A stretch of DNA of 64,000 nucleotides, from the NCBI RefSeq assembly GCF_900111195.1, contig NZ_FOGL01000012.1, positions 60,987 to 124,986 on the forward strand. The letters run 5' to 3'. This DNA is from Gracilibacillus ureilyticus. Its GTDB lineage: Bacteria > Bacillota > Bacilli > Bacillales > Amphibacillaceae. The notes beneath the pieces are model-generated. The model was given only the letters and a program-made list of their open reading frames with translations, did not search any database and had not been told where the DNA came from. Positions 1 through 64,000 of the stretch are shown here, one piece after another. Every line of letters starts with the position of its first letter. The stretch's first letter is position 1. Both the position numbers and the translations under genes were made by a program.

Positions 1-190
1 GGCTTTCAGATCACCTCCGAACCACTTCGCTCAAATTTTTCCGGGCGCCACGGCTTTCAGCGACCCTCCGAACGACTTCGCTCAAATTTTTCCAGACGCC
101 ATGACTTTCAGACCTCCTCTGAACGACTTCGCTCACACTTTTCCGGGAGCCATGGATTTCAGACCACATCCGAACGACTTCGCTCCTGTA
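1..190. repeat. 51-bp tandem repeat, about 3.7 copies
   Basis: Four successive units, each opening with a G-G/A-x-TTTCAG start and carrying a core GAACGACTTCGCTC, begin at about 1, 52, 103 and 154. The core recurs at 19, 70, 121 and 172, which fixes the period at exactly 51 bp. Units differ by scattered substitutions, so the array is not newly made. It lies downstream of the topB 3' end and may continue to the left of the window. No coding region is convincing here. Bases 191-287 hold only a short perfect palindrome (CATCACAGTGATG, 257-269) without a T-run. Confidence 0.85.
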
Positions 191-287
191 GCTGTGTTTT
201 TATTATATTTAAAAAGTTTTCTAAGCTTTTCACATAATCCACTGTTTTAGGTGGTGCATCACAGTGATGTCCCATCTTCTATTCTCT

Positions 288-2459
288 TTATTTATCTTTC
301 AATTTGGCGAGTGCTTCTGCCAATGCATTGTTTGTGAATCCTTCATCTTGTTTTTTCAGATATTTATTAACATCCCGTTTTGTCGCTTTATTTTGTCCCT
401 GTTTGTCTTTTCTTTTCTGGAATGCGGACAGTTTCTCTCGGTAACCACAAGCACAGGAAAATGTCTGCGCCTCCCCTTGCCCACGCATTTCCATACGCTT
501 ATGACAATTGGGGCACCTTGCATTAGTTTTCTTCGCTATCATTTTTCGCTCACCGCAATCTCGATCCTGACAAACCAGCATGCGGCCATTCTTCCCATTA
601 ACTTCGAGCATTAATTTGCCACAATTCGGGCATTTCGTTCCCGTCATGTTATCATGCTTGTATTTTGCCTCACTTGTTTTCACCTGGTGAACTACTTCTT
701 TTGTATAGGATTTAATTTCCTTAAGAAAAGCCTCTTTTTTCAAATCACCATTTGCAATTCTAGCTAACTTTTCTTCCCACTTCGCTGTTAGAAGCGGTGA
801 ACGCAAATCACTTGGTACTAATTCTAATAGCTGTTTTCCTTTGGATGTTAAATAAAGATACTTACCCTTTTTTTCCATATAAAAAGTATTAAAGAGTTTT
901 TCAATTATATCTGCTCTCGTTGCAACTGTTCCAAGCCCGCCTGTTTGCTGTAAGGTTTTTTGAGCATGCTTTTCATCTTTCTCAAGAAATTTAGCAGGAT
1001 TCTCCATTGCATGCAACAATGTCCCTTCCGTCAATCGCTCTGGCGGCTTTGTTTCCCCTTCTGTTAGAGAAAGCTTCGGATTATTCCATTCGTGTGTTTC
1101 TGCAATATTGGAAATGTGCTGTTCTTCCTCCTGATCATCCTCTGATGACTGGTCATATACCGCCTTGAAGCCTTGATCAATAACATTTTTCCCGCTGGCA
1201 GTGAATGTTTCCCGGTCTATTTCTGCTCTTAACTGAATATGTTCAAACTGAAATGGAGGTAATAAAACAGCTAAAAATCTTTTAATTACAAGATCGTAAA
1301 TTTTGCGTTCCTGCTCATTAAGATTGGAAAGATAAACAGGTTGTTCTGTTGGTATAATTGCATGGTGATCAGAGACTCTTTTATCATCCACAAATGATTT
1401 ATTTGCTTTTATTGGCTGCCTTTTTATCTTCGCAGCAACAGAAGCATACGGCCCCACACCACAGCTGTCAACCCGTTCTTTTAATGTTGGTACAATATCT
1501 GTGGAAATATATTTAGAATCTGTTCTTGGATATGTTAAAATTTTGTGCTGCTCATACAATTTCTGCATGATTGATAAAGTTTGCTTTCCGGAATAACCAA
1601 AGATACGGTTGGCATCCCTTTGTAAATCGGTTAAATCATATAATGTTGGTGCATAGCTCTTTTTCCGTTTCTTTTCAACCTTTGTAACTTTCAGTGGCTT
1701 ATTCTTCAATTGATTTAGTAAGCTGTTTGCTTTCTGCTGATCAAAAATTCTTGATTCACCTTTCGCATTTTTCCATAACAGGGTGATTCCGTCATTCGTC
1801 CTAGCTTTTATCTGATAAAACGTCTTGGGATGAAACTGTCTGATTTCTTCTTCTCTTGCTGCAATCATAGCAAGAGTTGGTGTCTGTACTCTTCCACTTG
1901 AAAGCTGGGCATTAAATTTTGTCGTTAAAGCACGTGTTGCATTCAAACCAACATACCAGTCAGCCTCTGATCTTGCCGCAGCAGAATGATATAAATTATC
2001 ATATTGCTTTCCTGGCTTTAAGTTTTGAAATCCTTGTTTAATTGCCTGATCCGTTACAGAAGAGATCCACAATCTCTTCACAGGCTTATTGATTCGAACT
2101 TTATCTAAAATCCACCTAGCGACAAGTTCCCCTTCCCGACCCGCATCTGTTGCGATGACAATATCTTTTACATCTTTACGGATTAATTGTGATTTAACGG
2201 TCTGAAATTGTTTTCCTGTCTTTTTAATAACGACAAGCTTCAACTGCTCAGGAAGCATAGGCAATTCTTCTAATTTCCATGATTTATATTTATTGTCATA
2301 TGCCTCAGGATCAGCTAATGTAACTAAATGCCCCAGTGCCCATGTCACAATATATTTGGAACCTTCCATAAACCCATTTGCCTTTTTTGTACAGTTAAGT
2401 ACACGGGCAATATCCCGACCTACCGAAGGTTTTTCTGCGATAACTACTGTTTTGCTCAT
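288..2459 (-). CDS. topB: DNA topoisomerase III (type IA)
   Basis: Type IA topoisomerase that passes single strands to decatenate and relax negatively supercoiled DNA. The protein (723 aa from the ATG) opens with the Toprim signature KTVVIAEKPSVGRDIARVL, carries the acidic DAGREGE Toprim motif near residue 105, and has the active-site tyrosine in ILTYPRTDSKYIS near residue 310. The C-terminus has two zinc-ribbon-like CPNC clusters (about residues 610-680), then a Lys-rich tail. The reading frame stays open to a TTG at 2468, but a GAGGAAGG ribosome binding site sits about 10 bases before the ATG at 2459 and directly abuts the TTG, so the ATG is preferred. Length and domain order fit Bacillus TopB. 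It follows the ZIP gene on the same strand after 89 bp and probably has its own promoter. Function is assigned with high confidence. Confidence 0.97.
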   Translation of the reverse strand: MSKTVVIAEKPSVGRDIARVLNCTKKANGFMEGSKYIVTWALGHLVTLADPEAYDNKYKSWKLEELPMLPEQLKLVVIKKTGKQFQTVKSQLIRKDVKDIVIATDAGREGELVARWILDKVRINKPVKRLWISSVTDQAIKQGFQNLKPGKQYDNLYHSAAARSEADWYVGLNATRALTTKFNAQLSSGRVQTPTLAMIAAREEEIRQFHPKTFYQIKARTNDGITLLWKNAKGESRIFDQQKANSLLNQLKNKPLKVTKVEKKRKKSYAPTLYDLTDLQRDANRIFGYSGKQTLSIMQKLYEQHKILTYPRTDSKYISTDIVPTLKERVDSCGVGPYASVAAKIKRQPIKANKSFVDDKRVSDHHAIIPTEQPVYLSNLNEQERKIYDLVIKRFLAVLLPPFQFEHIQLRAEIDRETFTASGKNVIDQGFKAVYDQSSEDDQEEEQHISNIAETHEWNNPKLSLTEGETKPPERLTEGTLLHAMENPAKFLEKDEKHAQKTLQQTGGLGTVATRADIIEKLFNTFYMEKKGKYLYLTSKGKQLLELVPSDLRSPLLTAKWEEKLARIANGDLKKEAFLKEIKSYTKEVVHQVKTSEAKYKHDNMTGTKCPNCGKLMLEVNGKNGRMLVCQDRDCGERKMIAKKTNARCPNCHKRMEMRGQGEAQTFSCACGYREKLSAFQKRKDKQGQNKATKRDVNKYLKKQDEGFTNNALAEALAKLKDK

Positions 2460-2548
2460 ACTTGACAATCCTTCCTCAATTTGCGATACTTCCTTTTACT
2501 TTAACTCATTGTGCCGAAAAAAACAAAAGGTACTTCCCATTGCCTTCT

Positions 2549-3364
2549 TCATCCTAATGCTACATCCAATATCATCATCACAGTAAAACCTATCATTAAA
2601 CTCATTGAGGCAAGATCCTTGTTCCCTTCTTCCTGAGATCCCGGGATGACTTCTTCTGCCACAACAAATATCATAGCTCCTGCAGCAAAACTTAGCGCAT
2701 AGGGCAGCAGTGGTTCAATGGCAGTAACAGCTAAAACACCGATAACGGCGGCAATGGGTTCAACCATCCCCGACAATTGACCGTAAAAAAAACTTTTTCT
2801 TCTTGACATCCCATCCCTTCTTAAAGGCATTGCCACTGCAACACCTTCAGGGAGATTCTGGATACCAATCCCTAAGCCTAATGTTACTGCCGCTGTAACA
2901 GATGCCGAGGAAAGGTCCGCAGCCACTGCACCAAATGCAACACCAACCGCCAATCCTTCGGGAATATTGTGCAAGGTGATGGCAAGTACCATCAATGTGC
3001 TTCTTTTTCGATTTGTCGGCTGATACCCTTCAGCATCTGCAACTTGTGAGGTTGGATGAAGATGAGGGATCAGCTTATCAATCCCCACAAAAAAAATCCC
3101 ACCGAGCATAAATCCAATTGCTGCTGGTATCCATGCCGCCACATCATCCTCCTGAGCCATTTCGAGTGCAGGCGACAGCAATGACCAGAAACTTGCTGCA
3201 ATCATTACACCACCAGCAAACCCAAGCATACTGTCCATTAACTTTTGGTGGAAAGCCTTTGCAGCAAAAACTAATGCCGCACCAATTGCCGTCATTCCCC
3301 ATGTAAATAATGTAGCGATGATGGTTTGTGTTAACGGACTTAGTTCCATAAAGTGATTTAACAT
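2549..3364 (-). CDS. ZIP family divalent metal transporter
   Basis: Membrane carrier of the ZIP family (ZupT/GufA type), expected to import Zn2+ or another divalent metal. The 271-aa protein shows about eight hydrophobic segments. The two metal-site helices of the family are plain: HNIPEGLAVGVAFG in TM4 and NLPEGVAVAMPL in TM5. A cytoplasmic loop (about residues 100-125) includes HLHP, a weak version of the His-rich loop seen in ZIPs. An AAGGGG ribosome binding site precedes the ATG at 3364. It reads toward topB. Substrate cannot be told from sequence; zinc is the usual guess. Confidence 0.93.
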   Translation of the reverse strand: MLNHFMELSPLTQTIIATLFTWGMTAIGAALVFAAKAFHQKLMDSMLGFAGGVMIAASFWSLLSPALEMAQEDDVAAWIPAAIGFMLGGIFFVGIDKLIPHLHPTSQVADAEGYQPTNRKRSTLMVLAITLHNIPEGLAVGVAFGAVAADLSSASVTAAVTLGLGIGIQNLPEGVAVAMPLRRDGMSRRKSFFYGQLSGMVEPIAAVIGVLAVTAIEPLLPYALSFAAGAMIFVVAEEVIPGSQEEGNKDLASMSLMIGFTVMMILDVALG

Positions 3365-3545
3365 AATGATACCCCTTTTATATTTCCTGCATTGTCCATT
3401 TATAAAATAGTTTTGCTTGCAACTTCAAATGAAAATGGTATAGTAAATAATTATTAGCCATACTACTTATTCCCCTGTTTCCATCCTTTCAATCTTCCCG
3501 ACAAATCTCACAATATATTAGAAAATTTCATAACAGGGTGTTACT

Positions 3546-4069
3546 ATGTTTTATAAATGGAATTTTCTTAACCGTTTTTATTATGGTTGGGTTGTCTTAA
3601 TAATTGGCGGACTAGGTGTCTTTTTCTCGGGTCCCGGCCAAACATATTCTAATTCACAATTTATTGATTTGTATATTCAGATTTTTGGCTGGTCAGGGTC
3701 ACAAGTATCTTGTGTTTACTCTGCCGTTACATTAGCAGCCGGTTTATTAATGATGTTTGTAGACGATTCATAGACAGGTTCGGTAATGATGGGAAAAATG
3801 ATAATAAGAGTAATTCTCCTTCCATAGAATCACACGAAGATGACTGGACATTAAATGAAGCGATTAAAACAAGATCTTTTTGGGCGATACTGATTTGTGT
3901 AGGTATTCCTGCCATGGTGAATACAGGGATTACGTTTCATATTGCCTCTATTTTTGATACGAATGGTTTGTCTTTAGAGGTGGCATCCCTTGTATTAAGT
4001 TTAATGGCATTAGTTGGGATTCCTATTTCTTTTGTATTAAGCTTTGTTCTTGAAAAGGTAAAAATTTAA
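3546..4069 (+). pseudogene. broken MFS transporter (frameshift plus deletions)
   Basis: Remnant of a major facilitator permease, possibly of the oxalate/formate antiporter-like group. The first frame (3546-3773) encodes TM1-TM2 and stops after LLMMFVDDS. If one G is restored at about 3767 the text reads FVGRFIDRFGN, which is the conserved MFS motif A, and continues into the second frame that ends at 4069. After motif A the protein jumps straight to a charged loop (SHEDDWTLNEAIKTRSFW) that normally joins TM6 and TM7, so TM3-TM6 are missing; it then stops after about TM8, so the C-terminal third is missing too. Thus one frameshift and two deletions make it non-functional. The true start may be the ATG at 3546, which lacks a strong ribosome binding site. 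Confidence in decay is high; the original substrate is unknown. Confidence 0.85.
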
Positions 4070-4093
4070 CAAAGCATGATGAGGTGAGTAGTT

Positions 4094-5485
4094 TTGAATA
4101 TAAAAAAAATGTTGTTAGGATGTTTTATATTAGGTATCGTTACAGCCTGTTCCAGCAACTCGGATCCATCTTCTTTTGAGCAGGAATTAGACGGGCCTCT
4201 GACTCATGTCCATGGCATGGGCTTTAATGAGGAGGGGAACAGATTATTATTCGGTACACATGAAGGGCTGAAATTTTCCGATAATGGCACATGGTTTGAA
4301 ACAACAGAAAACTTAAACGATTATATGGGATTTACCGTAGTAGATAAGGGATTTTATACTTCAGGACATCCCGGTCCGGAGTCTGATCTGCCTAATCCTT
4401 TCGGGATTCAAAGGAGTTTTGATGGTGGAAAGACATTAGAGAGTATCGGATTTACTGGAGAATCAGATTTCCATTTCCTTGCGGTCGGTTACTATAGTCA
4501 TGATATCTTTCTTTATAATCCGGATACCAACTCTGAATTAAAGCAAGGGTACTATCTAAGTGAGAATAACGGCGAAACATGGTCACAATTAAATGGGGCA
4601 AATATTAAAGGAGATCTCTTTAATGTAGCGATCCATCCAAATGACCCGCAGTTTCTTGCTGTCGCTTCGTCTACCGGGATTTATTTTTCTAATGACAAAG
4701 GAGAGACATTTGAGCTCATTTCAAACAATCAGGAAAATGGGCTTGGGGTTTTCTTCAATGAGGATACATTGTACTATTCAACATATAACGGGAAACCTTC
4801 ACTCGTTTCTTATGATTGGGATACCGGCAAAGAAACGATGCTGGGATTGCCTGATTTAGGAGAGGATGCTCCTTTGTTTATTTCCCAAAACCCGCAGGCT
4901 GAAGAAGTGTTTGCAATCTATACCTTAAATGGATCGGGCTTTATCAGCACAGATGGCGGAGACTCCTGGCAAATGATTATTAATGAAGAGACTGTGGAAG
5001 ACGGCCATGCCCATGATCATTCCAATAACAGTAATGAAAGTGCCCATCAGCATCATTCCAGCTCCGGAGAAGTCCCTGAGCAACTGGAAGCTGCTGAAGA
5101 ACCAACCTTTGAACAAGGGAGTACAGCAATTATCCGGACAGATCATATGCCGGGAATGGATGGAGCATTGGCTACAATTACTGGTGCGTATAGTACGGTC
5201 GTATATGCTGTTTCTTATAACCCAACTGATGGAAGTGAACGTGTCGAAAACCATAAATGGGTCATACATGAAGAGCTTTCAGGGGTCGGTGATGAACCAT
5301 TATCAGCTGGAGATACGGCAGTTATTAATACAGACCATATGCCTGGAATGAAAGGTGCAACAGCGACCATTGACCTTGTTGAAGAAACTACAGTATATAT
5401 GGTGGATTTCAGCGCAACAGACACCGGTGAGAAAGTCAGCAATCATAAATGGGTTACAGAAGATGAGCTGGAGCCTACTGAATAA
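4094..5485 (+). CDS. lipoprotein: F510_1955-type propeller fused to two YdhK domains
   Basis: Surface lipoprotein of 463 aa. The signal peptide ends in a lipobox GIVTAC with Cys19. Residues about 35-300 resemble the F510_1955 glycosyl-hydrolase-like/sialidase-type propeller, with Asp-box-like turns at about 108-114, 156-163, 199-206 and 285-292 (SFDGGKT, SENNGETW, SNDKGETF, STDGGDSW). A His-rich linker follows at 304-322. The C-terminus has two YdhK (DUF1541) repeats, about 340-396 and 402-460, each with DHMPGM and NHKWV. Start is TTG, chosen because GAGGTGA lies 6-7 bases upstream; an ATG at codon 6 has none. Both families are, to my memory, often found near copper-resistance genes, and the His linker fits metal binding, but no enzyme activity is shown. 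No copper genes are adjacent here. It is followed by a strong terminator. Confidence 0.85.
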   Translation: MNIKKMLLGCFILGIVTACSSNSDPSSFEQELDGPLTHVHGMGFNEEGNRLLFGTHEGLKFSDNGTWFETTENLNDYMGFTVVDKGFYTSGHPGPESDLPNPFGIQRSFDGGKTLESIGFTGESDFHFLAVGYYSHDIFLYNPDTNSELKQGYYLSENNGETWSQLNGANIKGDLFNVAIHPNDPQFLAVASSTGIYFSNDKGETFELISNNQENGLGVFFNEDTLYYSTYNGKPSLVSYDWDTGKETMLGLPDLGEDAPLFISQNPQAEEVFAIYTLNGSGFISTDGGDSWQMIINEETVEDGHAHDHSNNSNESAHQHHSSSGEVPEQLEAAEEPTFEQGSTAIIRTDHMPGMDGALATITGAYSTVVYAVSYNPTDGSERVENHKWVIHEELSGVGDEPLSAGDTAVINTDHMPGMKGATATIDLVEETTVYMVDFSATDTGEKVSNHKWVTEDELEPTE

Positions 5486-5496
5486 TCCAGCAAAAA

Positions 5497-5538
5497 AAAA
5501 AGAAGCGCATCTATCAGAAAACAAGATCGCTTCTTTTT
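5497..5538. terminator. bidirectional intrinsic terminator
   Basis: AAAAAGAAGCG pairs with CGCTTCTTTTT around a second inner stem ATCT/AGAT, with A- and T-runs on both sides. It lies between the 3' ends of the convergent YdhK-type lipoprotein and TlpA-like genes and can serve both. Confidence 0.88.
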
Positions 5539-5587
5539 GGCTATTTTACTGAAACTATTATGTTAACAATCTATGATGGGATAATAA

Positions 5588-6145
5588 CTATTCCAGCTTT
5601 TCATATTCTTCCATCATCCTGTCAAAAGTCAATGGCCCATATGTACGAAATTGGATAATGCCATTAGAATCTATTAAATAGGTAGCAGGTATAGGCACAA
5701 TGCGGTAAATATCGGCTGCTTTGTTGCCATTATCTAATAATACAGGAAAAGTCAATTCGTTTTCCTGCCGAAAATTCTCAATCACCTGATAACTCGTTTC
5801 CGTTTCTACCAGATTGATTGCTAAAATTTCAATATTAGTATTCTGGTAAAACTGTTCCATTTCTGGCATTTCCTCACGACAAGGAGGACACCAGGTTGCC
5901 CAAAAGTTAAGCATCACTTTTTTTCCTTTAAAATCAGATAATTGGATAAACTCCCCTCCCATTGACTGCAGTTCAAAGTCTGGAGCTTTATCACCTATAT
6001 CCAGGCCAATACTGTCATCAACTATTACAGACCCGTCAGCTATTTGAAAACTGTTTTCCAATCCCCTGTTACGGTCATTGATAAAATCATATAAAGCAAA
6101 ACCCAGCATCCCGGCCAGAATGGCAATAATAAACAGATTTTTCAT
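5588..6145 (-). CDS. TlpA/ResA-like membrane-anchored thioredoxin
   Basis: Extracytoplasmic thiol-disulfide oxidoreductase of the TlpA/ResA/AhpC-TSA group (185 aa). An N-terminal hydrophobic anchor (about residues 1-20) is followed by the AhpC/TSA opening GDKAPDFELQSMGG near residue 52 and the active site WATWCPPCREEMP near residue 90. The cis-Pro loop is in VPIPATYLID. ATG at 6145 is preceded by CAGGAGGAGC. Members act in cytochrome c maturation or in reducing surface protein thiols. No ccd or cytochrome gene is adjacent, so the partner is unknown. It is divergent from the YczE-type gene, sharing a 160-bp intergenic region. Confidence 0.93.
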   Translation of the reverse strand: MKNLFIIAILAGMLGFALYDFINDRNRGLENSFQIADGSVIVDDSIGLDIGDKAPDFELQSMGGEFIQLSDFKGKKVMLNFWATWCPPCREEMPEMEQFYQNTNIEILAINLVETETSYQVIENFRQENELTFPVLLDNGNKAADIYRIVPIPATYLIDSNGIIQFRTYGPLTFDRMMEEYEKLE

Positions 6146-6306
6146 CGAGAGCTCCTCCTGTTAGTGATCTACTATATAATTATGGTAAGGAATGTCCTCT
6201 TATACAAAGCATTTTGGTTTTTAACAGATGTGAAATTTTTCACTATCTGTTATGCCGTTTTTTCTGTATACTATGATGGTAATCAATACACCAACAGGAG
6301 AGAGAT

Positions 6307-6930
6307 ATGAAAAACATAACATGGCTTCGCTTTAATATGATGATAATAGGAAATTTGTTTATTGGTATTGCAGTTGCACTACTGCGAATTAGCGAACTGG
6401 GCACAGATCCTTTTTCAACAATAAATCTTGGTTTGAGTGGGTTTTTAGGAATTTCATTTGGAGTCTATCAGTTAGGATTTAATGCAATTCTCTTAATTGT
6501 TATACTTGTTCTTTACAGGAGTTCGATCGGAATTGGAACATTAGTTAATATGGTTGGGATTGGTTTTATATCAGATTTTTTCGTTTACGGATATTTCTTC
6601 ATCTTTGAGGATCCCGCTTTCTTGTTTATTCGAATAGTAATGATGCTCAGTGCTGTATTTTTTGCCAGTATGGGTGTGGCCCTTTATATCACACCTAATC
6701 TGGGGATGGCGCCATATGATGCGTTAGCTTTTGCTATTGAGAAGGTTTCAGGGAACAAAATTCGGTTTCCTGTCGCAAGAATTGCAACAGATATTACCTG
6801 TGTTGTAATCGGTTTCTCATTTGGTGCAATTGTGGGTGTGGCTACAGTGATCTTTGCTTTCTTCACAGGCCCTTTTGTACAATACTTTCGCAAAAAAATT
6901 GCCGAACCTTTGTTAGCTGCAGATAAGTAA
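6307..6930 (+). CDS. YczE/YitT-type integral membrane protein
   Basis: A 207-aa polytopic protein with about five to six hydrophobic segments. It resembles the YczE/YyaS/YitT family: an opening WLRFNMMIIGNLFIGIAVAL, a conserved G-T-D-P-F-S/P-Y-D motif found twice (ELGTDPFSTINLGLSG near residue 35 and NLGMAPYDALAFAIEK near residue 135), and a late VGFSFG-type helix. The repeated motif suggests two related halves. A CAGGAGAGAGAT ribosome binding site precedes the ATG, and TTATGC-16 bp-TATGAT is a plausible promoter. Biochemical function of the family is not settled; transport is only a guess. Confidence 0.87.
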   Translation: MKNITWLRFNMMIIGNLFIGIAVALLRISELGTDPFSTINLGLSGFLGISFGVYQLGFNAILLIVILVLYRSSIGIGTLVNMVGIGFISDFFVYGYFFIFEDPAFLFIRIVMMLSAVFFASMGVALYITPNLGMAPYDALAFAIEKVSGNKIRFPVARIATDITCVVIGFSFGAIVGVATVIFAFFTGPFVQYFRKKIAEPLLAADK

Positions 6931-7015
6931 ACAGAGACTTTTGCTCAGCCTGGTATTCGTGATAAAACTATATCCAAACAGAAAGCAGGGCAATGTCATC
7001 ATGCCCTGCTTTCGA

Positions 7016-9241
7016 TTATTGCTTATTAAGGACGAATAAACGGGAAGCATAATCCCCTTCTACATTGTGCTCACCATTTTTCCGGAAACGTTCATGATCT
7101 AATGGAATACCAGCTTCCATTAATTCATCACCATTATACTCTCCATCAAAACCTTCAATCGTATACGTATAATCTTCGTTTAATCCTTTCAATATAAGGC
7201 GGTTAAAACTCCGGTTTGGTTTACACAGGACATGGTAATCAGCAACAATCGCCTGCGACTTATCTTTTGAAACAACTAGCCAAGTTGTTCGATTGCCATC
7301 CTTTTCGAAGGGGCTGTTAATCCGGTAAAAGGTTCCAAACTGGAATAATTCGCGGTGCTTTTTATAAAAGGCAATCTGGTCCTTCATTGCCTGTTTCTCG
7401 TCCTCTTCCATTTTTGTAACATCCAACTCATAGCCAAATGCCCCAAAGTAAGCAACGTTTGCTCTTGTTTCCAGACTTGTTATACGTCCAACCTGATGAT
7501 TTGGCACAGCAGAAACATGCGCTCCCATTGAACTGATTGGATAGACGAAAGATGAACCGTATTGGATTTTTAATCGCTCTACCGCATCGGTATCATCACT
7601 TGTCCAAGCTTGCGGCGCATAATACAGCATCCCTGGATCAAAGCGGCTGCCACCACTTGCACATGATTCAAATAAAATATCAGGAAATTCAGATGTTAGA
7701 CGTTCATATAAGTCGTACACTCCTAAAATATAGCGGTGAGCAACTTCTCTTTGACGATTAGCCGGCAATTGTGCTGATCCAATCTCTGTCATATATCGAT
7801 TCATATCCCATTTCACATAGGAAATCTTCGCATCTCTCAAAATAGCTGACATCATTTCATATAATGCATCAACAATTTCCTTTCTTGAGAAATCAAGCAC
7901 ATATTGGTTTCTTCCGTGGGATAAATTCCGATCAGGAACATGTATCAGCCAATCTGGATGTTTCTTATATAACTCACTTATTTTTGAGACCATTTCCGGT
8001 TCAAACCAGAGGCCGAAGTCCATGCCTAATGCAGTTATTTTTTCTGCTAAGCCGGTAATCCCATTTGGCAGCTTATCATAATCAACAAACCAGTCTCCTA
8101 ATGAAGTCGTATCATCATTCCGTTTCCCAAACCACCCATCATCTAATACAAACAACTCTACACCTAGTTCCTGGGACTGTTTCGCCATTTCGACGATCTT
8201 TTCTTCATTGAAATCAAAGTATGTTCCTTCCCAGTTGTTAGTTAAAATCGGGCGAACCTGATCACGCCATTTCCCTCTCGCAAGCCGTGTCTGGTATAAA
8301 TTGTGATAACGCTGGCTCATTCCGTTTAACCCCTCATTGGAATAAATCATCACCGCTTCCGGTGTCTGGAAGCTTTCCCCTTTTTCAAGCATCCAGTTAA
8401 AATCGAATGGGTTGATTCCAATACTGACACGTGACACCTCCAGATAATCCACCTCTACTTGTGCAAGGAAATTACCACTGTAAACAAGACTGAAACCAAA
8501 AACATCCCCATGAAATTCGTTTGTATGAGGTCTTTTTAGCGCAAGAAACGGGTTTTGATGAACACTGCTGGTCCCCCTTGTACTTGAAATATTCTGAATT
8601 CCGGTTTCTAACTTCCGGGTTTTCACATGCCGTTCCCTTGCCCATGCTCCAGAGAGCTGGATCATTTCATAGTCAGAATCAAGCAAATCAATGTTCGCAC
8701 TCATTGCTCTCGTTAAATTTAACTTTCCGTTCCCGTTATTTGTAAACCTGGCACTTCTGGCAATTGCGTCCTGTTCCTCAAAAACCGAATATAAGAGGAT
8801 TAATTTTGCATCAATCACCTCATCATAAAGAGTGATTTCAAGAGTTTCTGTATTATCTCCATCCTCCACATATGTTGCAGGCAATCCATCCAGTTTAGGC
8901 TTACCTTGAAAAATACGATGGCTCTCATATTTAAAATCTGTTATTCGACTGCCATTTTCCTGCAATATTTGAAATGCAGGCTCCCGAAAGTCTGTCGTTC
9001 CATAGGATGGATATTCCTGTTTCGTTTGTTCTAATGTAAAGGTCATATCACCTTCCTTTAAGTAAGGGGTGTTTGGCCGATCTCCTTTCTCAAATAAGTG
9101 TTCGAAAGAGTTCTTGTGACGAATTTTCTTTCCGTAATATAATTGACCCAGCTGGTCATTTTCTAAAACGTGTAAAATGTAACTGGAGTTTTCTGTTTGT
9201 AAATGAAATTCTTTTGTCTGTTCATTGTATAATATAGCCAT
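7016..9241 (-). CDS. alpha-galactosidase, GH36
   Basis: Cytoplasmic retaining alpha-galactosidase of about 741 aa that removes terminal alpha-1,6-galactose from melibiose, raffinose and stachyose. The N-terminal beta-supersandwich runs to about residue 320, followed by a TIM barrel. The barrel contains FVLDDGWFGKRNDD, the nucleophile Asp in KWDMNRYMTE, SCASGGSRFDPGM, and the acid/base Asp in WTSDDTDAVER. No signal peptide. The ATG at 9241 has AGGAG seven bases upstream; the frame's earlier ATG (9247) is only one base from it. It is the second gene after melA (27-bp gap) and likely in the same transcript. The stop at 7016 is followed by a CTTTC-rich stretch without a clear terminator. Two alpha-galactosidase families side by side is unusual but not unique. 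Confidence 0.96.
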   Translation of the reverse strand: MAILYNEQTKEFHLQTENSSYILHVLENDQLGQLYYGKKIRHKNSFEHLFEKGDRPNTPYLKEGDMTFTLEQTKQEYPSYGTTDFREPAFQILQENGSRITDFKYESHRIFQGKPKLDGLPATYVEDGDNTETLEITLYDEVIDAKLILLYSVFEEQDAIARSARFTNNGNGKLNLTRAMSANIDLLDSDYEMIQLSGAWARERHVKTRKLETGIQNISSTRGTSSVHQNPFLALKRPHTNEFHGDVFGFSLVYSGNFLAQVEVDYLEVSRVSIGINPFDFNWMLEKGESFQTPEAVMIYSNEGLNGMSQRYHNLYQTRLARGKWRDQVRPILTNNWEGTYFDFNEEKIVEMAKQSQELGVELFVLDDGWFGKRNDDTTSLGDWFVDYDKLPNGITGLAEKITALGMDFGLWFEPEMVSKISELYKKHPDWLIHVPDRNLSHGRNQYVLDFSRKEIVDALYEMMSAILRDAKISYVKWDMNRYMTEIGSAQLPANRQREVAHRYILGVYDLYERLTSEFPDILFESCASGGSRFDPGMLYYAPQAWTSDDTDAVERLKIQYGSSFVYPISSMGAHVSAVPNHQVGRITSLETRANVAYFGAFGYELDVTKMEEDEKQAMKDQIAFYKKHRELFQFGTFYRINSPFEKDGNRTTWLVVSKDKSQAIVADYHVLCKPNRSFNRLILKGLNEDYTYTIEGFDGEYNGDELMEAGIPLDHERFRKNGEHNVEGDYASRLFVLNKQ

Positions 9242-9268
9242 GTTCATGCTCCTTTTTTGTAAAATGTT

Positions 9269-10567
9269 TCAGCTGTATGCCGGTAGCCAATCTCCATGCG
9301 CTTCAATTAAATCATCACAAAGTGAAATAATATCATCCAGCGACAGTTCCGCCGAAGTATGAGGATCCAGCATTGCTGCCTGGTAGATTTTCTCTTTCTT
9401 TTTTGTTAGGGCAGCTTCTATTGTTACAAGCTGTGTATTAATATTTGTCCGATTGAGCGCGGCAAGCTGTACCGGCAGGTCACCAACATACGTAGGAGTA
9501 ATACCGCTGGCCTCTACGAGACACGGAACTTCCACTACCGCATTCTCTGGAAGGTTACTTATTAATCCTCCTTTATTTGACACATTCCCGCCAATTTTAA
9601 TCGGTTTATTTGTCTCCATCGCCTCGATAATATAGGAACCATATTCATGGGTTCGCTCATGGGTAAGATTCTGATCGTTTATTAAGTCATCGCGCATTTT
9701 TTTCCAGCCTTCAATCTGGTTCACACACCTGCGCGGATATTCATCTAACGGAATATTATATTTATCAATTAATTCCGGATATTGACTCTTAATAAAATAA
9801 GGATGGTATTCTGCATTATGTTCAGATGATTCCGTCACATAATAGCCAAACTTATCCATCAGTTCAAATCGGACCATATCGTTATGTTTCTCTTTTTGCT
9901 TTTCTTTCGCTCTTTTCTTAATTTCCGGATACAGATCTTCGCCATTCCGGGTAATTTCCAGTAACCATGCCATATGATTAATTCCGGCAATTTTCCACTG
10001 AACATTATCTTTTGGCATTTCTAATGACTCAAGTAAATGGTCAGCACATACTTGCACGCTGTGACATAATCCAACTGTCTTTATTCCTTCTTTCAGCATG
10101 ATGCTGGTTAAGACAGCCATTGGGTTTGTATAATTTAAAAACCAGGCATCAGGGCAAACCTCTTTTATGTCTCTTGCGAATTCCTGCATTACCGGAATTG
10201 TTCGTAAATTTCGAAATATCCCGCCAATACCTAATGTGTCAGCAATGGTTTGACGTAATCCATATTTTTTCGGTATTTCAAAATCGGTTATCGTACATGG
10301 ATCATATCCACCAACCTGAATGGCATTGATAACATATTTAGCGCCTCTTAATGCTTCTTTTCGATCATGATAAGCTGTTATTCTTACGTTTGCATTCATA
10401 CTATTTCTTAAATTATTTAACATCATTTCTGAATCTTTTAATCTTTCATGATCAATATCAAATAAAGCAAATTCAAATGATTGTAATGCTTCTGTCTTCA
10501 TACAATCCCCCAGGACATTTTTCGCAAAAACCGTGCTTCCTGCACCTAGAAATGTAATTTTCGACAA
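9269..10567 (-). CDS. melA: alpha-galactosidase, GH4 (MelA type)
   Basis: NAD+- and Mn2+-dependent GH4 enzyme (432 aa) that cleaves alpha-galactosides by an oxidation-elimination mechanism. It follows Bacillus MelA almost word for word: SKITFLGAGSTVFAKNVLGD (Rossmann NAD site), NAIQVGGYDP, NYTNPMA, and the metal-binding GLCHSVQ near residue 175. The frame is open to 10648 but the upstream part shows no homology. A GAGGAGG site lies eight bases before the TTG at 10567, where the family sequence starts, so that TTG is taken as the start. It heads the alpha-galactosidase operon with GH36 behind it. A sigma-A promoter and two 16-bp palindromes lie upstream (see separate entries). Confidence 0.95.
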   Translation of the reverse strand: MSKITFLGAGSTVFAKNVLGDCMKTEALQSFEFALFDIDHERLKDSEMMLNNLRNSMNANVRITAYHDRKEALRGAKYVINAIQVGGYDPCTITDFEIPKKYGLRQTIADTLGIGGIFRNLRTIPVMQEFARDIKEVCPDAWFLNYTNPMAVLTSIMLKEGIKTVGLCHSVQVCADHLLESLEMPKDNVQWKIAGINHMAWLLEITRNGEDLYPEIKKRAKEKQKEKHNDMVRFELMDKFGYYVTESSEHNAEYHPYFIKSQYPELIDKYNIPLDEYPRRCVNQIEGWKKMRDDLINDQNLTHERTHEYGSYIIEAMETNKPIKIGGNVSNKGGLISNLPENAVVEVPCLVEASGITPTYVGDLPVQLAALNRTNINTQLVTIEAALTKKKEKIYQAAMLDPHTSAELSLDDIISLCDDLIEAHGDWLPAYS

Positions 10568-10586
10568 TTCATACGCCTCCTCTTTC

Positions 10587-10602
10587 TCGCAAAATATTGC
10601 GA
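10587..10602. promoter_or_regulatory. palindrome in melA 5' leader, candidate operator
   Basis: TCGCAA-AATA-TTGCGA is a perfect 6-bp-arm inverted repeat between the -10 box and the melA ribosome binding site. It may bind a dimeric repressor or the nearby AraC-family protein; this is inferred from position and symmetry only. Confidence 0.5.
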
Positions 10603-10625
10603 AACTAGAAACTCTTATATTATGT

Positions 10626-10662
10626 ATAATATCGGGGATTGTAACCATTTACAATCGTAAAT
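10626..10662 (-). promoter_or_regulatory. melA promoter with overlapping palindrome
   Basis: Reading the minus strand, TTGTAA (10649-10654) and TATTAT (10626-10631) are separated by exactly 17 bp, a good sigma-A promoter. The -35 box lies inside a perfect inverted repeat ATTTAC-AATC-GTAAAT (10647-10662), a typical place for an activator or repressor site. The AraC-type gene starts about 900 bp upstream. Confidence 0.6.
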
Positions 10663-10695
10663 AAAATTGAAATGAGTAAAATATTGCTATTATTT

Positions 10696-11580
10696 TCAAT
10701 CAATAAACAACTGATCTACCGGCATATATGACTGGTTATTACGGTACTCACTTGGAGTAATGTTTAAGATACTTTTAAATACTTTACTAAAATAATTCCC
10801 ATTCCTGTATCCAACTTGCTTTGCTATATCCTCAATAGATAAGCTGTTGTCCTGTAATAATTCTACCGCTTGCTTCATTCTAATCTTTGTTAGAAACTGA
10901 ATCGGTGTTACTTGCATTGTTCTGGCAAATAGACGGGTAAAGTGATATTTGGACAAACCTGAAACCTTCACAATATCATCCAATGTCAGGTCATCAGCAT
11001 ACTTTTTTTCTAAAAAACTAACAGCCTTTGCTATCGCTAGCGGTAGTTCCACTTCTTTGCTCTGATCATGTTCAATGTACTGCATAAATTCCATCAGAAA
11101 TGAATATGCATACCCTGAAGCTTCATAGCCATGCAGAATACCCGTCGTTTCTATTTTTTCAAGCAAGCGAAAGATCTGTTTAATCGGCCGGGAATTTGTT
11201 GGAAATTGAAAAATATGGCCATATTTTTCCGTTATTAGCGTATAATAATGAAGAGCTTCTGTACCAAATAGAGTAATGTAAATAAATTCCCATTGATTCG
11301 ATTCAGCTGGTAGGTAGTAACAGTGATCACTGGGGAGTTTCACTAAAAAGGCTTGTCCTTTCATCAAGGAGTAAGTTGTGTCTTCAATTCGAATTGCCCC
11401 ATTTCCATTTAACGTATATTGAAAGACCACTTTCCCCTCTTCAGATCGTTTCAATCCGTCCCATATATACGTATGCTCTGTTCTTATTTCCTTCCCAATT
11501 GTATAAATTCCTGCTACCCGTTCCTGATGTTCACCTTTAAAATGGAAACCATATGCTTTATGCGAGTTATTACGATTCAA
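10696..11580 (-). CDS. AraC-family transcriptional regulator, likely of alpha-galactosides
   Basis: About 294 aa. The N-terminal half (to about residue 175) is a cupin-type ligand domain with the pattern HTYIWDGL...LKRSEEGKVVFQYTLNG. The C-terminal AraC/XylS double helix-turn-helix spans about 185-285: DDIVKVSGLSKYHFTRLF then SIEDIAKQVGYRNGNYFSKVFK and ITPSEYR. The frame opens at a GTG (11595), but GGGGGA stands seven bases before a TTG at 11580, which I prefer; this is uncertain. It lies directly upstream of melA on the same strand with 128 bp between, so it probably controls melA and the GH36 gene. The inducer is not visible; melibiose or raffinose is a guess. Confidence 0.88.
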   Translation of the reverse strand: MNRNNSHKAYGFHFKGEHQERVAGIYTIGKEIRTEHTYIWDGLKRSEEGKVVFQYTLNGNGAIRIEDTTYSLMKGQAFLVKLPSDHCYYLPAESNQWEFIYITLFGTEALHYYTLITEKYGHIFQFPTNSRPIKQIFRLLEKIETTGILHGYEASGYAYSFLMEFMQYIEHDQSKEVELPLAIAKAVSFLEKKYADDLTLDDIVKVSGLSKYHFTRLFARTMQVTPIQFLTKIRMKQAVELLQDNSLSIEDIAKQVGYRNGNYFSKVFKSILNITPSEYRNNQSYMPVDQLFID

Positions 11581-11686
11581 TTTGGAGTCCCCCACAAATA
11601 ATATTTAATATGAATTTTACCATAGGAATACTTGTATTATGGTAAAATAAGGTTTAGATAAGAAAGTTATTAAAAGGAGTGAGTTG

Positions 11687-12007
11687 ATGATTGCATCAGG
11701 TGTTTTAAAATTGATTGGAGCAGTATTTGAATTTTTTCTGGGAATTCCGCTTATTGGTGGTTCATTTATTTTAAACTTGTTATGGACTCCGCTTATATTT
11801 ATGCTTATTTACCATATCATTACGCTTGCAATTTCCAAGTCAGGTCGAGCACCGATTTGGGGTCCTGCAGTCGGTATTATCGCAAGTACAGTCGGAATTA
11901 TTCCAGGTGTCGGAATGCTGCTTCACTGGGCTGCATTTTTCTGTTTATTAGTTGACGGGATACTGACATTAATGAAAAAAGAGGACTCCTCTACAATAAA
12001 TCTATAG
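11687..12007 (+). CDS. small integral membrane protein
   Basis: A 106-aa protein with three hydrophobic stretches (about 5-45, 50-65 and 68-95) and a charged tail KKEDSSTINL. GP/GIIPGVG turns occur between helices. AAGGAG lies seven bases before the ATG at 11687; the TTG three bases earlier is too close. I do not recognise a function; small Bacillus membrane proteins of this type are uncharacterised. It is divergent from the AraC gene and followed by the ABC-F gene after 75 bp. Confidence 0.75.
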   Translation: MIASGVLKLIGAVFEFFLGIPLIGGSFILNLLWTPLIFMLIYHIITLAISKSGRAPIWGPAVGIIASTVGIIPGVGMLLHWAAFFCLLVDGILTLMKKEDSSTINL

Positions 12008-12082
12008 CTATCCAGGATTGACTTCCACCTGCAAATTGTTTAAGCTTGCAATATGATGAGATAATGGAGGAATTATGACAAT

Positions 12083-13702
12083 ATGCTACAAGCTACAAAT
12101 GTAAGTTTACGTTTTGGTGATAAAAAATTATTTGAAGATGTGAATATTAAATTCACCGCAGGTAATTGTTATGGATTGATCGGGGCAAACGGTGCAGGTA
12201 AATCAACTTTTTTAAAGATTTTATCAGGTGAATTAGAACCGCAATCAGGCCATGTTTCATTAGGCAAAGATGAACGTCTAGCTGTATTAAAACAGGACCA
12301 CTTTGCTTATGAAGAATATGAAGTGTTAGAAACAGTCATTATGGGCCATGCACAGCTTTATAAAGTCATGAAAGAAAAAGACGAAATTTATGCAAAAACC
12401 GAATTTACTGAAGAAGACGGTATGCGTGCGGCTGAGCTGGAAGGCGAATTCGCTGAGATGAACGGTTGGGAAGCTGAGTCAGATGCCGCTATTTTGTTAA
12501 AAGGTCTGGGAATTGGAGAAGACCTTCATACTAAGAAGATGGCAGAATTAACAGGTTCCGAAAAAGTAAAAGTATTATTAGCACAGGCTTTATTCGGCAA
12601 CCCGGATATTCTTTTACTTGATGAGCCAACAAACCACTTGGATATTCAGGCAATTCAATGGTTAGAGGAATTTCTAATCAATTTTGACAATACAGTAATC
12701 GTAGTATCACACGATCGTCATTTCTTAAATAAAGTATGTACCCACATTGCTGATGTGGATTACGGGAAGATTGAATTGTTTGTCGGAAACTATGATTTCT
12801 GGTACGAATCAAGTCAGTTAGCGTTACAGATGGCGAAAGATCAAAATAAGAAAAAAGAAGAGAAAATAAAAGAATTACAAAACTTTATCGCAAGGTTCAG
12901 TGCCAATGCATCCAAATCCAAGCAGGCAACTTCACGTAAGAAAATGCTTGATAACATTTCACTGGACGATATTAAACCATCATCCCGCCGCTATCCATAT
13001 GTTGCCTTCCAGCCGGGACGCGATATCGGGAATGACTTACTGCGGGTAGAAGGAATCTCGAAAACGATTGATGGAGAAAAAGTATTAGATAATGTGAGCT
13101 TTATTTTAAAGCCATACGATAAAGTTGCTTTTGTCGGAAGAAACGAGTTAGCGAAAACTGTGTTATTCGATATTCTAATGGGTGAAATGGAACCAGATGA
13201 AGGAACGTATACATGGGGCGTAACAACTTCCCAATCCTATTTCCCTAAAGATAACTCGAAGTTTTTTGAAGGAAATAATATGACACTTGTAGAATGGCTC
13301 CGCCAATTCTCACCAGACGACCAGACAGAAACTTTCTTACGTGGATTCCTTGGACGTATGTTATTCTCTGGAGAAGAAGCTTTAAAGAAAGCAAACGTAT
13401 TATCAGGTGGAGAAAAAGTGCGCTGTATGCTTTCTAAAATGATGCTCAGTAATGCGAATGTGTTAGTATTAGATGAACCTACAAACCACTTAGATCTGGA
13501 GTCCATTACATCTGTGAACAATGGACTAATCAACTTTAAAGGCTCGATTCTTTTCACATCACATGACCATCAGTTTATTAACAGTATCGCAAACCGCCTA
13601 ATTGAAATTACACCAACAAAGGTTATTGATAAAGAAATGAGCTATGACGAATATGTAGCAGACCAGAAATTACAGAAAGAGATTGCCGCATCATACGCTT
13701 AA
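12083..13702 (+). CDS. ykpA: ABC-F family ATPase (YkpA/YbiT type)
   Basis: Soluble ABC-F protein (539 aa) with two ATPase domains and no membrane segments; the family works on ribosomes rather than in transport. Domain 1 has Walker A GANGAGKST (near residue 34), a signature-like LTGSEKVKVLLA and DEPTNHLD. A charged linker rich in Lys/Glu (about 245-310) contains FSANASKSKQATSRKK. Domain 2 has signature LSGGEKVRCML and a second DEPTNHLD, but its Walker A is GRNELAKT rather than GxxGxGKS/T. That deviation is also, from memory, present in B. subtilis YkpA, so it looks subfamily-wide, not decay. GGAGG stands 12 bases before the ATG. A terminator follows at once. Confidence 0.93.
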   Translation: MLQATNVSLRFGDKKLFEDVNIKFTAGNCYGLIGANGAGKSTFLKILSGELEPQSGHVSLGKDERLAVLKQDHFAYEEYEVLETVIMGHAQLYKVMKEKDEIYAKTEFTEEDGMRAAELEGEFAEMNGWEAESDAAILLKGLGIGEDLHTKKMAELTGSEKVKVLLAQALFGNPDILLLDEPTNHLDIQAIQWLEEFLINFDNTVIVVSHDRHFLNKVCTHIADVDYGKIELFVGNYDFWYESSQLALQMAKDQNKKKEEKIKELQNFIARFSANASKSKQATSRKKMLDNISLDDIKPSSRRYPYVAFQPGRDIGNDLLRVEGISKTIDGEKVLDNVSFILKPYDKVAFVGRNELAKTVLFDILMGEMEPDEGTYTWGVTTSQSYFPKDNSKFFEGNNMTLVEWLRQFSPDDQTETFLRGFLGRMLFSGEEALKKANVLSGGEKVRCMLSKMMLSNANVLVLDEPTNHLDLESITSVNNGLINFKGSILFTSHDHQFINSIANRLIEITPTKVIDKEMSYDEYVADQKLQKEIAASYA

Positions 13703-13710
13703 AGATGAAA

Positions 13711-13739
13711 GAAGTCAGCCAGGAGCTGACTTCTTTTTT
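13711..13739 (+). terminator. terminator of the ABC-F gene
   Basis: GAAGTCAGC/GCTGACTTC, 9-bp perfect stem with a 5-nt loop, followed by TTTTTT, eight bases after the stop codon. Confidence 0.93.
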
Positions 13740-13740
13740 A

Positions 13741-14180
13741 ATTCCGCTTTTTTTGCAGATTTCTGCTTCTTATTTGCAACTTCTGCTCCCTTCTTGCAAC
13801 TTTTGCTCCCTTCTTGCAAATTCCGCTCTCTTCTTGCAACTTTTGCTCCTTTCTTGCAACTTTTGCTCTCTTCTTGCAAATTCCGCTCCCTTCTTGCAAC
13901 TTTTGCTCCCTTCTTGCAAATTCCGCTCTCTTCTTGCAACTTTTGCTCCTTTCTTGCAACTTTTGCTCTCTTCTTGCAAATTCCGCTCCTTTCTTGCAAC
14001 TTTTGCTCTCTTCTTGCAAATTCCGCTCCCTTCTTGCAACTTTTGCTCCCTTCTTGCAAATTCCGCTCTCTTCTTGCAACTTTTGCTCCTATCTTGCAAC
14101 TTTTGCTCTCTTCTTGCAACTTTTGCTCTCTTCTTGCAAATTCTGCTCTCTTCTTGCAACTCTGCTCTCTTCTTGCAACT
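13741..14180. repeat. 20-bp minisatellite, about 20-22 units in two linked variants
   Basis: From 13781 to 14160 there are 19 head-to-tail units of exactly 20 bp, then a 19-bp unit; two degenerate units precede (13741, 13761). There are two variants: GCAACTTTTGCTC and GCAAATTCCGCTC, each followed by a CTTCTT-type spacer. The base after GCAA predicts the variant almost without exception. The 80-bp block 13801-13880 recurs exactly at 13901-13980 and with two changes at 14041-14120, so the array grew by block duplication. Because 20 is not a multiple of three and stop codons are absent, long open frames exist on both strands; none has a ribosome binding site or known domain. The array sits between the terminators of the ABC-F gene and the trp operon. 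Confidence 0.93.
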
Positions 14181-14199
14181 CCGCCCGCTCTTTTCATAG

Positions 14200-14231
14200 A
14201 AAAAATCCCCGCTCCATATCGGTGCAGGGAC
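14200..14231 (-). terminator. trp operon terminator
   Basis: On the minus strand TCCCTGC pairs with GCGGGGA (one T-G pair) around a loop with an inner CC/GG, followed by TTTTTT, ten bases after the trpA stop. Confidence 0.88.
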
Positions 14232-14241
14232 TTCTGATTAA

Positions 14242-15033
14242 TTAATTATTCACTTTAGAAATTTGTGCTGATTGAATTAACTCACGAATCGTATCTCGTT
14301 CACCTTTATACAGTAAATCTACAATTCTGCTTCCTACTACAACACCATCACAATGTTCTGTTAATAAGGTGACATGTTCTGGCGTAGAGACACCGAACCC
14401 TGCCAATACAGGTACATTACATGCTTCACGCAACTTTTCAAGGTGTTGTCCCAAATTTTCTTTAAAGACTGAACGCACTCCGGTTGTACCAGTAACGGTA
14501 ACTGCATACAAGAACCCTTCCGTGCGCTTCGCAATTTCTGTTAATCTGTCTTCTGTACTAGTTAATGCTGCAAGCCGGATTAATGCTATCCCGTTTTCCG
14601 CCAATGAATCTGTCACTAATCCTTCTTCCTCTAATGGCAGATCTGGGATGATCAGACCATCAACTCCTGCTTCTGCACAGCTTGAAGCAAATTCTGTTAC
14701 GCCATATGCATGGATCGGATTAATATAAGTCATCAAAACAATAGGAATATTCCGCTCATCTTTCTTCTCTTTTAATTTATCTAAAACAGATCTTAGCGAT
14801 ACACCATTTGCTAATGCCCTTAGTCCAGCTTCCTGAATAGTTGGACCATCTGCCACAGGATCAGAAAAAGCAATCCCTAATTCTACTGCAGTTGCTCCTG
14901 CTTCCTCTAAAAAAGAAAGTTGATCATCTAATTGATCAAGCCCGCCATCACCAGCCATAATATAGGGAACAAAAGCTTTATCTCCTCGTTTCTTCACTGT
15001 TTGAAAAGCTGCAGCTAGTTTTTCTTTACCCAT
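14242..15033 (-). CDS. trpA: tryptophan synthase alpha subunit
   Basis: Splits indole-3-glycerol phosphate to indole and glyceraldehyde 3-phosphate within the alpha2-beta2 complex. 263 aa, usual length. Conserved blocks: [11 protein letters not shown], the catalytic Glu in [20 protein letters not shown], and the catalytic Asp in [14 protein letters not shown]; the phosphate-binding end is GFGVS...GVVVGSRIV. The ATG at 15033 overlaps the last 8 bases of trpB and has GGAGGTGAAG upstream inside trpB, so earlier in-frame starts are rejected. Last gene of the operon. Confidence 0.97.
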
Positions 15034-16231
15034 TTGCTTCACCTCCGAGCGCCTCACGTACTGCTTCCACATCTTTGTCACCGCGGCCTGATAAACAAAT
15101 TACCATTATTTCATCTTCTTTCATTTCTTTCGCCAATTTCATTGCGTAGGCAATCGCGTGCGAGCTCTCTAATGCCGGGATAATACCTTCCGTTCTGGAA
15201 AGTACCTGCAATCCTTCTAATGCTTCATCGTCCGTTATATTAACATAATTCACTCTGCCAATATCCCGGAGGTGGCTATGCTCCGGACCTACTCCAGGGT
15301 AATCAAGACCTGCAGAGATAGAGTGTGCTTCCTGAATCTGGCCATTTTCATCCTGTAATAAATATGTCATTGTCCCATGAAGAATCCCTTTCCGGCCATA
15401 TTCGAGTGTGACAGCATGCTTGTCTGTATCGACACCTTTTCCTCCAGCCTCAACACCATATAAACGGACTTCTTCATCCTCCACAAAAGGATAGAACATT
15501 CCCATTGAGTTACTTCCACCGCCAATACATGCAACAACCGCATCTGGCAGGCTTCCTTCTTTATCTCTTATTTGTTTCTTCGTCTCTGTTCCGATCATAC
15601 TCTGGAAGTCACGGACAATTTGCGGGAATGGATGCGGCCCGACAACAGAACCGATAATGTAATGCGTATCCTCTACGTTGCTAACCCAGTAACGTAATGC
15701 CTCATTTACTGCATCTTTTAATGTTCCGCTACCCTGATCTACACTCTCGACACGAGCTCCTAACAACTCCATGCGGAATACATTCAACTTCTGGCGGCGA
15801 ACGTCCTCTTTACCCATAAAGATGACACATTCCAAGCCGAGCAATGCACAAACTGTTGCCGTTGCTACCCCATGCTGGCCTGCTCCCGTTTCTGCCACAA
15901 CTTTTTTCTTACCCATCCTTAGGGTTAAAAGTGCCTGGCCAAGAGCATTATTAATTTTATGGGCACCAGTATGGTTTAGATCCTCACGCTTTAAATAAAT
16001 CTTTGGTCCACCTAATTTTTTTGAAAAACGTTCTGCATAATATAATGGCGTTTCGCGTCCGACATATTCCTTTAAGTAATAGTTAAACTCATCCAGAAAT
16101 GCTTCATCATTGATTGCTTCATTGTACGCCTTTTCTAATTCCAGCACTGCAGGCATTAACGTTTCCGGAACAAATCGTCCGCCAAAATCGCCGTAATGCC
16201 CTGTTTCATTTGGTACATTATATGATCCCAT
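15026..16231 (-). CDS. trpB: tryptophan synthase beta subunit
   Basis: PLP enzyme joining indole and serine to make tryptophan. 401 aa; TrpB1 type. Visible: [17 protein letters not shown] at the N-terminus, the PLP Lys in [37 protein letters not shown], and the phosphate-binding [12 protein letters not shown]. Start at the ATG 16231 (MGSYNVP) has AAGGTGAG upstream; a GTG at 16240 lies inside that site. Overlaps trpF by 14 bases and trpA by 8, so translation is probably coupled. Confidence 0.97.
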
Positions 16232-16844
16232 TTGTCTCACCTTTCTTTGCAGCTAATATAAATTCTCTTATTTTGTCCAGATCTTTCACACCATCTGTTT
16301 CTACACCACTTGATACATCGACCCCTGCTGGATTCACTTCATCAATTGCCGCTGCTACATTGTCCGCATGCAAGCCTCCGGCAAGTAAAATTTTCTTATT
16401 TAAAAAATCCCGTTCCTTTACAATCGTCCAGTCAAATTTTTCTCCATTGCCGCCTCTGTATTTGCCAGCTGGACTGTCTAATAAATAGTAGTCACAATCA
16501 TATCGGGCAACTTTATCAAGATCTTCTGGCGATGCTACATGAAATGCTTTAATTACCGGCAAACCAATTTCCCTGCAAAAATCAGGGCTCTCATCACCAT
16601 GAAGCTGGACATAATCCAATCCGGCTTCCCGGGCTATCTCCTGAATGACTTCCATCTCTTCATTAACAAATACCCCTACCTTCTTCACATTTGGCGGAAT
16701 ATATTTTGCCAAATCTGCCGCTTCTTCCTTCGTAATACGTCTTTTACTTCTGGCAAAGACAAAACCTATCAAATCTGTCCCTGCATCAACCGCTGTTAAA
16801 ATCGCTTCACGATTCATTAATCCACAAATTTTCACCTGTACCAT
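16218..16844 (-). CDS. trpF: phosphoribosylanthranilate isomerase
   Basis: Amadori rearrangement of N-(5'-phosphoribosyl)anthranilate to CdRP. 208 aa, a single TIM barrel. Catalytic Cys lies in [11 protein letters not shown] at the N-terminus; catalytic Asp in the [15 protein letters not shown] region. The phosphate site is [12 protein letters not shown] at 16844 is two bases after the trpC stop, and the 3' end runs into trpB. Separate from trpC, as in Bacillus and unlike the enteric trpC-F fusion. Confidence 0.97.
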
Positions 16845-16846
16845 GA

Positions 16847-17626
16847 TTACTCTCCTAACGGAATGCGTAATTGATCAAATGTTGTCTTTAAATCGTCCGA
16901 GCGCATCATTGTTTCTCCAACCAGAATCCCTTTAGCCCCCGAATGCGCCACTCTCTCTACATCTTCTCTGACTTTCATTCCACTTTCACTGATCAGTAAT
17001 GTTTGATCAGTATCCACCATTTTCGCTAACCTCTCTGTTACTGCCAGATCCACATGAAAAGTTTTTAAATCCCGATTGTTTATTCCAACAATTTTGGCAC
17101 CAATTCTTTTCGCTGTTTCCATTTCTTCTTCATTATGGACTTCAAACAAAATTTCGAGGCCTTTTTGCTCCGCATAGTTGTACAGCTGTTGCAATCTGGC
17201 TTCAGGAAGCGCTGCTGCAATTAACAGAATTAAGTTGGCTCCTGCATCGTACGCTCTGTCAATCTGTATTTCATCGATAATGAAATCTTTGTTTAGAACC
17301 GGAATATTAACAACTTCCCGTACATCCTGCATATCTCTCATAGTTCCCTTAAAAAAGGGCTGGTCTGTTAAAACAGAAATTGCTCCTGCACCACACGCTT
17401 CATATAGCTGTCCTTGATCGGCAGGTTCTACACCATCATTAATTAATCCTTTTGATGGTGAAGCACGCTTCATTTCTGCAATGATGCTCATTTTTTCTGA
17501 TTTCATAAAGCTGTCATATAAAGAGATATTGACTCTTTTCGCTTGGATTGAGCCCTGCACATAATTCTCTTTTAATTCAGCTACTTCCTTTTCTTTTTCA
17601 GCTAAAATTTTATCTAAAATCGTCAT
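16847..17626 (-). CDS. trpC: indole-3-glycerol-phosphate synthase
   Basis: Closes the indole ring of CdRP with loss of CO2 and water. 259 aa, usual length. Conserved: IIAEMKRASPSKG (catalytic Lys), the ISVLTDQPFFKG and VLNKDFIIDEIQI loops, EVHNEEE, GINNRDLKTF and SESGM, then ILVGETMMRSDD. It starts one base after the trpD stop region, typical of a tightly packed operon. Confidence 0.97.
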   Translation of the reverse strand: MTILDKILAEKEKEVAELKENYVQGSIQAKRVNISLYDSFMKSEKMSIIAEMKRASPSKGLINDGVEPADQGQLYEACGAGAISVLTDQPFFKGTMRDMQDVREVVNIPVLNKDFIIDEIQIDRAYDAGANLILLIAAALPEARLQQLYNYAEQKGLEILFEVHNEEEMETAKRIGAKIVGINNRDLKTFHVDLAVTERLAKMVDTDQTLLISESGMKVREDVERVAHSGAKGILVGETMMRSDDLKTTFDQLRIPLGE

Positions 17627-17627
17627 A

Positions 17628-18653
17628 TTACACCTCTTGCTTAATCTTTTTGCTTATCGTAATAAGATTCTCTAATTTCGCTAATGCTGCACCAGAATCA
17701 ATCGATTCACGGGCCATCTCTACACCTTTTTGCACCGTTTCGGCTTTTCCATCAGCAAAGATCCCTAATCCGGCATTTAATAATACGGTATCACGATGCG
17801 GTCCCTTTTTTCCTTCCAGAACAGCGCGGAGTATTTCGGCATTTTCCTTCGCATCGCCACCTCTGATGAGATCATTTTCAACTACGGGTAAATTCACTTC
17901 TTCCGGTTTTAAAGTAAATCTCATAATTTCCCCTCGTTCTAATAATACCAAATGATTCTCCCCAGCTAAAGAGGCTTCATCCATATACCCGGCACCATTA
18001 ATGATCAGTGCGCGTTTGCGTCCTAATTTATGCAATACACCTGCCATTGTTTCTAAAGAGTCACGGCGGTATGTCCCCATTAATTGGGAGGTTAATTTCA
18101 CAGGATTTGTTAATGGTCCAATCACATTAAAGATCGTGGGAACTCCCAGCTCTTTTCTTACCTTCATCACCCGTTTCATTGCAGGATGAACATTTGGTGC
18201 GAATAAGAAAGCAATTCCGTTCTCTTTTAAAATTTCATACGTTTCCGGACGAGTGAACTCCAGCGGAACTCCAAGATGTTCTAATACATCTGCACTGCCT
18301 GTTTTACTGGAAATACTTCGGTTCCCATGCTTCGCGACAGTAATACCTGCACCCGCAATTACAAAAGCAGACGTTGTACTGACATTGAAGCTTTGCGAAC
18401 CATCTCCACCTGTTCCACAGTTATCCATCGCATCTGTCAGTTCATCTGGTAAGGCAAGCGGAGAAATCTCCAGCAGGACGTTAACAAGAGCCGTAATTTC
18501 ATCAACTGTTTCCCCTTTTGTCTTTAATGCGGCTAAAAACGCACCTATCGCTGTGTCACTAGTATCCTCCGAAAATATAAGCCTTGCCGCTTCTTCCATT
18601 TCGGTTAAAGTTAAGTTCTCTTTTTCCATTACCTTTTTTAAATATGCTTTCAT
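17628..18653 (-). CDS. trpD: anthranilate phosphoribosyltransferase
   Basis: Transfers phosphoribosyl from PRPP to anthranilate. 341 aa. The PRPP site DNCGTGGDGSQSFNVSTTSA (near residue 80), KHGNRSISSKTGSADVLE and the anthranilate-binding NVIGPLTNP are all intact. ATG 18653 overlaps the trpG stop as ATGA. No fused amidotransferase domain; trpG is a separate gene directly upstream. Confidence 0.97.
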   Translation of the reverse strand: MKAYLKKVMEKENLTLTEMEEAARLIFSEDTSDTAIGAFLAALKTKGETVDEITALVNVLLEISPLALPDELTDAMDNCGTGGDGSQSFNVSTTSAFVIAGAGITVAKHGNRSISSKTGSADVLEHLGVPLEFTRPETYEILKENGIAFLFAPNVHPAMKRVMKVRKELGVPTIFNVIGPLTNPVKLTSQLMGTYRRDSLETMAGVLHKLGRKRALIINGAGYMDEASLAGENHLVLLERGEIMRFTLKPEEVNLPVVENDLIRGGDAKENAEILRAVLEGKKGPHRDTVLLNAGLGIFADGKAETVQKGVEMARESIDSGAALAKLENLITISKKIKQEV

Positions 18654-19237
18654 GCTTTTTGCTCCTTTCTTATTGCTTCAAAGAAATTGTTTAGTAGTTT
18701 TTTTCCTTTTCCTGTTCCGATCGATTCTGGATGAAATTGCAATCCATATACAGGTAAATACGTATGTTTTACTGCCATGATTTCACCGTCGTCCATTGCT
18801 GTCGCTGTAATGAGAAGTTCTTCCGGGATTGTTTCCCGCTCAATTACTAATGAATGATATCTCATGACTTCTAAAGGTTGTTCCAAATAACTGAACATTT
18901 CATCATTATTATGGCGAATCATCGATGTTTTCCCATGTTTGATTTGCCCTGCATGAATGACCCTTGCTCCAAACGCTTCTCCTATTGCCTGATGACCTAA
19001 ACATATACCAAGAATGGGGAATTTCGTTGCAAGCTGCTTCACTACATCAATGCAAATCCCTGCTTCATCCGGGGTTCCAGGTCCCGGTGATAAAATAATG
19101 GCTTGAGGATTCATCTGTTCAATTTCTCTAATGGATATTTTATCGTTTCTGATAACTTCTACTTCTTTTCCTAGCTCTGATATATATTGATACAGGTTAT
19201 ATGTGAAGGAATCATAATTATCTATTAATAAAATCAT
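18650..19237 (-). CDS. trpG: anthranilate synthase glutamine amidotransferase subunit
   Basis: Supplies ammonia from glutamine to TrpE. 195 aa, class I amidotransferase: ILLIDNYDSFTYNLYQY, SPGPGTPDEAG, the nucleophile Cys in PILGICLGHQAIGEAFGA, and catalytic His/Glu in QFHPESI. The gene overlaps trpE by four bases (ATGA) and trpD by four. In B. subtilis this function is supplied by pabA in the folate operon, so a trpG inside the trp operon separates this organism from that layout. It could also serve PabB; no pab gene is visible here. Confidence 0.95.
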   Translation of the reverse strand: MILLIDNYDSFTYNLYQYISELGKEVEVIRNDKISIREIEQMNPQAIILSPGPGTPDEAGICIDVVKQLATKFPILGICLGHQAIGEAFGARVIHAGQIKHGKTSMIRHNNDEMFSYLEQPLEVMRYHSLVIERETIPEELLITATAMDDGEIMAVKHTYLPVYGLQFHPESIGTGKGKKLLNNFFEAIRKEQKA

Positions 19238-20613
19238 TTTTTGCTTACCTCCAATAATGATTTGGCTTTATTTAATGTTTCCTGATATTCCGATTCAGGA
19301 TTCGAATCATAAACAACTCCTGCACCTGCCTGCACATATGCTGTATTGTCTTTAATCACCATTGTGCGGATTGCCAGTGCTAAATCTAAGTCACCGTTCA
19401 TATTGATATAGCCGACTGCTCCTGCGTACACACCACGTTTCATATCTTCCTGATCATTAATAATTTGCATTGCCCGGATCTTCGGTGCCCCGGAAACCGT
19501 ACCCGCCGGCAATGTGGAGACCAATGCATCCAATCCTGTATACTCGGCTGTTAACTGTCCGTGAACCTCTGATACGATGTGCATTACATGCTGATATCTT
19601 TCAATTGTCATATATTTCGGTATGGCAATCGAACCTGTCTCACATACCCTGCCTAAGTCATTTCTGCTTAAGTCAACTAACATTTTGTGTTCTGCAAGTT
19701 CCTTTTCATCTGCCAGCAGTTCTGTCGCTAATTGCTGATCCTCTTCGACTGTTTTTCCACGCGGCCTTGTTCCTGCAATCGGGTTTGTGACAACATGCTT
19801 GCCTGTTGTTTTAATCAAGCTTTCAGGTGATGCACCTAGCACAATATAGTCATCAAAATCAATAAAATACATATATGGCGAAGGATTAGCTACCCGTAAT
19901 TTTCTGTAAAAAGTAAACGGATCTGCATCGAATGTTGCTCTCATCCGTTGTGACAGCACTACTTGAAAAATATCTCCATCCACAATATGCTGTTTTGCTG
20001 TTTCTACCATTTCAAGAAATCTCTCTTTTTTAATCGATGTCTCAAAGTGAATATTCAATTCTTCCTGCTGACTAACTGCCTCTGGTGTTGCTATTTGTTC
20101 TGTTAAGGATTCCAGCTTACCTGCTAATATGCTGTCACTTCTTGTTCCATCTAGATCGATAGTTAGCAGGGTTACTTTTTGCTGCATATGATCGAATACG
20201 ATAACATCCTGATAGAAAAGCATATGAACATCCGGCATATCAATTTCATCTTCCAACAGTTCGCCTATATACTCGTATTGCCTGATCGCATCGTATCCGA
20301 TATAACCAATTGCTCCTCCATAGAATGCAAAAGGTAAATCTAACGCTTCATTTGGGATATGGTCTTTTACAACTTCCAATGGTAATTGCTCAATAGTTTC
20401 TTCCGTTTTAGTCGTATGGTCTACTACTTTAGTATATTTGGATGTACCAATAATTTCTTTATAGGGATTTAACCCAATGAAAGAAAAGCGACCTTTTTCG
20501 TTATGGTTTCCAGAGCTTTCTAATAAGAACTTTTTCTTTCCGTTAATGCGATTGAAAACAGATATCGGTGTCAATGTATCTCCATTTAATGTTTTGCTTT
20601 TAAAATTCACCAT
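19234..20613 (-). CDS. trpE: anthranilate synthase component I
   Basis: Converts chorismate to anthranilate using ammonia from TrpG. 459 aa. N-terminal feedback domain carries the LLESS Trp-binding motif (KFLLESSGNHN near residue 35). C-terminal chorismate domain shows the IFQVVLSQRM strand, PSPYMYFIDF, GASPESLIK, NPIAGTRPRG, VDLSRNDLGRV, LPAGTVSGAPKIRAM and GAGVVYDSNPESEY. ATG has AAGGAG nine bases upstream. First gene of trpEGDCFBA, controlled by the two T-boxes upstream. Confidence 0.97.
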   Translation of the reverse strand: MVNFKSKTLNGDTLTPISVFNRINGKKKFLLESSGNHNEKGRFSFIGLNPYKEIIGTSKYTKVVDHTTKTEETIEQLPLEVVKDHIPNEALDLPFAFYGGAIGYIGYDAIRQYEYIGELLEDEIDMPDVHMLFYQDVIVFDHMQQKVTLLTIDLDGTRSDSILAGKLESLTEQIATPEAVSQQEELNIHFETSIKKERFLEMVETAKQHIVDGDIFQVVLSQRMRATFDADPFTFYRKLRVANPSPYMYFIDFDDYIVLGASPESLIKTTGKHVVTNPIAGTRPRGKTVEEDQQLATELLADEKELAEHKMLVDLSRNDLGRVCETGSIAIPKYMTIERYQHVMHIVSEVHGQLTAEYTGLDALVSTLPAGTVSGAPKIRAMQIINDQEDMKRGVYAGAVGYINMNGDLDLALAIRTMVIKDNTAYVQAGAGVVYDSNPESEYQETLNKAKSLLEVSKK

Positions 20614-20657
20614 TTTGCCTGACTCCTTTTAAATTAATTTCATGTATTCTATATAAA

Positions 20658-20915
20658 AAATCCCTACATATACCACTGGGATATATATAGGGACGGTAAT
20701 TTCTAACCGCGGTGCCACCACTATTTGAAGTAATCACCTGTATTGATGATATACTTCCTCTCTTCATCTGTTAACGGGGATAAGCCGTTCCTCTGTACTT
20801 ACCTTCCAGAGCACTCTCCAAGGTCCATTCAGCCTATGATGTATACTGGTTTCCAGCAATCCCAGCTCTCTTCAATACATTACATAAACTTACTCATCCT
20901 TATCAGCGATTTTTC
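20658..20915 (-). ncRNA. T-box leader 2 (proximal), Trp specifier
   Basis: Minus-strand leader. Stem I has GAAGAGAGCTGGG and a specifier loop GAATGGACC, where TGG (20825-20827) is the tryptophan codon. The T-box bulge sequence GTGGCACCGCGG (20706-20719) is followed by a terminator with arms TCCCTA(C/T)ATATA...TATGTAGGGA and TTTTTT at 20661-20693. The antiterminator would pair with the uncharged tRNA-Trp 3' end. Confidence 0.93.
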
Positions 20916-20934
20916 TATAATTTCAACTAAACAA

Positions 20935-21215
20935 AAAGGGTCTCCTGTCCTGAAAAGGACGAGGAAACCCGTGGTACCACCTTTATTAACTGTAAAAATT
21001 AACAGTTCACTGTTCACGTCAAGCTATGTCGCTTATAACGCTACCCCTTTGCAACGAGCGGGTCTCTCGCCAAAGCCTACTTAGCTTAAGCTGTTCGGTT
21101 TGGAGCTCGGAAGTCCATTCACTAATTTCCGCACACTGGTTTTCACCTGCCACCAGCTCTCTTCAGTGCTTCCCTTTAGTTACTCTTCTTCGTCTTAGCT
21201 AACGTTTATAAATGT
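20935..21215 (-). ncRNA. T-box leader 1 (distal), Trp specifier
   Basis: Second T-box upstream of the first in the same direction. AGAGAGCTGGTGGC in Stem I, specifier loop GAATGGACTTC with TGG at 21115-21117, T-box GGTGGTACCACGGG at about 20968-20982, and a terminator GGGTTTCCTCGTCC / GGACAGGAGACCC followed by TTTTTG (20936-20968). Two Trp T-boxes in series should give a steeper response to uncharged tRNA-Trp than one. Confidence 0.93.
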
Positions 21216-21278
21216 TGTTACTATCATAGTACGGAAACATACTGTTTGTCAATGCCTTTAATTAAATTTTCAGAATAT

Positions 21279-21827
21279 TTACAACTCCGTTATCTCTTCC
21301 TCGATTTTTTCGCCAAGGTGTCTCCCCGGCTGATCCGTCTTAACCATAATTCTGTCACCAGGCTGTAACTGAAGGACCTGCTTTTCGGCACCTTCCTCCC
21401 CCAATACATGGACACTGTCAGCTTTCTGTACAGTAGCCGATATTTCTTTCCCGTTTACATTCACCACAAGACGAAGGAAAGGTCTTTTCTCTATTTTGAT
21501 TCTTCCTATTGCAACTTTTCTTATCTTTCCATCTGCTGACATGACCATCACACGCTCACCAGGCTTCAGTTCAGCTAAATATGCCGTTTTCTCTTCATCC
21601 ACCATCGTATAATGATGAACAGCTCCGACATTTACACGAAATGGACGAGCCGGATAGGTTTCCGTCGTTCTATTTTCCGCAAGCATAATAATATATCCAT
21701 TACCAGTATTACCAACGAGTACCCCTTCTGATGGTTTTAAATTATCAATAAAATCTAAACATACACGTGTACCCTCTCCTAACGGTTCCACGCTAATTAC
21801 TTCCGCATATTGTAAGGTTGTCTCCAT
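21279..21827 (-). CDS. stand-alone C-terminal half of 3-dehydroquinate synthase II
   Basis: 182 aa. It matches, from memory, the C-terminal half of archaeal AroB' (DHQS-II, MJ1249 type): GEGTRVCLDF, LVGNTGNGYIIM, RPFRVNVGAVHHYT (near residue 62), YLAELKPGERVMVMSADG, IGRIKIEKRPFLRL, VQKADSVHVL, and PGRHLGEKIEEEI at the end. Full-length enzymes have about 350-370 aa, with an N-terminal half wholly absent here. The gene has a good ribosome binding site (GGAAGGGAG) and ATG, no frameshift, and no upstream sequence that encodes the missing half, so it seems a real short protein. It lies upstream of the trp T-boxes on the same strand. Whether it makes dehydroquinate is unproven; a regulatory or other enzymatic role is possible. 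Confidence 0.8.
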   Translation of the reverse strand: METTLQYAEVISVEPLGEGTRVCLDFIDNLKPSEGVLVGNTGNGYIIMLAENRTTETYPARPFRVNVGAVHHYTMVDEEKTAYLAELKPGERVMVMSADGKIRKVAIGRIKIEKRPFLRLVVNVNGKEISATVQKADSVHVLGEEGAEKQVLQLQPGDRIMVKTDQPGRHLGEKIEEEITEL

Positions 21828-21842
21828 CTTGATCTCCCTTCC

Positions 21843-21895
21843 AGCTTACCCCATTGCTAAGCATCCTGATAAGTTCGCTAACGACCAGACTAGCG
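21843..21895 (-). promoter_or_regulatory. two hairpins in the leader of the half-DHQS-II gene
   Basis: On the minus strand CGCTA-10 nt-TAGCG (21876-21895) and GCTTA-9 nt-TAAGC (21844-21862) stand in series 17-70 bases before the ATG. Neither is followed by a T-run. They could be a structured leader, a protein site, or part of a dispersed repeat; I recognise no known riboswitch. Confidence 0.4.
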
Positions 21896-22015
21896 TCAAT
21901 AACCACCGCTGATCATAAGTCTCACTTTATACAGTTTTTCCATAATTTTTTCATAGCTATTTACTGGACAATCATATACAATAAAACTTGATTTTTCAAA
22001 TGGGAGGGATACTCA

Positions 22016-22129
22016 TTGCGGAAGTTTTTAGTAATGTTATTTCTTCTATTAATAGTAAGCTTTAGTGTTATTGGCTATAGCAATTCAAGTCAATCCGCCG
22101 GTGAGGAAACCATCGAGATTGAGGAATAG
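22016..22129 (+). CDS. 37-aa hydrophobic peptide
   Basis: Short reading frame starting at TTG (22016) with a strong GGGAGGG site seven bases upstream. The translation has a Lys-Arg N-terminus, a hydrophobic core of about 16 residues (FLVMLFLLLIVSFSVIG), then a polar, acidic tail ending EETIEIEE. It could be a membrane-anchored or secreted micropeptide. A terminator follows 22 bases later. I do not recognise a family. Confidence 0.6.
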   Translation: MRKFLVMLFLLLIVSFSVIGYSNSSQSAGEETIEIEE

Positions 22130-22151
22130 AAGAAAATAATGATGAAGAAAC

Positions 22152-22185
22152 AAAAGGAGATTCGAAACTACGAATCTCCTTTTTG
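22152..22185. terminator. bidirectional terminator
   Basis: AAAAGGAGATTCG / CGAATCTCCTTTT, 13-bp perfect stem with a 6-nt loop and flanking A/T runs. It serves the 37-aa peptide gene and the convergent Gfo/Idh/MocA gene. Confidence 0.92.
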
Positions 22186-22205
22186 ATACAGACCTGCAGT
22201 CCGCC

Positions 22206-23495
22206 TTACCTCTTTAAATTTACCAGTTCGTCTACTTTAACCGCCTGGCCTGTTTGCAGTGATTTATTTCCAGCTATTCCTGTAAGAATAGAGATTGCTC
22301 CATCGATATGGGAGGCAGCTCTGTTAAATTCATCTTCTTTCGGCACACCGAACAGATCATTTAATAATTCCGGATCACCGCCGCCATGACCGCCTTCTTT
22401 TTCTTCCACTTCTACTTCATACGGCTCGCCAAACATTGGGATAACGCGGAGAACTTTTTCCTTTAACTTACCTTCATCCCCTTTTTCTCCACCAGAGTTG
22501 ATATAGGATTGTTCTCGTACTTGCACTTCAATCCGTCCTTTGGAACCATTGAAAGCAATCTGGAACCCTTCCCACGGTAAGTAGGCATTTAATGAGTAAG
22601 TTAAAATGGCTTTATTTTTATAGGTTACGACAACACCTAATGTATCTTCAATATTAATTCCATCACCAAAAACACTCTGGTCACGCTGGTAACCATCTTC
22701 CTTTTCCGCTTCTAAGTACATTGATTTTAAATGTTCATTTGCTTCTAAATCAATTGCGAACGGGTCATTCTTAGCATGTTCACTGCCATGTGCTCTCTGA
22801 TAAAATTTCGTTTCCCCGCGGCGTTCCGCATTTTCTTTGCCATAAAAACGAAGTCCGCCTGTTGCATAAACAGTTTCGGGTTCCGTATTTAACCAGAAAT
22901 TCACTAAATCAAAGTGGTGAGTTGATTTGTGAACAAGAAGCCCTCCACTGTTCCGTTTATCCCTGTGCCAGCGACGGAAATAATCTGCACCATGCTGAGT
23001 ATCTAATGCCCATTCAAAGTGAACAGAATTTACTTCACCAATTACCCCGTCACGGATTAATTCCCGAATTTTTGTATTATGAGGGGCATAACGGTAATTA
23101 AATGTCACACGAACTTGTTGTCCTGTTCGTTCAATTGTATCTATAATCGCCTGTGTTTTTTCCGCATCAACTGTCATAGGCTTTTCAGTGATAACATCGC
23201 AGCCTAATTCCATCGCGCGAATAATATACCGGTGATGTGTTCTGTCCACAGATGTAACAATGACAATATCCGGTTTTTCCGTTTCAACCATTTCATCAAA
23301 GCGATCTGCAGTATATGTGTTAATTTTCTCCACATTGTACTTTTCTTCTAATAATTTATTCGCATAATTTAATCTCGTCTGGTTTGAATCGCAAAATGCA
23401 ACTAATGAACATGTTTCCTGGAAGTCCCGTACCATTGCTCCATAGAAAAATTCTGCTCGACCGCCAGTACCAACTAATACATATTTTTTCTTCAA
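22206..23495 (-). CDS. Gfo/Idh/MocA family oxidoreductase
   Basis: NAD(P)-dependent sugar or cyclitol dehydrogenase-like protein, about 429 aa. Rossmann motif VLVGTGGRAEFFYGAM at the N-terminus, EKPMT (the family's catalytic/cofactor Lys) near residue 95, and the C-terminal domain with HKSTHHFDLVNFWL, where His residues may be catalytic. A long Gly/Glu-rich stretch VEEKEGGHGGGDPE precedes a final helix. The frame is open to 23573, but homology and GGGAG eight bases before the TTG at 23495 place the start there. A cre-like site 22 bp upstream suggests carbon catabolite control. Substrate unknown. Confidence 0.88.
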   Translation of the reverse strand: MKKKYVLVGTGGRAEFFYGAMVRDFQETCSLVAFCDSNQTRLNYANKLLEEKYNVEKINTYTADRFDEMVETEKPDIVIVTSVDRTHHRYIIRAMELGCDVITEKPMTVDAEKTQAIIDTIERTGQQVRVTFNYRYAPHNTKIRELIRDGVIGEVNSVHFEWALDTQHGADYFRRWHRDKRNSGGLLVHKSTHHFDLVNFWLNTEPETVYATGGLRFYGKENAERRGETKFYQRAHGSEHAKNDPFAIDLEANEHLKSMYLEAEKEDGYQRDQSVFGDGINIEDTLGVVVTYKNKAILTYSLNAYLPWEGFQIAFNGSKGRIEVQVREQSYINSGGEKGDEGKLKEKVLRVIPMFGEPYEVEVEEKEGGHGGGDPELLNDLFGVPKEDEFNRAASHIDGAISILTGIAGNKSLQTGQAVKVDELVNLKR

Positions 23496-23516
23496 AGAAA
23501 ACACTCCCACCCATTT

Positions 23517-23530
23517 TGTAATCGTTTGCA
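23517..23530 (-). promoter_or_regulatory. cre site for CcpA
   Basis: TGCAAACGATTACA on the minus strand fits the CcpA consensus TGNAANCGNWNNCA at every fixed position. It lies just upstream of the Gfo/Idh/MocA start, between it and a likely promoter, consistent with repression by preferred sugars. A LacI/GalR-family operator is the alternative. Confidence 0.65.
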
Positions 23531-23763
23531 AAAATATAAGGATAATAACAACGTTGTTATTATTATAAATCATCTATTCTAAAATAGCAACTACTAATCT
23601 TTGAATTTGTTTGTCTTTTTTTGAATATCTTTGATTTTGGAGAAGGATAATGCGGGGTTATTAGTATTAAGGAAGATTATCATTTTAGATGATTACACTT
23701 ATGTGAAATGGGTAAAAGTATTATAGGAAGCCGAAAATCCGCTTCCCTAAAACAAATAAATAA

Positions 23764-23783
23764 CCCTCTCAAAATTGAGAGGG
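23764..23783 (-). terminator. terminator of the LysM-3D gene
   Basis: CCCTCTCAATTTTGAGAGGG, 8-9-bp stem just after the stop, followed on the minus strand by TTATTTATTT. Confidence 0.8.
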
Positions 23784-23791
23784 CGTTACAG

Positions 23792-24577
23792 CTAGTCCAA
23801 TATAGTTACTTGTACTTGTCTTCTGCCCCAGTTGAGCGCATCTTGCTTAGTTGGAACATGAAGGTCAATTTTATTACCGTTAATTGCACCACCGGTATCG
23901 CCAGCAATTGCCTCACCATAACCTTCGACATATACTCTCGAACCGAGCGGAATGACGTTTGGATCGACAGCAATTACTTTCATATTTGGATTTTCCAGCA
24001 AGTTAATTCCTGTTGCTGTCACACCTGAACATCCAGCACATTTCGCTGTATAGGCAGTTGCTGTTACATTAATTGTCTGGCCTGATTGTTCCTGATCGTT
24101 TGATGACTGTGCAGCAACTTCAGCTGTTTTTATTTCGGCTGGGTCTGTAGCCACCGGTGTAGCTTCTACCGACGCTTCACTGTTATTTTCAGTTTCCTTT
24201 TGCGACTCTTCCCCATCCGTTTCTTTAATTGATAATTCTTCACCGACAATAATTAAATTAGTCTCAAGGTTATTCCATTCTTTGATATCGTCTACAGTTA
24301 CATTATGTTCTATAGCAATCTCACTTAATGAATCACCTTTTTTCACTGTATAAGTAATTTCATTTTCTATATTTATAATTTGCTTAGGGATAATGATATC
24401 AGATTCTAAGCTGTTCATTTCTCTTAATTTAGCAACAGATGTATTATGTTCCTCCGCAATATCCCATAAACTGTCACCTTGCTTTACCTCGTATTCAGCT
24501 GCAGACAATGTCGTTAATGGAACGATAGTTAGAAAACTAGTAGCGATAAACGCTGTGGACAATAATAATTTTTTCAT
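23792..24577 (-). CDS. secreted LysM-LysM-3D cell-wall protein (YocH-like)
   Basis: Exported peptidoglycan-binding protein, 261 aa. Signal peptide about 1-27 ending at LSAA; LysM1 about 28-71 (YEVKQGDSLWDIAEEHN) and LysM2 about 74-117 (YTVKKGDSLSEIAIEHN); a Ser/Glu/Thr-rich linker about 118-168; and a C-terminal 3D domain (about 170-261) with ATAYT, GVTATGI, VIPLGSRVYVEGYGEA and AGDTGGAI-xx-NKIDLHV carrying the Asp residues. Architecture matches B. subtilis YocH, a WalR-controlled wall lytic enzyme. AAAGGAGG precedes the ATG. I looked for a WalR box and found no convincing one. Confidence 0.93.
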   Translation of the reverse strand: MKKLLLSTAFIATSFLTIVPLTTLSAAEYEVKQGDSLWDIAEEHNTSVAKLREMNSLESDIIIPKQIINIENEITYTVKKGDSLSEIAIEHNVTVDDIKEWNNLETNLIIVGEELSIKETDGEESQKETENNSEASVEATPVATDPAEIKTAEVAAQSSNDQEQSGQTINVTATAYTAKCAGCSGVTATGINLLENPNMKVIAVDPNVIPLGSRVYVEGYGEAIAGDTGGAINGNKIDLHVPTKQDALNWGRRQVQVTILD

Positions 24578-24788
24578 CCATGTTGCCTCCTTTCATGTTG
24601 ACAAGCTACAATATAACATAAAAGAATACCCTTTGTGGTTACAGAGAAATTAAGAGTCTGTAACAAAGATTACGTTATAATCAGATGCTTGTCACATTTG
24701 TCATTATGGGGCAACATTTCCTGTTTTTATACGTCAAGATGTAATATTTTCTACTTTTTTACTAAATTTCTAATCTATTATTTACCAG

Positions 24789-26342
24789 TTAATCACTAAC
24801 AACAGAATAATTCTGATTACATGAAGCTGTTAACTTTCCCTTTTTAAGTAAGTTATCAGCAATTAGTTCTGTCATATCAATCGGAATATCTTTGACTATC
24901 TCTTTTCCCTGGAACATAAAATAGTTTCCTCCGCCACTTGCACGGTAATTATTCATTACTACGTCAAATTCTTTATCTAATTCCAGCGTTTCTCCTTGGT
25001 AATTGAGCTTTGTTACACGTTCGCCTTCAGGGCGTGATATATTTAATTCGTACGTAATTCCTTCCCACATGTCATAATTATAATGTTGCGGTTTCGGTTC
25101 AATGAATGCTGGGTTTACCGTTATTTCTCCATTACTGTCTATTGTGAAATAACTTGCTGATAATTCCAATGCATCTTTTATATCTTGCCCTTTCAAGCGT
25201 AATACCTTCAGTGTGTTCGGGTAAATATAGTTAGAAACAATATCTCTCATCGTAACTTTTGCAGGAAAACCAGGGGATTGGTCATGAAAGAGTGCTGTAC
25301 AGGAGATATTTACTCCCGCTGCTTCCATTTGCAATAAATTGATATATTCAATAAAAGGGTGTTCTTTCACCCGAGCCTGAAAAGTGCTATGGATACGCAT
25401 ATCTCCATCTACAGTTGTTATTGGCTGATCGAGCCACTCTTGTACTCTTGCTTCCTCGTTTTTTATTAATTCTATAATCTCGGCATCTGCCTCAATCTCG
25501 TCTGTCACGTAGTGAAGCTTACTGTCGATAGTAGTTACTGCCCCACCGTTCCACTCAACAGACACTTCTCCAACTGCCTGTCCTTTACTACCTGGCTGGA
25601 TAACTGTGACACCGTTTATTTTAGTCGTAATTAACCTGTGCTGGTGTCCGGTAATAAGTATGTCAATTCCATCCACCTCCTGGCAAATCTGATAACCCTG
25701 ATTTTCACCAGTAAGCGGCTCAGTCGGTTCTCCATTGTCAGGATCTCTTTCTAAACCACCATGATAACAAACAACCACGAGATCAGGTTTTTCTATTTCT
25801 TTGACTTTACTTACCCATTTTTTTGCTGATGTGCAGGCATCCTCAAAAACTAATCCTTTTATATGGTCAGGATCCTCCCAATTAGGAATATAGTGTGTCG
25901 TAATTCCGATAAATGCTATTTTCTGTTCATCAATTTCTTTTATAACATACGGTTTTCCAAAATAGGGTTCATTCGTTTTGCTATTTAGAATATTAGCTGA
26001 CAGCCATGGAAATTCCGCCTGCTCCACAGTCGCTTCTAAATAATCCAACCCATAATTAAATTCATGGTTTCCGAAGACAGAGAAATCGTAGGGTAAACGG
26101 TTCGCAATATCAACTAATGGACTCGTTTGTTCTTTATGATATTTTGCAAAGTAATATGTAAATGGACTTCCCTGAATAAAATCACCATTATCCAATAAAA
26201 CAACCTGGTTCTCTGCTCTTATCTTTTTTATAATAGCTGCTGTTTTAGCAAGTCCCTGGTTTTCCTCTTTTGTATCCCTGTAATTGACCGGCGCAATATA
26301 ACCATGTATATCACTAGTTATACAAATTGACAGTTTCTGCAT
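24789..26342 (-). CDS. bifunctional metallophosphatase/5'-nucleotidase family protein
   Basis: 517 aa. The N-terminal calcineurin-type metallophosphoesterase domain (1-290) shows TSDIHGY, DNGDFIQG, GNHEFNYG, CYHGG and TGHQHR metal motifs. The C-terminal 5'-nucleotidase domain (300-500) shows TVDGDMR and NNYRASGGGNYFMF, the substrate-stacking region. It lacks a signal peptide, unlike most UshA-type enzymes, so it is probably cytoplasmic; B. subtilis YunD is the likely relative. Start ATG 26342 has AAGGAG seven bases upstream; seven extra codons in the frame are rejected. Likely hydrolyses nucleoside monophosphates or cyclic nucleotides. Confidence 0.9.
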   Translation of the reverse strand: MQKLSICITSDIHGYIAPVNYRDTKEENQGLAKTAAIIKKIRAENQVVLLDNGDFIQGSPFTYYFAKYHKEQTSPLVDIANRLPYDFSVFGNHEFNYGLDYLEATVEQAEFPWLSANILNSKTNEPYFGKPYVIKEIDEQKIAFIGITTHYIPNWEDPDHIKGLVFEDACTSAKKWVSKVKEIEKPDLVVVCYHGGLERDPDNGEPTEPLTGENQGYQICQEVDGIDILITGHQHRLITTKINGVTVIQPGSKGQAVGEVSVEWNGGAVTTIDSKLHYVTDEIEADAEIIELIKNEEARVQEWLDQPITTVDGDMRIHSTFQARVKEHPFIEYINLLQMEAAGVNISCTALFHDQSPGFPAKVTMRDIVSNYIYPNTLKVLRLKGQDIKDALELSASYFTIDSNGEITVNPAFIEPKPQHYNYDMWEGITYELNISRPEGERVTKLNYQGETLELDKEFDVVMNNYRASGGGNYFMFQGKEIVKDIPIDMTELIADNLLKKGKLTASCNQNYSVVSD

Positions 26343-26520
26343 GTGATCACTCCTTTCTCTCATTATAGCGAAGAAATAGGCTGATAAGGAAAAAGTTTAC
26401 ACTATCTTTACTTAGTTTTAACACCAGGTTTTCATTCATTTGATATATTAAGAGTGTTCCAAATTGAGCAATGCTGCAAAGATTGCTTTCTCACAAAATG
26501 ATAGCCCCTTTTTCTTGTTT

Positions 26521-26548
26521 GCCGATGAATCTTTTCATCGGCATCTTT
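26521..26548 (+). terminator. orphan intrinsic terminator
   Basis: GCCGATGA / TCATCGGC with a 6-nt loop and ATCTTTTT after it, oriented on the plus strand where no gene lies upstream; the nearest plus-strand gene stops more than 4 kb away. It sits in the 303-bp space between the divergent-from-nothing 5'-nucleotidase promoter and the nitroreductase 3' end. Confidence 0.75.
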
Positions 26549-26604
26549 TTATGTATATCTCAAGATTCACCGTTCTTTTTCCCCACTGACCAAAATTATT
26601 AATC

Positions 26605-26640
26605 AATAAAAAAATAGCCACACCTTTGATAAGATGTGGT
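26605..26640 (-). terminator. nitroreductase terminator
   Basis: On the minus strand CCACATCTT...AAGGTGTGG forms a stem directly after the stop codon, followed by CTATTTTTTT. Confidence 0.85.
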
Positions 26641-26645
26641 TATTG

Positions 26646-27212
26646 TTACGGTAATTCTGTAATTCGTTCTGTTGCGGGTATTCTCGGAACAGGTGTCTGG
26701 TCTTTCGCAGGATATCCTACCTGCAATAATCCTACCACACGTTCATCGTCTTTTAAGCCAATTAATTCGGCTGTCTCTTCACAAAAAGTCAATTTGCCCG
26801 TTTTCCAAAATACACTCATGCCTTCTTCCCATGCTAGTAAACTAAAATTTTGAATGAGACAGCTGGCAGAGGCATAATCTTCCTCAATTAATTTCTGAAT
26901 TGGATTAATCTTATTAATAACAAAAATAATAAAAGGTACCTTCATTATTTTTTGATAGCCTATTTCTCCTATTTCATCCAGCTTCTCTACTGGAGCAGTA
27001 TTCGCTTTCTCTTTTGCTATTTCACGGTTAATTTCTGCAAGTTTCCTCTTTGCTTCTCCATTGACAAAAACAAAACGCCAAGGTTCCGTCATTTTGTGAT
27101 TCGGTACCCAGACAGCAGTATTCAGTAATTCTTTCATAAGGTCTGCGGATACCGGTTCTTCTTTATATATAGAAATTGAGCGACGTTCTTTAATCAGCTG
27201 TTTGAGATTCAT
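26646..27212 (-). CDS. nitroreductase family flavoprotein
   Basis: FMN-dependent NAD(P)H oxidoreductase, 188 aa. Typical opening IKERRSISIYKEEPVS with the FMN-phosphate Arg/Ser contacts, then WVPNHKMTEPWRFVFVNGEA, ASASCLIQNFSLLAWEEGM and VGLLQVGYPA. Start is the ATG at 27212: GGGGA lies six bases before it, while the ATG at 27218 touches the site and the N-terminal extension to 27311 has no family match. Substrate is unknown (quinones or nitro compounds are usual). Divergent from the met operon leader. Confidence 0.92.
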   Translation of the reverse strand: MNLKQLIKERRSISIYKEEPVSADLMKELLNTAVWVPNHKMTEPWRFVFVNGEAKRKLAEINREIAKEKANTAPVEKLDEIGEIGYQKIMKVPFIIFVINKINPIQKLIEEDYASASCLIQNFSLLAWEEGMSVFWKTGKLTFCEETAELIGLKDDERVVGLLQVGYPAKDQTPVPRIPATERITELP

Positions 27213-27328
27213 ACCCATTCCCCTTTCCGACTTTAATTGAGAATCATTTTCAATGGTAACATATTCTTTTTTTGAAAACAAGATATTAATATTTTTAGGT
27301 GAAATATTCAAATTTTTTCAAAAATATC

Positions 27329-27357
27329 TTGATAAACATTTTCAAATCATGTAATAT
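27329..27357 (+). promoter_or_regulatory. promoter of the S-box leader
   Basis: TTGATA and TAATAT separated by 17 bp, about 30 bp before the riboswitch begins. Confidence 0.75.
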
Positions 27358-27383
27358 GTTGACAGCGAAAACTTTATAGCATT

Positions 27384-27545
27384 CTCTTATCAAGAGAGGT
27401 GGAGGGACTGGCCCTGTGATACCTCAGCAACCGTCTATTTAAAGACAAGGTGCTAATTCCAGCAAGCAAATGATGCTTGAAAGATGAGGAACAAGGATTA
27501 TTCCCATTAAGGGCCTTCATCAATCAAGGATGAAGGCCCTTTTTA
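27384..27545 (+). ncRNA. SAM-I riboswitch (S-box) with terminator
   Basis: Contains the S-box core almost exactly: CTTATCAAGAGAGGTGGAGG, CTGGCCCTGTGATACCTCAG, CAACC, AAGGTGCTAATTCCAGCA and TTGAAAGATGAG. The terminator GGGCCTTCATC / GATGAAGGCCC with TTTTT is at 27511-27544. High S-adenosylmethionine should stop transcription before yitJ-metE. Confidence 0.97.
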
Positions 27546-27577
27546 ATTTATTCGGAAATAGAAAAGAGGTGAAAAGA

Positions 27578-29425
27578 ATGAAAAGTCTCCAGAAAGAATT
27601 ACAGGAAAAAATCCTGATTGCTGATGGGGCAATCGGGACATTACTTTATGCACATGGCGTAGATCAATGTTTTGAATCATACAATGTTTCAAAGCCGGAA
27701 GAAGTTCTGCAGGTACACCGTTCTTATATCGAAGCAGGTGCGGACATCATACAAACAAACACATATGGTGCCAACTATATTAAACTCTCACGTTTCGGTT
27801 TAGAGGAACAGGTTCACCAGATTAACGTTAAAGCAGTGCAAATTGCTAAACAAGCAGCAAGGAATAATACATTTGTATTAGGAACAATCGGAGGCATCCG
27901 GGGTGTACAGAAATTAATTACATCAAAAAAAGAAATCACCCGCAGTTTTAAAGAACAGTTATTTACACTACTATTGGAAGGTGTAGACGGAATCTTATTG
28001 GAAACGTATTATGATCTGGAAGAATTACGTACCGTTTTAGAAATCGTTCGAAAGGAAACCGAACTTCCTGTCATAACCAATGTGTCCATGCATGAGCCCG
28101 GAATCCTGGAAAATGGCACCCCGTTAACAGATGCATTCTATCAATTAGAGGAATTAGGAGCAGATGTTGTTGGGATAAATTGCCGTTTAGGACCACATCA
28201 TATGATTGAATCACTAGAAAGTGTCCCATTACTTGATAAAGCTTACTTATCCGCTTTTCCAAATGCCAGCTTGCCTGCATATGAAAATGGCAGACTTGTT
28301 TACAGTGAACAAACTGATTATTTCAAACAATGTGCTATAAAGTTTCGCAATCAGGGAGTAAGGCTTATTGGCGGATGTTGTGGGACGACACCAGAACATA
28401 TTAAAGCACTAAAAGAAGGAATTAACGGACTCGATCCAGTTACAAGGAAAGAAATTAAGGAAGAAAATCCGCTTATTATCACGCGAGACGAACCTCAACA
28501 AGAAGATCATAACCCTACCATACTCGATACTGTTAAGGAAAGACAGACAGTTATTGTCGAATTGGATGCGCCTAAACATTTAGAAATTGATGAATTTATT
28601 GAAGGTGTGAAGCAATTAGAGAAAGCTGGTGTCGATGCCATTACTTTAGCAGACAACTCGCTTGCAACACCAAGAATTAGTAACTTTGCAATGGCTATGA
28701 AAATGAAAGAACTGAATCTTAACGTGAAACCGCTCATTCACCTAACCTGTCGCGACCGTAACTTAATTGGACTACAGGCACATCTCATGGGTCTGCATAC
28801 ATTAGATTTCCATGATATTTTGGCGATAACAGGTGACCCAACCCGAATTGGCGGATTCCCTGGTGCATCTTCTGTTTTTGATGTCACTTCATTTGAATTA
28901 ATCCGCCTGATCAAACAATGTAACCAGGGTCTATCCTTTTCTGGTGCGTCATTGCGGAGAAAAACAAACTTCCAAGTTGCTGCAGCATTTAACCCGAATG
29001 TTGCCAACTTAGAAAAAGCTGTAAAGCGGATGGAAAAGAAAATCGAACATGGTGCAGATTACTTCCTAACCCAGCCAATCTTTAACCATGAACAGATTAT
29101 CGCTTTATACCGTGAAACAAAACACTTAAACACACCGATTTTCATAGGAATTATGCCATTAGTGTCGCATAAGAATGCCGAATTTCTTCATCATGAAGTT
29201 CCTGGCATGAAGCTTTCTGATGAAGTAAGGGCAAGAATGCAAGCACATTCCAATCGCAATGATGCAATACAAGAAGGTATACAAATTGCTAAAGAATTAA
29301 TCGACACAGCTATTAACTATTTTAATGGAATTTACTTAATTACGCCATTCATGCATTATCAAATTACGACAAAATTAACCAAATATATTATAAAAGTGAA
29401 TAATGAGAGAAAAATTCTACATTAA
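27578..29425 (+). CDS. yitJ: bifunctional homocysteine S-methyltransferase / 5,10-methylenetetrahydrofolate reductase
   Basis: 615 aa, two fused enzymes. Residues about 1-300 are a MetH-N/BHMT-type methyltransferase: LIADGAIGTLLYAHG, TNTYGANYIKL, and zinc Cys in GINCRLGP and GGCCGTTPEH. Residues about 320-610 are MetF-type reductase: VELDAPKH, ADNSLATPRISN, HLTCRDRN, ILAITGDPTR and YFLTQPIFN. The frame opens earlier (27530) but that part lies in the riboswitch terminator; GAGGTG before the ATG at 27578 marks the start. First gene of the S-box met operon. It supplies methyl-THF for MetE downstream. Confidence 0.95.
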   Translation: MKSLQKELQEKILIADGAIGTLLYAHGVDQCFESYNVSKPEEVLQVHRSYIEAGADIIQTNTYGANYIKLSRFGLEEQVHQINVKAVQIAKQAARNNTFVLGTIGGIRGVQKLITSKKEITRSFKEQLFTLLLEGVDGILLETYYDLEELRTVLEIVRKETELPVITNVSMHEPGILENGTPLTDAFYQLEELGADVVGINCRLGPHHMIESLESVPLLDKAYLSAFPNASLPAYENGRLVYSEQTDYFKQCAIKFRNQGVRLIGGCCGTTPEHIKALKEGINGLDPVTRKEIKEENPLIITRDEPQQEDHNPTILDTVKERQTVIVELDAPKHLEIDEFIEGVKQLEKAGVDAITLADNSLATPRISNFAMAMKMKELNLNVKPLIHLTCRDRNLIGLQAHLMGLHTLDFHDILAITGDPTRIGGFPGASSVFDVTSFELIRLIKQCNQGLSFSGASLRRKTNFQVAAAFNPNVANLEKAVKRMEKKIEHGADYFLTQPIFNHEQIIALYRETKHLNTPIFIGIMPLVSHKNAEFLHHEVPGMKLSDEVRARMQAHSNRNDAIQEGIQIAKELIDTAINYFNGIYLITPFMHYQITTKLTKYIIKVNNERKILH

Positions 29426-29451
29426 ATTACAAATTATAGGAGTGTGTTATC

Positions 29452-31743
29452 ATGACAACATATATCAGTTCGAATTTAGGATACCCTCGTATCGGGGAAG
29501 ACAGAGAGTGGAAAAAAGCGCTGGAATCGTATTGGAAAAGTGAAATTACAGCAGATGAATTAAAATTGCAAACAAAAAAATTAAGGCTTGCCAGTTTGAA
29601 GAAACAGCAGGAACTTAACATTGACCTTATCCCTGTTGGAGATTTCTCTTTCTATGACCATGTACTTGATACTGCCTTTTCTTTCGGTATCATTCCTAAG
29701 AGATTTCAGCATTTAGATGAACAGTCAATTGATACTTATTTCGCTATTGCCAGAGGAAACAAAGAGGCTGTAGCTGCCGAAATGACGAAATGGTTTAATA
29801 CCAACTATCATTATATTGTTCCTGAATTAAATGATGTAACACCTAGATTAGTAGAGAACCGTGCATTAACTTATTACAAAGAAGCTAAGGAAGAACTAGG
29901 CATTGATGGGAAGCCTGTACTTGTCGGACCCGTTACTTTAGTAAAATTATCAAAAGGATATGATTCCGGACATTTGGAATCAATTGTTGATTCATTTATT
30001 CCGCTATATATCCAGGTTCTCCAGGAACTTGTGGAAGCTGGAGCAGAGTGGATCCAAGTCGATGAGCCTGTCCTTGGTACGAACCTGTCAGAAAATCAAA
30101 TCGCGCTAGTCGAAAAAGTATATCAGAAAATAACCGCTGAGGTTCCTGAAGCGAAAATTATTTTGCAAACCTATTTTGAAACAGTACAGCATTACGAGAG
30201 AGTCGTTAAATTGCCTGTCACTGCAATCGGATTAGACTTTGTTCACGGTGACCATTTACCGGCAATAAAAAAATGGGGCTTTCCGAAAGAAAAGATATTA
30301 GCTGCAGGTATTATTAATGGCCGGAATGTGTGGCGCTCAGATCTTGACAGCAAATTATCATTAATTCAGGAGATTCAATCCGTTACAGATGCAGATACAA
30401 TTATTATCCAGCCTTCCTGCTCTTTACTGCATGTACCTGTTACGAAGAAAACGGAAAAGAAAGTGGACCAGGTGATTCTTGATGGATTGAGCTTTGCTGA
30501 TGAGAAGTTGGCGGAAATTCAAATATTAGTTAAAGGAACGAACGAAGGAAAAGCTGCAGTAGAAAGTGAGCTGAATGAAAGTAAAACAGCAAGAACCGTA
30601 CTCGCTGAATCACCTTACCGCCAGAACCATCAGGTGGCTGAGGAACTGAAGCAGATTGGTGACGAAGAAGTAAAACGAGCATTGCCTTTTGCAGAAAGAA
30701 TAAAACTGCAGCAGAAACAGTTGAATTTACCTTTACTGCCAACAACGACAATCGGCAGTCTCCCGCAAACGAGTGAAGTAAAAGGAACTCGTACAAAATG
30801 GCGGAGAGGTGATATTACCGATCAAGAGTATAATAAATTCATTGAATCAGAAACGAAGAAATGGATTGAAATTCAGGAAGAGTTAGAAATAGATGTACTT
30901 GTTCATGGTGAATTTGAACGTACCGACATGGTAGAGTTTTTCGGTGAGAAACTGAACGGTTTTGCTGTCACAGAATATGGCTGGGTACAGTCTTACGGGT
31001 CACGCTGTGTGAAACCACCATTAATTGTAGGCGATGTTTCGTGGGGCGGACCGATGACAGTAAAGGAAATCGTTTTTGCCCAAACACTTACAGATAAACC
31101 AGTAAAAGGCATGTTGACAGGACCGGTAACTATTCTGAATTGGTCATTTGTTCATGAGGAATTACCTCGATTTACTATTCAGGATCAAATTGGCTTAGCA
31201 TTAGAGAAAGAAGTTTTAGCACTTGAAGAAGCGGGTGTAAACATTATTCAGGTTGATGAGCCTGCATTGCGTGAAGGCTTACCACTTGATCACTTAAAAT
31301 GGCCGGAATATTTTGATGCTGCAACGAGGGCTTTCAGAATATCTACTTCATCAGTAAAACCATCTACACAAATTCATACACATATGTGCTATTCAGAATT
31401 CAGTGAAATTTTTGAAGTTATTGATTCACTGGATGCTGATGTGATTTCCATCGAAACATCAAGAAGTCATGGGGAATTAATTGATACTTTTGAGGTGAAT
31501 GATTATGACAAAGAAATTGGTTTAGGTGTTTATGACATTCACAGCCCACGAGTTCCTAGTGTAGAAGAAATTAAAGCGAATATCGATAGAGCTTTGCGTA
31601 CGATCGATGTAAAACAGTTCTGGATTAATCCTGACTGCGGGTTGAAAACAAGGGGGAAAGAGGAAACTGTTGCCGCATTACGCAATATGATTGAAGCCGC
31701 AAGGCAAGTCCGTGAAGAAGTTACTGCAAAGGTTAGCGGATAA
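29452..31743 (+). CDS. metE: cobalamin-independent methionine synthase
   Basis: Moves the methyl of 5-methyl-THF-polyglutamate to homocysteine without B12. 763 aa, normal length, two barrels: N-terminal repeat ([19 protein letters not shown]) and C-terminal catalytic barrel. Zinc ligands are visible in [10 protein letters not shown] (His and Cys), the Glu of SIETSRSH, and Cys in [10 protein letters not shown]. The folate/homocysteine region [12 protein letters not shown] is intact. AGGAG-12 bases-ATG. It follows yitJ after 26 bp and shares its S-box control. Confidence 0.97.
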
Positions 31744-31826
31744 TTTATCTGCTATACCTGGTGCCATCCCTTGTATTGTATAGCAAGCCGGGTACTACAA
31801 TAACGTGACCCCTAAGAACGAACAAG

Positions 31827-31877
31827 AAAAACCGAACTACTCGAATGTCACAGACATTCGATCATAGTTCGGTTTTT
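31827..31877. terminator. terminator between metE and the nuclease gene
   Basis: Long hairpin: AAAAACCGAACTA / TAGTTCGGTTTTT with an inner CGAATGTC / GACATTCG stem. T-runs on both strands, so it can end metE and the convergent nuclease gene. Upstream, TGCTATAC / GTATAGCA (31750-31785) is another 8-bp arm pair without a T-run. Confidence 0.92.
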
Positions 31878-31904
31878 ACTTTAGCTTAGGCTCATCTTTT
31901 GCAT

Positions 31905-34900
31905 TTATCTTGGGAAGCGAGACCAATCTAACAATCCAAAAATGTAATCAGTCAGTTCATCTACAAAGGAATCTATTTCTTCCTTAAACGGATTTTCGCC
32001 AATCCCCCAGTCTGGGTTTCCTCTTTTGGCTGATACAATAGCTGATGAATTTGTTGGTTTCAACTGATAGGTGTCATTAAATTTGCTTGCTATCCCAGTA
32101 ACATCAACCTTGTCACCATTTTCATACTCAAAGTCCTCATAACTCAAGCCTGTACGATTGTCCACACGTACAACTGCTGATTTATTGCCTTTTTTTGCAA
32201 TAAACTCAAATGTTCCGTAAGTCCCAACTTCTGTTAATTCAGTAATAGTAACACCTTTCAATATTACAAGTTGACCCTGGTTACTTTCATTTAATTTACC
32301 TGGGTGTATAATTTTCGGTTTCGGGAGGTCATCCTGTCCAATAACTTCAATGGAGGAAACCTGACCTAATTGTTTTTCACCATTATACTCTCCAGTAATT
32401 GCAGTGACTTTTACTATATCTCCTGGTGATACCTTATCATCACCAAACACATAAATTCCTGCCTTTTTGTCCTGGATGTAAAAGCCATTTCCTCCCCAGG
32501 CACCAGGTGTTGTAGTCACAACTCCTTCAACAGTTACTTTTGTTCCGATTGCTGCATTTCTTGCTTCAGCTATTGATACTGCCCCTAAATCCTCTTCATG
32601 TTCATCTCCAGATTCAGTGATTCTCCCTTGCGGGCCGATCACAAGAGGATTCCCTTCTGAAGTATTTAAATATTGGACATAATCAACGAATGCATCTAAA
32701 TCAACAGGTCCCATCTCTTCATTTTCTCCAAGTTCCCCTATTGGGCGGTATTTATCACCTGATGATGTACCCATAAAGTTATTTACAACCAACGTATAAG
32801 TTGCGGTCTTATCAATCGGTGTTCCATCAGGTAATGTGATTTCTGTTACTTTTGATGTTGCTGTATCCCACTTATAATGTAAGCCAGCAACACTGTAATC
32901 TGGACCATATACTGGTGAAAGCTGTGCATCCAGAATGGTATACAGGTCTTCTCCTGTTACTTCAAACTTCATAAGTGTATTACCAAACGGCATAATATTG
33001 TAAAGATCACCCCATGTAACTTCACCTGCTAATAAATCGTCACGAATTCCTCCACCATTCATCATAGCGAAATCTGCATCCATTGCCCATTGCATTCCGT
33101 CTGCAATTAAATTCCCTAATCCATGATCACCATCATTTGTATAATCACCTGTTAAATCTTGTGCATTATATCCCAATACCTGATTCATTTTCGGTTCAAT
33201 CAGTTCCTGATATTTATTAAGAATCGCACCAGCTGCGGAATCTGGCTCTATTTGACTTTGATCAACCCATACGATTTCTGCTTCCTTCTTAACAATATCA
33301 CCTGTTTCCCTGTCAATTTGAATATCAATATCCGCAAATGCTTTTCCGTATTCACTTGCCTGGACTATTAATTTATTATCGACAACGCCATTTACTACCT
33401 GATGGTTATGTGCCGCAAAAATGATGTCAACTGCATCATTTACATTTCTGGCAAGGTCGGCCGATTCCCCTGAAACACTGTCTCCATCCTGCTCAGCCGG
33501 CATGTGTGCGAGGACCACAATAGCTTCCACACCCTCTGCCTGTAATGCAGCTGCAGATTCATTAACCGCTGTTACTTCATCCGTAAATTTAATGTCTTCA
33601 ATACCTGCAGGCATTACCATTCCTGCAGATGCCTGTGTATTAATCCCGATAAACCCTATTTTTTCTCCATCAATTTCTGTGACGGCATACGGCGGTAAAA
33701 CCGTTTCACCTGAGTCCTTATAAACACAGTTTGCACAGAGATTAGCAAAATTCATGCCATCATAATTTTCTGTCCCTAAACCTTCCGGATGTTCTCCGCC
33801 ATTTACCATTCTCAACAATTCGGCAGTACCTTCGTCAAATTCATGATTACCTACTGTACCAAAGTCAAAACCGATCTCTTCCATCATTTCTACTGTTGGT
33901 TCATCCTGGTACAGGCCGGAAACTGGTGAGCTTCCGCCAATCATATCCCCTGCATGGACAATAAGAGAATTAGGATGTTGCTGATCACGAGCCTTTAAAT
34001 AGGCTGCGACATAATCCATCCTGCCGTATACTCCGTCAATTTCTCCGTCACCATTAATATCTAATTCATACTGCTGATCAATTTTGCCATGAAGATCATT
34101 CATACTAAGCAATTGAACATCAAGCACTTCTCCGACCGGTTCACCAACAGCTGCTGTATACCCCTGTGCTTTTGCTTCTTCAGCACTTGCAAAGAAAATG
34201 CGGTGTTCTACTGGAACTTGGTTATATTCTGCTGGCTCAACATATTTCTTTGTATCAGAATTACCGACATACCGGTGGAAATCCCCACCTTCGGTAATTG
34301 CACGGTATTCAAAAGGTAATTCTTTTAGTGGATTCTCTGAATTCCAAATCCCCAACCCTGCATCAATCGCTGTTTTCACTGTATTTTGGTAAGTTTGGTA
34401 TGTTTCCTCATCACCAATTGGCCAGATGAAATATGTTGTTGCCAAACCTTCTTCGACAAGCTGAAGATTCGTATTCACTCCATCTTCATTTATTACTTCT
34501 GCTAATAATCTTCCATACGCATCGGCAGGTTCCTGACCAATTTTCAAAGTGACTTTTGAACCTTCAGGTAACAACTCTTTTAAACGGTTGGTCGCATTTT
34601 CACCATGTTCTTTCTGATTTGCTTCATCTGCCCCATTCGCACCAGGGACACTTGTTTCTGGTGTGTCAATGTTAACAAAACGAACGCGGTCCGCGCCTAA
34701 TACTGGTGTTGTTAAACGAATGGTATCACCATCTGTGACATACTCTACCGTGGAAGTATATTCCCCGCTGGCATCCGGAGCTTCAGGCTGATCTTCGGCC
34801 AAGACAATATCACCAGCATTCCGCGGCAGCAGCTGGTAACTATTATACTGGCTCAAAATCGCTGTAATATCATACCACTTTCCTTCTTCCAGGCTTTCTA

Positions 34901-36587
34901 CATCCATTGTTCCTTCCATTACTCTTAATGTCGTTCCATTGAAATCCTGATCCATTAATGAGATATTATAACCGCCACCCGCTGGACTTTCCGGGATATT
35001 TTGGATGTAACCAGCAAGCGAAACAAGCTGGCCTTCCAGAGGTTCTACTGTTGCCTCATTGCTGAGATCAGCAAGTGTTATTAAGGCTGGTTCGGGCAAC
35101 TCTGTGTTATTTGCCAAAACTTCCACATCTTCCGGACTCTGTGGAATGATTTCTGTTAACCCATTATAAATATCTATCTCCCCTGTCAATTTAACACGGT
35201 CACCTTCTTGTAATTCCGGGAAGCCAGCGCGGTCAAAAACGAAAATATTTATACCGGCTGTTCCATCCTGCAAATAAACAGACAATTGGCTGCTGGCTGG
35301 ATTTGCCAGGTTGTCCGAAGTAATGACACCTTCGATCGTAGCTATACTTCCTTTTGAAAATTGGCGTGCTTCCGCAATGGTTGTTACATCACCAGGTTCT
35401 TCCTCTTCCGGATTTTCAGAAGGTGATTCGCTTGCCTGTATGTCACTTGCTTTGGTTGGCTTCAACTGATAAATCCCATTATAAATACTTGCAATACCTG
35501 TTATATTAATGGAGTCTCCTGACTGATATCCAAACTCCTGATAAGTTAAACCAATCCTGTTATCCACTCGGACAAGAACCGATTCGCCATTTTTCGTTGC
35601 CTTAAATTCAAAAGTTCCGTAGCTGTTCACTTCTTGCAAATCAGATATTTCCGCATCTTTCACCATTACTAATTGCCCCTGGTTCGTTTCATTTACCTGA
35701 TTCGGCGATATTTCCTTTCCTTCAGGAATTTCTGATTGTCCAATAACATCAAGAGAAGCAATCTTACTTAACTGAATCTCTCCATTATATTCCTGTACCT
35801 CTGCTGTCACTCTGACTACATTACCTGGCGTCACAGAGTCATCCTCAAAAACATAAATGCCCGCCGTATTATCCTGGAGGTAGAAACCACTTCCGCCCCA
35901 TGCTCCCGGAGATGTTGTAACAACGCCTTCTACTGTAACTGTTTCACCAACTAATGATCTTACTTCACGAATGGTAGAATCATTATCCACCGGTTCTTCA
36001 ACAGCTGCTTTATGTTCACCCAGATTTTCAAAATAATCTTTCCCCTGATCTGTCCACTCTGCGGCATCATAGGCTGGATTAGGACTTGTGACATTATCAT
36101 TTCTGATTAATGTTTTATCCTTTCCAAAATTATTACGGAGCCCAATTTCTCCTATGACATCAATGATGGTATCACCTTTTATTAAGGCAAATGCATCATC
36201 CCCATTAAAATTTATTACCGTACTGTTCGTTTCATCCGCCACTGCAAGTATTGGCTCATCAGCCTGGTTGTGTGATATAACGAACACTTCCCCACTAGCG
36301 AGATTACCTGATAATGTGGCAGATTGAGATACTTGTTCAGCCCCATTGGAATATAGTGCAATACTGTAATTAGATAAATCGATGTCAGTGCCTGTCCCAT
36401 TGTAAATCTCTATTGCTTTGTTGTAGCTGCTCCCCTCGATATACTCCGAAATAAACAATTCATTTGTGTTTGCCCCGGATTCTGCAGCTTTCACACTAAT
36501 GAATGGAATAAATGCATTCGTTATTTGTGTAAACATGACTACCAAAGCAATGATCAAAAAACCAACTGATTTCTTCTCTCTTTTCAT
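31905..36587 (-). CDS. secreted multidomain nuclease / 5'-nucleotidase (YhcR-like)
   Basis: 1560 aa, probably an extracellular DNA/RNA-degrading and phosphate- or nucleoside-scavenging protein. Order: signal peptide 1-35; lamin-tail domain about 42-165 (ELFISEYIEGSSYNKAIEIYN); OB-fold modules about 205-385, 403-495 and 502-598; thermonuclease-like SNase domain 613-752 with VTDGDTIRL, FVNIDTPET and DAYGRLL; a short module about 770-812; metallophosphoesterase 825-1065 (SMNDLHGKI, AGDMIGGS, GNHEFDEG, AAHNHQ); 5'-nucleotidase C-domain 1135-1315 (MMNGGGIRDDL, FGNTLMKFEVTG, NNFMGTSSGDK); then a fourth OB module 1337-1520 closely like the first. No LPxTG or SLH motif; the end is an amphipathic DELTDYIFGLLDWSRFPR. 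ATG 36587 has GGAGG six bases upstream. B. subtilis YhcR is the nearest known design. Confidence 0.93.
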   Translation of the reverse strand: MKREKKSVGFLIIALVVMFTQITNAFIPFISVKAAESGANTNELFISEYIEGSSYNKAIEIYNGTGTDIDLSNYSIALYSNGAEQVSQSATLSGNLASGEVFVISHNQADEPILAVADETNSTVINFNGDDAFALIKGDTIIDVIGEIGLRNNFGKDKTLIRNDNVTSPNPAYDAAEWTDQGKDYFENLGEHKAAVEEPVDNDSTIREVRSLVGETVTVEGVVTTSPGAWGGSGFYLQDNTAGIYVFEDDSVTPGNVVRVTAEVQEYNGEIQLSKIASLDVIGQSEIPEGKEISPNQVNETNQGQLVMVKDAEISDLQEVNSYGTFEFKATKNGESVLVRVDNRIGLTYQEFGYQSGDSINITGIASIYNGIYQLKPTKASDIQASESPSENPEEEEPGDVTTIAEARQFSKGSIATIEGVITSDNLANPASSQLSVYLQDGTAGINIFVFDRAGFPELQEGDRVKLTGEIDIYNGLTEIIPQSPEDVEVLANNTELPEPALITLADLSNEATVEPLEGQLVSLAGYIQNIPESPAGGGYNISLMDQDFNGTTLRVMEGTMDVESLEEGKWYDITAILSQYNSYQLLPRNAGDIVLAEDQPEAPDASGEYTSTVEYVTDGDTIRLTTPVLGADRVRFVNIDTPETSVPGANGADEANQKEHGENATNRLKELLPEGSKVTLKIGQEPADAYGRLLAEVINEDGVNTNLQLVEEGLATTYFIWPIGDEETYQTYQNTVKTAIDAGLGIWNSENPLKELPFEYRAITEGGDFHRYVGNSDTKKYVEPAEYNQVPVEHRIFFASAEEAKAQGYTAAVGEPVGEVLDVQLLSMNDLHGKIDQQYELDINGDGEIDGVYGRMDYVAAYLKARDQQHPNSLIVHAGDMIGGSSPVSGLYQDEPTVEMMEEIGFDFGTVGNHEFDEGTAELLRMVNGGEHPEGLGTENYDGMNFANLCANCVYKDSGETVLPPYAVTEIDGEKIGFIGINTQASAGMVMPAGIEDIKFTDEVTAVNESAAALQAEGVEAIVVLAHMPAEQDGDSVSGESADLARNVNDAVDIIFAAHNHQVVNGVVDNKLIVQASEYGKAFADIDIQIDRETGDIVKKEAEIVWVDQSQIEPDSAAGAILNKYQELIEPKMNQVLGYNAQDLTGDYTNDGDHGLGNLIADGMQWAMDADFAMMNGGGIRDDLLAGEVTWGDLYNIMPFGNTLMKFEVTGEDLYTILDAQLSPVYGPDYSVAGLHYKWDTATSKVTEITLPDGTPIDKTATYTLVVNNFMGTSSGDKYRPIGELGENEEMGPVDLDAFVDYVQYLNTSEGNPLVIGPQGRITESGDEHEEDLGAVSIAEARNAAIGTKVTVEGVVTTTPGAWGGNGFYIQDKKAGIYVFGDDKVSPGDIVKVTAITGEYNGEKQLGQVSSIEVIGQDDLPKPKIIHPGKLNESNQGQLVILKGVTITELTEVGTYGTFEFIAKKGNKSAVVRVDNRTGLSYEDFEYENGDKVDVTGIASKFNDTYQLKPTNSSAIVSAKRGNPDWGIGENPFKEEIDSFVDELTDYIFGLLDWSRFPR

Positions 36588-36713
36588 CAAAATCCTCCTT
36601 ATTATTACTTAAAATAGTTTATACCTACATTCTAACAGCTAAAATTTGTTATATTATTAATTAAATGTAAATAGTATGTAAGTTTACTTTCACATTAATT
36701 TCTGAAAATACTC

Positions 36714-36742
36714 TTGTTATTTTTAAAATAATCCGATAATAT
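36714..36742 (+). promoter_or_regulatory. gal operon promoter
   Basis: TTGTTA and TAATAT with 17 bp spacing, 60 bp before galK. Upstream (about 36665-36690) are TGTAAATAG and TGTAAGTTTAC, possible regulator half-sites; no regulator gene is adjacent. Confidence 0.6.
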
Positions 36743-36801
36743 TAAGTTAGTAAATTAAATTAATTAAGTCTTTAACTTTTATTAACAGGAGGATATAAAG
36801 A

Positions 36802-37986
36802 ATGAATCTATCTGCATTAATTAGCAAGTTTCACGATGTGTTCCGTACAACATCTTCACCTAGAGCTTTTTTTGCTCCAGGTCGAATTAATTTGATTGGT
36901 GAACATACAGATTACAATGGTGGTCACGTCTTCCCTGCAGCAATCTCCTTCGGGACTTATGCCGTTGCCGTTAAAAGAAAAGACCGGAAAATGCAGTTTT
37001 ACTCCGAAAATTTCCCTGAAAGAGGAATAATTCAAGGATCATTAGATCAGCTAGAATACAGGAAAGAAGACGACTGGGCGAATTATCCGAAAGGGATGGT
37101 CGATTATTTTATTAGGGAAGGATATGCCATTGATCACGGTTTTGACGTATTATTTTACGGTAATATCCCTAATGGCGCAGGGCTGTCCTCTTCTGCATCG
37201 ATTGAACTGGCAACAGGAGTTTTACTGGATGGTTTATTCTCATGTAATATTGATCGTGTCCGTATGGTACAACTAGGACAAATGGTGGAGAATCATTATA
37301 TTGGTGTGAACAGCGGAATTATGGACCAGTTTGCAATTGGTATGGGGAAAGCGGACAATGCCATGTTATTAAATTGCGACACCCTGGATTTTGAATATGC
37401 ACCAATTATGTTAGAGGATCATGACATTATCATAATTAATACTAATAAACGACGGGAACTTGCTGATTCGAAATATAATGAACGAAGAAGCGAATGTGAG
37501 CAGGCATTAGCTGACCTTCAGAAAGAACTGTCCATCAACAGTCTTGGGGAGCTTACTCCTGAACAGTTTGAACAGCATAAAGCATTGATTCATAACCCGA
37601 CTCATCAGAAGCGGGCAAAACATGCCGTCTATGAAAATGCAAGGACGATAGAAGCGTTAAACCGACTTAAAGCAGGTAAATTAAAAGAATTTGGTGAATT
37701 AATTAACCAATCCCATATCTCTTTACGAGACGATTATGAAGTGACGGGACTTGAATTGGATACAATTGCTGAAACAGCATGGCAACTTGATGGTGTACTT
37801 GGATCCCGGATGACTGGTGCAGGATTCGGTGGATGTGCAATTGCGATTGTCGAAAAGTCAGAATCAGAGATATTTCAAGCAAGACTAACAGATATTTATA
37901 AAAAGAAAGTAGGTTATACGCCATCCTACTATATTGCAGCAATTGGCGATGGTGCAAAGGAATTAAACATTGGGGAGGCTGAATAA
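36802..37986 (+). CDS. galK: galactokinase
   Basis: ATP + galactose to galactose 1-phosphate, first Leloir step. 394 aa, GHMP kinase. GRINLIGEHTDYNGGHVFP (galactose-binding signature, near residue 30), the ATP loop NGAGLSSSASIE near residue 128, and GVNSGIMDQFAIGMG are present. The C-terminal motif is RMTGAGFGGCAIA. AGGAGG-7 bases-ATG. First gene of galKETM; galE starts 1 base after its stop, so coupled. Confidence 0.97.
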   Translation: MNLSALISKFHDVFRTTSSPRAFFAPGRINLIGEHTDYNGGHVFPAAISFGTYAVAVKRKDRKMQFYSENFPERGIIQGSLDQLEYRKEDDWANYPKGMVDYFIREGYAIDHGFDVLFYGNIPNGAGLSSSASIELATGVLLDGLFSCNIDRVRMVQLGQMVENHYIGVNSGIMDQFAIGMGKADNAMLLNCDTLDFEYAPIMLEDHDIIIINTNKRRELADSKYNERRSECEQALADLQKELSINSLGELTPEQFEQHKALIHNPTHQKRAKHAVYENARTIEALNRLKAGKLKEFGELINQSHISLRDDYEVTGLELDTIAETAWQLDGVLGSRMTGAGFGGCAIAIVEKSESEIFQARLTDIYKKKVGYTPSYYIAAIGDGAKELNIGEAE

Positions 37987-37987
37987 T

Positions 37988-38983
37988 ATGAGAATTTTAG
38001 TACTAGGGGGCGCAGGTTATATTGGGTCACATGCTGTATACCAGCTGCAAGACCAGGGGCATGAAGTGATAGTTATTGATAACTTGGAAACAGGCCACGC
38101 TGAAGCGATTCATCCGGAAGCTGCTTTCTATCAAGGTGATATTCGGGATATCGAATTTTTGCGGGAAGTATTTTCACACGAGCAAATTGATGGAGTACTC
38201 CACTTCTCTGCTAATTCTTTAGTTGGAGAGTCAATGGAAAACCCGCTGAAATATTTTGATAACAATGTTTATGGTACCCAGGTTCTATTAAAAGCGATGA
38301 CAGAATTCCATATCAAACATATTGTTTTCTCATCAACTGCCGCAACATATGGCGAACCGGATCAAGTACCGATTACAGAAACAATGCCGACACTGCCTAC
38401 AAATGCTTATGGTGAAACAAAACTGACAATGGAAAAAATGATGCGCTGGTGTGAAGCCGCACATGGTATCCGCTTTGTGTCACTTCGTTATTTTAATGTC
38501 GCCGGTGCCAGAAGTACTGGTGAAATTGGTGAAGACCATCGTCCGGAAACACACTTGATCCCGATTGTTCTGCAAGTTGCACTTGATCAGAGAGAACATA
38601 TTTCTATATTCGGGGATGATTATCACACTCCTGATGGAACGTGTATCAGGGATTATATCCATGTGGAGGACCTAATTGATGCACATATTCTGGCACTTAA
38701 CTATTTAATAGACGGTGGGGAGAGTAATATATTCAATCTTGGCAGCAGCCAGGGGTTCTCTGTTAAGGAAATAATTGATACAGCACGCGAGATTACCGGC
38801 CATGACATCCCGGCAAAAGTTGCACCAAGACGTGCCGGAGATCCTAGTACATTAATTGCATCTTCGGATAAAGCAAAAGACGTGTTAGGCTGGAAACCAT
38901 CCAGAACTGATATTAAGAGGATCATTTCAGATGCATGGAACTGGCATAAGAAAATGCCACACGGTTACAGTGAGGAGGCATAA
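37988..38983 (+). CDS. galE: UDP-glucose 4-epimerase
   Basis: Interconverts UDP-galactose and UDP-glucose, regenerating UDP-glucose for GalT. 331 aa, short-chain dehydrogenase fold. GGAGYIGSHA NAD site, catalytic Ser in FSSTAATYG, Tyr-Lys as YGETK (near residue 146), and RYFNVAGA. The in-frame start at 37970 is inside galK; GGGGAGG before the ATG at 37988 fits better. Confidence 0.97.
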   Translation: MRILVLGGAGYIGSHAVYQLQDQGHEVIVIDNLETGHAEAIHPEAAFYQGDIRDIEFLREVFSHEQIDGVLHFSANSLVGESMENPLKYFDNNVYGTQVLLKAMTEFHIKHIVFSSTAATYGEPDQVPITETMPTLPTNAYGETKLTMEKMMRWCEAAHGIRFVSLRYFNVAGARSTGEIGEDHRPETHLIPIVLQVALDQREHISIFGDDYHTPDGTCIRDYIHVEDLIDAHILALNYLIDGGESNIFNLGSSQGFSVKEIIDTAREITGHDIPAKVAPRRAGDPSTLIASSDKAKDVLGWKPSRTDIKRIISDAWNWHKKMPHGYSEEA

Positions 38984-38986
38984 TTC

Positions 38987-40474
38987 ATGACAGATATCTC
39001 TCAACTGGTAGAGTCCCTTGTAGCCAAAGCACTTGAGAAAGAACTGATTCAACCTAGTGACGCCATTTATACCAGGAATCAATTACTCGGAATACTGGAA
39101 ATTAACGGCTTCGAAGAAAATGTCTCTCCAAATTTCGATAGAGATATTCCTGATTTGCTGGACGCATTGACAGATGATGCAGTTCACAGAAAAATTATTG
39201 ATAATTTATTAGATGAAAGAGAGAAGCTCCAGGCGCTTTTGATGAATGTTTTCTTATCAAAACCGTCTGAAGTTAATCACTTATTCTATCAAAAGTATAA
39301 ACAGGCACCCGAAAAAGCAACAGACTATTTTTATCAGTTAAGTAAAGACAGCAACTATATTCAAACGAAAAGAATCGAGAAAAACATTCAATTTAAGACA
39401 GAATCTGAATATGGGGAACTGGATATCACTATTAATCTATCTAAACCCGAAAAAGATCCTGAACAAATAAGACGCGAACGTGAACTAAAACAGGACTTCT
39501 CCTATCCAAAGTGCCTTCTTTGTGCGGAGAATGAGGGGTATGCAGGAAGGATTGGCCATCCTGCACGCTCCAATCACCGAATCATTGAAGTACCGTTGGA
39601 AGGAGAAAAGTGGTTCCTGCAATATTCTCCATATGTTTATTATAATGAACATAGTATTGTTTTTGCGAGAGAACACCGGCCAATGAAAATAAACCGTGAT
39701 TCCTTCTCAAGGTTAACTGCATTTGTAGAAAAGTTTCCACATTATTTTATCGGTTCAAATGCAGACTTACCTATTGTTGGGGGAAGTATCCTTTCACATG
39801 ATCACTATCAGGGAGGGAATTATACGTTCGCCATGACGAAAGCGGATGATGAATTCACCTTTAATTTAGAGTCATTTTCCGATGTGGATGCTGCTGTAAT
39901 TAAATGGCCTATGTCTGTTATTCGTTTACGCCACCGTGATCGCCAAAGATTAATCGAGGCCGCTGATCATATTTTAAAAAATTGGCGTGAATACAGTGAT
40001 GAAGATGCTGATATTTACGCATTTACAGGGAACACCCCGCATAACACTATTACACCGATTGTCCGTAAAAGGGATCAGCAATTTGAAATCGACTTAGTAT
40101 TGCGTAATAACAGGCAAACAGATGAACATCCGATGGGATTGTTCCACCCTCATGAAGATGTTCATCACATTAAAAAAGAAAATATTGGATTGATTGAAGT
40201 AATGGGTCTCGCTGTTCTTCCTCCACGCCTGAAAGATGAAATGGATGATATTAAGAAACATTTACTTGATGAAACTGTTAACATTGCAGAATACCACTAT
40301 AATTGGGTACAATCTATAAAGGAGAGGTATTCCAATATAACGGATGAAAATGTCCAACATATTATAGAAAAAGAACTAGGGCTCAAGTTTGCTAGAGTAT
40401 TAGAGGATGCTGGCGTTTTTAAAACATCTGCAGAAGGAAGACAGGCATTTAAGCGTTTCCTCAAACAATTATAA
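38987..40474 (+). CDS. galT: galactose-1-phosphate uridylyltransferase, class II
   Basis: Swaps UMP between UDP-glucose and galactose 1-phosphate. 495 aa, about 150 longer than the enteric class I enzyme and typical of the Firmicutes GalT family. Landmarks: YPKCLLCAENEGYAGR with the Cys pair, VYYNEHSIVF, and the active-site histidines in ILSHDHYQGGNY. Near the end, NIAEYHYNWVQSI. GAGGAGG lies in the galE tail; galE stop to ATG is 3 bases. Confidence 0.95.
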   Translation: MTDISQLVESLVAKALEKELIQPSDAIYTRNQLLGILEINGFEENVSPNFDRDIPDLLDALTDDAVHRKIIDNLLDEREKLQALLMNVFLSKPSEVNHLFYQKYKQAPEKATDYFYQLSKDSNYIQTKRIEKNIQFKTESEYGELDITINLSKPEKDPEQIRRERELKQDFSYPKCLLCAENEGYAGRIGHPARSNHRIIEVPLEGEKWFLQYSPYVYYNEHSIVFAREHRPMKINRDSFSRLTAFVEKFPHYFIGSNADLPIVGGSILSHDHYQGGNYTFAMTKADDEFTFNLESFSDVDAAVIKWPMSVIRLRHRDRQRLIEAADHILKNWREYSDEDADIYAFTGNTPHNTITPIVRKRDQQFEIDLVLRNNRQTDEHPMGLFHPHEDVHHIKKENIGLIEVMGLAVLPPRLKDEMDDIKKHLLDETVNIAEYHYNWVQSIKERYSNITDENVQHIIEKELGLKFARVLEDAGVFKTSAEGRQAFKRFLKQL

Positions 40475-40507
40475 ACTTAGCCGGCAGTTGATCAGGAGGA
40501 ATGACAA

Positions 40508-41554
40508 ATGGAAATGAAAACAGAAGTAATTACAGTAAATGACCAAAAGTGGAAAGAGTATACACTTGTGAACAACAATGGAATGGCAGTGTCTATTCTT
40601 GATTTTGGCGGGATTATTACAAAAATTCTCACACCAGATCGTGATGGCAAGTTAGAGAATGTTGTCATTGGTTTCGATAACTATAAGGATTATCTCGATA
40701 ATCCCGGGTACTTCGGGGCATTAATCGGCCGGGTAGCGGGACGAGTGGAAAACGGTCAATTCGAAATTAACGGCAAAACTTATCAGCTCCCTAAAAATGA
40801 AGGAGAAAACCACCTGCATGGCGGAGAACCGGGTTTCCATAAATCTATCTGGTCAGTCGTACCATTTGAAAATACCGAAGAAATCGGATTAACGTTAACA
40901 TTAAACAGCCCTGATGGAGAAAACGGCTATCCTGGTAATCTTCGTATGACAGTTACTTACACTTTAACAAATGATAATGCACTGTCCATTACCTACGAAG
41001 GTGTGGCAGATCAGAAAACTGTTTTAACATCAACGAACCATTCTTACTTTAACTTAAGTGGAAATCTGGAATCAGACATTCAAGAGCATGAGATTACCCT
41101 TGACAGCAGTAAATTTGTAGAATTAGATGAGCAATTAATTCCAACTGGTGACATTGTAAATGTTGATAACACAGCATTTGATTTCCGCCAGGGAAGACAA
41201 ATGAAAGATGGTGTTTCTTCATCATATAAGCAAAATCTAGTAGCAAATCACGGTTATGATCATTATTTCTTATTTGATCATTCCAAGGATGTGAGCGCGG
41301 TCGTTCGCGACAAAGAAAGTGGACGTGAATTAAAAGTTATTACAGACCAGCCTGGTGTGGTGATGTATACTTCTAATAATCTGCCGGAAGGATTGAAATT
41401 GCGCGAACGTGAATCTGCGCAGTACTTAGGTTTATGCTTAGAAACACAAGCATCTCCTGCCTCTATTCACCATGATGGTTTCCCATCGGTCTGGTTAGAA
41501 AAGGATGAGAAATACTTCGCTAAGACTACTTTTGTATTTGGTGTATCTGAATAA
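40508..41554 (+). CDS. galM: aldose 1-epimerase (galactose mutarotase)
   Basis: Interconverts beta- and alpha-galactose so beta-galactosidase products can enter GalK. 348 aa. NHLHGGEPGFHKSIWSV and TSTNHSYFNLSG carry the two catalytic His; the C-terminal catalytic Glu is in LGLCLETQASPAS. ATG 40508 has GGAGG eight bases upstream. Last gene of galKETM; a strong terminator follows. Confidence 0.96.
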   Translation: MEMKTEVITVNDQKWKEYTLVNNNGMAVSILDFGGIITKILTPDRDGKLENVVIGFDNYKDYLDNPGYFGALIGRVAGRVENGQFEINGKTYQLPKNEGENHLHGGEPGFHKSIWSVVPFENTEEIGLTLTLNSPDGENGYPGNLRMTVTYTLTNDNALSITYEGVADQKTVLTSTNHSYFNLSGNLESDIQEHEITLDSSKFVELDEQLIPTGDIVNVDNTAFDFRQGRQMKDGVSSSYKQNLVANHGYDHYFLFDHSKDVSAVVRDKESGRELKVITDQPGVVMYTSNNLPEGLKLRERESAQYLGLCLETQASPASIHHDGFPSVWLEKDEKYFAKTTFVFGVSE

Positions 41555-41617
41555 GGATAGCTTGTTAATGTGAGGATTATCATTTTAATCGTTCACTACT
41601 CAAGTTAAGAATTTAAG

Positions 41618-41648
41618 AAACCACCCTGATTCTATATCAGGGTGGTTT
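41618..41648. terminator. bidirectional terminator after galM
   Basis: AAACCACCCTGAT / ATCAGGGTGGTTT, 13-bp perfect stem with 5-nt loop between convergent galM and the STAS gene. Confidence 0.88.
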
Positions 41649-41673
41649 ACATTTGCAAAAAGGAGGGTAATAG

Positions 41674-42519
41674 TTAAATATTATTCTCTGGTCTGTCTTT
41701 TAATAAATATTTGTCTAAAGCTTTTTGCAGGGTTCCCAGTTTTTCTGTCTCTACACCAAATTGTATTCCAGATTCTGTAATTTCTTTAACAACTTCTTTC
41801 CGTAATCCCGTAAGGACTGTCGAACATCCCATCATCGAAATCCCATTAATGATATTTAACAGTTCGAGAATAACTTCTTTTTCTAAAGTTAAAATACCTG
41901 ATAAGTCAATTATTAATGTTTGAATTCTTACATCTGATACCTCTGTTAGAACTTTCTCTTTTACAAAAGAAATGCGACTATTGTCAATCGAGCCGATTAG
42001 CGGGAGGATACTAATACTGTCATCGATAGGGATAATCGGTACCGAAAGATTTTCAACTAACTTTTTCTGCTCCTGTATTAAAGCATCTTTATATGTAGAG
42101 TAATTTATGAAAAATGTATTTAAAAACATATCTACTCTATTATTGTAATCTGTTTCTAAAGTGAATATTTCGTCAATATTTAATTTTCCGGATAGATCCT
42201 GATATTTCTTTATATAGATCCATAGTGCTCTACGAATAGCCTGAATCCATTCTAGCTTAAAAGTTAACTCTATTGACTGGGACGCCCATGCTATCCCTTC
42301 TTTTTTTGCAAAGCGCTTCAGATCATCTACTTCCCCATTAATTATATAAGCAACTACCTGATGTGCATTATTAACTAAATCTATATTTCCAATTGTTAAA
42401 ATCTCATCGATTTTATCTTTTACATTTACGGCTTCGGTAAGTAAAGTTTCTTCAAAATTATTCTTATTGGCATTAAAAAAATCCTTTAAATGAAATAAAG
42501 AATCGTATGCAATATCCAT
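41674..42519 (-). CDS. RsbR-like STAS-domain protein
   Basis: 281 aa. Residues about 1-150 form an all-helical globin-like region as in RsbR co-antagonists; residues about 160-275 are a STAS domain (SVPIIPIDDSISILPLIGSID, then TLIIDLSGILTLEKEVILELL). RsbR paralogues build stressosomes that gate sigma-B activity. In the two places where RsbR carries RsbT-phosphorylated threonines, this protein seems to have Asn (GSIDNSR) and Lys (ILTLEKEV), so it may not be switched by phosphorylation. That alignment is by eye. No rsbS, rsbT or rsbU is nearby. ATG at 42519 is preceded by GGGGGC. Confidence 0.8.
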   Translation of the reverse strand: MDIAYDSLFHLKDFFNANKNNFEETLLTEAVNVKDKIDEILTIGNIDLVNNAHQVVAYIINGEVDDLKRFAKKEGIAWASQSIELTFKLEWIQAIRRALWIYIKKYQDLSGKLNIDEIFTLETDYNNRVDMFLNTFFINYSTYKDALIQEQKKLVENLSVPIIPIDDSISILPLIGSIDNSRISFVKEKVLTEVSDVRIQTLIIDLSGILTLEKEVILELLNIINGISMMGCSTVLTGLRKEVVKEITESGIQFGVETEKLGTLQKALDKYLLKDRPENNI

Positions 42520-42696
42520 TCATAACGCCCCCTGTATTTATAATTTTCCTAAAAATATAAATAATAATACCCTTTATTGGCAATGCCTAAACTTAATTCT
42601 TTCATTATTGACGTTAAAAAGCAAATGAACTGCAGACTTTAATATATATAAAGGCAAATTCCTTCCTTTTCCATTCTAACTTGAGAATAAATAGGA

Positions 42697-46521
<3,825 letters not shown>

Positions 46522-46525
46522 TCCT

Positions 46526-47479
46526 TTATCTGCTTACATCTTCTTTTTCCGGCTTAATGAACCGTTCAATTTCTTCTTTTTCCGGTAATCCTTCGACATC
46601 ACCATTAACCATTGTCACCATTGCACCGACTGCGTTACCTCTTTTTACCGCTTCTTTCAATTCCAGGCCATCTAATAATCCGGAGATAAAACCAGCTGCA
46701 AATCCATCCCCTGCACCTACTGGATCAACAACATGTTCAACCGGAAAACTTTTCACAAATCCAGAGTCTTCTTTTGTAAAGTAATGAGTTCCTTCTTTTC
46801 CTGCTTTTAAAATCACCATATCAGACCCTGTTTGAAAGAAATCAGCTGCATAGCCATCCGGCTCTTTATCACCAAAAAGAAATGCTGCTTCACTTAACCC
46901 CGGCAATACAATATCTGATTGTGAGGCAATGTGAAGAATAACTTGACATGCCTTTTCCTTATCCTGCCACAGCTTCATTCTTAAGTTGGGATCAAAGATA
47001 ATCTTCACCTTATTCTTTTTCGCCAGACTGATTGCCTCCATCACTGCTTCATAGCAATTGTCACTTAATGCTGGCGTGATTCCGGTAATGTGTAAAAATT
47101 TAGCCTGTGAAATGTATTCCTCGCTAATATCTTCCTTTTCAATCATACTTGCAGCTGACCCTTTACGATAGTATTGCACCCGTACATCTGAGCTATTGCG
47201 CAGTTCTTTAAAATAGATGCCTGTAGGAGCATTATTATCTGTTTTCACATACGAGACATCCACACCTTCACCTCTTATAAATGAAGTCGTCGCCCTGCCA
47301 AATTCGTCATCGCCAACTTTACTGATCCAGCCTGTTTGATATCCGAGTCTTGCCAGACCAATCGCCACATTGGATTCAGCACCGCCAATTTTTCTCGAAA
47401 AAGTTGCAGCATACCTCATCAGTCCATTTGATTGTGGAGTTAACAAGATCATTGACTCCCCTAACGTCACTACATCCAT
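46526..47479 (-). CDS. kdgK: 2-keto-3-deoxy-galactonate/gluconate kinase (PfkB)
   Basis: Ribokinase-family enzyme, 317 aa, phosphorylating KDGal/KDG. GESMILLTPQSNGLMRYA and IGGAESNVAIGLARLGY at the N-terminus; IFDPNLRMKLW; and the anion-hole/catalytic Asp in DPVGAGDGFAAGFISGLL near residue 245. Follows dgoD by 16 bp. Substrate is inferred from the neighbours. Confidence 0.93.
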   Translation of the reverse strand: MDVVTLGESMILLTPQSNGLMRYAATFSRKIGGAESNVAIGLARLGYQTGWISKVGDDEFGRATTSFIRGEGVDVSYVKTDNNAPTGIYFKELRNSSDVRVQYYRKGSAASMIEKEDISEEYISQAKFLHITGITPALSDNCYEAVMEAISLAKKNKVKIIFDPNLRMKLWQDKEKACQVILHIASQSDIVLPGLSEAAFLFGDKEPDGYAADFFQTGSDMVILKAGKEGTHYFTKEDSGFVKSFPVEHVVDPVGAGDGFAAGFISGLLDGLELKEAVKRGNAVGAMVTMVNGDVEGLPEKEEIERFIKPEKEDVSR

Positions 47480-47495
47480 TTACGCTTCCTCCTCT

Positions 47496-48644
47496 CTACC
47501 ATTCAGCAACTGTCCCATCCTTGTGGCGCCATACCGGGTTCTTCCAGTTGTGTCGTTTTTCAGCCATTTCCTTTACTCTCTCTTCATTAATTTCTATTCC
47601 AAGGCCAGGACCTTGCGGAATTTTAACATGACCGTCCTTATAGTCAAATACAGACCTGTCTAACATATAATCTAATAAATCACTGCCCTGGTTGTAGTGA
47701 ATACCAAGACTTTGTTCCTGAATAAATGCATTGTGAGCGGTTGCATCTACCTGTAAACAAGCTGCTAAAGCAATAGGCCCCAATGGACAATGTGGTGCGA
47801 TTGCAACATCATAAGCTTCTGCCATTGACGCAATTTTCTTTACTTCAGTAATCCCACCGGCATGGGATAAATCCGGCTGGATAATATCCACATATCCATC
47901 AGATAATAGCTTTTTAAAATCCCATCTTGAATACATTCTTTCACCAGTTGCAATCGGAATACTCGTATGATTGGCAATTTCTCTAAGTGCTTCATTATTC
48001 TCCGGTAAAACCGGCTCTTCAATAAACATTGGTCGAAACGCTTCCAATTCCTTTGCCAGTATTTTTGCCATCGGCTTATGGACTCTGCCGTGGAAATCAA
48101 TACCGATACCAACATAATCCCCTACCGCTTCACGGATTGCTGCAACACGTTCAACTGTCTGGTCAATTTTTTCATAAGTATCTACATATTGTAATTCTTC
48201 TGTACCATTCATTTTCACTGCCGTAAAACCTGCATCAACAACAGCCTTGGCTGCTTTTCCGACGTCACTTGGTCTGTCTCCGCCAACCCAGGAATAAACA
48301 CGGATTGAATCACGGCATGCACCGCCAAGCAATTGATAAACAGGTGCATCAAAGTACTTTCCTTTAATATCCCACAATGCCTGGTCAATTCCTGCAATTG
48401 CACTCATCAAAATAGGACCTCCGCGGTAAAAACCTGAGCGGTACATTACATTCCAGTGATCCTCAATACGAAGCGGGTCTTTACCGATTAGATAATCAGC
48501 TAATTCAAGTACCGCAGCTTCCACCGTAGCAGCACGACCTTCAACTACCGGCTCCCCCCATCCGACAATCCCTTCATCTGTTTCCACTTTGACAAAACAC
48601 CATCTTGGTTCAACTAAATAGGTTGTTAGTTTTGTAATTTTCAT
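47496..48644 (-). CDS. dgoD: galactonate dehydratase
   Basis: Enolase-superfamily (mandelate racemase group) enzyme making 2-keto-3-deoxygalactonate from D-galactonate. 382 aa and similar to E. coli DgoD over its whole length: [58 protein letters not shown] (Mg Asp and basic His), [29 protein letters not shown], and [15 protein letters not shown], ending [11 protein letters not shown]. Second gene of the operon after iclR (15 bp). Confidence 0.96.
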
Positions 48645-48659
48645 TTGTTACACACCTTC

Positions 48660-49421
48660 CTATTTTAGATATCCTAATTTTCTTGAAATCATTTGACTTT
48701 GTGCTAAAATTTCTTTTGCAAGTTCACCATTGACCCTGTCTTTTGTCACACGGTCTGCTGGGCCGGCAATACTGATAGCAGCGACTACATTTCCTTCATG
48801 ATCGAAAACCGGTGCGGCAATACAGCGAATTCCCAGTTCGTGTTCCTGCTCATCAATGGCATAGCCCCTTTCCCGTATCTCTGTTAATTCTTTTCTCAAT
48901 GCATCTTTTTCTGTAATAGTATAATCGGTAAATTTTCGAAGTCCTTTTTCATCAATTAAATGATTTAGTTTCTTATCAGTGAAACCTGAGAGTAACGCTT
49001 TTCCAACTCCTGTACAATGCATAAAGGCCCTTCTTCCAATCTGGGAATACATACGAAGTGTCTGGTCACTTTCCACTTTATCAATGTAAACGACTTCATT
49101 TTTATCTTCGATACAAAGATGGACAACTTCACCCGAAGAGACAGCTAAGCTGTTCAGAGATTCTTTTGCTACTGTTCTTATATCGAGATTATTAAGCAAT
49201 GAGCTTGCAATTACGAGACATTGGATACCTAACTGGTAATGTCCATTTTGCTCATTCTGCTGAACATATCCTTTAGAGACGAGAGTACTAAGCAAACGAT
49301 GGACCGTACTTTTTGCCAGCTCCATCGTCTTAGACAGTGCTGTCACACTTAACCCTTCAGGAGAATCAGCTAATATTTCCAAAATCTTTAATGTTCGTTC
49401 TACTGATTGTACATGAGACAT
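48660..49421 (-). CDS. IclR-family transcriptional regulator of the galactonate/lacZ operon
   Basis: 253 aa. Winged helix-turn-helix at about 5-65 (SVERTLKILEILADSPEGL, AKSTVHRLLSTLVSKGYV); IclR effector domain about 75-250 (IGRRAFMHCTGVGKALL, RGYAIDEQEHELGIRCIAAPV, AISIAGPADRV). The frame starts at 49454, but GAAGGAG seven bases before the third of three ATGs selects 49421. First gene of the operon it probably regulates; a palindrome upstream is a likely autoregulatory operator. Confidence 0.93.
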   Translation of the reverse strand: MSHVQSVERTLKILEILADSPEGLSVTALSKTMELAKSTVHRLLSTLVSKGYVQQNEQNGHYQLGIQCLVIASSLLNNLDIRTVAKESLNSLAVSSGEVVHLCIEDKNEVVYIDKVESDQTLRMYSQIGRRAFMHCTGVGKALLSGFTDKKLNHLIDEKGLRKFTDYTITEKDALRKELTEIRERGYAIDEQEHELGIRCIAAPVFDHEGNVVAAISIAGPADRVTKDRVNGELAKEILAQSQMISRKLGYLK

Positions 49422-49435
49422 CATCATTCTCCTTC

Positions 49436-49452
49436 GTTCCATAATACGGAAC
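49436..49452. promoter_or_regulatory. candidate IclR operator
   Basis: GTTCC-ATAATAC-GGAAC, perfect 5-bp arms, between the promoter and the iclR ribosome binding site. A third GGAAC half-site lies at 49468-49472. Position downstream of the promoter suits repression. Confidence 0.6.
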
Positions 49453-49478
49453 ATGATTCTTCTTTGTGGAACAACTTT

Positions 49479-49508
49479 ATTTTACCGCTCATGACTGATA
49501 CTCGTCAA
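49479..49508 (-). promoter_or_regulatory. promoter of iclR-dgoD-kdgK-kdgA-lacZ
   Basis: On the minus strand TTGACG (49503-49508) and TAAAAT (49479-49484) with 18 bp between. The rest of the space to 49731 holds GGTATTG / CAATACC arms (about 49556-49593) without a T-run and nothing else I can name. Confidence 0.65.
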
Positions 49509-49731
49509 GATTTTTATATAGAACGTAAGTACAATTTTGGCTGATAAACAAAAAGGTATTGCGAGCTCCTCTTAAAGGAAGTCCCTCAATACCGGTAACA
49601 TTTCTAAAAATTCAACCTAATCTATTTAATAAGATAGGTGAAACGGTGCTGGCTAATAACTTAAACTTTTGAACGGTGGCTATTACATACATTGAGCGCT
49701 ATAAAAAATCCACCTCATTCCATCTTGTGTA

Positions 49732-50685
49732 TTATATATATCTATCTATAAAACTCCAAATAGTTTCCCAATATAATTTTGGATTAACTAATACCGCTTC
49801 ACCATGCCCTGCCCCTGGAATAATCAGCTTTTCCTTTTCAGTGTCAGCTGCTGCAAACACTTCCTCTACCATCTTAAATGGAACAAACCGATCGGCATCT
49901 CCATGAATAAATAACATGGGTAACTCACACTTTCTAAGCTTTTCTAACGCAGAAGCTTCACTCAAATCAAAGCCTGCACGTATTTTAGTAACCATGTTTG
50001 CAGCATTAAGTACTGGGAATTTTGGCAACTTAAATAGATCTTTTAATTGGTAAGCAAATATATCCTGAACTGAAGTATAACCACAGTCTTCCACAATGAC
50101 TTTGACATTAGCTGGCAGATTCTCTCCAGAAGCCATCATTACCGTCGCTCCACCCATTGATATACCAAACAATGTGATCGTCGCATTTTGATTTTTTGCT
50201 AAAATCTCATCGATCCATTGCAGAATATCTAAACGGTCGTGCCAGCCCATACCAATATAATCCCCTTCACTTTCTCCGTGTCCACGCAGATCTGGTGCAA
50301 GCACATGATAGCCCTTCTCGTAAAAGCCACGAATCCATCTAGTCATAACCGAAGCCCTCGCTCCATAGCCGTGGACGACAATAGCCCACTTATCCGTCAT
50401 CTGTTCCTGCTCATATATATTCGCATGTAACTTCAGCTGAAGTTTATCTCTGGAAAGAATAGAAATACTTGATGAGGGAACTTGCTTTCTAAATGCATCA
50501 TCATTATAATTTTCCAACTCAGCAACATCTGGCATCACTGCTTCACTTCTCGCTAAGTTGGGATTGTCCTGAATAAATTTCTTTTCCTTACGGGCATTTA
50601 ATGCAAAATTGTAAAAATAGTTACCTAGCCAGAAAAAAGCTGCTGTTATTATTACAATAGCTAATAATATGTACACTACTATCAT
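49732..50685 (-). CDS. membrane-anchored alpha/beta hydrolase
   Basis: 317 aa; N-terminal transmembrane helix (about 3-25), then an alpha/beta-hydrolase domain with oxyanion HGYG (near residue 107), PDLRGHGES, nucleophile elbow GISMGG (Ser near 175), Asp in HGDADRFVP and His in GAGHGEAV. Resembles B. subtilis YqkD-type serine hydrolases; substrate unknown. GGAGGG lies 11 bases before the ATG. Divergent from modA. Confidence 0.9.
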   Translation of the reverse strand: MIVVYILLAIVIITAAFFWLGNYFYNFALNARKEKKFIQDNPNLARSEAVMPDVAELENYNDDAFRKQVPSSSISILSRDKLQLKLHANIYEQEQMTDKWAIVVHGYGARASVMTRWIRGFYEKGYHVLAPDLRGHGESEGDYIGMGWHDRLDILQWIDEILAKNQNATITLFGISMGGATVMMASGENLPANVKVIVEDCGYTSVQDIFAYQLKDLFKLPKFPVLNAANMVTKIRAGFDLSEASALEKLRKCELPMLFIHGDADRFVPFKMVEEVFAAADTEKEKLIIPGAGHGEAVLVNPKLYWETIWSFIDRYI

Positions 50686-51018
50686 ATATTAATCAACCCT
50701 CCACCTCTTAATCATCAGATTCATTAAAAGGATAGATATCCATCCCTTTATAAATTCATTTCAAAATACCTCTGTATTTCTCCACATAATTCCATTTATT
50801 TCTCTGATTATATCTTACTTTCATTAGAAGCATTTTACCAATAGAAAGATTTGCAATGGTGATAGATTGCAGAAAATTATATAGTATAAGAGCTGGCAGA
50901 CAGAGATGAATAAGGAACCAGCATTTGGCCAAGTGACCTTTTTCATCTTCGATCCTTTAATAATCAGTTATAATTAGTTATAATCAGTTATATTTACTTA
51001 TAAAAAAGGGGCATCAAT
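50686..51018. other. 333-bp hydrolase-modA intergenic region
   Basis: AT-rich. Contains the leader of the hydrolase gene on the left and, just before modA, a 10-bp repeat (separate entry). No RNA gene or reading frame that I can support. A short stem AGCTGG/CCAGC (about 50889-50933) is not followed by T's. Confidence 0.5.
50961..51000. repeat. four 10-bp direct repeats before modA
   Basis: TAATCAGTTA, TAATTAGTTA, TAATCAGTTA, TATTTACTTA lie head to tail at 50961-51000, one copy per helical turn, ending five bases before the AAAGGGG of modA. The junctions create TATAAT twice, so the array may double as promoter and operator. Confidence 0.7.
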
Positions 51019-51804
51019 ATGTCGAAAAAAATAGTTATCTTCGTCATTACAGCATTCTTCTTTCTCACTAGCTTAGCAGGGTGCACTCAAAATTCAGTAT
51101 CTCCAGAAGAAAAGGTGGAAATTACTGTGTCCGCTGCTGCAAGCTTACAGGATGCACTAATAGAAATAGCAGCATTATTTGAAGAAAATAACCCTAATAT
51201 AGAATTGAACTTAAATTTCGGTGGTTCCGGTTCCCTTCAGCAGCAAATATCACAAGGGGCTCCTGTCGACATCTTCTTTTCAGCAGCTGAAGATAAATTT
51301 AATAAGTTAATAGATGAAGGGCTGATCGAACAAGAAAACAGTATAAAATTGCTGCAAAATGAACTAGTTCTAATCATTCCTTCCAGTTCTGGTGTCCCTA
51401 TGACTAGTTTTGAAGATCTATCTTCCGCAGATAAAATCTCAATTGGAACACCTGAGTCCGTACCTGCAGGAAAATATGCGAAGGAAACATTAGAAAATCT
51501 GGGAATATGGGATAAACTAGAAAGCAGAATGGTATTTGCAAAGGATGTTCGTCAAGTGCTTACATATGTAGAAACAGGCAATGTGGATGCAGGTATCGTC
51601 TATCAAACAGATGCAATGATTTCAGATAGCGTTAAAATAATTACTGCAGCGGAAGCAAATTTACATACTCCTGTTATTTATCCTGCAGGACTTGTCAAAA
51701 GCAGTTCGAAAAGAGATGAAGCTGAGCTTTTCCTTACCTATCTTCAATCCGAAGAGACGTTGAAGATTTTTGAAAAATACGGTTTTAAAGGATGGAAACA
51801 ATAA
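51019..51804 (+). CDS. modA: molybdate ABC transporter substrate-binding lipoprotein
   Basis: 261 aa. Lipoprotein signal with lipobox SLAGC (Cys23), then VSAAASLQDAL, NFGGSGSLQQQISQGAPVDIFFSA (oxyanion site), and VRQVLTYVETGNVDAGIVYQTDA. Binds molybdate or tungstate outside the membrane. AAAAGGGG precedes the ATG. Ends one base before modB. Corresponds to B. subtilis YvgL. Confidence 0.94.
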   Translation: MSKKIVIFVITAFFFLTSLAGCTQNSVSPEEKVEITVSAAASLQDALIEIAALFEENNPNIELNLNFGGSGSLQQQISQGAPVDIFFSAAEDKFNKLIDEGLIEQENSIKLLQNELVLIIPSSSGVPMTSFEDLSSADKISIGTPESVPAGKYAKETLENLGIWDKLESRMVFAKDVRQVLTYVETGNVDAGIVYQTDAMISDSVKIITAAEANLHTPVIYPAGLVKSSSKRDEAELFLTYLQSEETLKIFEKYGFKGWKQ

Positions 51805-51805
51805 C

Positions 51806-52462
51806 ATGCCGTCGGATTTTTGGTCACCTGTCAAATTATCATTAGAAGTAGCTTCCGTTTCGATCCTCATTGTTCTAATAACAGGTTTATTATTAGGAAG
51901 GTTTATGGCCAACAGGAGGTTCAGAGGAAAGTCAGTTGTCGAAACTGTATTTCTGTTGCCATTAGTGTTACCCCCCACAGTAGTCGGTTTCTTATTAATT
52001 ATTATTTTCGGCAGAAACAGTCTGGTTGGGCAAATGATTGAGGCGGTATACCAGCAACCTGTTATGTTTACCTTTTGGGCAGCAGTGATTGCTTCTACCG
52101 TTGTTGCTTTTCCATTGATGTATCAATCATTTAAAACCGGATTGGAAGCAGTCGATCAGGATATTGAGAACGCTGCACGTGTGGATGGTGCAGGAGAATT
52201 CAAATTATTTATGTATGTTTCTATCCCGCTAGCTCGCCGGTCAGTGATTTCGGGGGCAATATTAAGTTTTGCTAGGGCATTAGGTGAATTCGGTGCAACA
52301 CTTATGTTTGCAGGGAACATTCCCGGAAAAACACAAACCACACCGACTGCCATTTATATTGCGATAGACTCCGGTAATATGCAAATGGCATGGTTATGGG
52401 TAGCTTGTATGATTGGAATATCCTTTATTATGCTGTTACTGGTTCAACAAACGAAAAGTTAA
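51806..52462 (+). CDS. modB: molybdate ABC transporter permease
   Basis: 218 aa with five or six helices. MetI-type loop EAVDQDIENAARVDGAGEFKLF (EAA motif) and FARALGEFGATLMFAGNIPGKTQT near residue 155, diagnostic of ModB. ATG 51806 has AAAGGATGG upstream within the modA end; the longer frame from 51770 lies inside modA and is rejected. No ATPase (modC) follows, as in B. subtilis yvgLM, so an ATPase must be elsewhere or shared. Confidence 0.94.
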   Translation: MPSDFWSPVKLSLEVASVSILIVLITGLLLGRFMANRRFRGKSVVETVFLLPLVLPPTVVGFLLIIIFGRNSLVGQMIEAVYQQPVMFTFWAAVIASTVVAFPLMYQSFKTGLEAVDQDIENAARVDGAGEFKLFMYVSIPLARRSVISGAILSFARALGEFGATLMFAGNIPGKTQTTPTAIYIAIDSGNMQMAWLWVACMIGISFIMLLLVQQTKS

Positions 52463-52503
52463 AAAAGAAATCGAGGCAGAAGTACTAGACTAGTGAAAAC
52501 TCC

Positions 52504-53032
52504 AATGCATATAATATGGATTATGTGCAGTAAATGTGTAGAATTGATGTGTGGATATATTGTCGCTCCGGTCTAGTATCCCTCTACAATACTTGTGATA
52601 AAATAACCCTTTGTAACATCACATAAGATCTAATATCACCTTTTATCTTGCATTGGAAAGTTATACTTAAAATTAAAATACTCATGAACAGGCCACGTAT
52701 AAAATGTTCATGAGTATTTTGATATGTTGCTATAATCTTAACTTTCTTACAACAATTGTAGAGTATCATTCCAGCGTAGGCCGATTGTGTTGACTCCTAT
52801 GGGAACAGGACGAGCTGAAGATCCACTTGGTGAAGCGGGTTTCTTCATCAAGTTAGCTGAAGCCGTCCTCATGGTAAAGAAGACACTGCGAAAGCACATT
52901 TTGCTTGAGTAGATGTCGCACTTATGCCCTTGGGTGAAAGCGAAGCAATCGGACGTAGCGTCATACTTGCAATTTAGATATTCCAAAGTTACTGTATTCG
53001 TGTTACTGCACATAATCCATATTAGGTGCATT
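52504..53032. mobile_element. 529-bp non-autonomous inverted-repeat element (MITE- or IS-like remnant)
   Basis: Terminal inverted repeats 52504-52533 and 53003-53032 are 30 bp long with 28 matches (AATGCA-xx-TAATATGGATTATG and GTGCAGTAA). Inside there is no complete transposase and only short frames without ribosome binding sites. I see no clear target duplication. A second pair, TACTAGAC (about 52481) and GTCTAGTA (about 52572), straddles the left end. It fills the 618-bp space between modB and the GH127 gene. Confidence 0.6.
52807..52869. repeat. long structured hairpin inside the 529-bp element
   Basis: Three collinear helices: AGGAC/GTCCT (52807-52811, 52865-52869), AGCT/AGCT, and ACTTGGTGAAG/CTTCATCAAGT (52825-52835, 52843-52853; 11 bp with one G-T). 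Internal loops repeat GAAGATCC and GAAGCC. The segment looks, from memory, like a dispersed intergenic repeat of Bacillaceae genomes; I could not check this. Confidence 0.6.
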
Positions 53033-53080
53033 TCATTATTCTTTTTTAGTGTGAAGGCGTGGGGATGCCTTGCTTCTTTA

Positions 53081-55042
53081 TTATTTTTCTACTTCTCTGA
53101 TCCATACTGTCATTTCGTTTTCGCCTCTGTTACTCCATGCATAGTAAGGGATAGCTTTTACTTCTTTTTCTACCACTGGGACCACTTCTGTTGTATACAA
53201 TTGATTTTTCACTTTTGTTTTATCTGTCGCTAAAGCTTTTGCCTTAATCGTTGTCACACCTTTCAGTAAATCTGGTTCAAAGGCCGCCTGGAATATTTGA
53301 TTGGTAAAAATCCGAATATCCTGTAAATTCGCCCCATTATCAGCTTCCTCCATACAGTAAACAAGCGGTCCGCGTTGCAATGCCACTTTACCTGCGTTAA
53401 CACGAACTTCAGGGTGGGATCGAACAACTTCCACAGGCATGTCAAACAACACTTCCACCACATCGCCATTTTTCCACTCTTTTTCTAATTTGGCATACCC
53501 TTTTACAACAGGTGCTTCCATTTCTTGCCCATTCACCTGGAACTTCACTTTATTACACCAGCCGGGAATTCTTATTGCAACAGAGAATTCTGTTGGCTTA
53601 TCCAGTGACAGTTCAAATTTCACATCCCCAAGCCAAGGATAATGGGAAGTTTGATTAATATTTATCTCCTGATTATCGATTACAAAGGATGTTTTACTGC
53701 CAATAAACAAATGAACATATATTTCTGAATTGTTAGCAGAATATATATATTGGCCGAGTGATGCTAAAAGTCTTGCTATGTTCGGCGGACAACAGGCACA
53801 GCCAAACCACTGCTGTCTAGTCGACTTTACAGTTCCCATATCATGACGGCAATTAGCAGTGTGAGGCCATACCTCTAATGGATTTACATAAAAATAACCT
53901 TTTCCATCAAGTGATATCCCGCTCAGTGCTCCATTGTATAATGCCCTTTCCAAAACATCTGTATATTGATGATCTGCCTCAATCTGTACCATTCGGTGAC
54001 TCCACATAATCAACGCGATTGCCGCACAGGTTTCCGTATATGCACGATCATTTGGCAAATCATAATCAACTGTAAAACGCTCTTCATATGCCGAAGATCC
54101 AATTCCAGCCGTAATATACATTCTTTTATTCACAGTATTCTCCCATAAAGTCCGGCAAACTTCCAGCATTTCATGGTCATTCAATTCATTCGCTAAATCG
54201 ATCATGCCACTGTATAAATAAGTCGCTCTTACAGCATGCCCTTCTGCTGTTGCCTGCTCTCTTACAGGGAGATGTGCCTGATAGTAATCATATGTTCGTC
54301 CACTTGGGTTATCAGGTCCACTTCTCTCTTCCAATTCCCTGTCATAATAATGAACAGGATTTCTTTTCCCTCTTTCCTCAATAAAAAACTGGCATAGGTC
54401 GATATATTTTTGCTCTTTCGTAATTTTATATAATTTCATCAATGCTAATTCAATCTCCGGATGACCAGGATAACCCCGTTTCTGACCTTCTCCATCACCC
54501 AATACTGTCCGGATATGATCAACCAGTTTACTAACAACCTCCATAATTGCCATCTTCCCTGTTGCTTCGTAATACGCCACTGCTGCTTCAATCAAGTGTC
54601 CGGCACAATATAGCTCATGGTCATCTTTTAAGTTGGTCCATTTTTTATCAGGACGGTTGACTGAGAAATAAGTGTTCAGGTAACCATCTTCTTCCTGCGC
54701 TTCCTGAATTAATTCTATTACTTCATCCAATATTTTCTCCCATTTCTCATCTTTTTCTATCGACAGAGAGTATGCAACGGTTTCCATCCATTTGTACAAA
54801 TCACTATCCTGAAAAACCATTCCATAATGCTTACCCTCTTTCCTGCCTGCAGCTATTTCAAAATTTTCAATTGTATGGCTGGGATCAGCACCAGGAATTC
54901 TGTCGTTCAGTGCATCCCACTGATATGGGATAATGGATTCCTTGACAAGACCTTTCCATGGGTTCCAAAAGGAGTCATTGATTTTTACATTTTTGTGTGA
55001 CACAGGATCCATTTTTGCCAACCTTTGTTTCATTTCGATCAT
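53081..55042 (-). CDS. beta-L-arabinofuranosidase, GH127
   Basis: 653 aa, no signal peptide; removes beta-L-arabinofuranose from arabino-oligosaccharides. Matches HypBA1-type DUF1680: VKINDSFWNPW at the N-terminus, an alpha/alpha barrel with EDGYLNTYF, and the zinc/nucleophile set Glu338 and Cys340 (AYTETCA) plus Cys418/Cys419 in FGCACCPPNIARLLAS, then C-terminal beta domains. The spacing of these residues matches the Bifidobacterium enzyme as I recall it. ATG 55042 has GAGGAG ten bases upstream. Divergent from an AraC regulator; its 3' end faces the 529-bp element. The link to arabinogalactan breakdown is inferred from the gan operon next door. Confidence 0.93.
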   Translation of the reverse strand: MIEMKQRLAKMDPVSHKNVKINDSFWNPWKGLVKESIIPYQWDALNDRIPGADPSHTIENFEIAAGRKEGKHYGMVFQDSDLYKWMETVAYSLSIEKDEKWEKILDEVIELIQEAQEEDGYLNTYFSVNRPDKKWTNLKDDHELYCAGHLIEAAVAYYEATGKMAIMEVVSKLVDHIRTVLGDGEGQKRGYPGHPEIELALMKLYKITKEQKYIDLCQFFIEERGKRNPVHYYDRELEERSGPDNPSGRTYDYYQAHLPVREQATAEGHAVRATYLYSGMIDLANELNDHEMLEVCRTLWENTVNKRMYITAGIGSSAYEERFTVDYDLPNDRAYTETCAAIALIMWSHRMVQIEADHQYTDVLERALYNGALSGISLDGKGYFYVNPLEVWPHTANCRHDMGTVKSTRQQWFGCACCPPNIARLLASLGQYIYSANNSEIYVHLFIGSKTSFVIDNQEININQTSHYPWLGDVKFELSLDKPTEFSVAIRIPGWCNKVKFQVNGQEMEAPVVKGYAKLEKEWKNGDVVEVLFDMPVEVVRSHPEVRVNAGKVALQRGPLVYCMEEADNGANLQDIRIFTNQIFQAAFEPDLLKGVTTIKAKALATDKTKVKNQLYTTEVVPVVEKEVKAIPYYAWSNRGENEMTVWIREVEK

Positions 55043-55104
55043 TTTCCATACACTCCTCTTTTCGATTAAATTTACTCTTCCTATGATACTATCATTAAAG
55101 CCTC

Positions 55105-55120
55105 ACACTGTAAGTAGTGT
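55105..55120. promoter_or_regulatory. palindrome between GH127 and araC-type gene
   Basis: ACACT-GTAAGT-AGTGT, perfect 5-bp arms in the divergent promoter region, a candidate operator. A weak cre-like TGTAAACGTAAGAA overlaps its right side with a mismatch. On the plus strand TTAACA-16 bp-TATGAT may be the AraC-gene promoter. Confidence 0.45.
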
Positions 55121-55229
55121 AAACGTAAGAATAGGTGGACTTTTCTGACATACCCTCATTCTTTGAACTTTAACAAGTTAGCAAAAAGTGATATGATAAA
55201 TGAAAATATATAGCTAAAGGACTGTCTAA

Positions 55230-56120
55230 ATGGAATATCTGAAATTGAATATCGAAAAACCTGTCCAGTATATTTCAGGTGGACAATTCATTACGAACAA
55301 AGAATGGAAACATGAAAAAAGAGTGATTGACAGTTATGAAATGATTATTGGGGTGAATGACACATTATATATAGAACAGGATGGTATAAAATACGAAGTG
55401 AAGCCAGGTGAAGTATTATTTATTCTTCCGCATACGATACATAAAGGCTATAAGATTTGCAATAAATTCATTTCATTCTACTGGTTTCATTTTATTAGTG
55501 ATACCATCTACAGAGGAAAAGAAATTAATGATACTACAGTTTTAAAGATTCGGACTACCCCTGAAATAAGTCACTTAATAAAAGATATATATCTTCCCAG
55601 ATACGGTTCTCCCATAGCTGTTCAGCGGCTCAATATTTTAGCAAACCAGTTACTGGACGTGGATAATTCCAATTATTACACAAGGATGAGTCTGAACTAT
55701 TTAATGACTTCTTTACTTATTGAATTGTCCGAACAAACCTTTCTCCATTCCATTAACAGACAAGATAGTTTATCAGAAACTGATATAAACATTCATTTCA
55801 TACTTGAGTGGACAAGAATCAATGCCTTTGACGGGATTACGGTTTCAGACATAGCAGAACAATTCAGCTACAATAAAGACTACCTTTCCCGGCACTTCAA
55901 GCAAAGGACAGGAAAAACACTGCAATCATACCTTCATTCATTGCGAATATCCAAAGCAAAAGACTTACTTACAGGGAGCAGGCAAAATATTAAAGTTATT
56001 GCTAACAGGGTTGGTATTGATGATGAAAAATATTTTATGAGATTATTTAAAAAGTATGAGAAAATAACTCCTACAGAATATCGGAAAGCATTCAGCAAAA
56101 CACACTTAAATAATAAATAA
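55230..56120 (+). CDS. AraC-family transcriptional regulator
   Basis: 296 aa. Cupin-like ligand domain about 1-160 (YEVKPGEVLFILPHTIHKGY), AraC HTH about 185-290: ITVSDIAEQFSYNKDYLSRHFKQ, NIKVIANRVGIDDEKYFMRLFKK, ITPTEYRKAF. AAAGGA precedes the ATG. Divergent from GH127 and convergent with the gan operon, so it probably controls GH127; control of gan is possible. Not closely similar by eye to the AraC protein near melA. Confidence 0.9.
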   Translation: MEYLKLNIEKPVQYISGGQFITNKEWKHEKRVIDSYEMIIGVNDTLYIEQDGIKYEVKPGEVLFILPHTIHKGYKICNKFISFYWFHFISDTIYRGKEINDTTVLKIRTTPEISHLIKDIYLPRYGSPIAVQRLNILANQLLDVDNSNYYTRMSLNYLMTSLLIELSEQTFLHSINRQDSLSETDINIHFILEWTRINAFDGITVSDIAEQFSYNKDYLSRHFKQRTGKTLQSYLHSLRISKAKDLLTGSRQNIKVIANRVGIDDEKYFMRLFKKYEKITPTEYRKAFSKTHLNNK

Positions 56121-56128
56121 AGAATATT

Positions 56129-56160
56129 AAACCCCCGTTTCTTCAAGAAGCGGGGGTTGT
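56129..56160. terminator. bidirectional terminator after the AraC gene and gan operon
   Basis: AACCCCCGTTTCTT / AGAAGCGGGGGTT, very strong stem, with TTGTTTTGT after it on the plus strand and TTTAATATTC on the minus. Confidence 0.9.
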
Positions 56161-56166
56161 TTTGTA

Positions 56167-58218
56167 TTATTTTTTTATTACTTTTACATCATAGCTATTC
56201 AGCATAACCGATTTAGTAACCTTATCACCAGTAAGCATATCCTCATATTCTTCATCGGACAGATTAATTACTTTCGATTGTTTAGAAAAATTCATCAGGA
56301 ATACATAATCATTCTCACCATCTGTTCTGACTTGTGCGCTGACATCTTTCGGCAGCAATCCGCCTAGTGCTTTTTTCAACTGTAACTGGTTAGCTAACTC
56401 TCCGTAGAAAGCCTGATGAAAGGCGTGATTATTTCTTGAGGCAATATAATAAGCTTTTCCGTCACCTACGTTATTCACAGTTAATGCAGGTCTTCCAGCA
56501 TAAAAATCGCTCTTGTAGTATGCTAATGCCTCTGCACCTTCTAAATGGATCAGATCACATAATTCCCTTGCTTCATACTCACCTTTTAAGCCAAATCCGT
56601 TATTTCCGACAGCTTCAATTTTATTTACTTCACTATCGTAAAGACCATCAATCTCTTCTGACCAGATTCCCAGGGTTTTGCGTAATGGTCCAGGGAATCC
56701 ACCTAAGAAGCATAAATCATTTTCATCAACAATACCTGACCAGTATGTTGCAACAAATGATCCGCCATTTTGAACAAAATTATCGATCTTTTCCCCAACA
56801 CCAGGTCTGACCATATATAACATTGGCGCTACAACTAACTTGTATTTAGAGAAATCTTTTTCCATGTCAATGACGTCCACACTAATACCTTGCTCCCAAA
56901 ATGCCTGGTAATGTTCCCTAACTGTTCTTTCATAATGTACACCGCTATTTCTCGGACCTTGTGCATCCTTCACTGCCCAGCGATTTTCTGTATCAAAAAT
57001 AACCGCAACTTCAGCTTTAACAGTCGAACCAACTACGGCATCCAGTTTTGAAAGGCCATCCCCTAATTCTTTCACTTCATTGAAAACCCGTGTATCACCA
57101 TGTCCTGCATGATCAACAACCGCTCCATGGAACTTCTCGCTTGAACCGCGGCTTTTTCGCCATTGGAAATACTGAACAGAATCAGAACCGTGTGCCACTG
57201 CCTGTAATGAGGAAAGTATGTGCATCCCAGGCTTCTTCAATTTACTTATTGGCTGCCAGTTTGTCAGACTTGGTGTACTTTCCATTAATAAAAACGGCTT
57301 GCCATCTTTTAATGAACGGAACCAGTCATGATTCATCGCTGTCCATGCTGCCAGGGCAGATGCTTCTTGTTCGTCATGCCATGTTGGATAAGAATCCCAT
57401 GAAACAATATCTAAGTCATCCGCAAATTTGGCATAATTCAATCCTTCAAATGCCTCCATGAAGTTAGCGGTTACTGGCAAATCCGGATTCTTCTTCTTTA
57501 GAGGTGAGACCTCATGACGGTAGAAATCCAGTGTCTGATCAGTTACAAAACGCTTCCAGTCAAGATTCTGCCCATGCACCATTGTTTCTCCATGCGGGGC
57601 TGGCGACTCCACTTGTGACCAGCTTGTATATGTGTGACTCCAGAAAGTTGTCCACCATGCGTCATTTAGCGCATCCAATGTTTTGTACTTTTTCTTTAAC
57701 CATTCTCGAAAAGCTTCCTGGCAATAGGGACAATGGCAATCACCGCCATATTCATTAGAAATATGCCAACCAATAACTGCCGGATGATCAGAGTAACGTT
57801 CTGCCAATTTCGCATTCATTATAGCGGTTTTCTCCCGATAAACTGGTGAGGTATAGCAGTGATTATGACGCATTCCGTGAAGATTACGAACACGGTTAGC
57901 CCTTACTCTCAGTACCTCCGGGTATTTTTCTGACATCCAAGCAGGTCTTGCTCCAGTAGGTGTTGCTAACAATGCATAAATTCCGTTTTCATGGAAAGTA
58001 TCCAGTAATTTGTCCATCCATTCAAAAGTAAATTTCCCCTCTTCCGGCTCTAATTTACCCCAGGAAAAGATACCTACAGACATAACATTACAGTTCGCTT
58101 GTTTCATTAATCGAATATCTTCTTCGAGGACTTCAGGATACTTCTCCCATTGCTCTGGATTATAGTCCGCCCCATGAAGCATTTTCGGTATTTTCTCACT
58201 GACTGGTTTGAATTTCAT
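56167..58218 (-). CDS. ganA: beta-galactosidase, GH42
   Basis: 683 aa, no signal peptide; hydrolyses imported beta-1,4-galacto-oligosaccharides. YNPEQWEKYPEVLEEDIRLM at the N-terminus, acid/base Glu in GWHISNEYGGDCHCPYCQ (near residue 150) with the zinc Cys cluster, the nucleophile Glu in FLLMESTPSLTNWQ (near 310), then the trimerisation-type domain. Same order as B. subtilis GanA. Last gene of the gan operon, 19 bp after the secreted GH53 gene. ATG has GGGGGAC upstream. Confidence 0.96.
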   Translation of the reverse strand: MKFKPVSEKIPKMLHGADYNPEQWEKYPEVLEEDIRLMKQANCNVMSVGIFSWGKLEPEEGKFTFEWMDKLLDTFHENGIYALLATPTGARPAWMSEKYPEVLRVRANRVRNLHGMRHNHCYTSPVYREKTAIMNAKLAERYSDHPAVIGWHISNEYGGDCHCPYCQEAFREWLKKKYKTLDALNDAWWTTFWSHTYTSWSQVESPAPHGETMVHGQNLDWKRFVTDQTLDFYRHEVSPLKKKNPDLPVTANFMEAFEGLNYAKFADDLDIVSWDSYPTWHDEQEASALAAWTAMNHDWFRSLKDGKPFLLMESTPSLTNWQPISKLKKPGMHILSSLQAVAHGSDSVQYFQWRKSRGSSEKFHGAVVDHAGHGDTRVFNEVKELGDGLSKLDAVVGSTVKAEVAVIFDTENRWAVKDAQGPRNSGVHYERTVREHYQAFWEQGISVDVIDMEKDFSKYKLVVAPMLYMVRPGVGEKIDNFVQNGGSFVATYWSGIVDENDLCFLGGFPGPLRKTLGIWSEEIDGLYDSEVNKIEAVGNNGFGLKGEYEARELCDLIHLEGAEALAYYKSDFYAGRPALTVNNVGDGKAYYIASRNNHAFHQAFYGELANQLQLKKALGGLLPKDVSAQVRTDGENDYVFLMNFSKQSKVINLSDEEYEDMLTGDKVTKSVMLNSYDVKVIKK

Positions 58219-58237
58219 ATTGTCCCCCTACTATTAA

Positions 58238-59869
58238 TTATTTATTTTTGAAAAATTTAACGTTATCGATATTAACCCAATTATTAGCTTGGGCATATGA
58301 AATAATACCTATCTCACATTGACCATTAGTCACATTAATATCATCAATCTCTATTTTCATCCAATTAGAGGAGCTAACAGGTAATTTCGTTTGAAGTTCC
58401 TCTCCACCATAACTCTTTGCATAAATATATGCATTCTCCTGGCCTCCACTATTTAACACCCATGCTGTGAGTGTATAATTTCCATCTTCAAGATTTTTTA
58501 TTGTTTGATACGTGGAAACACTGTAATCCTCATCACTCCAATGTACAAGCTTATAGTCCCCATTGATACCTGGCCCTTCTACAAATACTGCATTAGTATC
58601 AGTACTATCCTCAGCCCAAACTCCCCAGTCTGACGGTGTATTTGTCCAGCCATCAACTTCAAAGTCATTATTGTTTACCAGATTGTTATGATTTGGGTTA
58701 TCACTGAAAATGGACATACTCTCTAATGCATTACCATTAAAGTCAAATAGTGTTTGATTATCCCATGGATTTGACAGTAAACCTGTGTCACTGTTATATA
58801 GCTTACCCGCTTCAGTACCCCAATTAGCACCCTCTACAGGTATCCATGTTGGCTCCCACCAGAAAATACCTCTTCCCCGATTGTTAGGAATGTCTTTTAC
58901 AATTTCCTTTAAATCATTCATATATTGAATTTGACCTTCCGGGGTAGCAGGGTAACCTCCAACACTCTCTTCTGTTTCAAAAAATGAATTTCCTAATCCA
59001 TCCCCATCGTCTAAAGTAAATCCATATGCAGTCTCTACAATCATAACATCTTTGTTATACCGCTTACTAATATCATTTAAATTGTAATGTAACTCACCCA
59101 TCGTGCCATGCCAGAATGGATAATAAGATAAACCAATAATATCGAAATCTACTCCTAATGCAGTTATATTATCAAACCACCATCGATATAAGCTATTATC
59201 CCCTCCATGATCAAGATGTAATACTATTTCTATTTCCTCACTCCCAGACACAGCATCTTTAATTCCTGATATCCCCGCGGAGAAAAGTTCTGCTAATTTT
59301 GTAAAATCATTAGTACCTTCACCTACCTTACCATCAGTCCATAATATTCCTGATGTAGTCTCATTTCCAACCTGGACCATATCAGGCAATACATTCTCCT
59401 GCTTCATACTCTCAATAACATTTTTAGAATACTGATAAACTTGATCCTTTAACCCCGTATATTGAAGGTCTTGCCATGCCTTTGGTTTAGTTTGAGTTCC
59501 AGGGTCTGCCCAAAAATCACTGTAATGGAGATCTAATAAAATATTCATTCCAAGTGCTTTAGCTCGCTTAGCTAATGAAATAGTTGTATCTAAATCATTG
59601 GTACCTCCACCGTAAGGATTTCCTTTACTGTCATATGGATCCACCCACAATCTCAAGCGCACATAGTTCATACCATTAGAGCTTAATATCTCCATTGCAT
59701 CTTTCTCTATGCCGTCTTCATAAAACTTCCCCCCTAACTCCTCTACTTCTTCTAACATCGATATGTCTCCACCCGTGATGAATTCATTTGCTAGTAATTC
59801 GCGTTCATTTTGATCAATTAGAATAATAAACAAACACACAAAAAAACTAATTACTATTTTTTTTGTCAT
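58238..59869 (-). CDS. ganB: secreted endo-beta-1,4-galactanase GH53 with C-terminal CBM61-like domain
   Basis: 543 aa. Signal peptide about 1-28; GH53 barrel about 30-385: FITGGDISMLEEVEELG, YVRLRLWVDPYD, DLHYSDFWADPGTQTKPKAW, acid/base Glu in VQVGNETTSG and nucleophile Glu in IVETAYGFTL, closing WWEPTWIPVEG. After the barrel a beta-sandwich about 400-543 (LVNNNDFEVDGWTNTPSDW ... WVNIDNVKFFKN) resembles CBM61, a galactan binder. Breaks the galactan backbone outside the cell. AAGGAG lies before the ATG. Confidence 0.94.
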   Translation of the reverse strand: MTKKIVISFFVCLFIILIDQNERELLANEFITGGDISMLEEVEELGGKFYEDGIEKDAMEILSSNGMNYVRLRLWVDPYDSKGNPYGGGTNDLDTTISLAKRAKALGMNILLDLHYSDFWADPGTQTKPKAWQDLQYTGLKDQVYQYSKNVIESMKQENVLPDMVQVGNETTSGILWTDGKVGEGTNDFTKLAELFSAGISGIKDAVSGSEEIEIVLHLDHGGDNSLYRWWFDNITALGVDFDIIGLSYYPFWHGTMGELHYNLNDISKRYNKDVMIVETAYGFTLDDGDGLGNSFFETEESVGGYPATPEGQIQYMNDLKEIVKDIPNNRGRGIFWWEPTWIPVEGANWGTEAGKLYNSDTGLLSNPWDNQTLFDFNGNALESMSIFSDNPNHNNLVNNNDFEVDGWTNTPSDWGVWAEDSTDTNAVFVEGPGINGDYKLVHWSDEDYSVSTYQTIKNLEDGNYTLTAWVLNSGGQENAYIYAKSYGGEELQTKLPVSSSNWMKIEIDDINVTNGQCEIGIISYAQANNWVNIDNVKFFKNK

Positions 59870-59884
59870 AATGAATTCTCCTTT

Positions 59885-61036
59885 TTAAAATAATTTAAAC
59901 ACATTCAATGACTCTAGAGCATTTCCTTCAAAATCAAACAAACCTTGATTCGCCCAGTGATTACCAGTATTTCCTATATCATTCCCATATTTCATTCCTT
60001 CCGTGCTTGCCCAGCTTGAATTTTCTACCGGTAACCAGGCTGGCTCCCAATAAACAATTCCTAATCCTTTATGGGTTTGGTTATCAATTTTTTTTACTGT
60101 ATCCATTAGTTCTGTTAAGAATTGTGCTTGTCCGTCAACTGTGGGTGGATAGCCAGCAACATCTGCTAATTCTTTACTAAAAATACTGCCCTCACCTTCT
60201 GGGACTTTATCCGTATAGGCATATGCAGTCTCTACAATCATTAAATCCTTTTCATAGCGCTTACCTATATCTAATAAATTCAATTCTAATTCTTTCAGAC
60301 TTCCATGCCAATAAGGATAATAAGAGAGACCAATAATATCATAATCTACCTTTCTCTTACTTATCTCATCAAACCAGGTTCTATATAAATTATTTGCACC
60401 ACCAAAGTCTAAATGCAGAATAATCTTTAACACTGAACTCATCTCTCTAACTGCCTTCACACCAGCATTTAACAACTTAGCTAACTGATCATATGATTTC
60501 CTTTTCTCTTCCTCCCTCCATTTCTCAAATTCTCTTTTTTCCCACAGAAATGTTGGTGTTTTTCCATCTGGCCATAACATTCCATTAGTAATCTCATTTC
60601 CTATTTGTATATATTCGGGAGTCACCCCATTTTGCATACAAGTAATAAGTACATCTTTTGTATATTGATATACTTTATCTTCTAACTCTTTACCACTTAA
60701 CTCTTCCCAACTCTTTGGTTTCTGTTGTTTTTTTGGATCTGTCCAAAAGTCGCTGTAATGAAGATCCAGCATGAATTTCATGCCTTTTTCTTTAATTCTT
60801 TTAGCTAAGCTTATTGTTGTCGCTAAATCATTCGTTCCACCCAAGTAAGGATTGCCCTTAGCATCGTATGGATCTACCCATAATCGCAATCTAACTAAAT
60901 TAATTCCTTTAGCTCTTAATATCTCTATCAAATCTTCCTTTCTATGATCTAAGAAATACTCACCTCCAAATGTTTCAATTTCATTTAAGATAGATACATC
61001 CACACCTTTTATAAAACCTTGTGTCAAGAAAATCAT
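59885..61036 (-). CDS. endo-beta-1,4-galactanase GH53, cytoplasmic form
   Basis: 383 aa. GH53 barrel only: FIKGVDVSILNEIETFG, LVRLRLWVDPYDAKGNPY, LDLHYSDFWTDPKKQQKPKSW, acid/base Glu in IQIGNEITNG, nucleophile Glu in MIVETAYAYT, YWEPAWLPVEN. There is no signal peptide or CBM. Start is uncertain: the ATG at 61036 is one base from GAAGGG, and a TTG at 61027 is ten bases away. A basic insert (about residues 165-185, EKREFEKWREEEKRK) distinguishes it from the secreted paralogue. Likely cuts imported galacto-oligosaccharides. Confidence 0.93.
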   Translation of the reverse strand: MIFLTQGFIKGVDVSILNEIETFGGEYFLDHRKEDLIEILRAKGINLVRLRLWVDPYDAKGNPYLGGTNDLATTISLAKRIKEKGMKFMLDLHYSDFWTDPKKQQKPKSWEELSGKELEDKVYQYTKDVLITCMQNGVTPEYIQIGNEITNGMLWPDGKTPTFLWEKREFEKWREEEKRKSYDQLAKLLNAGVKAVREMSSVLKIILHLDFGGANNLYRTWFDEISKRKVDYDIIGLSYYPYWHGSLKELELNLLDIGKRYEKDLMIVETAYAYTDKVPEGEGSIFSKELADVAGYPPTVDGQAQFLTELMDTVKKIDNQTHKGLGIVYWEPAWLPVENSSWASTEGMKYGNDIGNTGNHWANQGLFDFEGNALESLNVFKLF

Positions 61037-61069
61037 GCCCTTCTTATACAGTTAATTTATTTTTTATCT

Positions 61070-61912
61070 TTATCCTTTCGTTCCACCAGCTGTAAGTCCT
61101 GTTATCAAGTATCTTTGTAAGAATAAATAAAGTACCGAAACTGGTGCTGCGATTAATATTGCTCCTGCGGCAAATCTAGTAAAATTGTTTGAAAATTGAT
61201 CATTAATAAAATTAAATAATCCTAATGCTAGCGTGTAATTATCTGAGCTCTGTAAAATAATTGATGGTAATAAAAAGTCAAATAAAGGTGTCATAAAATT
61301 GAATAATGCTACCACAGCTAATATTGGCTTTGCTAGAGGTATGATAATTCTTAGAAAAATAGTCATATGGCCTGCACCATCAATTTTAGCTGATTCATCT
61401 AACTCTCTTGGAATTGTATCCAAGTATCCTTTTACTAGCCAAGCATTAAATGGTATTTGACCACCTACATAAATTAGAATTAATCCTGTTAACGTATCTA
61501 ATAGTCCTACAAGATTTAACAATATATATAGCGCTACCATTGCCATCATTGCCGGAAACATTTGAAGGATTAAAAATGTATATAATCCGGTTTTCTTCCC
61601 TACAAAATTATATCTCGAAAATGCATATGCTACGAGTGAAGTCATAATCACAGAGAATACAGCCGAACAACCAGAAACGATCATACTATTTTTATACCAA
61701 AGTAAATAGTCACTATTTGGATCTGTAAAAAGCCATTTATAATGTACTAGAGACCAGTTTTCAGGAATAATAGTTGATGAGTAGAAGCTTGTACTCGAAT
61801 TTAATGACATACCTATCGCCCAAACTATAGGATAAATGATAATAACTGCCATAAAAGCGAAAATTAGATAAATCCCTGCTACTTCTAAATTTGATTTCAT
61901 TTTTGAATTCAT
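61070..61912 (-). CDS. ganQ: galactooligosaccharide ABC permease (MalG-type)
   Basis: 280 aa, six helices. The EAA loop reads ELDESAKIDGAGHMTIFLRIIIPLAKP near residue 190. Start of the family type: YLIFAFMAVIIIYPIVW. GGAGGGG lies eight bases before the ATG at 61912; TGATG joins the ganP stop to this start. Forms the inner-membrane pore with GanP. The ATPase is probably a shared MsmX-like protein elsewhere. Confidence 0.94.
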   Translation of the reverse strand: MNSKMKSNLEVAGIYLIFAFMAVIIIYPIVWAIGMSLNSSTSFYSSTIIPENWSLVHYKWLFTDPNSDYLLWYKNSMIVSGCSAVFSVIMTSLVAYAFSRYNFVGKKTGLYTFLILQMFPAMMAMVALYILLNLVGLLDTLTGLILIYVGGQIPFNAWLVKGYLDTIPRELDESAKIDGAGHMTIFLRIIIPLAKPILAVVALFNFMTPLFDFLLPSIILQSSDNYTLALGLFNFINDQFSNNFTRFAAGAILIAAPVSVLYLFLQRYLITGLTAGGTKG

Positions 61913-63252
61913 CAAATTTTCCCCTCCTGTTTAAATGAACTTGTCCGACGGAATTGGAATATAGCAAATATGGAAACTAATAATCCAATAATTAATGAGA
62001 TTGCTGCAGCCATACTGTAATTGTTTGTCTCAAACGTTAATTTATAAACCCATGAAATCAGTATGTCTGTTCCTCCTGCATTTTGCCCCTGAACTGCTGG
62101 GCCGCCTTCATTAAATAGATAAATAACATTAAAGTTATTGAAATTAGTTGTGTACTGAATAATTAATAAAGGCGCAGTTGCAAATAATACATGAGGTAAA
62201 GTAATATTTCTGAACTTTTGCCATCTTGTTGCCCCATCAACCTCTGCTGCTTCATACCAATCTTTTGAGACACTTTGTAACACACCGGAAAATAAGGCAA
62301 AAATGAATGGATAGCCTAACCATGTCTGAATTACTATTAGAACGATTCTTGTATAAAGTGGATCTGATAACCAGGGTATTCCATCCCCACCAAATAGCGG
62401 AATAATAATATCCCTGTTTATCGTTCCAAAGTCATTATTAAACATTGCAGCAAATATCAAAATAGATACAAATCCAGGCACAGCCCATGGAAGTATCAAT
62501 ATAGTACGAATTAATTTCTTAAATTTAATTCGACTATCATTAGCAAGCAGTGCTAAAAATAAACCTAAAATTATTTGTAAACTTGTAGCAACCAATGTCC
62601 AAATAATGGTCCATGAGAACACACTGAAGAACGTATCCTTCCATATTGGTACTGTTATAAGTTGAGTGAAATTGTCAATACCAACCCAATCTAATAAATT
62701 TTTTGGAGGGGAATTATATAAATCATAGTTAGTGAACGCTAATGAAATAGCAAATAATAATGGTAATAAAACTGTAAAAATAAGGAGAGCAAATCCTGGA
62801 ACAGTTAGCCAGTATACAAAAGAACGATCATATCCTATTCTTATGGATTCTCTTAATCTGGGAGGCTCCCAACCTTGAGCGATCAATGTAGCTTGCTTTC
62901 GAGCATCCTTAACATTTAAAATATAGAATGCAACAACAAAGACTAACAAGATGATAGAAATTAAACCATAGACGAGTAAGAAAATAGAATGATCTACTCC
63001 TTGAATTGTACCTAATGTTCTGATTCCCCAAATCCCTAAATTGATAAAATCGCCACATGATATAATGAAGGCAATCTCAAGAATAATAAAAATTATCCCT
63101 TTGAAAAACCTTCTATTATAGATTTGTCCAAAACCAGCAAAGATAATGGATAAGATTGTTGCAATGGCAGCATTGTGTTTTACAGGTTTTGGTTTATTAA
63201 TACTTCCCTTTTCACTAAGAGAATTATCTACTACCTTTTCTCTTTCAAGCAT
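61912..63252 (-). CDS. ganP: galactooligosaccharide ABC permease (MalF-type)
   Basis: 446 aa with about eight helices. An N-terminal two-helix region (about 28-120; AGFGQIYNRRFFKGIIFI) precedes the MetI domain, as in Gram-positive MalF proteins. EAA loop: WYEAAEVDGATRWQKFRNITLPHV near residue 330. AAAGG lies nine bases before the ATG at 63252; the ATG three codons earlier touches it. Partner of GanQ; the solute-binding gene lies 54 bp upstream. Confidence 0.94.
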   Translation of the reverse strand: MLEREKVVDNSLSEKGSINKPKPVKHNAAIATILSIIFAGFGQIYNRRFFKGIIFIILEIAFIISCGDFINLGIWGIRTLGTIQGVDHSIFLLVYGLISIILLVFVVAFYILNVKDARKQATLIAQGWEPPRLRESIRIGYDRSFVYWLTVPGFALLIFTVLLPLLFAISLAFTNYDLYNSPPKNLLDWVGIDNFTQLITVPIWKDTFFSVFSWTIIWTLVATSLQIILGLFLALLANDSRIKFKKLIRTILILPWAVPGFVSILIFAAMFNNDFGTINRDIIIPLFGGDGIPWLSDPLYTRIVLIVIQTWLGYPFIFALFSGVLQSVSKDWYEAAEVDGATRWQKFRNITLPHVLFATAPLLIIQYTTNFNNFNVIYLFNEGGPAVQGQNAGGTDILISWVYKLTFETNNYSMAAAISLIIGLLVSIFAIFQFRRTSSFKQEGKI

Positions 63253-63306
63253 TGTTATCATCCTTTATATACCTAGAGTGAAAAGGAGACCTTTTCACTC
63301 TGGAAA

Positions 63307-64000
63307 TTACTGTGCTGACATATCTATTTTCTGCTTAATATTACTAACTACATCGTTTAATACTTCCTCTACGTCCCCGCCATTTACTATTAATTCAATA
63401 GCATCATCAATATCCCATACAATTGACATTTCAGGTATATTCGGCATTGGTGTGCCATTAGAAATTTGCTCTGTATATCCTTCATAGATCGCATCATCTA
63501 TCTCATTTAATATCTCTGGTCGTGGAGGCATTTCACCAGTCAAATCATAATACAGTTGGGAGTTTTCCCCGTTTGTCATGAATTTTGCTAAATCCATTGC
63601 CCATTCAGGTTGTTCACTATACGAAGATACTAACCAAGATTTTACTCCAACAAATGATGGGGCTGTCTTACCATTAATCATAGGCAATGGTGCAGTTGCT
63701 AAATCATCACCTAGTGCTTCTTTATAAATTGGTATGTTCCAAGGTCCACTGACTACCATCCCTACTTTACCTTCTGTAAATAATCCATCAATTACATCTA
63801 CTGTTAAACTTTTAGGTATTAGTCCTTCATCTACAAACTTTTTAAATTCTTGCAATCCTTTAATAGACCCCTCATTATTTAATCCAATATCTGTTGGATC
63901 ATACACACCATTCTCCTCACCAAAAACGTAACCTCCATAACTATTTATAAAAGAATATAAATAATAAAACTCGGGTGAAATTAAAAATCCATACTGATCT
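63307..64000 (-). CDS. ganS: galactooligosaccharide-binding protein (MalE-like), 5' end outside window
   Basis: Only the C-terminal 230 or so residues are in the window; the reading frame stays open to the right edge. The visible start of that part reads QYGFLISPEFYYLYSFI then YGGYVFGEENGVYDPTDIGL, followed by EGKVGMVVSGPWNI, typical of maltose/galacto-oligosaccharide binding proteins. The C-terminal SIVWDIDDAIELIVNG helix and KQKIDMSAQ end are intact. It delivers oligomers to GanPQ. Signal peptide and lipobox are expected beyond the edge. Confidence 0.93.
   Translation of the reverse strand, partial: DQYGFLISPEFYYLYSFINSYGGYVFGEENGVYDPTDIGLNNEGSIKGLQEFKKFVDEGLIPKSLTVDVIDGLFTEGKVGMVVSGPWNIPIYKEALGDDLATAPLPMINGKTAPSFVGVKSWLVSSYSEQPEWAMDLAKFMTNGENSQLYYDLTGEMPPRPEILNEIDDAIYEGYTEQISNGTPMPNIPEMSIVWDIDDAIELIVNGGDVEEVLNDVVSNIKQKIDMSAQ

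Follow-up and report, generated by a model that had tools for sequence, protein, structure and literature searches.

A free-standing C-terminal half of DHQS-II is conserved in Bacillales genomes that carry aroB

We analyzed a stretch of 64,000 nucleotides from Gracilibacillus ureilyticus (the window) and conclude that one of its genes encodes a real, conserved protein that is a variant of the DHQS-II family. The protein corresponds only to the C-terminal half of DHQS-II. It is half-length by design and coexists with AroB, and one branch of the tree parts it and its half-length relatives from the sampled full-length proteins. It is normally found without an AroA′-type aldolase, no N-terminal half was found for it, and no partner gene recurs beside it across families. 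Our best explanation, which we consider about equally likely to be right or wrong, is that a free-standing C-terminal half of DHQS-II was taken over for another job in salt-adapted families of Bacillales, where it would be a putative ligand-binding and probably catalytic protein.

In archaea, DHQS-II serves the synthesis of aromatic amino acids. The gene in the window, on the reverse strand at exactly 21279..21827, is an open reading frame of 182 amino acids with an ATG start, preceded by a Shine-Dalgarno-like AAGGGAG that we read from the sequence (21834..21840, read from 21840 to 21834 on the reverse strand). The open frame around it has 188 codons in total, and therefore there is no in-frame N-terminal half upstream. 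The protein matches PF01959, the DHQS-II model, with an E-value of 1.7e-60 and 205.2 bits against a cut-off of 22.2; its residues 3-181 align to positions 165-343 of the 344 in the profile, so that the first half of the profile is uncovered. This match is far beyond chance, and the motifs RPFRVN-x-GAVH, GRIKIEKRP and GRHLG are all present. The initial annotation, which described a C-terminal half with these three motifs and a sound start, is thus borne out by the Pfam match and, as described next, by conserved half-length relatives. Among the NCBIfam models the best is NF002627, at 189.5 of 392 bits. The protein passes none of the NCBIfam cut-offs; these are calibrated on full-length proteins, and half of one could hardly attain them.

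Among 61 relatives, including the window's own genome, 24 match PF01959, in every case from profile position 144 at the earliest, and all 24 have a half-length copy. The gene is carried by 16 of the 17 genomes of the window's genus, the sole miss being a genome that is 73% complete, and is absent from 13 of 20 genomes in other genera of the family. We then built a profile, A1, from 18 half-length proteins. In a survey of the order, this profile matches 38 of 397 genomes. Thirty-three of these have half-length genes (open frames of 180-263 amino acids, E at most 5e-60) and span six family codes (f1, f7, f10, f31, f32 and f85), while five have full-length genes (369-405 amino acids, E 4e-43 to 3e-47). 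A survey of the phylum with A1 gave 19 matches in 398 genomes, of which the only half-length one is the window's own genome; 17 others lie in open frames of 371-392 amino acids, and one genome (G857) matches A1 positions 4-100 in a frame of 309 amino acids. In a survey of the class with PF01959, 11 of 398 genomes match: four half-length, all in the window's genus, four full-length, one cut by the end of its contig, and two in which just the first half is matched, weakly, and no half-length copy occurs. Since relatives have the same length, we rejected a truncation peculiar to the window's genome; indeed, both length and start are the same across the six families.

In an unrooted tree, 52 half-length and 28 full-length proteins fall on opposite sides of one branch with 100/100 support. 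The tree was made from 91 rows, of which 80 remained after duplicates from the same genome were removed, and its full-length set is bacterial only. Four split or broken loci (L028, L029, L044 and L047) were left out of both A1 and the tree, and two genomes (G579 and G767) were left out of the tree.

The retained half is the conserved core of the DHQS-II family, since 27 full-length proteins have 42 invariant columns among 182 in the C-terminal half, versus 9 among 189 in the N-terminal half. Within the half-length proteins, 36 of 180 columns are invariant over 52 rows. Of the 61 columns with a conservation of at least 95% in full-length proteins, they retain 32, and 29 are changed. Residues common to both groups include R21, C23, D25, E51, R61, R64, N66, H71 and Y73, as well as R109, K111, E113, R115, Q134, R169, H170, E177 and E181, whereas fixed changes proper to the half-length proteins include N52, R53, Y58, S130 and S138. 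A kept polar core with new fixed residues would be less expected of a scaffold than of a protein whose ligand or reaction has changed, although the 29 changed columns would also fit a protein that lost catalysis and kept binding. A search of a copy of the PDB gave no relative by sequence for the window protein, for its profile or for a single full-length protein.

It might seem that the neighborhood would reveal the function, because trpEGDCFBA follows directly after the gene, in the same orientation (gene names assigned from translations, without a family search). Between the two are a promoter-like site (TTGACA-18-TATGAT, 21223..21252, reverse strand) and two tandem T-box leaders of the trp operon on the reverse strand, at 20952..21205 (128.0 bits) and 20686..20915 (129.6 bits), each against a gathering threshold of 93. 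Tandem trp T-boxes are known in other Bacillaceae. Within the window's family the half-length gene is followed by trpE, as in 16 of one set of 19 loci, including a locus whose half-length gene is broken (L047); the exceptions are in Halobacillus, Salibacterium and Salsuginibacillus. The same order holds in all six further loci of the family (L113-L118; L118 and L035 come from one genome). The gene and trpE are separated by a DEAD-box helicase and a C92-like protein in four loci of Aquibacillus type (L034, L040, L043 and L113), and by the C92-like protein alone in L036. However, five other families contributed 24 loci, and none of these has trpE within 5.5 kb of the gene. Nor did any partner gene recur beside the half-length gene across families in the loci fetched: genes for a DEAD-box helicase, ABC-F, SodC and transporters were considered and rejected as conserved partners, as they either recur in no more than one family each or are several kb distant. 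The search for similar proteins and their neighbors that the initial annotation proposed therefore gives half-length relatives in six families, but trp linkage in the window's family only. The adjacency to trp that it pointed out is real there, yet as a clue to function it is not supported, given its absence elsewhere and the operon's own promoter-like site and T-boxes. We conclude that the trp neighborhood is the synteny of one family. Elsewhere in this region, a tandem array at 13764-14180, between an ABC-F gene and trpA, has a unit of about 20 bases (it can also be read as 40 or 60) and is open in several frames.

These observations bear on the idea that the protein is a non-catalytic sensor or regulator, whose domain would bind an intermediate of the aromatic pathway and control other proteins, such as those of trp or chorismate use. 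In its favor are the gene order with trpE, which different genera of the window's family have in common, and the change of 29 of 61 columns that are fixed in full-length proteins. However, trpE is not within 5.5 kb in the 24 loci of the other five families, and the trp operon has regulatory elements of its own. No known DNA- or RNA-binding family was found above its cut-off in the 182-residue protein, and the only matches, to PUA_4, KOW and AbrB-like stretches, are below threshold. We consider this explanation unlikely.

Upstream of the half-length gene is a promoter-like site, TTGAAA-17-TATGAT (21971..21999, reverse strand). It is weak alone, since five such sites were found versus 4.5 expected in shuffled sequences; its -10 region, however, is mostly retained across an alignment of 13 rows from the genus. 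Divergent from the gene is a small membrane peptide gene of 37 amino acids with a TTG start (22016..22129, forward strand; LRKFLVMLFLLL...). Such a peptide, of roughly 37-48 amino acids with an MRK-x-L-like start, is encoded on the facing strand in 27 of 28 rows from the window's family (five of the 28 being assigned to it by genus name only) and in none of 24 from other families, as counted by a pattern search in about 500 bases upstream. It is thus a neighbor at the level of one family, and its link to the half-length gene is only putative. The -10 region in the gap is possibly common to both genes. In the window, the leader of the half-length gene (approximately 21828-21905, reverse strand) exceeds that of 12 aligned relatives from the genus by some 70-80 bases, and this longer leader could fold.

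Another possible role is that of a subunit or helper of an unrecognized enzyme, in which some other protein, e.g., a diverged TIM-barrel-like protein, replaces the lost N-terminal half. We consider this improbable. It is consistent with the fact that most residues invariant in full-length proteins are kept, and with two matches to the first half of PF01959, both below threshold, in the window's own genome (E 0.006 and 0.018); weak first-half matches also occur in the two genomes of the class survey that have no half-length copy. The window's genome has no other PF01959 match over the cut-off. A profile of the N-terminal half (A3, eight rows) found nothing in this genome at E-values up to 10. 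In ten further genomes, A3 matched both full-length controls strongly (G096 and G775, the latter with a second, weak match at E 0.045), and gave one weak match among eight half-length carriers (G453, E 0.057), which might also be counted in favor of a helper. However, the lack of an A3 match in the window's genome and of a partner gene that recurs across families argues against this role. We also rejected a split enzyme, given that neither PF01959 over its cut-off nor A3 gives an N-terminal half. A missing half encoded elsewhere, which the initial annotation had named as grounds for abandoning its proposal, was thus not found in the window's genome. Internal duplication was rejected as well; the only match, apart from segments that share residues, spans 21 columns around two L-x-x-G turns (hhalign probability 75%).

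The protein might instead be a half-enzyme that still serves dehydroquinate (DHQ) synthesis. Its homology to DHQS-II favors this, because the whole C-terminal half is homologous to DHQS-II, or AroB′ (PF01959, EC 1.4.1.24), as represented by MJ1249 of Methanocaldococcus jannaschii and OE1475F of Halobacterium salinarum. However, aroB is present over the TIGR01357 cut-off in all 33 half-length carriers of the order, including the window's genome, in keeping with the initial annotation's statement that Bacillaceae normally use AroB. This feature separates half-length from full-length carriers poorly, since four of the five full-length carriers also have aroB. The AroA′-type aldolase adjoins the gene in all five full-length carriers of the order, whereas it is missing from 30 of the 33 half-length carriers, and in the other three (G496, G579 and G603) it lies on a different contig from the gene. 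None was found in the window's genome, in a search in which all five positive controls were found. This contrast assigns the full-length genes, but not the half-length ones, to a two-enzyme pathway. Lacking also the N-terminal half, the half-length protein fails the tested features of the DHQS-II enzyme, and we regard a role in DHQ synthesis as very improbable.

Two observations on related genes were made along the way. In one Bacillales genome rated 100% complete (G499; locus L120, 8297-10266), an AroA′-type aldolase (NF005556 over its cut-off) adjoins a full-length DHQS-II gene and no match to aroB was found; perhaps the archaeal-type route replaces AroB there. In the window's own genome, a second, weak PF01761 match (24.3 bits; G000, contig C16, 51615-51860, L002) lies in a frame of 355 amino acids that the aroB model does not match at an E-value of 1e-10, and this frame is perhaps another protein of the PF01761 superfamily.

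We also compared the protein with the 3,4-AHBA synthases of secondary metabolism (BagC/FevH and GriH), which belong to the same family in their C-terminal half. Their model, NF041224, matches the window protein at 123.9 of 750 bits and is the lowest-scoring of the seven DHQS-II-type models. Moreover, no aldolase or cluster lies beside the half-length gene, whereas one or the other accompanies the full-length genes in L056 and L058, as in all five full-length carriers of the order. All 18 members of A1 match all seven models. Because the window protein scores best with NF002627, and four bacterial full-length proteins with NF002625, there is a hint that the half-length family does not derive from the bacterial type of secondary metabolism. 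A precedent comes from Methanococcus maripaludis. PMC4162585, citing Porat et al. 2006, states that the homologue MMP0006 is not needed for aromatic amino acids, and gives its identity to the M. jannaschii homologue as 69%. On that account a DHQS-II relative need not make DHQ, although MMP0006 is presumably full-length, unlike the window protein. For MJ0400 together with MJ1249, a table in that paper puts DHQ formation at 4.8 without cofactor, compared with 103.1 when NADP is present and 226.8 when NAD is. Among the open-licence papers listed by literature searches, none is on a DHQS-II protein with only the C-terminal half.

That the gene is a functionless, decaying remnant of a full-length gene is scarcely credible. 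This reading could draw on the patchy presence of the gene and on two damaged copies: a half-length gene in Paraliobacillus sp. PM-2 (L047, approximately 10056-10369) that is broken by an internal loss and a frame change, and a degenerate second piece in another genome (G512, contig C6, 13366-13593; A1 positions 105-180, with one stop), about 8 kb from an intact copy. However, dN/dS is 0.075-0.156 in all ten close pairs, with five alignments that take in codons ahead of the likely start and with the pair of the window and L030 near saturation (dS 2.2). The gene is thus under purifying selection, which largely contradicts a remnant, as do the 36 invariant columns and the shared length and start. 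The conserved half-protein proposed initially is therefore upheld, both by these ratios and by the 33 half-length carriers in the order. As for frame decay in relatives, which would have spoken against that proposal, it has occurred in one (L047). A second copy in the genome of L028 and L029 is split (L044), which may be an assembly fault, because trp genes on the same contig are also split. The broken and split copies, together with the lack of the gene in 13 of the 20 genomes from other genera of the family, argue against a vital role, and the gene is dispensable in some lineages. We also rejected a phage origin, as two scans of viral contigs gave no relative and matches to phage families are weak (best E 0.0043 over 33 residues), and a defense system, for which there was one weak match (E 0.011).

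We return, then, to the proposal that the C-terminal half of DHQS-II has been put to a different use. Conservation, a sound start, the presence of aroB, the lack of an N-terminal half and purifying selection leave room for the enzyme of another kind that was among the initial suggestions. In this proposal, the half-length protein would fold on its own and would bind a ligand by means of the residues it has in common with the full-length enzymes, in a site putatively reshaped by N52, R53, Y58, S130 and S138. The ligand may be a small anionic metabolite, e.g., a phosphorylated or carboxylated keto-sugar or cyclitol. The protein would probably change this ligand chemically, and would not make dehydroquinate.

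An association with salt is a lead only. Ectoine synthase is present over its cut-off in 27 of the 33 half-length carriers versus 91 of 364 other genomes (Fisher p 1e-10, with kinship ignored; the counts were made by hand and take both surveys as covering the same 397 genomes).

A bolder hypothesis is that catalysis or ligand binding in DHQS-II truly resides in the C-terminal half, as its core, and that salt-adapted Bacillales have a free-standing enzyme with a new reaction, marked by GNTG, ENR, YP, S130 and S138 and perhaps linked to high salt. We find this possible but lean against it. Given the Pfam match, half-length carriers may bear the annotation "3-dehydroquinate synthase II" even though they use AroB. 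As a natural half of 20 kDa that holds most of the invariant columns of DHQS-II, the protein lends itself readily to solving a first structure, which would show which half of DHQS-II binds the substrate.
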